The notes beneath the pieces were generated by a model. It saw only the letters and a list, made by a program, of their open reading frames with translations, was not told where the DNA came from and did not search any database. A DNA stretch of 47,622 nucleotides from an uncultured Elusimicrobia bacterium (GTDB lineage Bacteria; Elusimicrobiota; Elusimicrobia; Elusimicrobiales; UBA9959): positions 1-47,622 of the forward strand of contig CAISZM010000043.1 of NCBI GenBank assembly GCA_903889965.1, given 5' to 3'. The position numbers and the translations under genes are program-made. Shown here one piece after another: positions 1-47,622 of this stretch. Position 1 is the stretch's first letter. Every line of letters starts with the position of its first letter.

Positions 1-69
1 CCGGCGCGACACTCTTGTCCAGCCCCCCCTGCTTGCCACCGCCTGCCGTCTTTTTTGTAGAATAGTACC

Positions 70-441
70 ATGATCAAAAGTCTCCAGGAGTATCACGAGT
101 GCATACTGGATAATCTCACCGGCGGACTGGTCAGCGTGGACTTGCAGGGGAAGGTGGCGTACCTGAACCGCATGGCGGGCAAGATCCTCAGCATGGATCC
201 GGAGAACTGCTGCCGCGATAAAAACTACGAGGAAGCTTTCGACGCTTTCCCCGCACTCAAGGATGTAATAAAGGAAACCCTGCGGACAGGGCATTGCGTG
301 CGCCGCGCCGAGATCTCGATAATGCACGCCGGCACCCCGCTGATAATCGGCTACAGCACCATGCTGGTTACGAACCGCGAGGGCGTGGAGCTCGGTATCA
401 CCGTCGTTTTCCAGGATATATCTGTCGTCAATAAAAAATGA
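70..441 (+). CDS. Small stand-alone PAS-domain protein
   Basis: This 123-residue soluble protein is almost entirely one PAS domain (about residues 8-118). The pattern fits the family: a GGLVSVDLQGKVAYLNR-like first strand pair, then a helical core with MAGKILSMD, and a closing strand ending VVFQDIS. PAS domains sense small ligands, redox state or partner proteins. No kinase, cyclase or DNA-binding output is attached, so any signal must pass to a partner. I see no clear Shine-Dalgarno before the ATG, and a TAGAAT hexamer lies only 6 bases upstream, so the mRNA may be nearly leaderless. The stop overlaps the next start (ATGA). The PAS assignment is firm; the ligand and role are unknown. Confidence 0.8.
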   Translation: MIKSLQEYHECILDNLTGGLVSVDLQGKVAYLNRMAGKILSMDPENCCRDKNYEEAFDAFPALKDVIKETLRTGHCVRRAEISIMHAGTPLIIGYSTMLVTNREGVELGITVVFQDISVVNKK

Positions 442-671
442 GCTTAAATAAACAAGAATCCGAACACCAGAAGGACCCGGCGGCCGCGAAGCGAGCCTCC
501 TCCCCGCTGGACAATAAATACATCTGGACGTTCTGGGGAGCCGTCCTCACCGTCCTGATAGCAGCGCATCTGCTGGATTATATGCTTCCCGGCGTGCCTG
601 AGCGCGTTATCGAGCGCTATATCATGCTCGTTTTTGCCCTTTTCCTCGCGGTCTTCCTGTCGAAGCTCTGA
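438..671 (+). CDS. Small two-helix membrane protein
   Basis: The 77-residue product has a charged, hydrophilic N-terminus (about 26 residues) and two predicted transmembrane helices, roughly residues 28-49 and 60-76. A short loop containing [11 protein letters not shown] separates them. It starts inside the stop codon of the PAS gene (ATGA overlap), and the DnaJ-like gene follows 5 bases after its stop, so the three are very likely one translationally coupled unit. I do not recognise a family. A membrane anchor or partner for the PAS or J-domain protein is possible but is only inference from position. Confidence 0.65.
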
Positions 672-676
672 CGGCC

Positions 677-1603
677 ATGCCGAAATATATAGATTATTAC
701 GCTGTCCTCGGTGTATCCCGGGACGCCGGCGAGGCGGAAATAAAATCGGCCTACCGGAAACTTGCGCTCAAGCATCACCCCGACCGCAACCAGGGCAACA
801 AAGCGGCCTCCGAAACAAAATTCAAGGAAATAAACGAAGCTTACGAGGTCCTTTCGGATCTCCAGAAAAAGAAGCTCTATGACCAGCTGGGTGAGAACTG
901 GCAGGCCGGAGAGGGGTACCAGCCCCCGCCCGGCCAAGAGCAGCAGCGCGGGGGGTTTCAGTATCAGCGGCCCGGAGGATTTCAGTATCAGGGCGGGCAG
1001 GGTGAGGATTTCGGGCAGTTCGGGGGGTTCAGCGATTTTTTTCGAACCACCTTCGGCGGTATGGAGGATAGCGGGGGCGGGCGTTCCCCCCTGGATATGG
1101 AGGCTGAGCTGCAGCTTTCCATCGAGGACCTTTTTCAAGGCGGCCACAAGCAGCTTTCCTTCAGCTACAGGAACGGGCGGAAGACCGAAACTCGCGACAT
1201 AAACGTCAAGCTTCCCAAGGGCCTGCGCGACGGGGCCACCATACGCCTGCGCGGGCAGGGCAAGTCCTCCTCCAGGGGGGTTGGCGACCTGTACCTCAAG
1301 ATCGCTATCCTGCCCGATCCCCTCTTCCAGATAGACGGGGACGACCTTGCCGTAAAGATCGACGTTTTCCCCTGGGATTCGGCTTTGGGCGCGGAAATTT
1401 CCGTACCTTCCCCGTCAGGCCCTGTTAAGGTTAAATTGCCGGCCGGTTCCGGCTCAGGGCGCAGGCTGCGCCTTGCAGGCCGCGGGCTGCCCCGCAAGGA
1501 CGGTACCTCCGGAGACCTTTACGCCGAAGTGTCTCTGACATTGCCCAAGCGGCTTTCCGCCCAGCAGCTGGAGTTGTTCAGGAAACTCAAAAGCAGCTGC
1601 TGA
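677..1603 (+). CDS. cbpA: DnaJ/CbpA-type co-chaperone (J domain, no zinc finger)
   Basis: The 308-residue protein starts with a J domain (about residues 4-70) carrying the HPD motif at residues 34-36, which stimulates the ATPase of DnaK. A Gly/Phe/Gln-rich linker with repeated GGFQYQ blocks follows (about 75-130). Two DnaJ C-terminal beta-sandwich substrate-binding domains come next, marked by [17 protein letters not shown] and [19 protein letters not shown]. The four CxxCxGxG zinc-finger repeats of classical DnaJ are absent, so this is a type II (CbpA-like) J protein. It lies 5 bases after the small membrane protein gene. Whether it acts generally or serves the PAS/membrane pair is unknown. 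The gene symbol is by architecture, not proven orthology. Confidence 0.88.
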
Positions 1604-1679
1604 ACCGGGAATTCCGGAATTTTCCCACGCTCGCATTCAACACTCCCGATACCCGTAACCCGTCCGCTATAAAACGAAA

Positions 1680-1708
1680 CCCCGGCTCCCGTAAGACGGG
1701 CGCCGGGG
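1680..1708 (-). terminator. Intrinsic terminator of the tandem secreted-protein pair
   Basis: Arms 1680-1691 and 1697-1708 pair over 12 positions with one mismatch and a 5-base loop. Read on the minus strand, the hairpin lies just after the stop at 1732 and is followed by a T-rich tail (GTTTCGTTTTAT). It sits between convergent genes and could also stop the plus-strand dnaJ transcript, although no T-tract follows on that side. Confidence 0.6.
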
Positions 1709-1731
1709 CGGAAAGGAGGCTGCGGTCAGGT

Positions 1732-2601
1732 TCAGTTGAACCTTGAATTCGCCGCCTTTTCGGTAGATCCTTCTGTCTTAGCTTCGTTCCTTATCTGCGC
1801 GGCCCTGTCGAAGGGGCTGCCGATCTCCTGCATGATACCGTCGCCACGCACGTAATAGATGGCCTTAGAGGAGATGTCCTTGACCGCCGTGTGCACGGTC
1901 CAGCGGAGCTGGAGCTGCATGGCGGCTATCGGATCCTCGTGGGTGCCGACATTGGCTATCGTGGAGTCCGGTACTTCTGAGACCAGGCTTACCTTGTAGC
2001 CCCAGGCCGTAACCACGTTGATCGGCTCTATAGTTACGCCGGTCAGGAACTTGCCCTTGCCCTGGAAGTTGCCGTTGTAGGTGTAGTGTACCTGGTAGTC
2101 GACCTTCACGACTTCGGCGCCGTAAAGGTTGTTCATCGAAAAGGAATACTTCTTTACCTCCGGTTTGGTCCACCCCTGCAGCTGGCTCCAGTGGCTGGTC
2201 CCGTAAGGAACCGCGTTGGCGTAGTTGGTGGTGATATTAACCACGGGCTGATTCTTTTCGATGATGCCCCAGATCTTGTCCGCGAGGTTCACTATTGCGT
2301 CGATCGCGGCCACGGTGCCGTTCACCTGGTTAAGGCCGTTATTGAAGTCCGACGAGGGGTCGCCGGTCACGGGCGGGTTTATCTGCGGGCCCGAGGGCGG
2401 CTTAGGCAGCGGTATACTTCCGGGTGAGGACGGGGTAGTCCCCGGGTTAAGCGGTATGGTGCCGCCCCTGTCGGTGATCTGCGTTATCATGGCGGAGTCA
2501 GGATCCACGGTGAGATACTTTGTATCCTGGTTATCCGCGGCGAAAACCCGGCCTGCGAACAGGGCGGTTGCGGCGGCTGTTAATGCCAGTAGTTTCTTCA
2601 T
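1732..2601 (-). CDS. Secreted protein of unknown family, paralogue of the upstream gene
   Basis: About 289 residues with a clear Sec signal peptide (MKKLLALTAAATALFAGRVFA). A low-complexity Pro/Gly/Ser linker follows (around residues 45-80), then a globular, probably beta-rich domain. I chose the ATG at 2601 because the AAGGAGG at 2611-2617 is about 9 bases upstream; the ATG at 2610 would abut it. The C-terminal domain matches the neighbouring product at shared blocks: NNLYG, KGKFLTG, AWGY, VPDSTI.NVGT, DP.AA.QL.L.W and YYV.GDG...EI. Known families with this pattern do not come to mind. The two genes are 49 bases apart and share a downstream terminator. The product is exported to the periplasm or cell surface; its function is unknown. 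Confidence 0.8.
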   Translation of the reverse strand: MKKLLALTAAATALFAGRVFAADNQDTKYLTVDPDSAMITQITDRGGTIPLNPGTTPSSPGSIPLPKPPSGPQINPPVTGDPSSDFNNGLNQVNGTVAAIDAIVNLADKIWGIIEKNQPVVNITTNYANAVPYGTSHWSQLQGWTKPEVKKYSFSMNNLYGAEVVKVDYQVHYTYNGNFQGKGKFLTGVTIEPINVVTAWGYKVSLVSEVPDSTIANVGTHEDPIAAMQLQLRWTVHTAVKDISSKAIYYVRGDGIMQEIGSPFDRAAQIRNEAKTEGSTEKAANSRFN

Positions 2602-2650
2602 TTCTTGCATCCTCCTTTTCCGATGCCGTCCGCTTGCGCGGGCGGGTGCT

Positions 2651-3499
2651 TCAAAAAACTTTTAACGGGTCGAGCAGGGGCAAGGCCGCCTTCACGCTCC
2701 CGATGGTCTTGGGTTCGCCCTTCCAGGGTGTGGCTATCTCTTTATAGTAACCGTCTCCCTGGACGTAATAGACGCTGGTTCCGTCGAATTCTTTCAGCAC
2801 GGTGGACATCTTCCAGGTCAGTTTGAGCTGCAGGGCGGCTACGGGGTCGGCCTCGGTCCCCACATTGGTTATGGTCGAGTCAGGCACAGCAGCCGTCATG
2901 GAAAAATTGTAACCCCAGGCGACTTGCGCCACGGTCGGGATAACAGCCACGCCGGTGAGGAATTTGCCTTTTCCCTTATAGGAGCCGTCGTAGGTAAAAG
3001 CGACCTTGTAGCTGCAGTCTATCATTACCCCGCCATAGAGGTTTTCGGCGTAGAAACCGTAGGAGTAAACTTTGGGCCGGCTCCACTGGGTAAGCTGCGA
3101 AGCGGATGTGACCCCCTGCGGGTAAGCCGTAGCGTACTTGCTTTCTATGTTCGGTACGGCGGCGTTATCATGAACTATCTGCCAAAGTTTGGAGGCGACG
3201 TTGACTATGCTGTCCACGGTGACCAGTACGCCGTTAAGATCTTTGGGCGGCTCCTCTTTGAGCCTGACATAAGTCATATCCGGCGCATCCGTCACGCTGA
3301 GCAGTTTTACACTGACCGATTTGGGATTGACCGTGAAATAGCCGGGGCTTGTGTGAGAAAGGTCCCTTTCCAGATCGCTGAACGCCGGCGGCGTCCCGTC
3401 CGTCAGCCTGTCGTCCGCGCTTTCCTGCGCGAACGAGGACTGCCTGCATAAAAATAGGAATGAGAACAGCGCTGTGATGCCGTAAAGAGTTTTATTCAT
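2651..3499 (-). CDS. Secreted protein of unknown family (first of a tandem paralogous pair)
   Basis: About 282 residues with a signal peptide (MNKTLYGITALFSFLFLC...SSFA), then a domain homologous along most of its length to the protein encoded at 1732-2601. Shared blocks include NLYGG, KGKGKFLTGV, VAWGY, VPDSTITNVGT, DPVAALQL and YYVQGDG. This copy lacks the Pro-rich linker. The reading frame is open further upstream, but the ATG at 3499 is preferred because it begins the signal peptide and has GGAGA about 10 bases upstream. The ATG at 3526 directly abuts a GGAGAG. The pair probably arose by tandem duplication and divergence. Function is unknown. Confidence 0.78.
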   Translation of the reverse strand: MNKTLYGITALFSFLFLCRQSSFAQESADDRLTDGTPPAFSDLERDLSHTSPGYFTVNPKSVSVKLLSVTDAPDMTYVRLKEEPPKDLNGVLVTVDSIVNVASKLWQIVHDNAAVPNIESKYATAYPQGVTSASQLTQWSRPKVYSYGFYAENLYGGVMIDCSYKVAFTYDGSYKGKGKFLTGVAVIPTVAQVAWGYNFSMTAAVPDSTITNVGTEADPVAALQLKLTWKMSTVLKEFDGTSVYYVQGDGYYKEIATPWKGEPKTIGSVKAALPLLDPLKVF

Positions 3500-3613
3500 C
3501 CGTTGCGTTCTCCAGTATCCGTTCATCTCTCCAAATAGAGTATACCCCAGACGCGCGCCCACCGTCACCGCCAAAGGTCCCAAGGCCGGGAAATATTATG
3601 GCCCAATCCTTTC

Positions 3614-3629
3614 TGGGTCTTTTGACCCA
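3614..3629. other. Short perfect hairpin TGGGTC-TTTT-GACCCA
   Basis: A 6-bp inverted repeat with a 4-base loop lies between the nifJ terminator and the secreted-protein pair. It could be an operator for the minus-strand pair or a second terminator stem. No further support is visible. Confidence 0.3.
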
Positions 3630-3641
3630 CCTTATAAAAGC

Positions 3642-3670
3642 AAAAGGGCGGGGCCTTCCGGCTCCCGCCC
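3642..3670 (-). terminator. Intrinsic terminator of nifJ
   Basis: On the minus strand GGGCGGG (3664-3670) pairs with CCCGCCC (3646-3652), with an inner GCC/GGC stem. TTTTGCTTTTAT follows immediately. It lies about 20 bases after the nifJ stop, a classical Rho-independent terminator. Confidence 0.85.
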
Positions 3671-3691
3671 TCCCGCTTTTTCGGCTTAAGT

Positions 3692-6600
3692 TCAAGCCGC
3701 TACTTTTTCCTCCGCCTTCGGGGTTTCGCAGGTCATGGCGGCTATCTGCCGGTACACGCTCATCCTCCACTTGTATTCCTCTTCGGCCAGCTTCATGAGG
3801 CGTTTTGCCACTTCCGGGTTGGACTTATGCAGCGAGCGGAAGCGGTTCTCACCCATCATGAAGTCGGACACCGGTATAGTGGGCGCCTGGCTGTCGATGG
3901 TCAGAGGGTTCTTCCCCTGGGCTTTCAGCGCCGGGTTATACCTGAACAAAGGCCAGCGGCCAGAGGTCACGGCCTTCTTCTGTTCGTTCATGCCGGAAAC
4001 CATGTCTATGCCGTGGGCTATACAGTGGCTGTAGGCTATCACTATGGACGGCCCGTCGTAGGCCTCGGCCTCCGCTATGGCTTTTACGGACTGCACGTAG
4101 TTGGCACCCATTGCTATCTGGGCCACGTAGATATTGCCGTAAGTCATCGCTATCATGCCAAGGTCCTTTTTCGGGAGCGGCTTTCCTCCCGCCGCGAACA
4201 GCGCCACTGCGCCCATCGGCGTGGACTTGGACATCTGTCCGCCGGTGTTGGAGTAAACTTCGGTGTCCAGGACCATCACGCGGACCTTGCGGCCGCTGGC
4301 TAGTACATGGTCGAGGCCGCCGTAGCCTATATCGTAGGCCCAGCCGTCGCCACCAAGTATCCATAGGGATTTCTTTACGAGGTTTTCGGCGAGCGTTCCC
4401 AGCCGGGCGGCCTGTTCCCCGCCTATGGCGGCCAGGGCCTTCTTCAGGTCAGCCACACGGCCGCGCTGCTGCTCTATGCCCACCCAGTCTTCCTGCTTAG
4501 CGGACAGTATGTCGTTCGCGAGAGCGGCTTGGGCCTTTAACTGGCCGTCCTTCATCGCGCTCAATATTTCGCGGGCTTCGTCCTCGAGTTTATCGTACGC
4601 CACGCGCATGCCCAGTCCGAACTCGGCATTGTCCTCGAACAGCGAGTTGGACCAGGCCGGTCCGCGTCCGTCCTCGCGCACGCAGTAGGGCGTGGTCGGC
4701 AGGTTGCCGCCGTATATGGACGAGCAGCCGGTGGCGTTGGCGACCGTCATGTGGTCTCCGAACATCTGGGTCATCAGCTTCACGTAAGGCGTTTCTCCGC
4801 AGCCGGCGCAGGCGCCTGAGAATTCGAACAGAGGGCGCACCAGCTGGCTGCCTTGTACGGTATTGCGATTCACCTTCGAGGAGCCCTGGTCCTTCCGTGA
4901 CAGGAAAAACTTGAAGTTCTCCCGCTCGGTTTCGCGCAGCGGGAACTGGGGGGCGAGGTTAATGGCTTTACGGCCGGTCTCCTTCCCCTCCTTTTTTTCC
5001 TTCGCGGGACAGTTGTATACGCAGGCTCCGCACCCGGTGCAGTCTTCCACCGCCACCTGGGTGGTGAACTTCAGGCCTTTGAGAGCGCCTTTACCTTCGG
5101 CTGACTTGAAGGTCTTGGGGGCGTTGGCGAGCTCCGCGCCGTCGTAAGCCTTTATGCGTATGGCGGCGTGCGGGCAGACCAGCGAGCAGATGCCGCACTG
5201 TATGCACAGAGCCTCATCCCATACGGGGGTTTCGAGAGCGATATTCCGTTTCTCGTACTGGGAAGTCGCGGTGGGGAAGGTGCCGCCCACCGGCATGGCT
5301 GACACCGGCAGCTGGTCGCCGCGGAAAGCCATCATCTCGCACAGGGTGTCCCGCACGAAGGGCGGGAAGCCCTCCACGATGCAGGCGCGCTTTATCTTGG
5401 AGGTCAGACCGCCCGTCTTAACTTCCTTTATGGCGGCCAGGGTCTGGTCCACCGCCGCGAAGTTCTGGTTGACCACGTCGTCGCCCTTTTTCGCGTAGGT
5501 TTTCTTGATCGACTGTTTGATGGCCGCTATGGCTTCATCCTTCGGCAGCACTCCGGAGATGCCGAAGAACGCGGTCTGCATTATAACGTTGATGCGGGCG
5601 CCCATGCCGGTCTCCTCCGCTATCTTGGAGGCGTTGATCACGTAGACCTTCAGGTGCTTCTTTATTACGGCGTCCTGGACTTCTACCGGCAGGCGGTCCC
5701 ACACGTCCGCGGACTCGAAAGGGCTGTTCAGGAGGAAGATCCCGCCGTCCTCGGCCTTGTCGAGCATTTCGTACTTCTCGAGGAAGCTGAACTGGTGGCA
5801 GCCTATGAAGCGGGCCTTATAGACCAGGTATGGCGCGCGTATGTAGTTCTTTCCAAAACGGACGTGGGAGACGGTCATCGAACCGGCTTTCTTTGAGTCG
5901 TAGACGAAGTAGCCCTGCGCGTACTGGCCGGTTTCCTCGCTGATGATCTTTATCGTGTTCTTGTTGGCGCCTACGGTGCCGTCCGAGCCTAATCCGAAGA
6001 ACAGGGCGCGGAAAATATCGGCGGGTTCGGTGGTCCAGTTTTCGTCGTAGCTGAGGCTGAGGTTGGTGACGTCGTCCTTGATGCCGACGGTGAAACCCCG
6101 TACGGGCTTCGGGGCGGAGAGATTCTCTATGACGGCCTTGGCCATCGCGGGCGTGAATTCCTTGGAGCCGAGGCCGTAGCGGCCGCCGACTATGGTCGGG
6201 AGTTCTTTGAGGGTCCCGGCCTTGAAGGCGTTGGCGCAGACGGTAACCACATCCTGGAACAGCGGTTCGCCTATCGCGCCCGGTTCCTTGGTGCGGTCAA
6301 GCACCGCTATGGACTTTACGGTTTTAGGGAGAGCCTTTATGAAATCGGCTTCGGAATAAGGCCTGTAGAGGCGCACCTTCAGCACGCCCACCTTGGCCCC
6401 GCCGTTCTTTATAAGGTAGTTAACGGTGTCCTCAACGACGTCGGCGCCGGAGGCCATCACTACCACGACCTTGTCCGCGTCAGGGGCGCCGACATAATCG
6501 AACAGGCCGTACTTGCGGCCCGTCAATTTCTCGAACTGGCCCATGGCTTCTTTTACCATAGTGGGCACGGCGGCGTAGAATTTGTTGCCGGCTTCGCGGC

Positions 6601-7282
6601 TCTGGAAAAAGACGTCCGGGTTCTGCGCCGTGCCGCGCAGCACGGGGTGCTCGGGGTTGAGGCCGCGGAGTTTGTGCTCGGCTATAAGTTTCTCGCTCAG
6701 CATGCTGCGCATGACTTCGGTCGAGAGGGGTTCCACCATGTTAAGCTCGTGGGAGGTCCGGAATCCGTCGAAGAAGTGCAGGAAAGGCACGCGGGTCTTC
6801 AGTGCGGCGGCCTGGGAGATGATCGCGAAGTCCATGGCCTCCTGGGGGTTTGCGGAGGCCAGCATCGCCCAGCCGGTCTGCCGGCAGGCCATCACGTCGC
6901 CGTGGTCGCCGAATATTGAAAGGGCGTGGGCCGCCAGCGCGCGGGCGCTGACATGGAAGACGGTGCTCGTAAGCTCGCCGGCTATCTTGAACATGTTCGG
7001 TATCATCAGCAGCAAACCCTGGGAGCAGGTGAAGGTGGTGGTAAGCGCGCCGGCGGTAAGCGCGCCGTGCACTGCCCCGGAGGCGCCGCCTTCCGACTGC
7101 ATTTCGATGACCGAAGGAACGGTGCCCCAGATGTTTTTGTCACCCTTGGCGGACCAGGTGTCTGAAAGCTCTCCCATCACCGAAGAAGGGGTTATGGGGT
7201 AAATGGCTATAACCTCATTGGTTTTGTGCGCCACATAGGCCGCGGCTGTATTCCCGTCCATCGCCACTCGTTTGTTAGACAT
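3692..7282 (-). CDS. nifJ: Pyruvate:ferredoxin (flavodoxin) oxidoreductase
   Basis: The 1196-residue single-chain enzyme oxidises pyruvate with CoA to acetyl-CoA, CO2 and reduced ferredoxin, and has the usual family length. In order, it has the N-terminal pyrimidine-binding domain (IYPITPSSVMGE), the CoA-binding/domain II region, and two ferredoxin-like [4Fe-4S] motifs: CIQCGICSLVCP near residue 690 and CTGCGACVYNCP near 746. The proximal cluster region CAGCGETPY is near 822, and the thiamine-pyrophosphate site is GGDGWAYDIGYGG (near 975) with SNTGGQMSKST. AAAGGAGAT lies about 8 bases before the start. It is divergent from the nfn genes, which can use its reduced ferredoxin. The name nifJ is by homology; no nitrogen-fixation genes are nearby. 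Confidence 0.97.
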   Translation of the reverse strand: MSNKRVAMDGNTAAAYVAHKTNEVIAIYPITPSSVMGELSDTWSAKGDKNIWGTVPSVIEMQSEGGASGAVHGALTAGALTTTFTCSQGLLLMIPNMFKIAGELTSTVFHVSARALAAHALSIFGDHGDVMACRQTGWAMLASANPQEAMDFAIISQAAALKTRVPFLHFFDGFRTSHELNMVEPLSTEVMRSMLSEKLIAEHKLRGLNPEHPVLRGTAQNPDVFFQSREAGNKFYAAVPTMVKEAMGQFEKLTGRKYGLFDYVGAPDADKVVVVMASGADVVEDTVNYLIKNGGAKVGVLKVRLYRPYSEADFIKALPKTVKSIAVLDRTKEPGAIGEPLFQDVVTVCANAFKAGTLKELPTIVGGRYGLGSKEFTPAMAKAVIENLSAPKPVRGFTVGIKDDVTNLSLSYDENWTTEPADIFRALFFGLGSDGTVGANKNTIKIISEETGQYAQGYFVYDSKKAGSMTVSHVRFGKNYIRAPYLVYKARFIGCHQFSFLEKYEMLDKAEDGGIFLLNSPFESADVWDRLPVEVQDAVIKKHLKVYVINASKIAEETGMGARINVIMQTAFFGISGVLPKDEAIAAIKQSIKKTYAKKGDDVVNQNFAAVDQTLAAIKEVKTGGLTSKIKRACIVEGFPPFVRDTLCEMMAFRGDQLPVSAMPVGGTFPTATSQYEKRNIALETPVWDEALCIQCGICSLVCPHAAIRIKAYDGAELANAPKTFKSAEGKGALKGLKFTTQVAVEDCTGCGACVYNCPAKEKKEGKETGRKAINLAPQFPLRETERENFKFFLSRKDQGSSKVNRNTVQGSQLVRPLFEFSGACAGCGETPYVKLMTQMFGDHMTVANATGCSSIYGGNLPTTPYCVREDGRGPAWSNSLFEDNAEFGLGMRVAYDKLEDEAREILSAMKDGQLKAQAALANDILSAKQEDWVGIEQQRGRVADLKKALAAIGGEQAARLGTLAENLVKKSLWILGGDGWAYDIGYGGLDHVLASGRKVRVMVLDTEVYSNTGGQMSKSTPMGAVALFAAGGKPLPKKDLGMIAMTYGNIYVAQIAMGANYVQSVKAIAEAEAYDGPSIVIAYSHCIAHGIDMVSGMNEQKKAVTSGRWPLFRYNPALKAQGKNPLTIDSQAPTIPVSDFMMGENRFRSLHKSNPEVAKRLMKLAEEEYKWRMSVYRQIAAMTCETPKAEEKVAA

Positions 7283-7336
7283 TCAAGTATCTCCTTTAAG
7301 GTTTTCAGTGAAAATTGGTGCAGCGGAACTTTTTAG

Positions 7337-7345
7337 AGTATAGCA
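7337..7345 (-). promoter_or_regulatory. Extended -10 promoter element for nifJ
   Basis: On the minus strand TGCTATACT is an extended -10 (TGnTATAAT-like), about 55 bases upstream of the nifJ ATG. No good -35 is visible at 17 bases, which suits an extended -10 promoter. It mirrors the element on the other strand at 7425. Confidence 0.5.
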
Positions 7346-7424
7346 TTTTTGGGCGCAGCGGGTCAGGGCGGACGCGCGGGTTTACCGCCCCCCGTACTCC
7401 GTTCCGCCGGCGTTTCCTCATTTT

Positions 7425-7433
7425 TGCTATAAT
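7425..7433 (+). promoter_or_regulatory. Extended -10 promoter element for the nfn genes
   Basis: TGCTATAAT is a perfect TGn extension plus consensus -10, 42 bases before the nfnB start. The GC-rich sequence upstream holds no recognisable -35. Confidence 0.6.
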
Positions 7434-7475
7434 TGGAAAATCAGGCCGGTACGGCAGGAAATACTCCGGAGACCT

Positions 7476-8885
7476 ATGCAAAACAAGCCTAAAAAACCAA
7501 CTCCCTCGCTAAAGCAGAACCACGGCGCCCACCAGGATCCCGCCGAACGCCGGAAGAATTTCAAAGAGGTCGCCCTCGGCTTCGGCATGGAGGATGCCCT
7601 CACGGAAGCGGCGCGCTGTCTTGGCTGCAAGAATAAGCCCTGCGAACTTGCGTGCCCGGTGAACGTTAAAATACCCGAATTCATAGACTTGCTGTACAAA
7701 GAAGACGCCGGCGCCGCCGCCACCAAAATATTCGAAACCAGCCTTTTCCCGGCCATCTGCGGGCGCGTCTGCCCCCAGGAAACCTACTGCGAGGCCGCCT
7801 GCGTGCTCAAGGATAAGTTCGGGCCCGTATCCATAGGCCGCCTGGAGCGCTTTACCGCGGACTATGCCCGCGATAACGGCCTTATAAAGCCCCCCGATTG
7901 CGCCCCCGACACGGGTTACAAAGTGGCCTGCATCGGTTCCGGCCCCACCTCATTGGCGGTGGCCGCGGAACTGAGAAAGCTTGGCCACGCCGTTACGGTT
8001 TTTGAGGCGCTGCACCAGTTCGGCGGGGTGCTCAGCTACGGCATCCCCCCCTTCCGCCTCCCGCGCGAGGTGGTTCGTTTCGAGGTGGAAACGCTGCGCA
8101 GAATGGGCGTGCGCTTCCTTAAGAACGTGATGGCCGGTAAGTCCATCACGGTGCAAGAGTTAAAGAAAGACTTTGACATAATTTACATCGGTTCCGGCGC
8201 GGGGCTCCCCAGCCCGATGAACACTCCGGGAGAGGACCTGGTCGGCGTGTACAGCTCCAACGAATTCCTCACCCGCGTGAACCTGATGGAGGCCTTTAAA
8301 TTCCCCGTAACGGACACCCCGTACTATATCGGCGGGAAAGTGGTTGTGGTAGGCGGCGGCAATACCGCGATGGATTCGGCGCGCTGCGCCATGCGCCTCG
8401 GACCGGACAGCGTGACGCTGCTTTACCGCCGTACCCGCGCCGAGATGCCCGCCCGGGCCGAGGAAGTCGAGAACGCGATGGAAGAGGGCATAAAGTTCGA
8501 GTTCCTTACGGCCCCGGTAGAGCTGGAGGGCGACGAAAAAGGCCGCCTGAAGAGGGTCAAGTGCATACGCATGGCGCTGGGTGAACCTGACGCCTCGGGA
8601 CGCCGGAAGCCGGTGCCGCAGGAAGGATCGGAATTCTATATCGAAGCCTCGAGCTTGGTGGTGGCCATAGGCCAGAGCCCCAACCCGGTTATACAGCAGA
8701 CTACCGCCGGTCTCTCGGTGAACAAATGGGGCTGCATAATAGCTGACGAGGCCACCGGAAAAACCTCGCTGGACGGCGTTTACGCCGGAGGCGACGTAGT
8801 GCGCGGCGGGGCCACGGTTCTCCTGGCGATGAAGGACGGAAAGAACGCCGCAAGGGCGATACATAAAGCTCTTACCGGGAAGTGA
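7476..8885 (+). CDS. nfnB: NfnB-type NADPH-dependent oxidoreductase (GltD/GltA-like large subunit)
   Basis: The 469-residue flavoprotein belongs to the glutamate synthase small-subunit family. The N-terminus carries cysteine sets for two [4Fe-4S] clusters: CLGCKNKPCELACP and CGRVCPQETYCEAAC. A FAD-binding Rossmann motif GSGPTSLAVAAELRKLGH follows, then the NADPH motif VVGGGNTAMDSARCAMRLG and RRTRAEMPAR, and the terminal GDVVRGGATV FAD contact. No glutamate synthase large subunit is nearby. Instead the next gene encodes the small PyrK-like partner. The pair therefore fits NfnAB, which couples NADH and reduced ferredoxin to NADP+ reduction by flavin-based bifurcation. The related sulfide dehydrogenase/SudAB annotation is the main alternative. 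Confidence 0.88.
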   Translation: MQNKPKKPTPSLKQNHGAHQDPAERRKNFKEVALGFGMEDALTEAARCLGCKNKPCELACPVNVKIPEFIDLLYKEDAGAAATKIFETSLFPAICGRVCPQETYCEAACVLKDKFGPVSIGRLERFTADYARDNGLIKPPDCAPDTGYKVACIGSGPTSLAVAAELRKLGHAVTVFEALHQFGGVLSYGIPPFRLPREVVRFEVETLRRMGVRFLKNVMAGKSITVQELKKDFDIIYIGSGAGLPSPMNTPGEDLVGVYSSNEFLTRVNLMEAFKFPVTDTPYYIGGKVVVVGGGNTAMDSARCAMRLGPDSVTLLYRRTRAEMPARAEEVENAMEEGIKFEFLTAPVELEGDEKGRLKRVKCIRMALGEPDASGRRKPVPQEGSEFYIEASSLVVAIGQSPNPVIQQTTAGLSVNKWGCIIADEATGKTSLDGVYAGGDVVRGGATVLLAMKDGKNAARAIHKALTGK

Positions 8886-8950
8886 CGGTCAATGGGCGGC
8901 CGGGACGGGCAGATCGCCCCCCGCACGCGCCGGGAGATTAAGGATCTTAT

Positions 8951-9829
8951 ATGAACCACGATATCTACGCAACGGAAGGGCTTTACAAGATAGTCGGGAA
9001 AACGGAACTTTCAGCCGTCGTCTCGCGGCACGTGATCTACGCGCCCCTGATAGCCGCCAAGGCCAGGCCCGGGCACTTCGTCATACTTCGGGCCCGCGAG
9101 GGCGGCGAGCGCATACCGGTCACGCTGGTGGACTGGGATCCCGAAAAAGGCACGGTCACGATCATTATCCAGGCAATAGGCAAATCGACCTCCGAAATGA
9201 ACGCTTTTAAGCTGGGAGACTCTTTCAGCGACGTAGCCGGGCCGCTGGGAACCCCGGTGGAAATTAAAAACTACGGTACGGTGCTTGGGGTCGGCGGCGG
9301 GGTCGGCATAGCCGAACTTTTCCCTATAGCCAGGGCCTTTAAAAAGGCCGGGAACAGGGTGATATCGGTGCTGGGCGCACGCACGAAAGACCTTGTAATA
9401 CTTGAGGCGGAGATGGGCGTCATCTCCGATAAGGTCATGGTTACGACCGACGACGGCTCGGCCGGGAAAAAAGGCCTGGTTACCGACGCCATGAAGGAAC
9501 TCTACGCCGCGGGAGAGAAGATAGACGCGATCTTCACCATAGGCCCCATAATGATGATGAAGTTCGTGGGAGAGACCTCCCGCCCGCACGGCACGCCCAC
9601 CTACGCCAGCCTCAACCCGATAATGCTGGACGGTACCGGCATGTGCGGCGGCTGCCGGGTGGAGGTCGGCGGGAAGCCGCGATTCGCCTGCGTGGACGGC
9701 CCGATGTTCGACGCTCACCAGACCAATTTCGATCAGCTTATCAAGCGCACAGCGGCTTACCGGGAACATGAGGGCCAGGCGATGGAACGGTACGCCAAAA
9801 CCCACGATTGCAGGATTGGTCTGCACTAG
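8951..9829 (+). CDS. nfnA: NfnA-type FAD/NAD-binding, [2Fe-2S] small subunit
   Basis: The 292-residue protein is of the ferredoxin-NADP reductase/dihydroorotate dehydrogenase electron-transfer subunit (PyrK) type. The N-terminal FAD barrel contains RPGHFVILRA and RIPVTLVDWD. The NAD-binding motif is GVGGGVGIAELFPIARAFKKAG. C-terminal cysteines in GMCGGCRVEVGG and RFACVDGP fit the [2Fe-2S] site. AAGGA lies 8 bases before the ATG. It follows nfnB by 65 bases and should form a heterodimer with it in the cytoplasm, taking electrons from NADH. The fit to NfnA or SudB is strong; enzymatic direction is inferred from the neighbouring PFOR. Confidence 0.88.
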   Translation: MNHDIYATEGLYKIVGKTELSAVVSRHVIYAPLIAAKARPGHFVILRAREGGERIPVTLVDWDPEKGTVTIIIQAIGKSTSEMNAFKLGDSFSDVAGPLGTPVEIKNYGTVLGVGGGVGIAELFPIARAFKKAGNRVISVLGARTKDLVILEAEMGVISDKVMVTTDDGSAGKKGLVTDAMKELYAAGEKIDAIFTIGPIMMMKFVGETSRPHGTPTYASLNPIMLDGTGMCGGCRVEVGGKPRFACVDGPMFDAHQTNFDQLIKRTAAYREHEGQAMERYAKTHDCRIGLH

Positions 9830-9902
9830 CCGCGCGGCGGTCAGGCGGCAACCGGGCATGCGTCTTGCCGCGAGGATCGGAGCGTCCGGGCGCAATAAAA
9901 AA

Positions 9903-9951
9903 TTGACAAATGGCAGGGTTAATTTGCAGAATTAATCCAGCCTGTTATATA
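9903..9951 (+). promoter_or_regulatory. Promoter region with AT-rich palindrome before the DUF3015 gene
   Basis: Two sigma70-like readings are possible: TTGACA (9903-9908) with CAGAAT 18 bases on (9927-9932), or TTTGCA (9923-9928) with TATATA 17 bases on (9946-9951). A 9-bp inverted repeat with one G-T pair (9916-9924/9930-9938, loop TGCAG) overlaps both. It could be an operator or, if transcribed, a leader stem. Confidence 0.4.
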
Positions 9952-9970
9952 AAATAAAGGGGAACAAAGA

Positions 9971-10420
9971 ATGAAAAAACTGATATTAGCAGCGGTCGTT
10001 GTGGGAGCTTCCTGCGCCGCCGCCTTCGCGGCCGACTACGGCAGCGCCGGCTGCGGTCTCGGCAGCCTGGCTTTCAAGGAAAACGACATGACCCAGGTGC
10101 TTGCGGCCACCACCAACGGCACTTTCGGCAGCCAGACCTTCGGCATAACCTCCGGGACCTCGGGCTGCAATAACAAGGGCCTGGTGAAGGTGTCCATGGC
10201 CCGTGAGAGTTTCATCGAAGCCAACTACAAAGACCTGTCCCGCGACGTGGCCGCCGGCAAGGGCGAATATGTCGCCAACCTGGCCAGTCTCTACGGCTAC
10301 ACGCCCGACAACAACTGGAAGTTCACCCAGCTGCTGCAGAAGAACCATACCACCATCTTCGCCTCCAACAACGCGAAGACAGCCGTTAACGAGATCAATC
10401 GTCTCGTTGGCAGCTTGTAA
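9971..10420 (+). CDS. DUF3015-family exported protein
   Basis: The 149-residue protein has a signal peptide (MKKLILAAVVVGASCAAAFA) and a mature part matching DUF3015: DYGSAGCGLGSLAF, a Gly/Thr/Ser segment with SGTSGCNNKGLV, then a helical tail with EYVANLASLYG. Two cysteines in the mature N-terminal part could form a disulfide. AAGGGGA precedes the ATG at good spacing, and a strong terminator follows 25 bases after the stop, suggesting an abundant monocistronic message. The DUF4105 gene comes next; I recall this pairing from Proteobacteria, but that is from memory. Function of DUF3015 is unknown. Confidence 0.85.
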   Translation: MKKLILAAVVVGASCAAAFAADYGSAGCGLGSLAFKENDMTQVLAATTNGTFGSQTFGITSGTSGCNNKGLVKVSMARESFIEANYKDLSRDVAAGKGEYVANLASLYGYTPDNNWKFTQLLQKNHTTIFASNNAKTAVNEINRLVGSL

Positions 10421-10435
10421 TCCCGCAGCGACGCG

Positions 10436-12367
10436 ATGAATTACGGACGGACCGGCTGGCTCAGGCTGCCGGTCCGTCTTTTTTTTCTGGCATTTTTAAC
10501 CGCCGCCCCGGCCGCAGGAGCGGCAGCCCCCGGCACAGAACTGCTGCGCCTCAATCTGCGGCAGGCCGCCCTGAACGCCGAAGCCTGGAAAGATCCGTAC
10601 TGGCTGAAGCTGCTTTATTACGAGAAGAACCTTCTCGGCGGTTACCACAGCCCTTCGGTGAATCCCGATTTTTTTCTCTCCTCCTGGGGAAGGATCAGTC
10701 CAAAACTCGAACTTGAAGCCGCCATAGACGGCTTTTTTTTCGCCGGCCCCCCCGACGCCAGTCCCGAATGCCGCTTTCCCGAGCGCTACCTTTGGCTGCG
10801 CGGGAAACTGGGCGTGACTCCTGCCGCGGTCCCCGCGCCCGCCTGCCGTGATTTCATCGAGTGGAAGGCCGGCCTGGACGTGGAATCGGTAAGCCTTCTT
10901 TTCGCTTCAGGTTACCTTAACAATCCCTCCACGCTTTACGGCCACACTTTCCTGCGGCTACGTAAGCGCGGCGCGGCCGGAGCCGACCTGCTGGATTACA
11001 CCATAAACTACGCGGCGACCGCGGACGAGGAGAACGGCCTTTTCTTCGCCATCAAGGGCCTGGTCGGGGCCTACCCGGGACAGTTCTCCACCATCCCGTA
11101 TTACCTGAAAATACAGGAATACCACAATATAGAAAGCAGGGACCTCTGGGAATTCCCGCTGAACCTTAACCAGGATGAAATAGACCGGCTTCTTCGCCAC
11201 GGCTGGGAACTGGGCAAGGCGGCCTTCCCCTATCTCTTTTTCACACGCAACTGTTCCTGGCAGCTGATGCCCCTCCTGGATATTGTAAAGCCGGAACTGG
11301 ACCTCTCCAGGCGTTTTCACTTCTGGGTAATACCTTCCGACACCGTAAAGGCCGCGCTCCCCCCCTCCCCCGCCTCCGCTCCCGGCTGGCGGCCCTCCCT
11401 CTGGAAGATCGTGGACTGGAAAAGGTCCCAGCTTTCCCCCGGCGAGAGGGCCTCGGTGCTGGAACTGGCGAGGGGAGACCAGCAGGCCGGACTAAAAAAA
11501 CTTGAGGGCGCCCCGCTTGCAAGCCGGGCCGCCGTGCTTGAGACGGCCGTGGATTACTTAAGCTGGCGTTTCTACGCCCGGCGAATAGGTAAAACGGAGC
11601 TCGACAGGCGCACCGATCCCCTTCTGGCGGTACGCGCCCCGCTTGGCCAGCAGATAACGTTCCTCGGCGCGCCGGCCAGGCCGGTTTCAGTGCTTGACGC
11701 CCACGAGAGCATGCGCCTCGGCGCGGGGCTTGTTTCGCTGAAGAACGGGCCGGCTTACGAGCTGCAGGCCCGCTTCGCCATGCAGGACCTGCTGGACGAC
11801 CCTGCGGGATATCTCCCTGACGCCGCGCTTGAAATGGGTTCTGTACGGCTGCGTTATGAGAAACTGTACAACAGGCTTTATTTAAAGGAAGGACGCCTCG
11901 CGCACGTCCTTAGCATGAACCCGTGGGACAGCTGGGTGCGGCGCCAGTCCTGGGAGATAAATGCCGGGATCGAACAGGCGGATGAAACAGGACGCCAGAG
12001 CGGCAAGGCGGCTGTTTGGGCGATGAACGCCGGCTCCGGCTTTGCGGCGGAAGTTGGCGGCCCGGTCCGGCAGCTCTGGTACGCTATGCTCGAGGCTGAC
12101 AGCGCTTTCGGCCCGGCTCTGGCGGGCGACTGGCGCGCTGGCGCCGGTTTAAAGGCCGGCGTGCTGGCCGAGCGCGGAACATTCCGTTTCCTGGCCGAAG
12201 CCCGATATATAAGTTACGCCCTGGGCGACACGAGGCCGCTCTGGGCCGGGTCGGCGGCGGCTTCGCTGCGTCTCGCGAAGAACAGTTCGGTCCGTATGGA
12301 ATACGCTTGGCGCGGGAAGGTGAAGGAAACCGGCGTATATCTTCACCAGTTCGTGTTCCCGCCGTAG
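10436..12367 (+). CDS. DUF4105 (Lnb N-terminal-like) periplasmic protein with C-terminal barrel-like region
   Basis: The 643-residue protein begins with a signal peptide (hydrophobic core LFFLAFLTAAPAAG). The DUF4105 domain lies at about residues 155-320, with the conserved NPSTLYGHTFLRL block carrying a His and TRNCSWQLMPLLD carrying a Cys, which together look like a Cys/His catalytic pair. In Bacteroides Lnb this domain is linked to lipoprotein N-acylation, so a lipid or lipoprotein acyl-transfer role is possible here. The last roughly 240 residues alternate polar and aromatic residues and end in FVFPP, suggesting a small outer-membrane barrel. No other in-frame ATG, GTG or TTG lies nearby, so the start at 10436 is forced even though a terminator overlaps the first codons. 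Confidence 0.82.
   Translation: MNYGRTGWLRLPVRLFFLAFLTAAPAAGAAAPGTELLRLNLRQAALNAEAWKDPYWLKLLYYEKNLLGGYHSPSVNPDFFLSSWGRISPKLELEAAIDGFFFAGPPDASPECRFPERYLWLRGKLGVTPAAVPAPACRDFIEWKAGLDVESVSLLFASGYLNNPSTLYGHTFLRLRKRGAAGADLLDYTINYAATADEENGLFFAIKGLVGAYPGQFSTIPYYLKIQEYHNIESRDLWEFPLNLNQDEIDRLLRHGWELGKAAFPYLFFTRNCSWQLMPLLDIVKPELDLSRRFHFWVIPSDTVKAALPPSPASAPGWRPSLWKIVDWKRSQLSPGERASVLELARGDQQAGLKKLEGAPLASRAAVLETAVDYLSWRFYARRIGKTELDRRTDPLLAVRAPLGQQITFLGAPARPVSVLDAHESMRLGAGLVSLKNGPAYELQARFAMQDLLDDPAGYLPDAALEMGSVRLRYEKLYNRLYLKEGRLAHVLSMNPWDSWVRRQSWEINAGIEQADETGRQSGKAAVWAMNAGSGFAAEVGGPVRQLWYAMLEADSAFGPALAGDWRAGAGLKAGVLAERGTFRFLAEARYISYALGDTRPLWAGSAAASLRLAKNSSVRMEYAWRGKVKETGVYLHQFVFPP
10446..10486 (+). terminator. 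Strong intrinsic terminator inside the DUF4105 signal-peptide codons
   Basis: GACGGACCGGC (10446-10456) pairs perfectly over 11 bp with GCCGGTCCGTC (10468-10478), followed at once by eight T residues (10479-10486). It lies 25 bases after the DUF3015 stop but 10 bases inside the downstream reading frame that begins at 10436. It can end the DUF3015 message or act as a translation-sensitive attenuator for the downstream gene. Confidence 0.85.
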
Positions 12368-12394
12368 TATGGGCCGGAATACCGGAGGTGTCAG

Positions 12395-13234
12395 GTGGAC
12401 TTTATGAAAACAGCAGGAACAACCGCGCTTATAGCCGCGGCCGCGGCGTTCACGGGCTGCACCCATTTGTTCTTTCAACCCTCAGGCCATATTTACGGGG
12501 ATCCTGCGGACTCCGGGCTGAAATACGAGGCTTTAAAATTCAATTCCGCCGACGGCACTGCGCTGACCGGCATGTTCTTCCCCGCCGCCGGAACCCCCCT
12601 CGGGACCGTGGTCCATTTTCACGGCAACGCCAGCAATATGACGGCGCATTATCCCTATTCAGCCTGGCTTTCAAAAGAGGGATTCAATGTTTTTATTTTT
12701 GATTACCGCGGCTACGGGGCTTCGGGAGGAAAGCCTACCCTGGACGGGCTGGTGGAGGATGGTATTGCGGCGCTGGAGCAGGCGAAGAAACTGCCCGGAG
12801 CGGAAGCGGGCAAGATCATCATTTTAGGCCAGAGCCTTGGCGGGGCGATAGCGGTAGCGGCGGCGGCCGAGTCCGGCTTTAAACCTGCGGCTTTGGTGCT
12901 TGAAGGGACTTTTTATTCCTACCGGAGCATAGGCTCTGCGGTGTTAAGGCGGAGGTGGTTCACCTGGCCGGCGGCGTGGCTGCCGTGGGTGGCGGTAAAC
13001 GGGCGGCATTCGCCCGCTGACTACATCGGGAAAATAACCTGTCCAAAGCTTTTCATACATTCCGGAGAAGATCCCGTCGTGCCTTTCAGCCAGGGCCGCA
13101 AGCTCTACGAGGCGGCCGGGGAACCGAAGGAATTCTGGGCGGTCCGCGGCGGGCACATTGACGCCTTTTATTCCCAGCGCGAGACCTACGGTCCTAAGCT
13201 TGTGGAGTTCCTTAGAAAAGCTCTAAACAAATAA
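12395..13234 (+). CDS. Lipoprotein alpha/beta hydrolase (BEM46/YfhR-like)
   Basis: The 279-residue protein has a lipoprotein signal ending AAAFTGC (Cys22 would be lipidated). The alpha/beta-hydrolase fold shows HFHGNASNM (oxyanion region), FDYRGYGASGG, the nucleophile elbow GQSLGG (Ser near residue 149), an acid in SGEDPVVPF (near 225) and a His in GGHIDAF (near 253). The GTG at 12395 is 6 bases after GGAGG and is preferred over the ATG at 12404. It probably acts as an esterase or thioesterase in the periplasm, and its place after the Lnb-like gene fits lipid or acyl work at the envelope. The substrate is not evident. Confidence 0.87.
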   Translation: MDFMKTAGTTALIAAAAAFTGCTHLFFQPSGHIYGDPADSGLKYEALKFNSADGTALTGMFFPAAGTPLGTVVHFHGNASNMTAHYPYSAWLSKEGFNVFIFDYRGYGASGGKPTLDGLVEDGIAALEQAKKLPGAEAGKIIILGQSLGGAIAVAAAAESGFKPAALVLEGTFYSYRSIGSAVLRRRWFTWPAAWLPWVAVNGRHSPADYIGKITCPKLFIHSGEDPVVPFSQGRKLYEAAGEPKEFWAVRGGHIDAFYSQRETYGPKLVEFLRKALNK

Positions 13235-13243
13235 TTGCTGTTA

Positions 13244-13270
13244 CCGGCCGGCGGGGATCCCGGCGGCCGG
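13244..13270. terminator. GC-rich hairpin between convergent genes
   Basis: CCGGCCG (13244-13250) pairs with CGGCCGG (13264-13270) and continues inward after one mismatch as CGGG/CCCG. It lies between the stops of the hydrolase (+) and the permease (-). No T-tract follows on either strand, so efficient termination is uncertain. Confidence 0.4.
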
Positions 13271-13271
13271 G

Positions 13272-14543
13272 TCAGCCGGGCTTTGCGTCCCTGTCTCCCA
13301 GGGACAGCGCGAGGTTCAGCAGGACGGCCAGCACCGTGCCGAAAGCTATCCCCGCCATGTTCACGCGCCCCACTGTGAAGCCTTTGACGCCGAGGCCGGT
13401 CGAAATTATTATGGATGCGCCTGCGATTATAAGGTTCTTGTGCGAGCACAGGTCCACTTTGGCGTCCAGCCAGATCTTGATGCCCATCATGGCTATAAGG
13501 CCGTAAAGTATTACAGTGACCCCGCCTAGCACCGGCCCGGGTATGGACTCGACGACCGCGCCGAACTTGGGGCAAAGCCCGAGCAGGATGGCTATGCACG
13601 CCGCCGCTATAAAATTGTAAACGCTGAATACCCGCGTTATCGCCATAACACCCATGTTCTCGGCGTAGGTAGTCTGCGGAGTTCCTCCGCCCATCGCCGA
13701 AACGAATGTGGCCGCGGCGTCCCCAAGGTAGGCCCGCCCGAGGTGCGGGTTGAGGTCCCGCTTCATATAGCCGGAGATGGCCTCTATGTGGCCTTTATTC
13801 TCCGCCACAAGCACCACGAACACCGGCGCGATAACGAGCATTGCGCCGGGACTGAAGGCGGGCTTTATAAAAGGGGGCAGCCCCAGCCAGGCGGCGTCCC
13901 GTATGGCGGCCAGGTGCTCCGGGCCTATTATGCCGAGCGCGAGCGACAGCGCGTAGCCTGCCGCTACCCCAACCAATATCGGGAGCAGGCGAATAAAGCC
14001 CTTGAGATAGATGGAAACAAAAGCTGCTACGGCGAACGTTACGCAGGCCACCGCGAGCCTTATATAGTCGCCGCTCCCCGCAAGTCTGAAGTCTGAATTT
14101 ATGAAATTCGAAACGGCCGAGGAGGACAGGTTAAGGCCTATCAGCGCCACCACGGCGCCGGTCACGATAGGCGGCATCAGCCGGTCTATCCACGCCGAAC
14201 CGTATTTAAGCGTGACCGCGGCGGCGGCGGCGTAAAGCAGCGCGGCCGCGGCGATGCCTGAAAGCGCGTAAGGTATGTTCGCCTGTACCCCGCCGGTGAC
14301 GGCCAGCACCGGGCCGATGAAGGCGAAGCTGGATCCGAGGTAGCTGGGAACTTTCGCGCGGGTGATGAGTATGAAAAGAAGCGTGCCTATGCCGGAGAAG
14401 AAAATGGCGGTTTGGGGGTTGAAGCCCATCAGTATCGGGGCCAGGACGGTGGCCCCGAACATGGCCACAACGTGCTGCATACCCATCGGTATGAGGCGCG
14501 CCAGGGGGAGCTTGTCTTCCGGGTAGTATATCCTGTCTTCCAT
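13272..14543 (-). CDS. uraA: NCS2-family uracil/xanthine permease (UraA-like)
   Basis: About 423 residues of a polytopic inner-membrane nucleobase:cation symporter. The hallmark GMQHVVAMFGATVLAPILMG lies at the N-terminus, as in UraA and PyrP. The Glu-containing substrate motif is VAENKGHIEAISGYM, and GGGTPQTTYAENMG matches the second half-helix motif. The frame can also start at a TTG (14582) overlapping the kinase stop, but the ATG at 14543 gives the usual family N-terminus. It is last in a three-gene minus-strand unit after a CNB-fold protein and an atypical kinase, an unusual setting for a nucleobase transporter. Uracil is the likeliest substrate; xanthine is possible. Confidence 0.88.
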   Translation of the reverse strand: MEDRIYYPEDKLPLARLIPMGMQHVVAMFGATVLAPILMGFNPQTAIFFSGIGTLLFILITRAKVPSYLGSSFAFIGPVLAVTGGVQANIPYALSGIAAAALLYAAAAAVTLKYGSAWIDRLMPPIVTGAVVALIGLNLSSSAVSNFINSDFRLAGSGDYIRLAVACVTFAVAAFVSIYLKGFIRLLPILVGVAAGYALSLALGIIGPEHLAAIRDAAWLGLPPFIKPAFSPGAMLVIAPVFVVLVAENKGHIEAISGYMKRDLNPHLGRAYLGDAAATFVSAMGGGTPQTTYAENMGVMAITRVFSVYNFIAAACIAILLGLCPKFGAVVESIPGPVLGGVTVILYGLIAMMGIKIWLDAKVDLCSHKNLIIAGASIIISTGLGVKGFTVGRVNMAGIAFGTVLAVLLNLALSLGDRDAKPG

Positions 14544-14578
14544 GGTCGGGGATAAGGCGCGATGCGTTAAGGCTCGGT

Positions 14579-15829
14579 TCAATCGACCCAGTTTACAGCC
14601 CGTTCCGTAGCGAGCTTCGAGATGAAAAAAGTAAAAGTCGACCCTTTTCCGGGCTGCGATTCCGCGAATATCGCCCCGCGATGGGCCTGGGCTATTTTCT
14701 GCGACGTCCAGAGGCCCAGCCCCAGCCCTTCTATGGAAGAATTGATAGAGTTTTCAACCCTGAAAAAAGGGGTAAAGAGGCGGGATATTTCGGCCTGGGA
14801 CATCCCTATCCCGTTATCGGTAACGACAAAGCTGCGTCTTTCCTTGGTCTCGGAGTAAACAAGTTCCACGCGCCCGTCCGAGGTGGTATATTTAAGCGCG
14901 TTTCCCACCAGGTTCGACAGCAGCTCCGCGAGATAATCGAAATCCCCGTTGAAAACGCGGGCTTCCCCGTCGCATTCCGTCCTCAGCTGCTTCGAGCGGG
15001 TCTGGACATAGAACGAATATTTAAGACGTATGTGGTCAAGAAGTTTTCTCGGGTCAACTTCCGCGAGGAGCGGCCTGGGCGTCCATTTCAACGGCAACTC
15101 GGGTTCAAAGCAGGAGGCCAGCGCGCATTGCAGCTGATTTGTCGTCCGCGTAAGTGCGGGGGCCGCGGCCGCGGGCTCGCTTCCGGAAGCCGCTATTCGT
15201 TCGATATCGTCCACATAATTTTTAAGCCGGCTCTTGAAAGTCCTGAAAATATCCACAGCCACGCCTTCTTTCAGCTTCTCAAAAACCAGCGCCTTTTCCA
15301 CGGGTCGCGCGCATCCGCGGAAACCTTCGAACCCGCTGTCTGACCTTTGGGCATAAAGGTCTACCAGGAGTTCCATCGTGCCGCCTGTTTTGGTTTTCCC
15401 GGTCATCTGGAGGGCGCGATGCACCTGTCCGCGCGGCAGGAAGGATTCGTCCGGGACCCCATCCGCGCATTTTAAGTACCCCCACAGGCACTTGCCCTTG
15501 AGGAAATCCGGTTCGTAGCGCAGGAACTGGGCCATGGCCGTATTTATGTCGCGCACCGACCCCTGCGCGTCTACGCTGAAAACTCCGTCGAATACCCTTT
15601 CCTTGAAAGCCTGGAGTTCCACCTCGCTCCTTATGGCGCGGGCTTCCGATCTTTTGACGATGCTGTCCACTTTCACGGCGCCGGCCATGGTGCCGAGAAG
15701 CGTAAATATTATCAGCGCCGAGACGGTGTATATAAAGAAAGGATTGTCCTCTCCCAGGCCGAATACGTAGGCCAGAGGCAGGAGCGAAAAGAAAAAGATG
15801 GATAAGAACAGCCTTGCTCTGAGCGTCAT
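14579..15829 (-). CDS. Membrane histidine-kinase-like protein with PAS and HATPase domains, no visible phospho-acceptor His
   Basis: The 416-residue protein has two N-terminal membrane helices (about residues 7-25 and 32-52), a PAS domain (about 72-180) and a C-terminal HATPase domain. The ATPase has a full set of boxes: LLSNLVGNALKYT (N), VTDNGIGM (G1), FTPFFRV (F) and GLGLGLW (G2). Where the HisKA H-box should be, the sequence reads DIFRTFKSRLKNYVDDIER, with no histidine. It may therefore phosphorylate another site or act as an ATP-gated scaffold. Its ATG overlaps the stop of the upstream CNB gene (ATGA), and no response regulator is present. The domain call is firm; the signalling mechanism is open. 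Confidence 0.82.
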   Translation of the reverse strand: MTLRARLFLSIFFFSLLPLAYVFGLGEDNPFFIYTVSALIIFTLLGTMAGAVKVDSIVKRSEARAIRSEVELQAFKERVFDGVFSVDAQGSVRDINTAMAQFLRYEPDFLKGKCLWGYLKCADGVPDESFLPRGQVHRALQMTGKTKTGGTMELLVDLYAQRSDSGFEGFRGCARPVEKALVFEKLKEGVAVDIFRTFKSRLKNYVDDIERIAASGSEPAAAAPALTRTTNQLQCALASCFEPELPLKWTPRPLLAEVDPRKLLDHIRLKYSFYVQTRSKQLRTECDGEARVFNGDFDYLAELLSNLVGNALKYTTSDGRVELVYSETKERRSFVVTDNGIGMSQAEISRLFTPFFRVENSINSSIEGLGLGLWTSQKIAQAHRGAIFAESQPGKGSTFTFFISKLATERAVNWVD

Positions 15830-16335
15830 ACGGAGAGGCCTAAAAAAGATCTGATGTTTTTGAGCAGGCGGGAGGCGGGAATGGCCGCGGGCTCAAGCCC
15901 GAGGGCCCGGACGCCCTTGCGCCTGGAGACAGCGTCCGCCATTCTTTCGGCCAGAACCGGGTTCGCCTTTACAACCTTGCGCAGTTCGCCGGGGGGCAGT
16001 AAAAACAGTTCCGCCTCGGCTTCCGCCTCCACCGAGGCGTTGCAGATCTCCCCCGTCAATATGGAAACCTCGCCGAAATAGTCGCCCTCCGCGAGTCCGG
16101 CCAGGCGCTTGCGCCCCTGGGGTGTTTCAGCCCAGACCGAGACCGTTCCCCGGCGTATGATATAAAGCGCATCACCCTTCTGACCCTGGCGTATTATATT
16201 CTCGCCGGGCAGGAAGACGCGCTTTCCTATCGATAGCGTGAGACTTGTCAGTTCCTCGTCGGAATGATACGAGAGAAAATCCAGCTTGCGGAGTTTTTCG
16301 AAAAGCCATTTGACGTCAGACGGGGATAGTGCCAT
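15826..16335 (-). CDS. Cyclic-nucleotide-binding-fold protein (CNB domain only)
   Basis: The 169-residue protein carries one CNB beta-roll (about residues 15-130): LPGENIIRQGQKGDALYII, then the phosphate-binding cassette region GDYFGEVSILTGEICNAS. No DNA-binding helix-turn-helix follows, so it is not a CRP-type regulator. The cassette keeps the Glu of FGE, but the Arg that contacts the cyclic phosphate appears replaced (Cys/Asn), so cAMP binding is doubtful. It overlaps the kinase gene by ATGA and may regulate it directly. A -10 hexamer lies 10 bases upstream of the ATG, so the transcript may be almost leaderless. Confidence 0.82.
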   Translation of the reverse strand: MALSPSDVKWLFEKLRKLDFLSYHSDEELTSLTLSIGKRVFLPGENIIRQGQKGDALYIIRRGTVSVWAETPQGRKRLAGLAEGDYFGEVSILTGEICNASVEAEAEAELFLLPPGELRKVVKANPVLAERMADAVSRRKGVRALGLEPAAIPASRLLKNIRSFLGLSV

Positions 16336-16344
16336 ATTCGTAAT

Positions 16345-16372
16345 GCTATATAAAAAACATCTCCGCGTTCAA
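16345..16372 (-). promoter_or_regulatory. Sigma70-like promoter of the CNB-kinase-permease unit
   Basis: On the minus strand TTGAAC (16367-16372) and TATAGC (16345-16350) are separated by 16 bases. The predicted transcription start is only a few bases before the ATG at 16335. Confidence 0.45.
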
Positions 16373-16412
16373 ACAGTCCTTAAACCGTATTTCGCGCGGG
16401 GACGGGCGCAGC

Positions 16413-18536
16413 TCACTTCACTATTATCTTGGCGTCCGGGTTAGGGAACGTCTGGCCAGGCACTATTATTACGGCATCAGGGTTAGGCGCTGCCTGCCCA
16501 GGAACAATTATTTGGGCGTTAGGGTTCTGGGTCGTGCCTGTCCTTAATATTATGGCGTTAGGATTAGGGACCGCCTGACCCGGCACTATTATCTTGGCGT
16601 CGGGGTTGGGCTGGGTTTGCCCCGGCACTATGAGCGCGGGCTTGGGAATGTCAGCCGTCTTTCCCATCATTTTATAGATTTTGTCGCCCGCCCATTTATC
16701 CACGCTCTCCACGGCCCTTCCAACCGGGTTATTGGCGAGATTTATGTTGTACCTCGGTTCCGCGCCCATGGCGAGGTCTTTGGTCATTACCTTCGTAAGG
16801 GCCCCGGGCTCATTTCTTCCCGTTATGAACTTGTTGAAGCTGCTCAGTTCCTCCGGCGGTTTCTCATACGGCTTGCCGTCGGCGCCCAATATGGTTGAAG
16901 GCGCGGGCTTGCCGACTATGACGCTCTTCACTTCGGAGCCCAGCGTGAGGGCGCGGCCTAAGGTCTTGGGGGCATTGAGCGCGCTGGTCGTAAGGCCGGT
17001 AACGGCGTCATAATATCTTTCTTTGCTAGCGGGATCGTTCTCGTTGAAGGCCCGGTAACTCTGCACGAATTCCACCCCTGACGCGCCGGTATCGTAGACG
17101 CCCTTAACGGCCTGGTATCCGCTGTAGCCTTTGCTCAAAGCGGTGCCGATCGGCCCGGCCTTACCGGCTATGTTCGACAGGGAGGCGCCCCCGACCGGAG
17201 CCAGGATCAGCGAAGAAGCTACGCCATTCGCGAAATTTACCCCCCCCTGGAGCACGGCGCCCGTGGTGCCGCCCACTTCCTTGCCTACGTTCTGGATGTT
17301 GCGGTTTTCATCCACCTTCAGCATGGAATAGCCCGTGTTATAATAGTCCCCGATAAGATTCTGCCCAAGGGTGCGGCTGACCTCGTTGCCGTAGAAGTTG
17401 GACTTGGCCCGCTCCATGAACTCGTTCTGGAGATCCTTGTCGGCCCAGCCGACAGTTCCGGCGCCGACCACCGCCATGGCCGAACCGGTCAGCTGTACAG
17501 TGCTCTTGCCCATGGCGTTTATGGCGATGCCCGTCTGCCCTATTATGCCGGGACTTGAATAGAGCTTATCCGTTCCCGTCTTCATCCATTGTCTCGGGGC
17601 CCCGGTGCTGGCGTCATAGCGTCCGATGTAGTTATCGTTCTCGGCCCCGTAACCCGTAACCCAGCCCCCGGTCAAACGGCTCTGGCCGCCGTAATAGTCG
17701 ATGATATGGTCGCCGGAGAACCTTTCGAGCGTGGAGAACTCGGTCTTGTTTATATCATAGCCCTTTCCCGCGGAGCGCACGCTTATATCCAGGCCGGTGT
17801 CGCTGGCCAGTCCCTCGCTTTCCTTTTTGGAAATCTTCGTCCATTGTCCCACGATCTGCTTCTGGGAACCACCTTCGGAAAGGACATTCGCCTGGTAGAC
17901 GGTGTTCCCTTTGGCGTCCTGGCCCGTGATCACTGACACCTGTCCTTTGGGGCCCACCTGCTGATTTGTCAGCTCTATGAACTGCTTCAGGGGCCCGGCC
18001 TGGTCGGCGTTCCCTTCGGCCATTACTTCGGCGGCGGCCTTGGAGGCCTCGCCGCGCTTGTTCTCGGGCAGCGCCCTTATGGCGTTCATGTCGACTTCAA
18101 AACCTGCGCTTTTCCCGTCCACCTTCGTCTCGAACACATAATCGCCCGAGCGGGCCTTGACGGTTTTCGGATCCAGTTCCATCCGGTCCATTACCAGTTT
18201 TCCGTCCACCACCCTGCCGCTCTGCCTGGGATAGCCGCTCCCTCCCGGCGGCGGCTCCAGCGTGAAAGTTTTTGCGCCGTTTGCGTCCGTAAAAATGGTT
18301 CTCTTTATCCCTTCCGGGCCCACGGCTTCGGCCTCTATGGTCGAACCATCCGGCTTGGTAAGTTTTGCGGCGACGGCTTTCCCATCCGCTCCGTAGATCT
18401 CCATCGCGCGGGTGCCGTCGGGTTTGCGTTCTTCCGTCCAGACAAGATCGCCGTTCGGCTGGCGCTCGACTATGTTAACGGTCCCGTCATTAGCCTGCGT
18501 CTTCTCTACGACGCGCATTTTCCCGTCGGGTTCCAT
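16413..18536 (-). CDS. C-terminal part of a giant secreted protein, split from its N-terminal part by a frameshift
   Basis: This frame gives about 707 residues from the first Met after the break (18536), and stays open upstream to 18845 in low-quality, Arg/Pro-rich shadow sequence. It holds several PDG-containing strand repeats (EPDGKMRV, QPNGDLVW, KPDGTRAM, KPDGSTIE), then a mixed region with DHIIDYYGG. A Gly/Ala-rich hydrophobic stretch (GAVLQGGVNFANGVASS, ILAPVGGASLSNIAGKAG) looks like those in polymorphic toxins, but no toxin domain is recognisable. The end is a 14-residue tandem repeat. Removing one A from the A6 run (18556-18561) fuses it to the upstream frame as FDKK-TVVDQ, giving about 1241 residues. 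Function is unknown. Confidence 0.7.
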   Translation of the reverse strand: MEPDGKMRVVEKTQANDGTVNIVERQPNGDLVWTEERKPDGTRAMEIYGADGKAVAAKLTKPDGSTIEAEAVGPEGIKRTIFTDANGAKTFTLEPPPGGSGYPRQSGRVVDGKLVMDRMELDPKTVKARSGDYVFETKVDGKSAGFEVDMNAIRALPENKRGEASKAAAEVMAEGNADQAGPLKQFIELTNQQVGPKGQVSVITGQDAKGNTVYQANVLSEGGSQKQIVGQWTKISKKESEGLASDTGLDISVRSAGKGYDINKTEFSTLERFSGDHIIDYYGGQSRLTGGWVTGYGAENDNYIGRYDASTGAPRQWMKTGTDKLYSSPGIIGQTGIAINAMGKSTVQLTGSAMAVVGAGTVGWADKDLQNEFMERAKSNFYGNEVSRTLGQNLIGDYYNTGYSMLKVDENRNIQNVGKEVGGTTGAVLQGGVNFANGVASSLILAPVGGASLSNIAGKAGPIGTALSKGYSGYQAVKGVYDTGASGVEFVQSYRAFNENDPASKERYYDAVTGLTTSALNAPKTLGRALTLGSEVKSVIVGKPAPSTILGADGKPYEKPPEELSSFNKFITGRNEPGALTKVMTKDLAMGAEPRYNINLANNPVGRAVESVDKWAGDKIYKMMGKTADIPKPALIVPGQTQPNPDAKIIVPGQAVPNPNAIILRTGTTQNPNAQIIVPGQAAPNPDAVIIVPGQTFPNPDAKIIVK
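16416..16631 (-). repeat. Five tandem 14-residue (42-base) repeats at the protein C-terminus
   Basis: The consensus unit is IVPGQxxPNPDAxI. Units 1, 2, 4 and 5 are full; the third is 13 residues and diverged (LRTGTTQNPNAQI). The protein ends IVK just after the last unit. The DNA copies keep similar but not identical codons. Confidence 0.85.
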
Positions 18537-20139
18537 CGCCTGATCCACCACCGTCTTTTTTGTCGAAACTCTCGAAATGGGACAGGCCCTGTTCATCCTT
18601 GTAGGCGTAGCCGCGGGGGGCCAATATGGAGCCCTCGGGGTATCGGGATATAACAACCTTCTGTCCGGGCGGCAGCTGCAGGCCAAGTTCGTCCGAAGTG
18701 AAGCTGGTGCCGTCTTTGAAATTCGCCACATTGGAGCGCATGTAGGCCTGCGCGTCGGCCTCGGTCTTGCGCGCCGAGAGATATTCAGGGTTGTTGGCGT
18801 ACAGCTCAGCCAGTTTTTTTCCGTTGGCGTCGGACTCCGCGCCATGGTCCTTCAGCCACTGGACCTTTTCCGCGTCGGTCTTGAGCCCGGCATACTCGGC
18901 GTCATAGACGGCTTTTTTGTCCACCAGCGCTTTTTCGGTTTGCCCTTCCTGGGACTTATCCATGAGCCGGGAGACAGAGGTGTTCCATTCCCCCAGGGCC
19001 TGGGACCGGTCGTCGACGTTGTCAAGTCCCGCGGCCGCGCTCTTTTTCCCCATCAGCTTGTCTATATTGCCGGCGCCGTTGATGCACTGTTCCCGCTCGG
19101 AGGCGTCGTGGGTCCTGGCGGCCAGGTCTTTCAGTGCCTGTTGTTTCTTCTCAAGCCAGTCCGTCTTAGCGTCCGCGGCTATGCTCAGCGTCGTCTCCCG
19201 CAGATGAGGCGCGGCCAAAGACGGGGAGAATTTGTCAACCGCGGTCCACATGCTCAGCTTTACCTCGTTAGGTTTGATAGGGGAACCGTTTTTGCCGGCA
19301 GGCTGCTGAGATGCGTACGCCCCGGGAAAATCCTCGTCATCCGAAGCCGCCCCCCCTATACCGGGTACCGCGGCGCCCATGGGCTTCGAGAGGGTTCGCG
19401 CTGAGCCGGCTTTAAGGCCCATCGCGAACGAGGTACCGGAACCGCTAAGCGCTGGGGCGTCCTCTTTCCACTTTTCGGAATATTTGCTCCGTTCCTGCGG
19501 CGTCAGCCCGTCAAAAAAACCGCCCAGCATCTGCCTGCCTTTCTGCGGATCCATCCCGGCGTAATTCTTTATGGCGTTGAACTCTTTTTCCTTATCGCCC
19601 ATGGCCCGGGCCTGCTCCATTATCTTAAGCTGGTGCTCCTTCTCCTGCTGCACCGCCTGGGGATCGGAGTTGAGGGTGCCCTGCTGTCCGGAGGCGGCAG
19701 CCTGGGCCTGCTTGCGTATTTTCTCGAGCAGCAATTCGTGATTCTGCTCGGCGACATCATACCGCCCCTGCTCCGCGGCTGCCTGTTTAAATGCGTAATC
19801 TTTGAGGCTGAGGAGTTCCTGAATATCATCCGGCTGCGGTTCGTTCGCCTCAAGCTTATCCACCGTCTCCGCGATACTGCGCTGATATTCGTCCAAGGCG
19901 CGTACGTCACGGCCGGTCTCCAGGAGGGTATTGCGGTAGTCGGCGTAGGTTTGAGGGTCGACAACGGGAGTGGACATGAAGATCTCGTATTGGTCTTCGA
20001 CCGAGTCCAGCCTTGAGTCCAGATCTTCGCAGGAGAGGGCTATTTTGTTCTCGATGTCCCGGGAGTTGATACCCGAGGGCGCTGCCAGCGTTACCGCGGG
20101 CAGGACTGCCGACAACAGGAACAGTAAAATGGTCTTCAT
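18490..20139 (-). CDS. N-terminal part of a giant secreted protein (frameshifted at its end)
   Basis: The frame encodes a signal peptide (MKTILLFLLSAVLPAVTLA) followed by about 510 residues rich in Glu, Lys, Gln and Ala that should be largely helical, with coiled-coil stretches (around residues 95-170 and 330-430). AGAGGAGAAC precedes the ATG. The last residues, after FESFDKK, turn into Gly/Arg-rich sequence (GGGSGDGTRRENARRREDAG) typical of out-of-frame reading, while the overlapping frame resumes sensible protein. The intact gene would span 16413-20139. I do not recognise a family. Confidence 0.75.
   Translation of the reverse strand: MKTILLFLLSAVLPAVTLAAPSGINSRDIENKIALSCEDLDSRLDSVEDQYEIFMSTPVVDPQTYADYRNTLLETGRDVRALDEYQRSIAETVDKLEANEPQPDDIQELLSLKDYAFKQAAAEQGRYDVAEQNHELLLEKIRKQAQAAASGQQGTLNSDPQAVQQEKEHQLKIMEQARAMGDKEKEFNAIKNYAGMDPQKGRQMLGGFFDGLTPQERSKYSEKWKEDAPALSGSGTSFAMGLKAGSARTLSKPMGAAVPGIGGAASDDEDFPGAYASQQPAGKNGSPIKPNEVKLSMWTAVDKFSPSLAAPHLRETTLSIAADAKTDWLEKKQQALKDLAARTHDASEREQCINGAGNIDKLMGKKSAAAGLDNVDDRSQALGEWNTSVSRLMDKSQEGQTEKALVDKKAVYDAEYAGLKTDAEKVQWLKDHGAESDANGKKLAELYANNPEYLSARKTEADAQAYMRSNVANFKDGTSFTSDELGLQLPPGQKVVISRYPEGSILAPRGYAYKDEQGLSHFESFDKKDGGGSGDGTRRENARRREDAG
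18556..18561 (-). other. Frameshift point: A6 run in the giant secreted-protein gene
   Basis: On the minus strand the codons read GAC AAA AAA GAC in the first frame and ACA AAA AAG ACG in the second. Dropping one A restores a single frame. A +1 shift (or a one-base deletion) is needed, so the usual -1 slippage at A-AAA-AAG would not fix it. Confidence 0.8.
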
Positions 20140-20257
20140 AGATATAGTTCTCCTCTATGGGAGTTTGACATCTACAGTATACATGGTGAACCGTCGATTT
20201 TCAAGTGCTGTGCCATTTTCGGGATTCCGCGCCTGCCGTCTCCGGCCGGGGGAAATA

Positions 20258-20289
20258 AGAACCGCCGGAGGATCCCCCCCGGCGGTTCT
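20258..20289 (-). terminator. Hairpin terminator of the Cys-rich protein gene
   Basis: AGAACCGCCGG (20258-20268) pairs perfectly with CCGGCGGTTCT (20279-20289) over 11 bp with a 10-base loop, 24 bases after the stop. On the minus strand TATTTCCCCC follows, a weak T-tract. Confidence 0.65.
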
Positions 20290-20312
20290 GGCAAGAAATG
20301 TCAGTTCGCTGC

Positions 20313-20960
20313 TTAGTTGGTTAGCGTAGCGGCAGCGGGAGCTGCCTCCGGCGCTGTGACGGGTGAAGTCACGGGCGCGGCTGCGGGCGGCGTTTGGGCG
20401 GCAGGGGCGGCCTGCGGAGCAGTCACTTCTATATTGGGCTGCTTATCTCCGCGGCTTTCCTTGCGCTCGGCCATTTTGGCTTTGCAGGCGTCCGAGAGAT
20501 CAGCCTCATGGGTCTTCAGGCAGGCCATGCGGGCCTTGCGGTCAGTCCCCTTTACGTCTTTACAGAACTTTTCCATGTCTGCGGCGCAGGGATGGTTCTC
20601 CATGCCCTTTCCGTGCCCGGCCATTTTGGCTTTGCAGGCGTCCGAGAGATCAGCCTCATGGGTCTTCAGGCAGGCCATGCGGTCCGTCCCTTTAGAATCC
20701 TTGCAGAATTTTTCCGCGTCAGGGGCGCAGGGATGGCTCTCCATGCCCTTTCCGTGCCCGGCCATTTTGGCTTTGCAGGCGTCCGAGAGATCCGCCTCGT
20801 GGGTTTTCAGGCAGGCCATCCGGTCCGTCCCTTTAGAATCTTTGCAGAATTTTTCCGCATCGGCTTTACAAGGGCCCTGCTGGGCGAAGGCGCGGGCGCA
20901 CGGAGCGGCCAGCGCCAGAACGAACACCAAAGACGACAGCACTATTTTATTGTTTTTCAT
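20313..20960 (-). CDS. Exported protein with three Cys-rich (Cys_rich_FGFR/GLG1-like) repeats
   Basis: The 215-residue protein has a signal peptide (LVFVLALAAPCARAFA), then three repeats of about 47-50 residues. Each has the pattern C-x-A-D-x-EKFCKD...RMACLKTHEADLSDAC, four cysteines per repeat that should form disulfides. The third differs by a 3-residue insertion (RKA). A Pro/Ala-rich tail (PAAAPVTSPVTAPEAAPAA) ends the protein. The fold resembles the cysteine-rich repeat of the Golgi protein GLG1, which also occurs in bacterial exported proteins. A role in metal or ligand binding in the periplasm is possible but unproven. Confidence 0.82.
   Translation of the reverse strand: MKNNKIVLSSLVFVLALAAPCARAFAQQGPCKADAEKFCKDSKGTDRMACLKTHEADLSDACKAKMAGHGKGMESHPCAPDAEKFCKDSKGTDRMACLKTHEADLSDACKAKMAGHGKGMENHPCAADMEKFCKDVKGTDRKARMACLKTHEADLSDACKAKMAERKESRGDKQPNIEVTAPQAAPAAQTPPAAAPVTSPVTAPEAAPAAATLTN
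20469..20872 (-). repeat. Three near-identical tandem DNA repeats encoding the Cys-rich units
   Basis: Copies begin at 20469, 20619 and 20760, giving periods of 150 and 141 bases; the 9-base difference is the three-residue insertion. Long stretches are almost base-identical between copies, pointing to recent duplication or gene conversion. Confidence 0.85.
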
Positions 20961-21090
20961 ATATTTTTTCCTCTGTAATATTCCGGTCCTGATCCGACAG
21001 TTCCTGGGGATAGTTTAACACGGCGCTTATTAACATGCCCTTAAAATAAGATTAAAAAAGCTTAATGAGGGAACCGCGCCCGCCTTACCT

Positions 21091-21945
21091 TCACCTTACG
21101 ATACCCGAATAAAGTCTTGAGGCAAGCAATAAAAGTACCAGGAATACCGCAGCCAGCACGCCGAAATCCATTCCCGGCCCATAGACGCTCTGTCCGCCCT
21201 GGACCATGAGCTGGCGAAGCGCGTCCACAAGGTAGGTCAATGGATTAAAGCGCGCTATTACCCTCAGCCAGGCGGGCATGAGGGCTACGGGGTATATAGC
21301 GTTGCTGGCGAAGAACATGGGCATGGTCAGCAATTGTCCTATCCCCATGAACCGCTCCCGTGTTTTAACGATGCAGGCGACCACAAGGGAAAAAGTGGAA
21401 AAAACCGCGGAGCCGAGGAAAACCGCGGTCATGACGCCGAGAATTGAAACCACACCGTGATTAAGGTTTATCCTCATCGCCCAGATGAGTATGTAGATCA
21501 GGACCATCTGCGCCAGGCCCCGTATGCCGGCGGCAACAGCCTTGCCAGACACCAGGGCTTCACGGTACGAAGGGCTTACCAGCAATTTTTGAACGATACC
21601 GAGGTCTCGTTCCCATATCACGCTGATACCATAGAATATGGCGCTGAAAAGGACGCTCTGGGCCAGTATCCCGGGGGCCATGAAAGCCATATAGCTCAGA
21701 TTGCCGGTAGGTATGCCTTTAATGCGGCTGAATACCTGGCCGAAAACGGCCAGCCAGAGTATGGGCTGGGCTACGCGGGAAAAAAGTTCTATCGGATCGC
21801 GGAGGACTTTCCGTATCTCAACCTCCACTATCGCGAACACCTGCCCGAAAAAGGCGGCGAGCCCGGAAGGGCTGACGGTCCGCAGCCCCCCCTTTTTTTC
21901 GGGATACAACAGCCGCTTTTGGCCTGCAGCTTCGTCGCTGATCAT
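21091..21945 (-). CDS. ABC-2 type transporter permease (DrrB-like)
   Basis: The 284-residue inner-membrane protein has about six transmembrane helices and the ABC-2 export signature near the end, FNPLTYLVDALRQLM, with WERDLGIVQKLLVSP in the first cytoplasmic loop. AAGGAG is about 9 bases before the ATG. It follows the ABC ATPase gene by 73 bases and should pair with it as an exporter of a drug, lipid or polymer. It is the last gene of the TetR-led efflux cluster. Substrate is unknown. Confidence 0.88.
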   Translation of the reverse strand: MISDEAAGQKRLLYPEKKGGLRTVSPSGLAAFFGQVFAIVEVEIRKVLRDPIELFSRVAQPILWLAVFGQVFSRIKGIPTGNLSYMAFMAPGILAQSVLFSAIFYGISVIWERDLGIVQKLLVSPSYREALVSGKAVAAGIRGLAQMVLIYILIWAMRINLNHGVVSILGVMTAVFLGSAVFSTFSLVVACIVKTRERFMGIGQLLTMPMFFASNAIYPVALMPAWLRVIARFNPLTYLVDALRQLMVQGGQSVYGPGMDFGVLAAVFLVLLLLASRLYSGIVR

Positions 21946-22018
21946 TCACAGGCTCCTTTTGGTGGCGCTCACTCCGGATAAGACCTGGGCCTATCGCGTA
22001 GAGTTTTTGAGCGCATCG

Positions 22019-22837
22019 CTAACCGAGACGGCGGGCCGTTCTCCGGGTTTGGTTGACATTGCGGAAATCCCCGCTCTCCTGGATAATTACTCCGCAGGAA
22101 CTTGTAAAGACGTCGTCCAGTGTCGCGTCGGGACCGATGGCGGCTTTAAGGTCAGCCGGCTTGCCGGCGACGATCTTCTTGCCATGGTGGAGGATCACAA
22201 GTTCGTCGCAAAGTTCGTCGGCTTCTTCCATGTCATGGGTCGTTATCAGTACGGTCAGCCCCAGGTCGCGGCGCAGGACTTTTAACCGTTCCCACACCGC
22301 ATGGCGCGCGACCGGGTCCAGGCCGATGGTCGGCTCGTCGAGCACCAGCACCGCGGGATGATGCAGGAGGGCCTGCGCGATCTCCAGCCGCCTTATCATG
22401 CCGCCGGAATAGGCCTTCACTAATTTATCGGCATGGGCCTCAAGCCCCATGAATTTAAGAGCGTGGCGGATATTTTCCGACCGTTCGTGGCGCGGCATTC
22501 CGTAAAGCCTGGCTGACAGGGTCAGATTCTCGCGCCCGGTCAGTCCGCCGTCCGCTGAAAGCATCTGCGGCACGTAGCCGATGCGCCTTCTTACGTCCAT
22601 GGAACTGTCCGCGACGTCAAAACCGGCTATGACGGCGGTCCCGGAAGTGGGGGCCAGGAGGGTTATGAGCATCTTGATGGTGGTGCTCTTCCCCGCGCCG
22701 TTGGGCCCCAATAAACCGAATATCTCCCCGTACCGGATGGTCAGGTCCAGGCGGCTTACGGCGGTAAAGGAGCCGAACCGTTTGGTCAGCTGGGACGCCC
22801 GGACGGCCACATCCTGCGCTGTCGTTTCCCCGGTCAC
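22019..22837 (-). CDS. ABC transporter ATP-binding protein (DrrA/CcmA-like)
   Basis: The 272-residue ATPase has all the motifs: Walker A GPNGAGKST, Q-loop GYVPQ, signature YSGGMIRRLEIA, Walker B VLVLDEPTIGLD and the switch His in ITTHDMEEAD. It is of the drug or polymer export subfamily and should dimerise under the DrrB-like permease encoded next. Its ATG overlaps the RND gene stop (ATGA), so expression is coupled to the RND pump, an uncommon arrangement. Confidence 0.93.
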   Translation of the reverse strand: MTGETTAQDVAVRASQLTKRFGSFTAVSRLDLTIRYGEIFGLLGPNGAGKSTTIKMLITLLAPTSGTAVIAGFDVADSSMDVRRRIGYVPQMLSADGGLTGRENLTLSARLYGMPRHERSENIRHALKFMGLEAHADKLVKAYSGGMIRRLEIAQALLHHPAVLVLDEPTIGLDPVARHAVWERLKVLRRDLGLTVLITTHDMEEADELCDELVILHHGKKIVAGKPADLKAAIGPDATLDDVFTSSCGVIIQESGDFRNVNQTRRTARRLG

Positions 22838-25800
22838 GCCGCGCCCCTCCCCGGATCAGCCGCCGCGGCCTCCGGTTTTATCTCGCCAAGTTCGATGAGA
22901 GCCTGCTTAAGATTTTCCTCGTGGCGGTGGCTTTCAAGACGCGACATCAGGCTGTAGGCGCAGGGGACCACCAGCAGCGTCAGCAGCGTGGAGAACATTA
23001 CGCCGCCGATCACCACCAGCGCCATCGGTATGCGGGTCTCCGCGCCGGGCCCGATACCCAGCGCCGGCGGGATGGCCGCCGCTATGGTGGCGAAAGAAGT
23101 CATCAGTATGGGGCGCAGCCTTATGGGGCAGGCCTCGAGCAGCGCGTCATTCACGTTCATGCCCTTTTCGCGCCGGCGGTTATTCGTGAACTCCACTAGC
23201 AGGATGGAATTCTTCTTTACGATGCCCATAAGGAGTATCATGCCGATCATGCTGTAGATATTGAGCGACTGGTGCCCGACGAGCAGCGCTATGAAAGCCC
23301 CGGTAACGCTGAAGGGCAGCGCCAGCAGCACCGTTACAGGGTGTATGAAGCTGTTGAACTGCGACGCCAGAACCATGTACGCGACGAAAATACCGAATAC
23401 CAGCGCCGTCAGCAGGCTGCTGGTGGATTCCTGAAAGGTCTGCGAGCTTCCCGACAGGATGACGCGGTAGCCTTCCGGCAGAAGTTCCTTCGCCTCTTTC
23501 TGCACCTCGGCCAGCGCATCGGCCTGCGCTACCCCGGGGGCGGGGTTGGCGAAAACGCCTATGGCGCGCTCGCGGTTGCGCCGGGAAATGGAAAGCAGCG
23601 TGGGCTTCTGGACTATCTTCATTACGTCGGAGAGCCGTATCAGTTCCCCCCGGTTGTTGCGCACCCAGATCTTGCCTATGTCGCCCGGGGTCTTGCGGTC
23701 CTTGTCGACGAGGCGAAGCCGTATGTCGTAACGTTTGCCGTTCTTCGTGAATTTCCCCACGCGCACGCCGCCTATCATGGCGTTTACGGCGTCTCCGATG
23801 CTGGCGATGTTGACGCCGCGGGCGGCCGCTTTGTCGCGGTCGGGTATGACCTGCACCTCGGGCATCCCGGCCTGGTAGTCGGTATCCACGTCCACCATCT
23901 TGCCCGAATCCGCCATCCGCTTCATCAAAGCCTGGTCCAGTTCGCTCAGTTTATCCCAATCCGGACCGCGCAGGCTGATCTCGACGGGGTAACCGCGCTT
24001 GGCGGTAAAGCCGGACTGCGACGGGTCCTGTATGGAGACGCGGTCGAGCCCTTCGACGCCCTTCAGCGCCTTGCGTGTATAATTCATGAAATCCTGCTGG
24101 GTAGGTTTTGGCCCGCCGGGTTTCAGCGGCGTGCGCTGGGCTTTAGGCTTCATCGTTATGAACATCATGCCGCTGTTGACGCTGCCGCCTCCGCCCACCA
24201 TGCCGAAATACATCTGGACGTTCGCCTGCTTCATGGCCCAGCTCTCCACCTTGCCTATAACCTCCGAGGTGTAGTCGAATGACGAGCCTATGGGCGTCTG
24301 CAGCCGCACCATGAACTGGCTCTGGTCCTGCGAAGGGGTGAATTCCATCGGCAGCCTGAACGCTATCAGCAGGGACAGCGCGAAGATAAGCGTCGCCGCG
24401 CCTATGGTCTTCCAGCGGTGGCGCAGTATCTTTTCCAGCAGCCGGCGGTAGTATTTCGAAACCGTGGTGAAGGACTTATCCATCCATATGCCTATCGCCG
24501 TACCGCGGCCCGAGTCCACGAACTGCGAGCAGCGCATTGGCGAGAGCGTCAGCGCCTCCAGCAGCGACAGCAGCACCGCCGCGGACATGGTGACGCCGAA
24601 CTGGAAGAAGAACTTGCCGACGATACCTTTCATAAAGATGACAGGCACGAAGATCGCCAGTATCGCCATCGAGGCGGCCATGGCGGGGAAGGTTATCTCC
24701 CGCGCGCCCAGCAGCGCGGACTTAACGCGGCCGAAGCCCTGCTCGTTATAGCGCACGATATTTTCAAGCACCATTATGGCGTCGTCGACGACTATGCCGA
24801 TGGCCAGGGACAGTCCCAGCAGGGTGAAGGTGTTGAGCGTGAAGCCCATGAAATACAGTATCAGGAAAGCGCCGATGATCGAGGTAGGTATAGCCAGCAG
24901 CACGTTCAGAGTGGAGGACCAGGAGCCAAGGAACAGCCAGCAGACTATGCCGGTCAATAGCGCGGAAAGGAGCAGCGTGAAATTCAGCTCGTGGGTGGAA
25001 TCCTCGATAAAACGGGTGCTGTCGTTCACCACCATGAGGTGCATGCCCTGCGGGAGCGATTTCTGCAGTTCGTCCACTTTAGCGCGCACCGCCTTGGCTA
25101 CGGCTACGGCGTTGGAGCCGCGCTGCTTCATTATGCCCAGGCCAACGGAAAGCTTGCCGCCGGTATGCGAAACGCGGCGTATGTCGTTAAGCCCGTCTTC
25201 CACCTCGGCCACGTCCTTTATGCGGAACGTCTTCCAGATGGGGGCGCCGCCGCGGCCCGTTATCACCAGGTTGGAGAAAGCCTCCGGCGTGGCCGCTTCC
25301 CCCATCACCCGCACGTTCAGCTCTTTCTGGCCGGAGCTGATGTAGCCGGCCGGCATTTCGGCGTGCTGGTTCTGCACCGTGGTCATGACGTCTTCAACGG
25401 TCAGCTGCTTGGCGTTGAGCTTGTCTATGTCTATCCAGATCCGCAGGTTAGGGTCGACGAAGCCTCCCATGTCGACATCGCCCACGCCCGCTATGGTCGT
25501 GAACTTATCCTTGAGGGAGTCATTGGTGTAGGACATCAGGTCCTTCAGAGGCCTGTTGTCCCCGGTGAGGGCCACGCGTATGATCGGCTGGTCCTCGGGG
25601 TTGGTCTTGGTTATGGTAACCGGGTCCATATCCTGCGGCAGGCTTTTCTGCGCCGCGGATATCTTTGACTGGACTTCCTGCATGGCTACGTCTATGTCGC
25701 GCCCAAGGTCGAATTCGATGGTAATGTTGCACTGCCCCCGTTTTGAAGTGGAGGAGACGTCCTTGACGCCCTGTATGCTCATCACGGCGCCCTCTATGAC

Positions 25801-25995
25801 GTCCGCCACCTGCGTTTCCATCACCTCGGGGGCGGCGCCTTCGAGTGTGGTCGAGATGTTGACTACCGGGTAATCCACGTCGGGCATCTGGCTTATGCCC
25901 ATACTGCTGAAGCCTATCCAGCCGAAAACTATCAGGCCCAGCATCAGCATCCAGGCGAAAACCGGGTTCTTTATGGAAAGGTCCGAAAGTGTCAT
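22834..25995 (-). CDS. RND-family (HAE1/AcrB-like) efflux pump
   Basis: The 1053-residue inner-membrane pump has the standard length and duplicated layout: 12 transmembrane helices with two large periplasmic loops. The N-terminus (SIKNPVFAWML) and QMPDVDYP are typical. The proton-relay aspartates are in GIVVDDAIMVLENI, and the lysine of the second half is in MGIVKKNSILLVEFTN. It uses proton import to expel hydrophobic compounds through a TolC-type duct. The gene overlaps both neighbours by ATGA. The required periplasmic adaptor (HlyD/AcrA family) is not encoded in the cluster. Confidence 0.95.
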   Translation of the reverse strand: MTLSDLSIKNPVFAWMLMLGLIVFGWIGFSSMGISQMPDVDYPVVNISTTLEGAAPEVMETQVADVIEGAVMSIQGVKDVSSTSKRGQCNITIEFDLGRDIDVAMQEVQSKISAAQKSLPQDMDPVTITKTNPEDQPIIRVALTGDNRPLKDLMSYTNDSLKDKFTTIAGVGDVDMGGFVDPNLRIWIDIDKLNAKQLTVEDVMTTVQNQHAEMPAGYISSGQKELNVRVMGEAATPEAFSNLVITGRGGAPIWKTFRIKDVAEVEDGLNDIRRVSHTGGKLSVGLGIMKQRGSNAVAVAKAVRAKVDELQKSLPQGMHLMVVNDSTRFIEDSTHELNFTLLLSALLTGIVCWLFLGSWSSTLNVLLAIPTSIIGAFLILYFMGFTLNTFTLLGLSLAIGIVVDDAIMVLENIVRYNEQGFGRVKSALLGAREITFPAMAASMAILAIFVPVIFMKGIVGKFFFQFGVTMSAAVLLSLLEALTLSPMRCSQFVDSGRGTAIGIWMDKSFTTVSKYYRRLLEKILRHRWKTIGAATLIFALSLLIAFRLPMEFTPSQDQSQFMVRLQTPIGSSFDYTSEVIGKVESWAMKQANVQMYFGMVGGGGSVNSGMMFITMKPKAQRTPLKPGGPKPTQQDFMNYTRKALKGVEGLDRVSIQDPSQSGFTAKRGYPVEISLRGPDWDKLSELDQALMKRMADSGKMVDVDTDYQAGMPEVQVIPDRDKAAARGVNIASIGDAVNAMIGGVRVGKFTKNGKRYDIRLRLVDKDRKTPGDIGKIWVRNNRGELIRLSDVMKIVQKPTLLSISRRNRERAIGVFANPAPGVAQADALAEVQKEAKELLPEGYRVILSGSSQTFQESTSSLLTALVFGIFVAYMVLASQFNSFIHPVTVLLALPFSVTGAFIALLVGHQSLNIYSMIGMILLMGIVKKNSILLVEFTNNRRREKGMNVNDALLEACPIRLRPILMTSFATIAAAIPPALGIGPGAETRIPMALVVIGGVMFSTLLTLLVVPCAYSLMSRLESHRHEENLKQALIELGEIKPEAAAADPGRGAA

Positions 25996-27233
25996 TTGGC
26001 CTCCAGGCCGGCGGCGATCTCAAGTTTGAGCAGCGCGACATTCTCCATAGCCCTCGCCTGCGACAGCGCCAGGCGCGTCTGCTGCACGGTGTTAAGCGCG
26101 CTCAGCACGTCCAGGTTCGTCACAAGGCCCAGCTTGTAGTCCTCCTGCTGCAGGCGCGCGTTCTCCTGCGCCAGCGAGAGGGCTTCCTTAAGGCTTGCTT
26201 CCTCGAGCGCCAGGTAGTGCAGTTCGTCGTAAGCTGAGCGCACTTCGCTGAGGGCTGCCCGCTCCGCCAGACCGAGCGCCAGGGCGGCGGAGCGCTGTCC
26301 GGCGCGCGCGACTTCCCGCTGCGCCCCGGCGACGCCCCCGGTGTAAAGGGGCAGGTTCAGCGTCAGGCCCGCGTCCCAGCAGTCTGCCGGGTCGGGAGCC
26401 GGGGTGCGCAAGGGATAATAATTTCCGTAAGCCGCGAGCGTAGGCCAAAGATTATGTTCCTGCACGTCGGCCAGGTAACCGGCGGACTCCAGGGTTTTGC
26501 GGCGGGCCGCTATGTCCGGCCGGGTCAGGGCCGCTTTTAAATAGGCCTCCGGATCCCCCTGCTCACGCAGCGGGATCTCCGCCGGGGCGAGGTCGGTATC
26601 CAGGCCGGTAAGGAACTTAAGGGCTTGCTGGGCAAGCCGCTCCGCTCCGGCGGCGTCGAGATAGCTCGCCTTGTCCTGTGTCAGCTGGGTTTTTGCCGCC
26701 ACTACCTCGCTTTTGCGGGAGCGGCCAAGGTCCTCGCGGGCTTCCAGTTCCGTTATGCGCCGGCCGGTAACATCCATCTGCTCGCGCCGTATGGTCAGTT
26801 CCCGCTGCGCCGCCAGCAGGCCGATATAGGCCTGCGCGGCGTCAAGGTACAGCTGCTGACGGGCGCGGTCGAGGTCCAGTTTTGCCGCGCCGGTCCTGGC
26901 GGAGGCGGCCTTGGCCGCAATATAATCCCGCATGCCCGAGAATATCGAATAGCTGCCGGACAAATAGCCCTTGCTCGCGGCGGTGGCGTTCTGCTGCTTG
27001 GTCTGGGAAGCGTTAAGATCCAGCGTCGGCCGCGAAGGGAAATTAATAAGTTTCTCGGCGGCGGCAAGCTGGGCGATATATTCCCCCTGCTGCGCGAGGG
27101 CCTCGCTTCGCGCGAGGGCAAGGGTGTAGGTTTCCGGCATTGTTATCTGCCGCATGGCGGCGGTGGATATCTCCTGTGCCGTTAAACACGCCGGCAGGAG
27201 GGAGAGTACTGATAAAAGGAGGACGGTTTTCAT
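25992..27233 (-). CDS. TolC-family outer-membrane efflux protein
   Basis: About 413 residues with a signal peptide (MKTVLLLSVLSLLPACLTA) and the two long coiled-coil halves of outer-membrane factors (LALARSEALAQQGEYIAQLAAAEKL near the start; RTPAPDPADCWDAGLTLNLPL and SEVRSAYDELHYLALEEASL in the second half). A Cys near position 16 sits in the signal peptide, but the context (LLPAC-LTA) makes a lipobox only possible. The ATG at 27233 overlaps the TetR stop (ATGA), and the stop overlaps the RND start. It forms the exit duct for the RND pump and possibly the ABC exporter. Confidence 0.9.
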   Translation of the reverse strand: MKTVLLLSVLSLLPACLTAQEISTAAMRQITMPETYTLALARSEALAQQGEYIAQLAAAEKLINFPSRPTLDLNASQTKQQNATAASKGYLSGSYSIFSGMRDYIAAKAASARTGAAKLDLDRARQQLYLDAAQAYIGLLAAQRELTIRREQMDVTGRRITELEAREDLGRSRKSEVVAAKTQLTQDKASYLDAAGAERLAQQALKFLTGLDTDLAPAEIPLREQGDPEAYLKAALTRPDIAARRKTLESAGYLADVQEHNLWPTLAAYGNYYPLRTPAPDPADCWDAGLTLNLPLYTGGVAGAQREVARAGQRSAALALGLAERAALSEVRSAYDELHYLALEEASLKEALSLAQENARLQQEDYKLGLVTNLDVLSALNTVQQTRLALSQARAMENVALLKLEIAAGLEAK

Positions 27234-27823
27234 TTTGTTTTCCTTGTGCCGTTCAAAAATATCCGCTTCACCCTTCCGGCTCTTTCCTCGACCGGAAGGC
27301 GGCGGCCGGCGGCGCGGGCATAGCTGTTGGACCCGCGGCACAGTCCGAACAGCGCCGAAGCTGCAAAAAGCGGGTCTTCGAGTTCCAGCAGCCCCCCCCG
27401 GGCGCAGCGCTCCAGGACCGCGGCTATAGTTTCCATGTTGGAGACGAAGCGGGCGCGCAGCGCCTCTTTGCGCGGGCCTGCGAGCGGCAGGCCGCCGGAG
27501 TAGCCGGTGATGTCGCGTTTTTTATCGAAGTGTTCGAGGAGGGCCAGTATCGTATGTCCCAGAAGTTCTTCGGGCAGCGCCCCGGAGGCCGCTATCAGCC
27601 GCAGGGCTGTTCCGAAATTCTCCGCCATGGCGGAGAAGACGGCCAGCACCAGGTCTTCCTTGCACTTGTAATAAAGGAAGAGGGTTCCCTTGGCGAGGCC
27701 CGCCTCTTTGGCCACCTCCTCCATGGTGATGGCGTCGAAGCCGCGTGCCGCCAGGACGCGCGTGGCGGCCTCCAGTATAGTCCGCTCCCTGTCGTGCTTT
27801 TCCGAATCGGTCAAAGCTTTCAT
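27230..27823 (-). CDS. TetR/AcrR-family transcriptional regulator
   Basis: The 197-residue protein has the TetR N-terminal helix-turn-helix (about residues 12-60), with ILEAATRVLAARGFDAITMEEVAKEAGLAKGTLFLYY split across helices, and an all-helical ligand/dimer domain. It leads the efflux cluster and overlaps the TolC gene, so it almost certainly represses its own operon until an inducer binds. GGAG precedes the ATG, and a consensus -10 lies just upstream. The inducer is unknown. Confidence 0.93.
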   Translation of the reverse strand: MKALTDSEKHDRERTILEAATRVLAARGFDAITMEEVAKEAGLAKGTLFLYYKCKEDLVLAVFSAMAENFGTALRLIAASGALPEELLGHTILALLEHFDKKRDITGYSGGLPLAGPRKEALRARFVSNMETIAAVLERCARGGLLELEDPLFAASALFGLCRGSNSYARAAGRRLPVEERAGRVKRIFLNGTRKTK

Positions 27824-27838
27824 GGTGACTCCTCGGTC

Positions 27839-27844
27839 ATTATA
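27839..27844 (-). promoter_or_regulatory. Consensus -10 of the TetR-led efflux operon
   Basis: TATAAT on the minus strand lies 15 bases before the TetR start codon. No good -35 is visible in the GC-rich sequence upstream, and I could not find a convincing TetR-type palindrome. Confidence 0.45.
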
Positions 27845-27946
27845 CTACAAAAACCTGCGGCGGGGCGCAAGGGCCCGCGGCGCCGGACATGGGAATGTTC
27901 GGGATTTGAGGGGCGCCGGAACGCAAGTCCGCGCGCCCGGCAATAT

Positions 27947-30490
27947 TCAATGAACCGCGGCTTCCCCCGGGACACCGCCGGGTTTTGTGAAGATAATGTG
28001 TGCGCCGTCGGGAGAAAAGACCGCCCCGCGTATGTCGGAACCGGTTTCAAGGGAGCGTTTCAGCGAGCAGCCGGGTATGCCCCATATCTTTAGTTCGCCG
28101 TTCATCCCCCCCGAAACGATGAGGCTGGAGTCGGGGGCAAAAGCCAGCGAGAAAACGCCGCCCTGCAGGCCCTTTATTTCGCATTTAACGGCGCCCCGCT
28201 CGAGTATCGTGATCTTCTGCTCTTCTCCGGCATAGGCCAGGTACCTGCCGTCGGGTGAGAAAGCGGCGGTTTTGAGCGGGTAGTCGGGATCCGCCTCCAT
28301 GCTGCCGGCCGTCTCCCCCCCGGGAACGCGCAGCAACGCCAGGCGGCTGTCCGCGCCCGCGGCCGCCAGGAAACTGCCGTCGGGAGAAAAAGCCAAAGCA
28401 CTGACCGCCCCGCCGCGATCGGACGCGTAAGGCAGCGGCTCTCCGCCGGGCATCCTCCAGAGGCGGACAGTATGGTCCGCGCTTCCTGAAGCGAGATATT
28501 TACGGTCCGGGGAAAAGGCAAGGGCCAGAACGCTCCGTCCGTGCCCGGACAGCATTTTGATCAAGGACCGATCGGAAGTTCTCCATAGCCTGACCTTGCC
28601 GTCCAGTCCTCCGGAGGCCAGGTACTTTCCGTCGGGAGAGAAGGCCGCGGCATAATCGTCGAACGGGCCGCCCAGCTTTTTTACCAAACCCAAACCAGGG
28701 AAGCTGAACAGGCTGACGCCGTCCTGCCCCGCGGCGGCCGCGAGGCGCCCGTCCGGGGAAAAAGTCACCGCGTTGAGGGATCCGGCCTGGTTCGGGCCTG
28801 CGCCCGCCTTTTCCTTCTTAATGGCGGCGCTAAGGCAGGCGGCGTCCGCCCCCCTGTCTACCGCGTAAAGAGTTTCGGCAAGCTTATAGCCGAGCCGCGT
28901 GTTTCCGCTCAGGTCGTAAAGAAATATGGAATGTCCCGCGGTAAAGACGGGCGTAAGCCCTTCAGCCCAGCTAAAGAGCCTCTTGTCGCGGAAATAGACG
29001 CCATTTAAGGCGGTCGCCGAAATGGCCACAAGCCGTTTTTTTGAAAAACAAGGGTCGTCCTGCCGCTTACCCGCCGGCCGGTAGATATTGAAACCGAGAG
29101 GCACGTATTTTACGCCGTAATATTCCGGCCTGGCCGAGCCGAAATATCCTAGGTAGACCGGGGGAGAACCCTCCTCCTTCAAATACGCGCCCAGGGACTT
29201 AAGGTCCTGCCCCCAGTCCAGGTTCGAATCTGCCAGGAGGCGGTATCCGTGCCCGGGCCCTCCCGCCGCCTCGTTGAAATAGGCCAGATAATAGGGATGG
29301 ACCCTCATGACCGAGAACACAAGCGCCGCCAGCAGTATGAACGCGGGATACCTGGAAAACCTGTTTTGGAGAGCGCGGCGCGCCCCTATCCCGGCCGCTG
29401 CGACCACGAAAGGCATCACCGGCAGGATGTGGCGTATCCCGATCTGGACCCGGGATTGGAAAGCCAGGAGCGAATACAGGAGAATAGGGGCGTAAAGCCA
29501 TATGTGGGCTGTCCTGCCCCGCCGCGCGGAATAGAAAATTCCGAGGAAAAAGAACAGCAGGACAGTTATCGGGGTTTTTACAAGGAAAGCGAACGGGAAA
29601 TACCACCACACGCCGTTCGTGAAATAACGCCCGTTAATGAAGGAGGGGCTCCCGGCCCCTACCATCCTGGCGGAGCCGGATACCCCGCTGGCGTAAAGAT
29701 GAACCTGCCCGGGGCCGTAAATAAGGAGTATCACGGCCGCTAAACCGGCCAGATAAATAAGGACAGGCGCCAGAAGCGTGCGCGGGCCGGACTTTTTCAG
29801 AAGAAGGAATTCCATTCCCCACATTACCAGTACAAAAACGGGTAGGATGGTCATGCTGAATTTTGAGGCCATTGCCAGGGCCGTGAAAACGGATGCGGCG
29901 GCTATATACGCAAGGGGTTTCGCCCCTTTCATCCGCCCTTTGTAATTTTCCGCGAACCTCCACGCGAAGAGGAGCGCGGCCAGATAAAAGACTTCCGCGC
30001 CCGCGTCGGTGGTAGCCAGGGCGTTATTCGAAAGAATTACAGGCGTGAAGGAGAAGATCACCAGCGACAGGTACGCGCTGGCTTCGTCCTCGAGTTTTCG
30101 GGTGAAAATGAACAAAAGGACGCAAAGGAGTCCTGTCCAGAGGAACGCGGAGAAGAACCGGGCGGTGTTCAATATCTTTTCGGCGTCGACCTTGTTCTGG
30201 TAAAGAAAGGCGTCCGCCCAGCCGTACTGCAGCTTTCCGGAGTCCACCTGGCTTTCGCTGAGGATCTTGAGGTTAAGGAAGGACAAGGGGAGCGTGGCTA
30301 TCATTTCCGCGACCGGGGGGTGGTCAGTTATCCCCGGAAGGAACTTCCCCGCTTTCCAGTAAAAACAGCCCCGCGCGATATGTACCGGCTCGTCGTACGT
30401 AGGGGCCGAAGCCCTGATGAACGAGCCGCTCATGTACAGATTCAGCAGGACGGAGACGAGGGCGGCGCAGGCCAGGATCCTGTTTTTCAT
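27947..30490 (-). CDS. ArnT/PMT-like membrane glycosyltransferase fused to a WD40 propeller
   Basis: The 847-residue protein has two parts. Residues 1 to about 570 are a polytopic GT39/PMT_2-like domain: an acidic DE motif in the first loop (APTYDEPVHIARG), HPPVAEMIATLP, about ten further membrane helices and the motif LLADSNLDWGQDLKSL found in this group. Residues about 571-847 hold seven WD40-type segments of about 42 residues, each with (A/T)FSPDG or a variant and most ending in a RLW-like strand; the last is incomplete. Such enzymes move sugars from lipid carriers on the outer face of the inner membrane. A WD40 domain joined to one is unusual and may bind a partner or scaffold acceptors. 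No strong Shine-Dalgarno is seen. Confidence 0.85.
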   Translation of the reverse strand: MKNRILACAALVSVLLNLYMSGSFIRASAPTYDEPVHIARGCFYWKAGKFLPGITDHPPVAEMIATLPLSFLNLKILSESQVDSGKLQYGWADAFLYQNKVDAEKILNTARFFSAFLWTGLLCVLLFIFTRKLEDEASAYLSLVIFSFTPVILSNNALATTDAGAEVFYLAALLFAWRFAENYKGRMKGAKPLAYIAAASVFTALAMASKFSMTILPVFVLVMWGMEFLLLKKSGPRTLLAPVLIYLAGLAAVILLIYGPGQVHLYASGVSGSARMVGAGSPSFINGRYFTNGVWWYFPFAFLVKTPITVLLFFFLGIFYSARRGRTAHIWLYAPILLYSLLAFQSRVQIGIRHILPVMPFVVAAAGIGARRALQNRFSRYPAFILLAALVFSVMRVHPYYLAYFNEAAGGPGHGYRLLADSNLDWGQDLKSLGAYLKEEGSPPVYLGYFGSARPEYYGVKYVPLGFNIYRPAGKRQDDPCFSKKRLVAISATALNGVYFRDKRLFSWAEGLTPVFTAGHSIFLYDLSGNTRLGYKLAETLYAVDRGADAACLSAAIKKEKAGAGPNQAGSLNAVTFSPDGRLAAAAGQDGVSLFSFPGLGLVKKLGGPFDDYAAAFSPDGKYLASGGLDGKVRLWRTSDRSLIKMLSGHGRSVLALAFSPDRKYLASGSADHTVRLWRMPGGEPLPYASDRGGAVSALAFSPDGSFLAAAGADSRLALLRVPGGETAGSMEADPDYPLKTAAFSPDGRYLAYAGEEQKITILERGAVKCEIKGLQGGVFSLAFAPDSSLIVSGGMNGELKIWGIPGCSLKRSLETGSDIRGAVFSPDGAHIIFTKPGGVPGEAAVH

Positions 30491-30585
30491 TTTCTTTGCA
30501 ATTTACGCGGCTGCGAGGTATATTGCCGCGCGCGACAACATTTAAACGCGGCTTATTCCAAACCGGAGCCCTTCGCGGAATATGA

Positions 30586-31821
30586 CTACGGCCTGGCCCA
30601 TTCCTGGGCCAGGTTAAGGAGGACCTCCGCCGACTTGTTCATACCGTCCAGGGAGACCCACTCGTACCGGCCGTGGTAGTTATATCCCCCGGTGAAAACG
30701 TTGGGCGTGGGCAGGCCCATGAATGACAGGCGCGCGCCGTCGGTCCCCCCCCGCACGGGTTTCACATGCGGCGTCAGCCCCGCTTTCCGCACTGCCGCCA
30801 GCAGTCTTTTCATGACTTCCGGGTGCCTGATAATGACCTCGCGCATGTTCCGGTACTGCTCTTTAAAGGCGAGTTCGATCTTGGCCAGGGGATATTTAAG
30901 CCGGGCGGCCGCGACGATGGCCTCCAGCTGGCGCTCCATCGTTTTGAGCCTTTTAAGATCGTGGTCGCGCACGATACCGGAGGCTTCAGCCTTCTCGATC
31001 TCGCCGTTTATGTCGGTGAACATGATAAAGCCCTCGCGCTTTTCGGTCGTCTCGGGCAGCATATTCTCCGGCCAGCTTGAAACTATATCAGCGGCGATGC
31101 GGGCGGCATTAGCCAGCGCGTTCTTGGCCGTGCCGGGATGAACGCTCTTTCCGGTGACGGTTATTTTCACCCCGTCGGCGTTAAAATTCTCCTCTTCCAC
31201 CGCCCCGGCGACATCCCCGTCGAAAGTGTAGGCGAAATCGGCCCCGAAAGCCTTAACATTGAAATACTTCACCCCCTGGCCCACTTCCTCGTCGGGAGTA
31301 AAGCCGATCTTGAGGGTCCCGTGGAGGATTTCCGGGTGCTTTACCAGGTGTTCGGCCGCCGTCATGATGATAGCGAGCCCGGCCTTATTGTCAGCCCCCA
31401 GCAGCGTGTCTCCCGAAGCCGTAACTATGTCCTCGCCCCTGCACCCGGCCAGCTCCGGACAATTCCTGGTGTTCAGTATTATGCCCAGCCGGCGGCTTAT
31501 GACGATGTCCCCGGTTTTCCATTTCCCATGGATCTGCGGCTTCACGTTCCTGCCGGAGGCTTCGGGCGAAGTGTCCATGTGGGCCAGGAATCCTATCACC
31601 GGCGCCTTTCCCCCGGACGTGGCAGGTATCTCCGCTGTTACATAGCCGTATTTGTCCAGTTTGACCTTTTTAGCGCCTATCGCCTTCAGCTCCGCCGCCA
31701 GGACCCTGGCCAGCGCCAGCTGTTTCCGGGTGGAAGGAAAAGTCTGCGACTTGTCGTCGCTCTGGGTGTCTATCCTGGCGTACTTTTCAAGGCGTTTATA
31801 AAGCGATTTTTTGAAATCCAT
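30586..31821 (-). CDS. pepT: Peptidase T (tripeptide aminopeptidase)
   Basis: The 411-residue M20-family dinuclear zinc peptidase removes the N-terminal residue of tripeptides in the cytoplasm. Metal and catalytic motifs are FLAHMDTSPEASG, LGADNKAGLAIIM (bridging Asp) and TPDEEVGQG (catalytic Glu), and the C-terminal part has VRGGTDGARLSFMGLPTPN with the final metal His in the YNYHG region. GGAGG lies shortly before the ATG. The length matches the family. It stands alone, divergent from the phosphate transport genes. Confidence 0.95.
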   Translation of the reverse strand: MDFKKSLYKRLEKYARIDTQSDDKSQTFPSTRKQLALARVLAAELKAIGAKKVKLDKYGYVTAEIPATSGGKAPVIGFLAHMDTSPEASGRNVKPQIHGKWKTGDIVISRRLGIILNTRNCPELAGCRGEDIVTASGDTLLGADNKAGLAIIMTAAEHLVKHPEILHGTLKIGFTPDEEVGQGVKYFNVKAFGADFAYTFDGDVAGAVEEENFNADGVKITVTGKSVHPGTAKNALANAARIAADIVSSWPENMLPETTEKREGFIMFTDINGEIEKAEASGIVRDHDLKRLKTMERQLEAIVAAARLKYPLAKIELAFKEQYRNMREVIIRHPEVMKRLLAAVRKAGLTPHVKPVRGGTDGARLSFMGLPTPNVFTGGYNYHGRYEWVSLDGMNKSAEVLLNLAQEWARP

Positions 31822-31839
31822 CCCCGGCCTCCGTTAAAA

Positions 31840-31868
31840 TTGCATGCTCTTCACCAAAAGGATATAAT
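31840..31868 (+). promoter_or_regulatory. Sigma70 promoter of the DUF47-Pit operon
   Basis: TTGCAT (31840-31845) and a perfect TATAAT (31863-31868) are 17 bases apart, about 70 bases upstream of the DUF47 start. This is the best two-box promoter in the window. No Pho box is obvious. Confidence 0.75.
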
Positions 31869-31935
31869 TAAACTGTCGAGCGGTTCAATAAGTCTTGCAA
31901 ATAACAGCTATCCAGGCTGCCAAGGAGTTCCCGAG

Positions 31936-32562
31936 ATGTCCATAAACTTCCTGCCGAGAGAAGTAAAATTCTTCGACTACCTCAATCTTCAGGCCGAAAA
32001 TATAGTGAAGGCGTCGGATTGTTTCAAGACCGCGGTGAAGAACGGCGCTTTCGACGAGGAGACGGTCAAGAAGATAAAGAACCTGGAACACGAGGGCGAC
32101 ACTCTCGCGCACGAGATAGTGGACATGCTCAACCGCACCTTCATCACCCCTATAGACCGCGAAGACATCTACGCCCTGGCCAACACGCTCGACGACATCC
32201 TGGACATGATAAACTCCATGGCCAACCGCATAAAGCTCTACAAGCTCAACGCCAACGAGGAATATATGGTGCAGTTCGCCGACACCATAGACCAGTCCAC
32301 GCAGGCGCTGTCCAACGCCGTTAAGCATATGCACGACACCAAGCGCGCCCGCCGCGTCCTGGACCACTGCATAGAGGTTAACCGCCTGGAAAACATGGGC
32401 GACCAGATAAGGGAAAAGGCCATAAGCAATTTGTTCGAAACGGAGAAGGACCCGATAATGGTCATAAAGTGGAAAGAGATCTACGAGGTAGCGGAAGGCA
32501 CCCTCGATACCTGCGAGCACGTAGCCAAAGTCATCGAATCGATACTGGTGAAGCATGGATAG
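31936..32562 (+). CDS. DUF47 (PhoU-like) Pit accessory protein
   Basis: The 208-residue all-helical protein is of the PhoU-like DUF47 family (TIGR00153-type), with FFDYLNLQAENIVKASDCF, HEGDTLAHEIVDMLN and TPIDREDIYALANTLDDI. These Asp/Glu-rich helices bind metal clusters in PhoU relatives. AAGGAG is 8 bases before the ATG at 31936; the frame is open far upstream but that part is antisense to pepT. It overlaps the Pit gene by 8 bases. DUF47 proteins typically travel with Pit transporters and modulate their activity. Confidence 0.93.
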   Translation: MSINFLPREVKFFDYLNLQAENIVKASDCFKTAVKNGAFDEETVKKIKNLEHEGDTLAHEIVDMLNRTFITPIDREDIYALANTLDDILDMINSMANRIKLYKLNANEEYMVQFADTIDQSTQALSNAVKHMHDTKRARRVLDHCIEVNRLENMGDQIREKAISNLFETEKDPIMVIKWKEIYEVAEGTLDTCEHVAKVIESILVKHG

Positions 32563-33553
32563 CACCCTGCTGGCCGTGATCGGCCTGGTAGCCCTGGCCC
32601 TGGTTTTCGACTATCTCAACGGGTTCCATGACGCGGCTAATTCCATAGCCACCATAATCTCCACAAGGGTGCTTTCCCCCCGCCAGGCTATCATCTGGGC
32701 CACCTGCTTCAACATGGTGGCCTTTTTCATCTTCAGCCATGAAGTGGCTAAAACGATGGGCAAAGGGATAGTGGACATAGGCGTGATAGACAATCATGTC
32801 GTATTCGGCGCGCTGGTCGGCGCCTGCCTCTGGAATATCCTTACCTGGTATTACGGCCTGCCGTCCAGCTCTTCGCACGCGCTCATGGGCGGGCTGGCTG
32901 GCGCCGCGGTGGTAAAGGCAGGCCCCGGCGTACTGGTAATGGGCGGTATAGTCAAGGTGCTGCTTTTTATCGTGATCTCCCCCCTTCTTGGCATGCTGCT
33001 GGGTTTGTTCTTTGGGGTGGTCGTCTACCGCCTGTGCAGCAAGTCAACTCCGAGCAAGGTGGACCGTTTTTTCAGGAAGGGTCAGCTTTTGTCTTCCGCC
33101 ACCTATTGTATGGGCCACGGAGGCAACGACGCTCAGAAAACCATGGGCATAATAACCTGTCTTCTGGTCTCGAACCACTATCTGAACAACTTCGAGGTCC
33201 CGGGCTGGGTAGCCGCCGCCTGCTACGCTGCTATGGGCCTTGGCACGATGTCGGGAGGCTGGCGCATAGTCAAGACCATGGGCCAGAAGATATCAAAACT
33301 AAAGCCTGTGGACGGTTTTTGCGCCGAATCCGGAGCCGCGGCAACCCTTTTCTTCGCATCCTCCATGGGCGTGCCGGTAAGCACCACTCATACCATAACC
33401 GGGGCGATAATGGGCGTCGGCACCATGAAGCGCTTCAGCGCGGTAAAATGGGGTGTTGCCGGGCAGATAGTCTGGGCCTGGGTGCTCACCATACCCGGCT
33501 CGGCGGCGATCTCGGCGGTGGTGTATATACTTTCCCGTGGAATGTTCAAATAG
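32555..33553 (+). CDS. pit: Pit-family low-affinity inorganic phosphate transporter
   Basis: The 332-residue inner-membrane protein carries both Pit/PHO4 repeats: DYLNGFHDAANSIAT near the N-terminus and MGHGGNDAQKTMGII in the second half, with PSSSSHALMGG and VPVSTTHTITGAIMG as the paired helical hairpins. It imports phosphate as a metal complex using the proton or sodium gradient. Overlap with the DUF47 gene means they are translated together. A strong hairpin follows 27 bases after the stop. Confidence 0.94.
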   Translation: MDSTLLAVIGLVALALVFDYLNGFHDAANSIATIISTRVLSPRQAIIWATCFNMVAFFIFSHEVAKTMGKGIVDIGVIDNHVVFGALVGACLWNILTWYYGLPSSSSHALMGGLAGAAVVKAGPGVLVMGGIVKVLLFIVISPLLGMLLGLFFGVVVYRLCSKSTPSKVDRFFRKGQLLSSATYCMGHGGNDAQKTMGIITCLLVSNHYLNNFEVPGWVAAACYAAMGLGTMSGGWRIVKTMGQKISKLKPVDGFCAESGAAATLFFASSMGVPVSTTHTITGAIMGVGTMKRFSAVKWGVAGQIVWAWVLTIPGSAAISAVVYILSRGMFK

Positions 33554-33580
33554 TTCCGGCAGTGCCTTAAAGACACCGTA

Positions 33581-33615
33581 AACAGAAGAGCCGCGCTGTG
33601 CGCGGCTCTTCTGTT
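33581..33615. terminator. 16-bp perfect hairpin between convergent genes
   Basis: AACAGAAGAGCCGCGC (33581-33596) pairs perfectly with 33600-33615 around a TGT loop. It sits between the Pit gene (+) and the HI0933-like gene (-). Neither side has a proper T-tract, but stem strength and position suggest a bidirectional terminator. Confidence 0.65.
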
Positions 33616-33648
33616 CCCCACGGTACGGCAGTTGAAACGTTCGAGGTA

Positions 33649-34914
33649 TTATTTACCGGCCGCGGCCCTGCCGGCCAATATGCCGGAGGTCCACGCCAAG
33701 TGCAGGTTGTAACCGCCAGAATCCCCGTCGATATTCAGAAGTTCTCCCGTCACATAAAGCCCTTTCACTTTTTTTGACTCAAAAGTTACGGGGCACACCT
33801 CGGAAGCCGCGCAGCCTCCGGCAGCCACCATCGCGTCCTCAAAGCCGCGCGAACCCGTTATTTCGAGCGGGAAAGCTTTAATCAGGACGGCGAATGCGGC
33901 GAGGGAGTCTCCGCTCAGCTGTCCGGCCGGAGCCTGCCAGGGTATCGCGGCCAGGCCGGCGGCCGTTTTAAGCAATTTCTCATTGTGCAGGCCGGCGCAG
34001 AATCCGGAGAAAGTCCTGTCGCCGAGGCTTTTCATCCTCCCGGTGAGGAGGCGCGCCATGGCGGCCGGGACATAGTCGGGGAAGAAATCAGCCTCGGCGA
34101 TGACCGTACCCTCTTTCAGCGCTTCGAGCGCCGCCCGGCTCAGGTCCAGAACCGCCGGCCCTGAAACACCGCCGGAGGTGAACAGCAGTTCCCCCTGCGT
34201 GCGGGCGATATGTTTGCCGCCGGCCTTAAGATCCAGCCGTGCCTCCAGGCGCACTCCGTCAAGCTCGGTTAAATTGCCTTTTACCGCCAGCGGCACCATG
34301 GAGGGTCGGACGGGTGAAACCGTATGTCCTAACTTCCTCAGGAGCTCGTAGCCGCCGGCGGTGCCCCCGATCTGGGGATAACAGGGGCCGCCCGCGGCGA
34401 GTATAACCCGGCCGGCGCCTAACCGGAGTTTCTCCCCCCTGGCGCCCTTCTTATCCCATTGCGGCGGGACTTTCTGGGCTTCGACGATGAAGCCGTCTTC
34501 GCCTAAGAAGATCCCGGTAACTTCCGTGAGGGTCTGTACCCGCACGGCCCTGGCCGAGAGCTCGTTCGTGAGGACATTGACCACGTCCTGGGCCTTCATG
34601 GACCTTGGAAAAAGACGGCCTTTTTCGTCCTTCGTCCAGAGCAGGCCCAGATCCCCGAAAAATGCCCGCACCCGCGCGGGCGGCAGCGAGGCAAAAGTCT
34701 TTTTCAGGAAGGCCGCCGAGGGCGGATGGTATGAAGCGGGGGATATCTTTATGTTGGAAAAATTACACTTTCCGGAGCCGGTGGATAGTATTTTGCGTCC
34801 CGGGACGTGATTTTTCTCCAGCACCAGCACGGAAGCCCCGGCCCGCGCGGCCTCCGCCGCCGCAGCCAGCCCGGAAGCCCCGGCGCCCACGATTATAACG
34901 TCTTGTTCTTGCAT
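33649..34914 (-). CDS. HI0933/YhiN-family flavoprotein (BaiN-like)
   Basis: The 421-residue FAD-dependent oxidoreductase starts with IIVGAGASGLAAAAEAARAG (dinucleotide fold), followed by PGRKILSTGSGKCNFSN, the family signature. VILAAGGPCYPQIGGTAGG marks the second FAD segment and GELLNIDGDSGGYNLHLAW the C-terminal flavin contact. Members include BaiN, but the physiological substrate of most is unknown. It lies downstream of the aldolase gene on the same strand with about 100 bases and a hairpin between them, so it probably has its own expression. Confidence 0.9.
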   Translation of the reverse strand: MQEQDVIIVGAGASGLAAAAEAARAGASVLVLEKNHVPGRKILSTGSGKCNFSNIKISPASYHPPSAAFLKKTFASLPPARVRAFFGDLGLLWTKDEKGRLFPRSMKAQDVVNVLTNELSARAVRVQTLTEVTGIFLGEDGFIVEAQKVPPQWDKKGARGEKLRLGAGRVILAAGGPCYPQIGGTAGGYELLRKLGHTVSPVRPSMVPLAVKGNLTELDGVRLEARLDLKAGGKHIARTQGELLFTSGGVSGPAVLDLSRAALEALKEGTVIAEADFFPDYVPAAMARLLTGRMKSLGDRTFSGFCAGLHNEKLLKTAAGLAAIPWQAPAGQLSGDSLAAFAVLIKAFPLEITGSRGFEDAMVAAGGCAASEVCPVTFESKKVKGLYVTGELLNIDGDSGGYNLHLAWTSGILAGRAAAGK

Positions 34915-34949
34915 GTCAGTCAGGCCGCGCAGCCGCCCCCGAATTTAAG

Positions 34950-34982
34950 AGGCGGAGCTCCGGAAGTCCCGGAACTCCGCCT
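34950..34982 (-). terminator. Hairpin terminator of the aldolase gene
   Basis: AGGCGGAG (34950-34957) pairs with CTCCGCCT (34975-34982) and the stem continues TCCGG/CCGGA after one mismatch. On the minus strand CTTAAATTC follows. It lies 34 bases after the fba stop. Confidence 0.6.
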
Positions 34983-35015
34983 TCCCCGCGTCCCCGCACC
35001 CGGGTCTGCCGCCGG

Positions 35016-36011
35016 CTAGACTCTCCCGGCGGAACCCAGAACGCTCTGGTTCTTGTCCATGTACATCTTTATAAGCTCGTCGCGGGCGGGGCCGAGGTAC
35101 TTGCGGGGGTCGAATTCCCCCGGCTTCTCGGCGAACACCTTGCGTATCACAGCCGTCATCACCAGGCGGCCGTCGGAGTCGATGTTTATCTTGCAGACCG
35201 CGGATTTGGCGGCCTTGCGCAGCTGGTCGGCGGACACGCCGATGGCGTTCTCCATCTTCCCGCCGTACTTGTTTATCATATCGATGTAGCTCGTCAGCAC
35301 CGACGACGCGCCATGCAGCACTATCGGGAAGCCGGGTATGCGCCGTTCGCATTCCGCAAGTATGTCGAAGCGCAGCGGAGGGGCCGACTCGCCGGGCTTA
35401 ACTTTGAATTTAAAGGCGCCGTGGCTGGTGCCGATAGAGATGGCCAGCGAATCCACGCCGGTGCGTTTCACGAAATCCTCGACCTGCGCCGGGTCCGTAT
35501 AGTGGGAATGTTCCGAGGAAACCTCATCCTCGATGCCGGCCAGCACGCCCAGCTCGCCTTCCACGGTCACGTCGAACTTGTGCGCGTATTCCACGACCTG
35601 CCTGGTGAGATTTATGTTTTCCTCATAAGACTTGCTGGACCCGTCTATCATCACGGACGAGAAGCCGGCGTCTATGCAGGACTTGCACAGTTCTAAGGTG
35701 TCGCCGTGGTCCAGATGCAGCGCCACGGGCACCGGGCCTTCCTTCATTTCTTTTATCATCTCCATCGCGCCGCGCCCCATCCAGCGCAGCAGCGTGGGGT
35801 TGGCGTATTCGCGCGCGCCCTTTGAGATCTGAAGTATCACCGGAGAGCGGGAGCGCACGCAGGCGGTCAATATGGCCTGCAGCTGCTCCATGTTGTTGAA
35901 ATTATAGGCTGGAACCGCATACCCGCCGCGCATAGCGTCCTTGAACATCTCGCGCGTGTTCACGAAACCGAGTTCTTTATACGATACTGTTTTTGAGGCT
36001 GTTGCCGGCAT
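35016..36011 (-). CDS. fba: Class II fructose-bisphosphate aldolase
   Basis: The 331-residue zinc enzyme interconverts fructose-1,6-bisphosphate with DHAP and glyceraldehyde-3-phosphate. Family motifs are AYNFNNMEQLQAI, the zinc/catalytic HLDHGDT, GFSSVMIDGS, VEGELGVLAG, SIGTSHGAFKF and LHGASSV. The length is in the usual range, with a longer basic C-terminal end. A GGAGGA precedes the start and a promoter lies 30-57 bases upstream. The divergent gene encodes a transketolase-like enzyme, so this intergenic region serves central sugar metabolism. Confidence 0.96.
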   Translation of the reverse strand: MPATASKTVSYKELGFVNTREMFKDAMRGGYAVPAYNFNNMEQLQAILTACVRSRSPVILQISKGAREYANPTLLRWMGRGAMEMIKEMKEGPVPVALHLDHGDTLELCKSCIDAGFSSVMIDGSSKSYEENINLTRQVVEYAHKFDVTVEGELGVLAGIEDEVSSEHSHYTDPAQVEDFVKRTGVDSLAISIGTSHGAFKFKVKPGESAPPLRFDILAECERRIPGFPIVLHGASSVLTSYIDMINKYGGKMENAIGVSADQLRKAAKSAVCKINIDSDGRLVMTAVIRKVFAEKPGEFDPRKYLGPARDELIKMYMDKNQSVLGSAGRV

Positions 36012-36040
36012 ATCTTCCTCCGTTTGGTTATCTCAAAGCC

Positions 36041-36068
36041 ATTATATAATTAATTCCCCTCCGCTCAA
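36041..36068 (-). promoter_or_regulatory. Promoter of fba
   Basis: On the minus strand TTGAGC (36063-36068) and a perfect TATAAT (36041-36046) are 16 bases apart, 30 bases upstream of the start codon. Confidence 0.55.
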
Positions 36069-36248
36069 AGCCCGGGGCGGAGATATCGGGCGAACGGGCG
36101 GCCCGTGACCCTTCCTATCCCCTGTTTTTTCCGCGGCAACCGCTTTCTTTCTGGCGGAAACCGGAAGGCCGGGCCGGGAAGAGGCCGGTAATTTGCTAAA
36201 ATAGGACGTTACGAGGATTCGGGCGCGCGGGGAAAATCGGCAAGAAAG

Positions 36249-38642
36249 ATGGGTGAAACAATAACTTTCAACGGAGTAAAACCCTCCAAATTCGCGCTCG
36301 CGCAGAGACGCGCCTCCTACTACGAAGTTTCCGATATAACAATGAGCTCCCAGTTCAAGGTGGCCGACGACGATATCCGGGCTCTCGAGGACCTGGACCT
36401 TATCTACAGGACCCTCTGCGCCGTGCTGTACAATTTCGCCCCCGAATCGGGGCACCCGGGAGGGAGCATCTCTTCCGGACGCATCGCCGAGGCGCTCGTC
36501 TTCTCGACCATGGACTACGACTTCTTCGCGCCGCTGAAGAAAGAGAACGACATAATTTCCTACGCGGCGGGACACAAGGCCCTCGGGCTATACGCGCTAT
36601 GGGCGCTGCGGAACGAACTATTGAAGGCCTCCGGGGCGGCCATGCCCCCGGAGCAGCACCAGCTCCGCTTGGAGGATCTCCTCGGTTTCAGGCGAAACTC
36701 ATCCAAACCGGCTCCCCTATTCAAAAAATTCAAGGCCAAGGCGCTGGATGGCCATCCGACCCCCCGCACGCCTTTCGTCAAGACGGCCACCGGCGCTTCC
36801 GGAGCCGGCATGGGCGGCGGGGTGGGTTTGGCTCTTGCGGCCTCGGATATCTACGGAGCCGCCTGCCCCCGCGTGAACCTTATAGAAGGCGAAGGCGGCC
36901 TTACCACCGGGCGCGCGGCGGAAGCCATGGCCGCCGCCGCAACCGCGCAGCTTTCCAACCTGGTTATGCACCTGGACTGGAACCAGGCCTCGGTCGATTC
37001 CGAAAATGTCTGCCCTGAAAACTCCAAGCCCGGGGATTATGTGCAATGGGCCCCGGCGGAGCTTGCCTATCTTAACGATTGGAACGTGGTGCACGTTGCG
37101 AACGGCCACGACTTTTTCCAGATACTCACCGCCCAGAAGTTCGCCTACAGCAGCGCGGATAACCGCCAGCCCACGGCCATAATTTACAGGACGGTAAAAG
37201 GCTGGAAGTACGGTACAGAAGGCCGCACCGCCCACGGCGCCGGGCATAAATTCGCCTCCGACGGCTACCACGGCGCGCTGAACGATTTCGAGACCCGCTT
37301 CGCCCTGAAAATGCCGCGCTATTGTTCTAAACGCGCGGACGCAGCCTCCGTGGAGGCCTGCTTTTACGAAACTCTCCTTGCGGTGCGCTCTGCCGTGGGA
37401 GCTTCCCCCGTCCTGATAAAATTCGCCGCGGAAAAGATAGCCGCAGCGGCCGCAAGGCTTTCCGCATCCGCCCGTTCCCCGCGCGAGGGCGCGCCGGACC
37501 CTTCTAAAGCGTACGGAGCTGACCCGGGAACGGTCCCTCCGGAACTGGCCCTTAAGCCGGGGCAGGAGATCACACTTAGCGAAACGCTGGCTAATTCTCT
37601 CAATCATATCAACAAGCTTACCGGAGGAGCGATAATAACGGCGGCGGCAGATCTGTACGGCTCCACCAACGTCAACCTCGTCGGGAAAGGCCTTGGCGCG
37701 GGATTTTATAACGCCGTCACCAACCCCGGCTCGCGCACCATTGCGGCCGGCGGCATCTGCGAAGACGGCATGGGCTCTGTCATAAGCGGGCTGTCCAGTT
37801 TCGGCTGCCATATTGGCGCCGCGGCCTCCTACGCGGCTTTCATAGCTCCGCTGGAACATATGTCGGCGCGTCTTCACGCGATAGAGCAGCAGGCCAGGTC
37901 CGAGTTCGACGGTGAGCCGTCAGATCCCTTTATCATGATAAACGCCCACGCCGGCCTTAAGACGGGCGCGGACGGCCCGACACACGCCGACCCGCAGGCC
38001 CTGCAGCTGCTTGAGGGTAATTTCCCGCGCGGCTCCATGATCACTCTTACGCCCTGGGAGCCGCAGGAAATATGGCCGCTTCTGGCGGCGGCCCTCAATA
38101 AACGGCCCGCCGTTATAGCGCCTTTCGTGACCAGGCCTCCGGAGATAGTGATAGACCGCCTGGCGGCGGGCCTCCCCCGGGCGCAGGATGCTGCCTGCGG
38201 CTTGTACCCGGTACTTAAGGCGAACGTCCACAAATCACCGTACCATGGCACGCTCGTGCTGCAGGGCAACGGTATAGCTTCGGTTTTTTTCAGCGAGGTG
38301 CTTCCGAAAATCAGGAAGCAGGGCCTTAATATAAATGTTTTTTACGTGACCAGCCTCGAGTTGTTCGACCTGCTGCCGAAGGCGGTTAAAGAAAGGATAT
38401 ACCCGGACAAACTGGGGCTTGAAGCCATGGGGATCACGGACTTTACGCTGCCTACCATGTATTACTGGGTGCGCTCGGAAGAGGGCAGGGCGCGGACGCT
38501 GCACCCGTTCCGCGGCGGACGATACCCCGCTTCCGGGAAACCCGACGACGTGATGGCGGAAGCCGGGCTGGACGCGGCGGCGCAGCTGGCGGCGATCACG
38601 GATTACGCGCGGCACATAGCTTTGCAAAGCAAAAAAGAATGA
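36249..38642 (+). CDS. tkt: Transketolase-like thiamine-pyrophosphate enzyme (long form)
   Basis: The 797-residue single-chain enzyme follows the transketolase domain order: TPP domain with ESGHPGGSISSGR and AGHKALGLYALWAL, the metal/TPP motif in variant form IEGEGGLTTGR...LDWNQASVD, a pyrimidine domain with EDGMGSVISGLSSFG, and TGADGPTHADPQAL of the substrate site. It should transfer two-carbon ketol units in the pentose phosphate pathway. It is 100-150 residues longer than most transketolases, with an extended N-terminus and extra sequence around residues 395-430 (Ala/Ser/Pro-rich linker). GEG replaces the usual GDG. Phosphoketolase has similar length, but the signature motifs favour transketolase. 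Confidence 0.85.
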   Translation: MGETITFNGVKPSKFALAQRRASYYEVSDITMSSQFKVADDDIRALEDLDLIYRTLCAVLYNFAPESGHPGGSISSGRIAEALVFSTMDYDFFAPLKKENDIISYAAGHKALGLYALWALRNELLKASGAAMPPEQHQLRLEDLLGFRRNSSKPAPLFKKFKAKALDGHPTPRTPFVKTATGASGAGMGGGVGLALAASDIYGAACPRVNLIEGEGGLTTGRAAEAMAAAATAQLSNLVMHLDWNQASVDSENVCPENSKPGDYVQWAPAELAYLNDWNVVHVANGHDFFQILTAQKFAYSSADNRQPTAIIYRTVKGWKYGTEGRTAHGAGHKFASDGYHGALNDFETRFALKMPRYCSKRADAASVEACFYETLLAVRSAVGASPVLIKFAAEKIAAAAARLSASARSPREGAPDPSKAYGADPGTVPPELALKPGQEITLSETLANSLNHINKLTGGAIITAAADLYGSTNVNLVGKGLGAGFYNAVTNPGSRTIAAGGICEDGMGSVISGLSSFGCHIGAAASYAAFIAPLEHMSARLHAIEQQARSEFDGEPSDPFIMINAHAGLKTGADGPTHADPQALQLLEGNFPRGSMITLTPWEPQEIWPLLAAALNKRPAVIAPFVTRPPEIVIDRLAAGLPRAQDAACGLYPVLKANVHKSPYHGTLVLQGNGIASVFFSEVLPKIRKQGLNINVFYVTSLELFDLLPKAVKERIYPDKLGLEAMGITDFTLPTMYYWVRSEEGRARTLHPFRGGRYPASGKPDDVMAEAGLDAAAQLAAITDYARHIALQSKKE

Positions 38643-38657
38643 GCAACGGAGGGAAAA

Positions 38658-39107
38658 ATGCAAGTTCAGGAAAAGCCATATCTTACCGGTAGGACTTTCT
38701 TATTCAGCATCTATAAAGGAGAGGACCTCCTGCAGGCCATACAGTATTTCTGCCATCACCACCAGGTGCGCTGCGGCCTTATAAACGCCATAGGCGGGGT
38801 GGAGCGCGCCACTTTCGGCATCTACGACCAGAAGGCAAAAAAATACAACAAGATAAACATCGAAAAAGAGCTGGAAATACTTTCGCTCTGCGGCAACGTC
38901 AGCATTTTTGACGACAAGCCGATGGTCCATGCCCACGTAATGTTCTCTGACCTGGAAGGCAAAGCCCACGGCGGGCACTTGATGGCGGGCACGAAAGTGT
39001 TCAGCTGCGAGGTTTTTGTGCAGGAGCTCACCGGAGACCTTAAGGTGCGCAAACTGGAAAAAGCCACCCAGCTCCCCCTCTGGGGCAACCCGGTCTGCCT
39101 GAAGTGA
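38658..39107 (+). CDS. DUF296/PCC-domain protein
   Basis: The 149-residue cytoplasmic protein is a single PCC (plant and prokaryote conserved, DUF296) domain. The central motif MVHAHVMFSDLEGKAHGGHL supplies several His residues expected to bind metal, and GLINAIGGVERATFGIYD forms the preceding sheet. These proteins make trimers; bacterial roles are poorly known, though some have been linked to DNA-binding partners. GGAGGG is a few bases before the ATG. It sits 15 bases after the transketolase gene and 31 before era, so all three are likely co-transcribed. Confidence 0.88.
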   Translation: MQVQEKPYLTGRTFLFSIYKGEDLLQAIQYFCHHHQVRCGLINAIGGVERATFGIYDQKAKKYNKINIEKELEILSLCGNVSIFDDKPMVHAHVMFSDLEGKAHGGHLMAGTKVFSCEVFVQELTGDLKVRKLEKATQLPLWGNPVCLK

Positions 39108-39138
39108 GGCGCGTTCCTGACGCAAAGGCAAGGCACCC

Positions 39139-40071
39139 GTGAAAGACGGATATATAGAAACGAACCCCGCGGGCGGCGGCTTCAGGGCTGGTTTCGTCCC
39201 GATAACCGGCCTGCCTAACGCGGGGAAATCCACGCTGATGAATTCCCTCTGCGGCACGCGGCTGTCCATAATTTCCGACAAACCGCAGACTACCCGCAAT
39301 AACATACTGGGCATACTCAACGGCCCGGAATTCCAGGCCGTCTTCGTCGACACCCCGGGTTTTCTTAAGGGGCGGAACCTGTTCGAACGGAGCATGGCGG
39401 GAGCCATACGCCGCGCCGCCTCTGAAGAGGGAGACCTCTGCATACTGATAGCCGAGCCCGGGCTGCCGCCCGGCGACAAAGTCCCGCTCTTTGAGCCCCT
39501 GAAGCTCGTCAGGTGCCCGCTGTACCTCGCCATAAATAAACTGGATAAAGAAAATTCCGAGGAACGCGCCAAGGTCGCCGTGGATTTTTATTCTTCCCTG
39601 CTGCCGGTAAAGCAGGTCTTCCTTATATCCGCCCTGACCGGCGGCGGTCTGAAGGAACTTCGGGCGGCTATAAAAGCCTCCCTGCCGGAACATCCCCCCT
39701 ACTACCCGCAGGACCAGCTGACCGACCGGTGGGAAAAATTTTACGCCGCGGAAATAATCCGCGAACAGATATTCAAGCTGTACAGCCAGGAGATCCCCTA
39801 CTCCTGCGCCGTGGAAATAGAAGTTTTCAGGGAGGTCCCGGGAGAAGATGACCAGATCCTGGCGGCTGTGCACGCGTCCCGCGCATCCCATAAGCCGATC
39901 ATAATAGGCAAGGCCGGCAGCATGATAAAGCGGCTGCGCGAAGCTTCCCAGAAAGCCCTTGAGGCCTTCCTCAGGCGTCCGGTGGAACTGCACCTTACCG
40001 TAAAGATAACCCCTGACTGGCAGAATAACCCGGCCTTTCTGCGGGATATCGGTTTTTATGAAAAGAAATAA
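39139..40071 (+). CDS. era: GTPase Era
   Basis: The 310-residue protein has a GTPase domain with G1 GLPNAGKST (residues 24-32), the switch QTTRNN, G3 DTPG and G4 NKLD, followed by a KH RNA-binding domain with IIIGKAGSMIKRLREASQ. Era binds 16S rRNA 3' ends and helps mature the 30S subunit. The start is a GTG at 39139 with AAGGCAAGG upstream. Sequence and length are normal for the family. The last 14 bases overlap the next gene. Confidence 0.95.
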   Translation: MKDGYIETNPAGGGFRAGFVPITGLPNAGKSTLMNSLCGTRLSIISDKPQTTRNNILGILNGPEFQAVFVDTPGFLKGRNLFERSMAGAIRRAASEEGDLCILIAEPGLPPGDKVPLFEPLKLVRCPLYLAINKLDKENSEERAKVAVDFYSSLLPVKQVFLISALTGGGLKELRAAIKASLPEHPPYYPQDQLTDRWEKFYAAEIIREQIFKLYSQEIPYSCAVEIEVFREVPGEDDQILAAVHASRASHKPIIIGKAGSMIKRLREASQKALEAFLRRPVELHLTVKITPDWQNNPAFLRDIGFYEKK

Positions 40072-40528
40072 AGAGGAAGTCCTGTTTTGCGCCTTCTCCG
40101 CCTACCTGACGCTTTCCCTGCTGACGACCGCGCTGCTTTTCCTCGGTTCGCTCGCAGGCATGAAAACCGTGTTCGCGGGGGCGCGTCTCGCCCTGGGGCT
40201 GGAAAATGTTTACAGGTTCAAGCCGCTGATCTGCGACGCGTGCGGTTTCGCCTTTGCCTCGGCCGGGACCGCCGCTTCCCAGTACTACATGCTCAGCCTT
40301 CTAAACCTAAGCGGGGCGGGGCGCAGGGCGCTGGCGGCGCTATTGCTCTTTACTTCCGTTTTTATCGGGCTTTTCTTCTGGCGCATAGCCGCTAATTCCA
40401 GCTTTGGCGCTTACGGCCTTTCCGGCATTACAATTACGATCTGCGCCCTGCTGGGCGGGCTGCAGGGGCTCTTCCAGCGACCGAGGGAAAACCCCTGGCC
40501 CCTGTCGGCTTCTTCCTGTTTCCAATAA
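40058..40528 (+). CDS. Small polytopic membrane protein of unknown function
   Basis: The 156-residue product is hydrophobic, with three or four likely membrane helices (about residues 10-33, 60-82, 88-110 and 120-140) and a short soluble tail (RPRENPWPLSASSCFQ). It begins inside the era reading frame, overlapping by 14 bases, which suggests translational coupling. I do not recognise a family, and the ribosome-binding site is weak, so confidence is moderate. Confidence 0.55.
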   Translation: MKRNKEEVLFCAFSAYLTLSLLTTALLFLGSLAGMKTVFAGARLALGLENVYRFKPLICDACGFAFASAGTAASQYYMLSLLNLSGAGRRALAALLLFTSVFIGLFFWRIAANSSFGAYGLSGITITICALLGGLQGLFQRPRENPWPLSASSCFQ

Positions 40529-40585
40529 TATCTATTTACACGCGGCGCTTCGCGGCGGGCTTGTTCTAATACCGGTTAAACCGTA

Positions 40586-41611
40586 CTACTTCCACACGCC
40601 TGGAATTTTCCGCCCGCATGGGCAGGCTCCCCCGGCGTCCAGGATATTCCCCGTGACGGAGAACCCCTCCCTCTCTATAAGCGTCCGGCCGCACGCCGGG
40701 CACAGAGTGTCCTGCCCGGCGGCGCCGCCTATATTTCCGCAATAGACATAGCGCAGGCCCTTTTTAAGCGCCATATCGCGCGCCCTGTATAAAGTTTCCG
40801 GCGGTGTGGGCGGGGCGGCGGTCATCAGGTGGTCGGGATGGAAGGCGCTCAAATGCCAGGGGATATCAGGCGAGAGCCCGGCCAGGAATCCGGCCATGTT
40901 TCCAAGCTCGCGGTCCGAATCGTTGAAACCGGGTATGACCAGGGTTACAACTTCCAGCCAGAACCCGGAATCCTTTATTATCCCGATCCCTTTCAGGACT
41001 TTGGAAAGTTCCGCGCCGCAGACCTTGCTGTAATTGTCGGCGTTAAAAGACTTCAGGTCCGCTTTCCAGAGATCAAGGACGGGTTTGAGGAACGCCGCCG
41101 CTTCCGGGGTGGCGTAGCCGTTGGAAACGAAGGCCGTGCGCAGCCCGCGGGCCTTAGCCTCGGTAAATACTGCCGCGGCCCATTCGGAGGTTATCAGCGG
41201 CTCGTTATAGGTTGAGACTACCGCTTTCATCCCCCCGGCGGACGCTTTCTCCGCAATGGCGGCCGGAGAGGTCTCCATGTAGCCGAGTCCGGCGGCCGCC
41301 TTTACGCTGGAGATCTGCCAGTTCTGGCAGAAGTCGCAATGAAAATTGCAGCCGAACATGCCGAAAGAAAGGGTTCGCGCCCCGGGCAGGGCGTGGAAAA
41401 ATGGTTTTTTTTCGATCGGGTCCGCGCCGGCGGAGGAAACGTAGCCCCAGGGGGCCATCACCTTCCCCCCCACGTTCGAACGCACTCCGCAGCGCCCGCT
41501 CCCTCCCGGGGCGAAGACGCAGCGGTGGGCGCAGGCGAAACAACGGGCTTTCCCTTCCGGAAGTCTTTCGTAAAGGACCGCTTCGCGTGAAAGTGCGGGG
41601 AGGAAGCCCAT
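40586..41611 (-). CDS. amrS: AmrS-type radical SAM enzyme (AmmeMemoRadiSam system)
   Basis: The 341-residue protein has the radical SAM motif CNFHCDFC (Cys88, Cys92, Cys95), preceded by an N-terminal Cys cluster (CFACAHRCVFAPGGSGRCG) that is typical of AmrS. PFFHALPGARTLSFGMFGCN and STYNEPLITSEW are conserved. C-terminal cysteines (DTLCPACGRTL, GACPCGRKIPG) may bind zinc or a second cluster. The family was long annotated as a pyruvate-formate-lyase activase homologue. The AmmeMemo partners (MEMO1 and AMMECR1 proteins) are not encoded in this window. It follows the lipid kinase gene with one base between stop and start. Confidence 0.88.
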   Translation of the reverse strand: MGFLPALSREAVLYERLPEGKARCFACAHRCVFAPGGSGRCGVRSNVGGKVMAPWGYVSSAGADPIEKKPFFHALPGARTLSFGMFGCNFHCDFCQNWQISSVKAAAGLGYMETSPAAIAEKASAGGMKAVVSTYNEPLITSEWAAAVFTEAKARGLRTAFVSNGYATPEAAAFLKPVLDLWKADLKSFNADNYSKVCGAELSKVLKGIGIIKDSGFWLEVVTLVIPGFNDSDRELGNMAGFLAGLSPDIPWHLSAFHPDHLMTAAPPTPPETLYRARDMALKKGLRYVYCGNIGGAAGQDTLCPACGRTLIEREGFSVTGNILDAGGACPCGRKIPGVWK

Positions 41612-41612
41612 G

Positions 41613-42512
41613 CTAAAGGTTCTCCGCGAGGCTTGGTTTTGGGGCCAGGACCCTGAGCGCCGACGGGAACACGCTGAACTTTATATTTCCGTCTTCGGAG
41701 TAAAAATCTTCGCCGTCAAGGTGATACCACACGCCCGGACCGCACCGGAGTTCTATTATGCGCCCCTTGCGGGCCGAATATATCGCGGGGTATTCGGCCA
41801 GCCGCCCGGAGAACAGGGCCGGGAGCGCCGCCAGAAGCCGGGGCAGCGGGGCTTTCTTTATCGAGACAAGGTCCAGCATACCGTCGTCTATATAGGCGCC
41901 GGGGGCCATCTTCGCTCCGCCGCCGTACTGTACTCCGTTCAGCACGGAATTAATGATCCCGTCCAGTTCGAAACTCCGCCCGTCCACGATGGCCGTGACC
42001 TTGCGCGGCTTGTAGGCGATCACCCTGCGGGCCGCGTGCCAGACATAGGGCAGTATGCCGCGGCGGCCTGTCATCGAATTAAAGTCATGCGCCACTTCGC
42101 CGTCGAGACCCGCGCCCGCCGCGCAGAAGAAAGGCGCTCCGTTGGCCAGGCCGGCGTCTATGGTCCTCGGCTCCCAGTCCGCCAGGCCCCGCAGGGCCGC
42201 GTCGAAACCCAGCGGGATATAAAGGTTGCGGGCTAAGCCGTTGCCCGAGCCGCACGGGAGTATGCCGAGGGCCGCCTCTTTTCCGATAAGCGCCGAGGCG
42301 GTTTCGCGGATAGTCCCGTCGCCGCCGACCGCGACTATGCGTGTGAAGCCGGACAATAAAGCCCTTGCGGCGAGTTCAGTGGCATGATCCCTGGCGCGGG
42401 TGAACTCCAGCTCACAGAGAACCCTGCGTTCTGAAAAAAAAGCGGCTATGCGCGCCTTTATATCGCCGACCCTTTTCCCGGCTTTGGGATTTATTATGAA
42501 GAAGTAGGACAT
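41613..42512 (-). CDS. YegS/DgkA-family lipid kinase (diacylglycerol kinase catalytic domain)
   Basis: About 299 residues with the DAGK catalytic domain: FFIINPKAGKR at the start, the ATP motif AVGGDGTIRE, GILPCGSGNGLARNL, DAGLANGAPFFCAAGAGLDGE and a C-terminal beta-sandwich with VWYHLDGEDF. It should phosphorylate diacylglycerol or a related lipid at the membrane. The frame is open further upstream across the preceding gene, so the ATG at 42512 is preferred because it begins the conserved N-terminus; the ATG at 42536 is an alternative. No clear ribosome-binding site is visible, and a terminator lies just upstream. Confidence 0.87.
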   Translation of the reverse strand: MSYFFIINPKAGKRVGDIKARIAAFFSERRVLCELEFTRARDHATELAARALLSGFTRIVAVGGDGTIRETASALIGKEAALGILPCGSGNGLARNLYIPLGFDAALRGLADWEPRTIDAGLANGAPFFCAAGAGLDGEVAHDFNSMTGRRGILPYVWHAARRVIAYKPRKVTAIVDGRSFELDGIINSVLNGVQYGGGAKMAPGAYIDDGMLDLVSIKKAPLPRLLAALPALFSGRLAEYPAIYSARKGRIIELRCGPGVWYHLDGEDFYSEDGNIKFSVFPSALRVLAPKPSLAENL

Positions 42513-42574
42513 AAAGCGATCACGTGAACTCAACATCTGCGCTATTGCGGTCCGCAGGAAAGGAAAAACCGGGC

Positions 42575-42602
42575 AAAAAAATGCCGGCTCTTTAAGCCGG
42601 CA
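42575..42602 (-). terminator. Intrinsic terminator of the two-lipoprotein unit
   Basis: On the minus strand TGCCGGCT (42595-42602) pairs with AGCCGGCA (42582-42589) around a 5-base loop and is followed by seven T residues. It lies 20 bases after the lipoprotein stop and separates that unit from the lipid kinase gene. Confidence 0.85.
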
Positions 42603-42622
42603 CTCTTTAAGCACGCGGCCGC

Positions 42623-43678
42623 TTACTGAAGTTCCGCGTCCAGGTCGTAAGAAGAGGTGCGGTTCACCTTTACCGGGCGCGCCGTATTTTTGATCAGGAG
42701 CTGGGAGAGGTCCGCCGCCCCCGCCTTCTGCATGGCCACATCCATCACGGCCGTGCCGTCCCCGTAGCTGCGCACCCACGAGGCGCGTACGGCGGGGATG
42801 TTCCTCAGCATCTTGGTGAACTCGCTGAGATCGTTCAGTGTCTTGACATTGGTAAGGTTGACCCTGACCATGGATCTTTCCCGGAGGGCTTTCAGGACCC
42901 CCTCTTTAAGGGGGTCGGCGCCTTTTTTTGCCGCGTTTATCAGTGAAGCGCGCGCGGCGGCGGTTTCGTTGAGATCGATACCCCCCGCCGACTCCTGCAT
43001 AGAGGCCAGCGTTTCCATGGAACCCTGCTTGACCGCCGACACGGAAATGCCGGCGCGGTAGGAAACGAAACCGCCAAGCCCCTCCCTGGTATTGAAAGAG
43101 GTCTCTGCCTCGCCCTTGATTATGATGTCGGCCTTGTCTTTTTCACCGGTCATGAAACCGGCGTCCGCGAACCTCGTCTTAAGCTCCAGTTCGGCATAGT
43201 TGGTCTGCTGCGGCTTGGAATCCGCGAATTCCTTTATGTCGAAACCGATAACGGGGTTGCCAAGCTTTTGCGGCTCGGTCTCAAGGTTGCGCAGCTTGGC
43301 GGAAAGGTCCTCTTTACGCACATGCGCTTTTATGCGGACCTTATAGAATTCCCCGTCCCGCCATTCTTTGAGGACCTCGCATTTTTCGATATAGCCCTCG
43401 GTCTGGGAGGTGATGTTCTCTTCTATGAGGACGGACTTCGCGACAAGCGCGTCCTGGGAAACATAAACGCCCACCACCAGCGCCAGGGCGTTCCGCATCG
43501 CGTCGTGGAGGGAAGCTTTCTTTGCTCCCTCGGCATCGCCGTTAACGACAGGGGCCATGCCCTCCGCTTCCACCACCTCCGTGTCGTAGGCGGGGTTGAG
43601 GGAGCTCTTGCGGGTGCCGGAACACCCGGCAGCGGCAAAGAGGACCGCTGCCGGCAGCAATAGCGTGAGGCGCTTCAT
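42623..43678 (-). CDS. Lipoprotein with FlgT-N/LPP20-like domain
   Basis: The 351-residue protein has a lipobox (LFAAAGC, Cys19). The N-terminal domain (about residues 38-130) reads VVEAEGMAPVV, then SLHDAMRNALALVVGVYVS and YIEKCEVLKEWRDGEFYKVRIKAHVRKEDL, which matches the FlgT N-terminal domain and related LPP20-type lipoproteins. The C-terminal region resembles later FlgT-like or GldN-like domains only weakly. No flagellar genes are nearby. It is encoded 16 bases after the LPP20-like gene, so both are probably co-expressed in the outer membrane. Confidence 0.75.
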   Translation of the reverse strand: MKRLTLLLPAAVLFAAAGCSGTRKSSLNPAYDTEVVEAEGMAPVVNGDAEGAKKASLHDAMRNALALVVGVYVSQDALVAKSVLIEENITSQTEGYIEKCEVLKEWRDGEFYKVRIKAHVRKEDLSAKLRNLETEPQKLGNPVIGFDIKEFADSKPQQTNYAELELKTRFADAGFMTGEKDKADIIIKGEAETSFNTREGLGGFVSYRAGISVSAVKQGSMETLASMQESAGGIDLNETAAARASLINAAKKGADPLKEGVLKALRERSMVRVNLTNVKTLNDLSEFTKMLRNIPAVRASWVRSYGDGTAVMDVAMQKAGAADLSQLLIKNTARPVKVNRTSSYDLDAELQ

Positions 43679-43694
43679 GTGCGTTCAGGCGCCT

Positions 43695-44144
43695 TTATTC
43701 GGCCAGCTTCACGCCGGCGTCCTTGAGGGATTTCTTGGCCAGGCGCAGGACTATTACGCAGCCGTCGTCGGCGGTCCACTCGCTGCGCACGACCTGGGCG
43801 CCCTTGATGACTTCATTTATCTTGGTGGCGAGCACGGAATCGGTCTCTATGGCCTTTTCAACGGTTATGCCGCCTTCCAGATTGACGCCTTTTACGAAGG
43901 AAAGCATGTTGTACTGTCCGCTCACGATGGCGGCGTTGCGCGAGGTGGCCATGCGCTGGGTCTTGTTCTCAAGCGTCTGGTCGGCGGCGCCTATGCCGCG
44001 GGCGAAAACATAGTTCTTTGTTACACCCTCTTCAACCCACTCCCGGTCGATCTCACCGGTGCTTGAAACGGTACCCTTGTTCGGGGACGAGGAACATCCG
44101 GCTGCAATGAACGCGGCGGCGGCTATGAACAGTAATTTTTTCAT
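43695..44144 (-). CDS. LPP20-family lipoprotein
   Basis: The 149-residue protein has a lipobox (AFIAAGC, Cys17) and the LPP20 domain with ARGIGAADQTLENKTQRMAT and RNAAIVSGQYNMLSFVKGV. A strong AAGGAGG lies 7 bases before the ATG. LPP20 is known from Helicobacter as a surface lipoprotein of undefined function. It is first in the two-lipoprotein unit that ends in the terminator at 42575. Confidence 0.82.
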   Translation of the reverse strand: MKKLLFIAAAAFIAAGCSSSPNKGTVSSTGEIDREWVEEGVTKNYVFARGIGAADQTLENKTQRMATSRNAAIVSGQYNMLSFVKGVNLEGGITVEKAIETDSVLATKINEVIKGAQVVRSEWTADDGCVIVLRLAKKSLKDAGVKLAE

Positions 44145-44239
44145 TTAGAAACCTCCTTAAAAACCCTTAATTTATTGTATAAACAAAGCGCTGGGGTGTC
44201 AATTTCGGGAACGCAAAAGCGTCCCGCTGCTTCCTTAGA

Positions 44240-45415
44240 CTAATATAGCAGGAGGAAATCCGCATCCTTCTTGTTTTCCTGACCACCGGCCGGCTTATGT
44301 GACGACCTCGGGGTCTGGTATTTCGACCTCGACGGAGCGGCCTTCCTGGGCTCGGGGTCCCTGTATGAATTTGTTTTGGTGTATTTGGCGGCGGTCACGC
44401 CGCTGAACTTGTAGGAGAGGGCCACCTGCGAAGCGTTATATACCGCGTTGGCGAGCCCGAGGGACATATCCAGGGCCAGGTCCCCGTAATTCAGGCCGAA
44501 CCCCATGGTAAAGCCTTTGTTATCTTCAACGCCCCTGTAACCCAGCCGCAGCTTGAAGATGCTCTGAAATTGATACTCAAGACCGAAACGCAGGCTTTTC
44601 TGCGCCTCGTTAACGTAAGAATCCCCCTCGAGCGAGAGCAGTATGGCCTGGTCTCGCACGGTGGTATGCTGGTAGGCGGCCCCAAGACGTATTGTCGAGG
44701 GCAGCTTGGTGATCTCGCTTCCGTACTTGAGCCCGCTGCCGAAGTTGGCCAGCGAAGCGCCGACCGAAACCCCGATATCCGACTTCGTCAGCAGCCAGCC
44801 CGCGTCTACGGCGACGGCTGAAGGAGGAGTATCGTCCTCGAGCAGGGTGGATCGTATGTATTTTATGTTCGCCCCCAGGTACTGATCCACCGCGTTCCTG
44901 TCGTCCGAATATACTTTTTCGCCGTAGCCGAAGGCCAGGGCTAGGTCTTTCTGAGCGGCGTACGATTTGGACACTACGGAACCGTCGGGCAAAATACCGT
45001 TATAATCGAATTTTCCCGCGTCCGAAAGCATCAGCGACATGCCGAAGCCGGATTTCTCCAGGCCGGCCATGCCCAAAAAGGGCAGCGGCATCCCGAACGC
45101 GAAATGGCTAAGGGTAGAGTCGTCAAAACCCGCGAGGTACATGGCGGAAACTTCCGGGTTATAGAGCCTGGCTAAGCCGGCCGGGTTGTAATTCATGGAA
45201 TAGACATCATCGGCAACGGCTACGAAAGCCCCACCCATACCCGCCGCCCGGGGGCTCATATCCGTCTTCAGGACCTGCATTCCCACGGACCCCGGCCCTC
45301 CGGCAAAAGCCGGCGGCAGGGCTATGACAAGCATGGCGGCAAGAAAAACAGCCGAGCGCGGCGCATTCCGTAGTCCGCGGGCTTTTATCGTCCTTTTCCA
45401 GTCAGCGAATTTCAT
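44240..45415 (-). CDS. PorV/UPF0164-like outer-membrane beta-barrel protein
   Basis: About 391 residues with a signal peptide (SAVFLAAMLVIALPPAFA) and the PorV/PorQ-type N-terminal signature: KTDMSPRAAGMGGAFVAVADD and YSMNYNPAGLARL. The rest alternates aromatic and glycine residues (FGLGMxLM, LGANIKYI, LRLGYRGVED), a transmembrane barrel as in FadL/UPF0164 relatives. A basic Lys/Arg/Ser tail ends the protein. The ATG at 45415 is preferred over the upstream in-frame TTG. PorV is the shuttle protein of type IX secretion, so a role in releasing the protease encoded next is attractive. Confidence 0.85.
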   Translation of the reverse strand: MKFADWKRTIKARGLRNAPRSAVFLAAMLVIALPPAFAGGPGSVGMQVLKTDMSPRAAGMGGAFVAVADDVYSMNYNPAGLARLYNPEVSAMYLAGFDDSTLSHFAFGMPLPFLGMAGLEKSGFGMSLMLSDAGKFDYNGILPDGSVVSKSYAAQKDLALAFGYGEKVYSDDRNAVDQYLGANIKYIRSTLLEDDTPPSAVAVDAGWLLTKSDIGVSVGASLANFGSGLKYGSEITKLPSTIRLGAAYQHTTVRDQAILLSLEGDSYVNEAQKSLRFGLEYQFQSIFKLRLGYRGVEDNKGFTMGFGLNYGDLALDMSLGLANAVYNASQVALSYKFSGVTAAKYTKTNSYRDPEPRKAAPSRSKYQTPRSSHKPAGGQENKKDADFLLLY

Positions 45416-45515
45416 ATTTAAATTATCCAAAACCGGCCTGGTGAAATTTTTATACGCGTCTAAACCCGAAAGCGGCTGCGGGAATGCACCCTTTACGGTC
45501 CGGGGGCCGCGCCGG

Positions 45516-47622
45516 CTACCTTACTATGGCTATCTTCACTACGCTGTCCAGCCCGGGGCCTTTCGCTTTGACAAAATATATCCCGCTGGCCGCCTTCCCC
45601 CCGCCCGAATTCGTCCCGTCCCATTCCACCGTGCCTTTGCCCGGTGAAACGGGGCCGCTGAAAACCGTCCGGACCAGCGACCCGCTTTGCGTGTATACCT
45701 TTATGGTAAGCGAGCCCGCCGACTGGACCTCGTACTTAAGTATAGCCTTGGCTCCCGGCGAGGCGATAATATTATTATAGGCGGTGATCGCCGACCTGTT
45801 GGATGAAAGATTGAGGGCGCTGGAAATGCCCAGCGACATGACGTTGCCGATATGATTTCTGCCGAATATCTCCAGGTAAACCGTACCCACTCCCGGATAG
45901 CGCGCGCCGAAGCCGGCCTGGAGGCCTACGCGCCCCGTGACGCCCTGGGAATCCGTACCGCTTTCCAGCAGGCGCATGTAGGAACCCGGCAGGTTGGTGC
46001 GCGTCAAGTCCAGCGGCTCACGGTTATGGTCCCTTAACTGGGCGTATTCAACGGTGAATTCGGTGCCGGTGGAGGACGGCGCCGAATACATGGGAAAAAA
46101 CGCCGAGGGGACGGCGAAAGTTATTTCATCTCCGTCGTAAGCTGCCGCCGTTATCTCGGCCTGCGCGCTGCCCGCCACGGTGCGCGAAAGGGTGAGCGTG
46201 TATGGAAGGGAGGAATTGGTCCCGGAAACATCGTAATACTGGTTCGGGGCGGGCGACACCGCCAGGTAATAACGCCCGGCCGCCGGCACCGTGTAATTCA
46301 GGGTGACCGTTGGCGACTGCGTGACACAGTCGTCGCTGTTTTCGCAGGCATTATAGAACGCAGGCACGGCCTCGGAGATATAACTGCGGGTCGCGTCGAA
46401 CAGGAACATCGCATAGGCCTTGTAGGTATCAGCGTAACCGCCTGAGGGCAGCGACAGTGTGGCCGTCAGGTTCCCGGGCGCCAGGGGCAGGGAATAATAG
46501 TCGGTATCTCCCAGGGGATAAATGGTGGCCGAAAGCGAGGAGAGCGTGCCGATATCCGAGGCGCACTCCGGGCCGTTATTGTTGCGGCACAGCGAAGAAG
46601 TTCCCGCGGACTCGTAGGGGTCTCCCGCGTCGCCGCTTGCGCCTATGCCGTGGTAGGCGAACGCGCTCGCGATCTTCGCGCTCATCGTGCTATCGCAGCT
46701 TCCGGGCCATTTCGCGTTGAACTGGGCGCAGGCGTCTATCATGGCGTCGCGGTAATTGGCGAAGTTATCCGGGAAATAAAAAAGAGCGGCGTAGGCCAGC
46801 ACATCGGTCCGGTGGCTGCCGGCGTAGAGCCCCGAGGAGAACGAGCCGAGATCGTATGTCGCGTTTTTCCGCAGCTTGTAGAGCGCCTCCGACAGTATCA
46901 GGCTGTCCTCGTGCACTTCGCCCTTCCAATCCGCGGGCATTATCCGCTCGCCGGTGGGACTTGCCCCGGAGATGTCGCGCGCGCCGCCTTCGCCGGAATC
47001 CACAAAATTCCCCAGTGCCGAGAGGGTCTGCCCCTCATTCCAGAAAGAGGCCATCGCGAAATAATCCGCCAGAGCCTCGCTGATGGCGCCGAATTCGCCA
47101 AAATTTATGATGGTGTAGATCCTGTTCACCACAAAGTGCGTGTACTCGTGGCGCACTATGGTGCCGTCGAGCGCGAACGAGCGGTATATGCCGTTATAGT
47201 CTATCTGGCCGTCGCCTATCATTATATTGTTGTTCTCAATGTCGTAAAAAGCGTTGAGCATGCCTCCATAGGTGCCGATATTGTCCGCGTCACCGTGGGC
47301 GTGCACCATGACGGCTATGTGCTGGGACAGGTCGGCCGGCATTACCGGGATGGCGGACGGGTCCAGGTTTATCGGGTCAAAATAGTGGTGCATGGCATTA
47401 AGATGGTAAAAGGCGTTCACCTCGGAAAGGCCATTGGAGTTCCCCAGGCCCCGGTCCAGGTAAACCGCGGCCGCGGAGGTTGACCAGTATATCGACCCGG
47501 GGTTGCTGGAAACGTTAGGGCTGTTGGTCAGCACCAGGTAGCTCGAGATATCGACGACGAAACCGTCGTATGTGCCGGATTCTCCCGATTTAAGCTGAAG
47601 GGTGTAAGAGGGGTTTTCAACC
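45516..47622 (-). CDS. Secreted M36-like metalloprotease with FlgD-type C-terminal domain (5' end outside window)
   Basis: The reading frame is open to the last base of the window, so at least the N-terminus is missing; about 700 residues are visible. The zinc site is HEYTHFVVNR with the third ligand in SEALADYFA, the fungalysin (M36)/gluzincin pattern. Following regions contain a pre-peptidase-type beta-sandwich (YPLGDTDYYSLPLAPG, AAGRYYLAVSP). The C-terminus is a FlgD-like Ig domain (VYTQSGSLVRTVFSG, EWDGTNSGGGKAASGIYFVKA), of the type used as a sorting tail in type IX-like secretion. It lies directly upstream of the PorV-like gene on the same strand. Confidence 0.87.
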   Translation of the reverse strand, partial: VENPSYTLQLKSGESGTYDGFVVDISSYLVLTNSPNVSSNPGSIYWSTSAAAVYLDRGLGNSNGLSEVNAFYHLNAMHHYFDPINLDPSAIPVMPADLSQHIAVMVHAHGDADNIGTYGGMLNAFYDIENNNIMIGDGQIDYNGIYRSFALDGTIVRHEYTHFVVNRIYTIINFGEFGAISEALADYFAMASFWNEGQTLSALGNFVDSGEGGARDISGASPTGERIMPADWKGEVHEDSLILSEALYKLRKNATYDLGSFSSGLYAGSHRTDVLAYAALFYFPDNFANYRDAMIDACAQFNAKWPGSCDSTMSAKIASAFAYHGIGASGDAGDPYESAGTSSLCRNNNGPECASDIGTLSSLSATIYPLGDTDYYSLPLAPGNLTATLSLPSGGYADTYKAYAMFLFDATRSYISEAVPAFYNACENSDDCVTQSPTVTLNYTVPAAGRYYLAVSPAPNQYYDVSGTNSSLPYTLTLSRTVAGSAQAEITAAAYDGDEITFAVPSAFFPMYSAPSSTGTEFTVEYAQLRDHNREPLDLTRTNLPGSYMRLLESGTDSQGVTGRVGLQAGFGARYPGVGTVYLEIFGRNHIGNVMSLGISSALNLSSNRSAITAYNNIIASPGAKAILKYEVQSAGSLTIKVYTQSGSLVRTVFSGPVSPGKGTVEWDGTNSGGGKAASGIYFVKAKGPGLDSVVKIAIVR

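Follow-up and report, generated by a model that had tools for sequence, protein, structure and literature searches.

We describe a protein of 847 amino acids in which a glycosyltransferase of the GT-C type and a seven-bladed WD40 propeller form a single chain. It is encoded on the minus strand of the window, the whole stretch of 47,622 nucleotides from an uncultured Elusimicrobia bacterium that was analysed here. No such single-chain form came up in the literature searched; a pairing of GT-C enzyme and WD40 propeller as separate proteins has already been reported from mycobacteria. Sequence, prediction and phylogeny support the fusion itself, both folds, the location of the propeller outside the cytoplasm, and a split form of the same pair with overlapping genes.

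Results

One reading frame encodes both parts

The reading frame of the fused protein (P0001) opens with an ATG at position 30490 and closes with a stop at 27947-27949 on the minus strand; its 847 codons contain no internal stop. The interval is exactly the one given by the sequence-only reading, to which we add the strand. The features are as follows.

27947..30490, minus strand: fused gene, GT-C glycosyltransferase plus WD40 propeller, 847 aa (ORF, Pfam, AlphaFold)
29303..30490, minus strand: 11-helix GT-C membrane domain, residues 1-396, N-terminus inside and C-terminal end outside, as predicted (AlphaFold, loop charges, Foldseek)
30389..30394, minus strand: D33-E34, directly behind helix 1, at the position of the DE motif in PMTs (invariant in 42 rows)
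28811..29302, minus strand: soluble extracytoplasmic domain, residues 397-560, common to propeller-free homologues (alignment, AlphaFold)
29207..29230, minus strand: DSNLDWGQ signature, residues 421-428 (alignments)
28772..28810, minus strand: linker, residues 561-573, the fusion site, of low confidence (pLDDT below 50 at 562-572)
27950..28771, minus strand: seven-bladed WD40 propeller, residues 574-847 (Pfam, AlphaFold, Foldseek)

Pfam finds PMT (PF02366, 32.0 bits against a curated cut-off of 22.7), PMT_2 (PF13231, 34.5 bits against 26.1) and WD40 (PF00400, 140.7 bits, E 6e-42) in P0001. AlphaFold2, run on an alignment of 22 sequences of which only four extend across the propeller columns, gave a mean pLDDT of 84.6 and a pTM of 0.80. 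The model consists of eleven helices between residues 4 and 396 (our own tally of the predicted helix list), a soluble region up to 560, the linker at 562-572, and 27 strands between 574 and 845. ORF, Pfam and AlphaFold together bear out the initial proposal of a PMT/ArnT-type GT-C enzyme that runs unbroken into a seven-blade WD40 domain. An integral membrane domain of residues 1-570, as first proposed, is slightly too wide: the helices stop at 396, and 397-560 form the soluble domain. The seven (A/T)FSPDG segments noticed in the sequence match the 27 predicted strands, which make up six four-stranded blades and a final three-stranded blade. In the alignment, GT-only homologues stop at about the linker; one of them, L005, has PMT and PMT_2 as its only Pfam domains.

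Could the joint between the two parts be an artefact? A frame or assembly error is ruled out, because the same layout is found again in other genomes (three genomes in all have it) and in a second copy. Nor are the two parts separate genes in all relatives: they are split in two relatives and fused in three genomes. Both parts form one chain in four proteins, with a low-confidence linker between them.

The enzyme part has a GT-C fold

Predicted alone from 42 sequences, the enzyme part reached a mean pLDDT of 90.7 and a pTM of 0.92. A Foldseek search of the PDB with this model returned ArnT with undecaprenyl phosphate (5f15, E 5.4e-7) as the top match, followed by STT3, ALG12, ALG9 and Pmt4, the top matches all having a probability of 1.00. 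The TMq of the best GT-C match is only about 0.46, so that the fold is that of GT-C enzymes and the details differ. The features of the GT-C superfamily are present, namely a multi-helix membrane domain of GT-C fold and conserved acidic residues in the first outer loop. A sequence profile of the enzyme found no convincing relative in the PDB (best E 0.18), and no NCBIfam model matched the enzyme part of the window at E 0.01.

D33, E34, D162, K210, R353 and H354 are invariant in all 42 aligned rows, and DSNLDWGQ is almost invariant across the aligned enzymes. ArnT (GT83) and PMT (GT39) have the GT-C fold, acidic residue(s) after helix 1 and, by family, a lipid-phosphate-sugar donor in common with the fused enzyme; they differ from it in structure and sequence, with TM-scores of about 0.33-0.47 and identities of 11-17% in Foldseek. 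To our knowledge, neither of them has a propeller. PMTs are described as carrying a DE motif at the position that matches D33-E34 (PMC5486049), and the proposed catalytic Asp of the GT136 enzyme ORF12 sits in the same place (PMC11127046). For the fused enzyme, we infer the catalytic residues and the lipid-phosphate-sugar type of donor from the family. The genome of the window, which is 90% complete, yielded no GtrA, one type of flippase for donors of this kind.

The propeller is predicted to lie outside the cytoplasm

With PF00400 over its cut-off and seven blades, the last of them three-stranded, the C-terminal domain is a WD40 propeller, and its structure matches 7bie with a TMt of 0.91. PkwA (5yzv) likewise has a seven-bladed WD40 propeller (TMt 0.86-0.90); it differs from the fused protein in being listed by the PDB as a probable serine/threonine kinase instead of a glycosyltransferase.

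On which side of the membrane does the propeller reside? Averaged over 42 sequences, the six presumed inner loops contain 1.5-3.5 lysines and arginines per 10 residues and the six outer loops 0.03-1.15, with helices taken from the prediction and the last loop counted through residue 430. Eleven helices and an N-terminus inside place everything after residue 396, the propeller included, on the outside by prediction. The extracytoplasmic position first suggested for the propeller is thus borne out by prediction, that is, by loop charges over 42 sequences and by AlphaFold, and we rejected a cytoplasmic propeller on the basis of the loop charges. On topology and propeller closure the structure prediction gives eleven helices, the C-terminal side out, and seven blades. 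The idea that the propeller caps the active site is weakened, because the linker is poorly predicted and the propeller stands alone as a separate protein in two relatives. Two cysteines, C770 and C808, are kept in six propellers. Both start neighbouring outer strands; a disulfide between them, judged without coordinates, seems unlikely.

Fused proteins and overlapping split genes

The full layout is also found in two other genomes of the same genus, with 61-62% identity to P0001. The window's own genome holds a second full-length copy (L002; G000:C56:18238-20754) with 43% identity, which has lost DSNLDWGQ and retained D-E after helix 1; its function may be altered. The fused form amounts to four proteins in 3 of 59 family genomes, all or nearly all candidates having been scored. 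An enzyme match at E 1e-50 is present in 46 of the 59, and four matches span both parts. The census covered the phylum Elusimicrobiota: a search of 340 genomes again yielded these four fused proteins, and 55 of the genomes had an enzyme match at E 1e-100. In the 340-genome searches the best two candidates per genome were scored for the fusion and the best seven for the propeller. When both were redone on the 59 family genomes with all or nearly all candidates scored, neither the set of four fused proteins nor that of six propellers changed. A contig scan confined to close relatives (metagenome-assembled Elusimicrobia genomes) gave 10 loci, one of them fused.

The propeller family consists of P0001, L003, L004, L002, L007 and L043. 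In L007 (genome G004) and L043 (G155, of a different genus), enzyme and propeller are neighbouring genes, and in both the stop codon of the enzyme overlaps the start codon of the propeller as ATGA. The propeller gene begins MSRSVCWLLAAACALSAC in L007 and MKVVILLGAALCFCGC in L043. Both N-termini are hydrophobic, and we read them as export signals. That of L007 fits a lipobox pattern, and that of L043, which is atypical, does not strictly do so; a lipid anchor is likely in the former and possible in the latter. Neither N-terminus gave a significant match to a Pfam lipoprotein family.

Enzyme and propeller as one evolutionary unit

Do the fused and the split propellers share a common origin? When the ORFs of the analysed loci were searched with a profile built from the four fused propellers, the two split propellers were its top single-domain matches outside the training set, nearly full length and with 225.5 and 183.8 bits, compared to 145.1 for the next. 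In a tree of 29 domains (more than 170 model positions each, duplicate loci L064-L068 and L090 excluded), the six family propellers group at 95/89 against 23 other WD40 domains of the phylum. A profile built from the six, which hence favours them, scored them at 415-474 bits in the 59 family genomes, where every first-pass candidate was scored, and the next WD40 domain at 198; given this gap, no unlinked member of the propeller family was seen in these genomes.

The enzyme tree (n=49) left out identical or contained rows and rows spanning fewer than 440 query positions; like the propeller tree, it was drawn from the analysed loci, a subset of the phylum. One clade with 100/99 support holds the four fused and the two split enzymes together with two that have no propeller. 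A propeller is fused or at most 1.5 kb away in 6 of the 8 clade enzymes versus 1 of 41 outside, the flank searched being 1.5 kb, or less at contig ends (e.g. L014, L016, L031). The lone outside case is an Anaerolineae locus with a gene 1.2 kb off, in which PD40 is the best match (171 bits) and WD40 stays below cut-off. Linked pairs come from two genera, g1 and g15. The clade members of G033 and G145 are without any member of the propeller family, so the enzyme can work without a propeller. These data support the view that enzyme and propeller are one evolutionary unit.

There may have been one fusion or two. In the enzyme tree, split L007 groups with P0001, L003 and L004 (99/95) and split L043 with L002 (93/83); a single clade of the four fused enzymes is rejected (p 0.0069). 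This tree implies that the ancestor was split and that fusion took place twice, in accord with the metalloenzyme and peptidase genes that the loci of L002 and L043 have in common. In the propeller tree, the four fused propellers stand together (94/86); a group of P0001, L003, L004 and L007 is rejected (p 0.012), and one of L002 and L043 is not (p 0.088). L002, L007 and L043 form long branches in both trees, and the tested groups were named after the trees had been seen.

Both parts evolve with a dN/dS of about 0.2 (L003 versus L004, and P0001 versus L003, the latter pair with a dS of 1.3 to 1.8, near saturation). The linker, taken as 27 codons with few changes, evolves faster, with a dN/dS of about 1 for L003/L004 and 0.6 for P0001/L003. 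For L003 versus L004, dS falls from 0.33 in the enzyme part to 0.13 in the propeller part, and the lower value suggests that the propeller part has recombined.

No neighbour gene found in common among all loci

Synteny across relatives, a check named in the sequence-only reading, yielded no neighbour gene conserved across all fused and split loci, with ORFs tiled by length, a procedure that small or antisense-covered genes can escape. At the two propeller-free loci, G033 (L050:8852-12767) and G145 (L051:6612-10756), the enzyme gene and a gene for a class A penicillin-binding protein overlap, with 8 and 4 bp in common, respectively. The product carries the Pfam domains Transgly, Transpeptidase and BiPBP_C and is presumably PbpC-like. 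The idea that this protein is a general partner of the enzyme found no support: relatives are encoded in 37 of 59 genomes (E 1e-60), and only in G033 and G145 were they seen beside the enzyme. In the other genomes listed, they are on different contigs from the best enzyme matches.

Discussion

What might a propeller contribute to a membrane glycosyltransferase? The reading to which we give an even chance is that of a lipid-phosphate-sugar transferase with an extracytoplasmic propeller as a working subunit, which binds the acceptor or an envelope partner. As a member of the PMT/ArnT type, the enzyme would take a sugar from a polyprenyl-phosphate donor and add it to an acceptor at the outer face of the inner membrane. 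The propeller, on the side of the membrane where the active site lies, would be a permanent accessory subunit that binds the acceptor or an envelope partner and brings the bound molecule to the active site. In two relatives, with overlapping genes, it would act as a separate protein that is exported and perhaps anchored to a lipid. In the lineage of the window two genes would have become one, and the export signal of the propeller may have been lost because the C-terminus of the enzyme was already outside. That the propeller recruits the acceptor is inferred by analogy; it is our first choice over complex building.

The closest precedent is the assembly of AftB, FecB and MMAR_1667/Rv3035, likened here by description. 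According to PMC12802301, AftB and MMAR_1667 of M. marinum come down with FecB, as do FecB and AftB with MMAR_1667; MMAR_1667 has a WD40 propeller and a predicted lipoprotein signal, and the authors propose a CBM-like role for it. The evidence in that paper is mass spectrometry of pull-downs with each of the two partners as bait, mutants with similar phenotypes and a predicted trimer; an attempt to co-purify tagged AftB with tagged FecB failed (PMC12802301). Like the fused protein, as predicted here, this assembly combines a GT-C transferase that works outside the membrane with an exported WD40 partner. Unlike it, the assembly has separate genes, eight predicted blades, FecB as a third partner and an arabinan product. 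The claim that no characterised enzyme has this layout holds for the fusion within the literature searched, with AftB as an enzyme whose WD40 partner is a separate protein. No GT-WD40 fusion was among the matches listed in that search, which covered few subscription papers and no bioRxiv preprints; in the main text of a survey of prokaryotic WD40 proteins (PMC5587647), the words 'glycosyl', 'transferase' and 'Elusimicrobia' are all absent.

Other GT-C enzymes have added domains of a different kind. According to PMC11127046, EmbC and AftD contact the acceptor glycan through carbohydrate-binding modules, and the C-terminal CBM of GT136 ORF12 of Citrobacter binds the acceptor and is dispensable under the conditions tested. 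All three resemble the fused protein in joining an extracytoplasmic beta-rich domain to a GT-C core (PMC11127046); ORF12 differs in that the domain is an immunoglobulin-like CBM instead of a WD40 propeller and in that its substrates are known. Yeast PMTs have MIR domains in luminal loop 5, as described in PMC5486049.

Alternatively, the propeller may be a structural hub that places the transferase in an envelope complex without touching the acceptor, a reading that we consider possible though doubtful. WD40 propellers are mostly protein-binding scaffolds. They are described mainly as such in PMC12802301, the recovery of both FecB and AftB with MMAR_1667 is in keeping with a hub, and so is the finding that the propeller-free enzyme genes of G033 and G145 overlap a penicillin-binding protein gene instead. 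Against this stand the failure to find a partner gene common to fused or split loci and the separation, elsewhere, of penicillin-binding protein relatives from the contigs of the best enzyme matches. A sensor that tunes the enzyme in response to an extracytoplasmic signal would suit a linker of low predicted confidence, which may be flexible, and a domain that is missing in G033 and G145; no conserved signalling gene was found nearby, however, and we regard this role as improbable. Equally improbable to us is a chance joining of unrelated neighbour genes, by which the propeller would have borrowed the enzyme as a membrane anchor. Since the split propellers seem to be exported and may carry a lipid anchor, a fusion that tethers them would leave their location unchanged, and genes may be linked without a functional link. 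Yet linked pairs are found in two genera and in 6 of the 8 clade enzymes, and no unlinked family member was seen in 59 genomes (the 415-474 versus 198 bits cited above, from a profile that favours the six).

The same pairing in another phylum, and in one chain, makes a role shared with the mycobacterial assembly plausible. We tentatively extend this to a broader proposal, which we would not call probable: the extracytoplasmic WD40 propeller may be a recurrent accessory of GT-C enzymes in unrelated bacteria that in Elusimicrobiota became fused, perhaps twice, to give acceptor choice as an alternative to carbohydrate-binding modules. The occurrence of a fusion alongside a split form with overlapping genes argues well, if indirectly, that the GT-C enzyme and the exported WD40 propeller cooperate. 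The single-chain version allows the role of the propeller, be it acceptor choice, complex building or regulation, to be tested by its removal or by comparison with the split form, and the fused enzyme offers a way into the glycans of a phylum that has been little studied.

Other genes at these loci

Next to the fused gene, in tail-to-tail orientation, is another gene for a GT-C-type protein, which ends in TPR repeats (L048:6920-8887 and L047:7233-9150); the gene is one ORF in G011 (L048, 655 aa) and two ORFs in the tiling of G002 (L047). PMT_2 enzymes with C-terminal TPR resemble the fused protein in combining a GT-C-type domain with C-terminal repeats, and differ in that the TPR repeats are helical and no propeller is present. 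In two outer relatives (L055:3349-9620 and L054:6642-11675), the enzyme gene is directly upstream of a gene for a protein of 1,080-1,100 aa, which in L055 has a weak match to DUF4175, just below cut-off. Cys_rich_FGFR repeats are better known from eukaryotic Golgi proteins. On the minus strand of the window, positions 20313-20960 encode a protein of 215 aa in which three near-identical cysteine-rich repeats can be discerned by eye and which Pfam assigns to Cys_rich_FGFR (PF00839) with 34.0 bits against a cut-off of 22.
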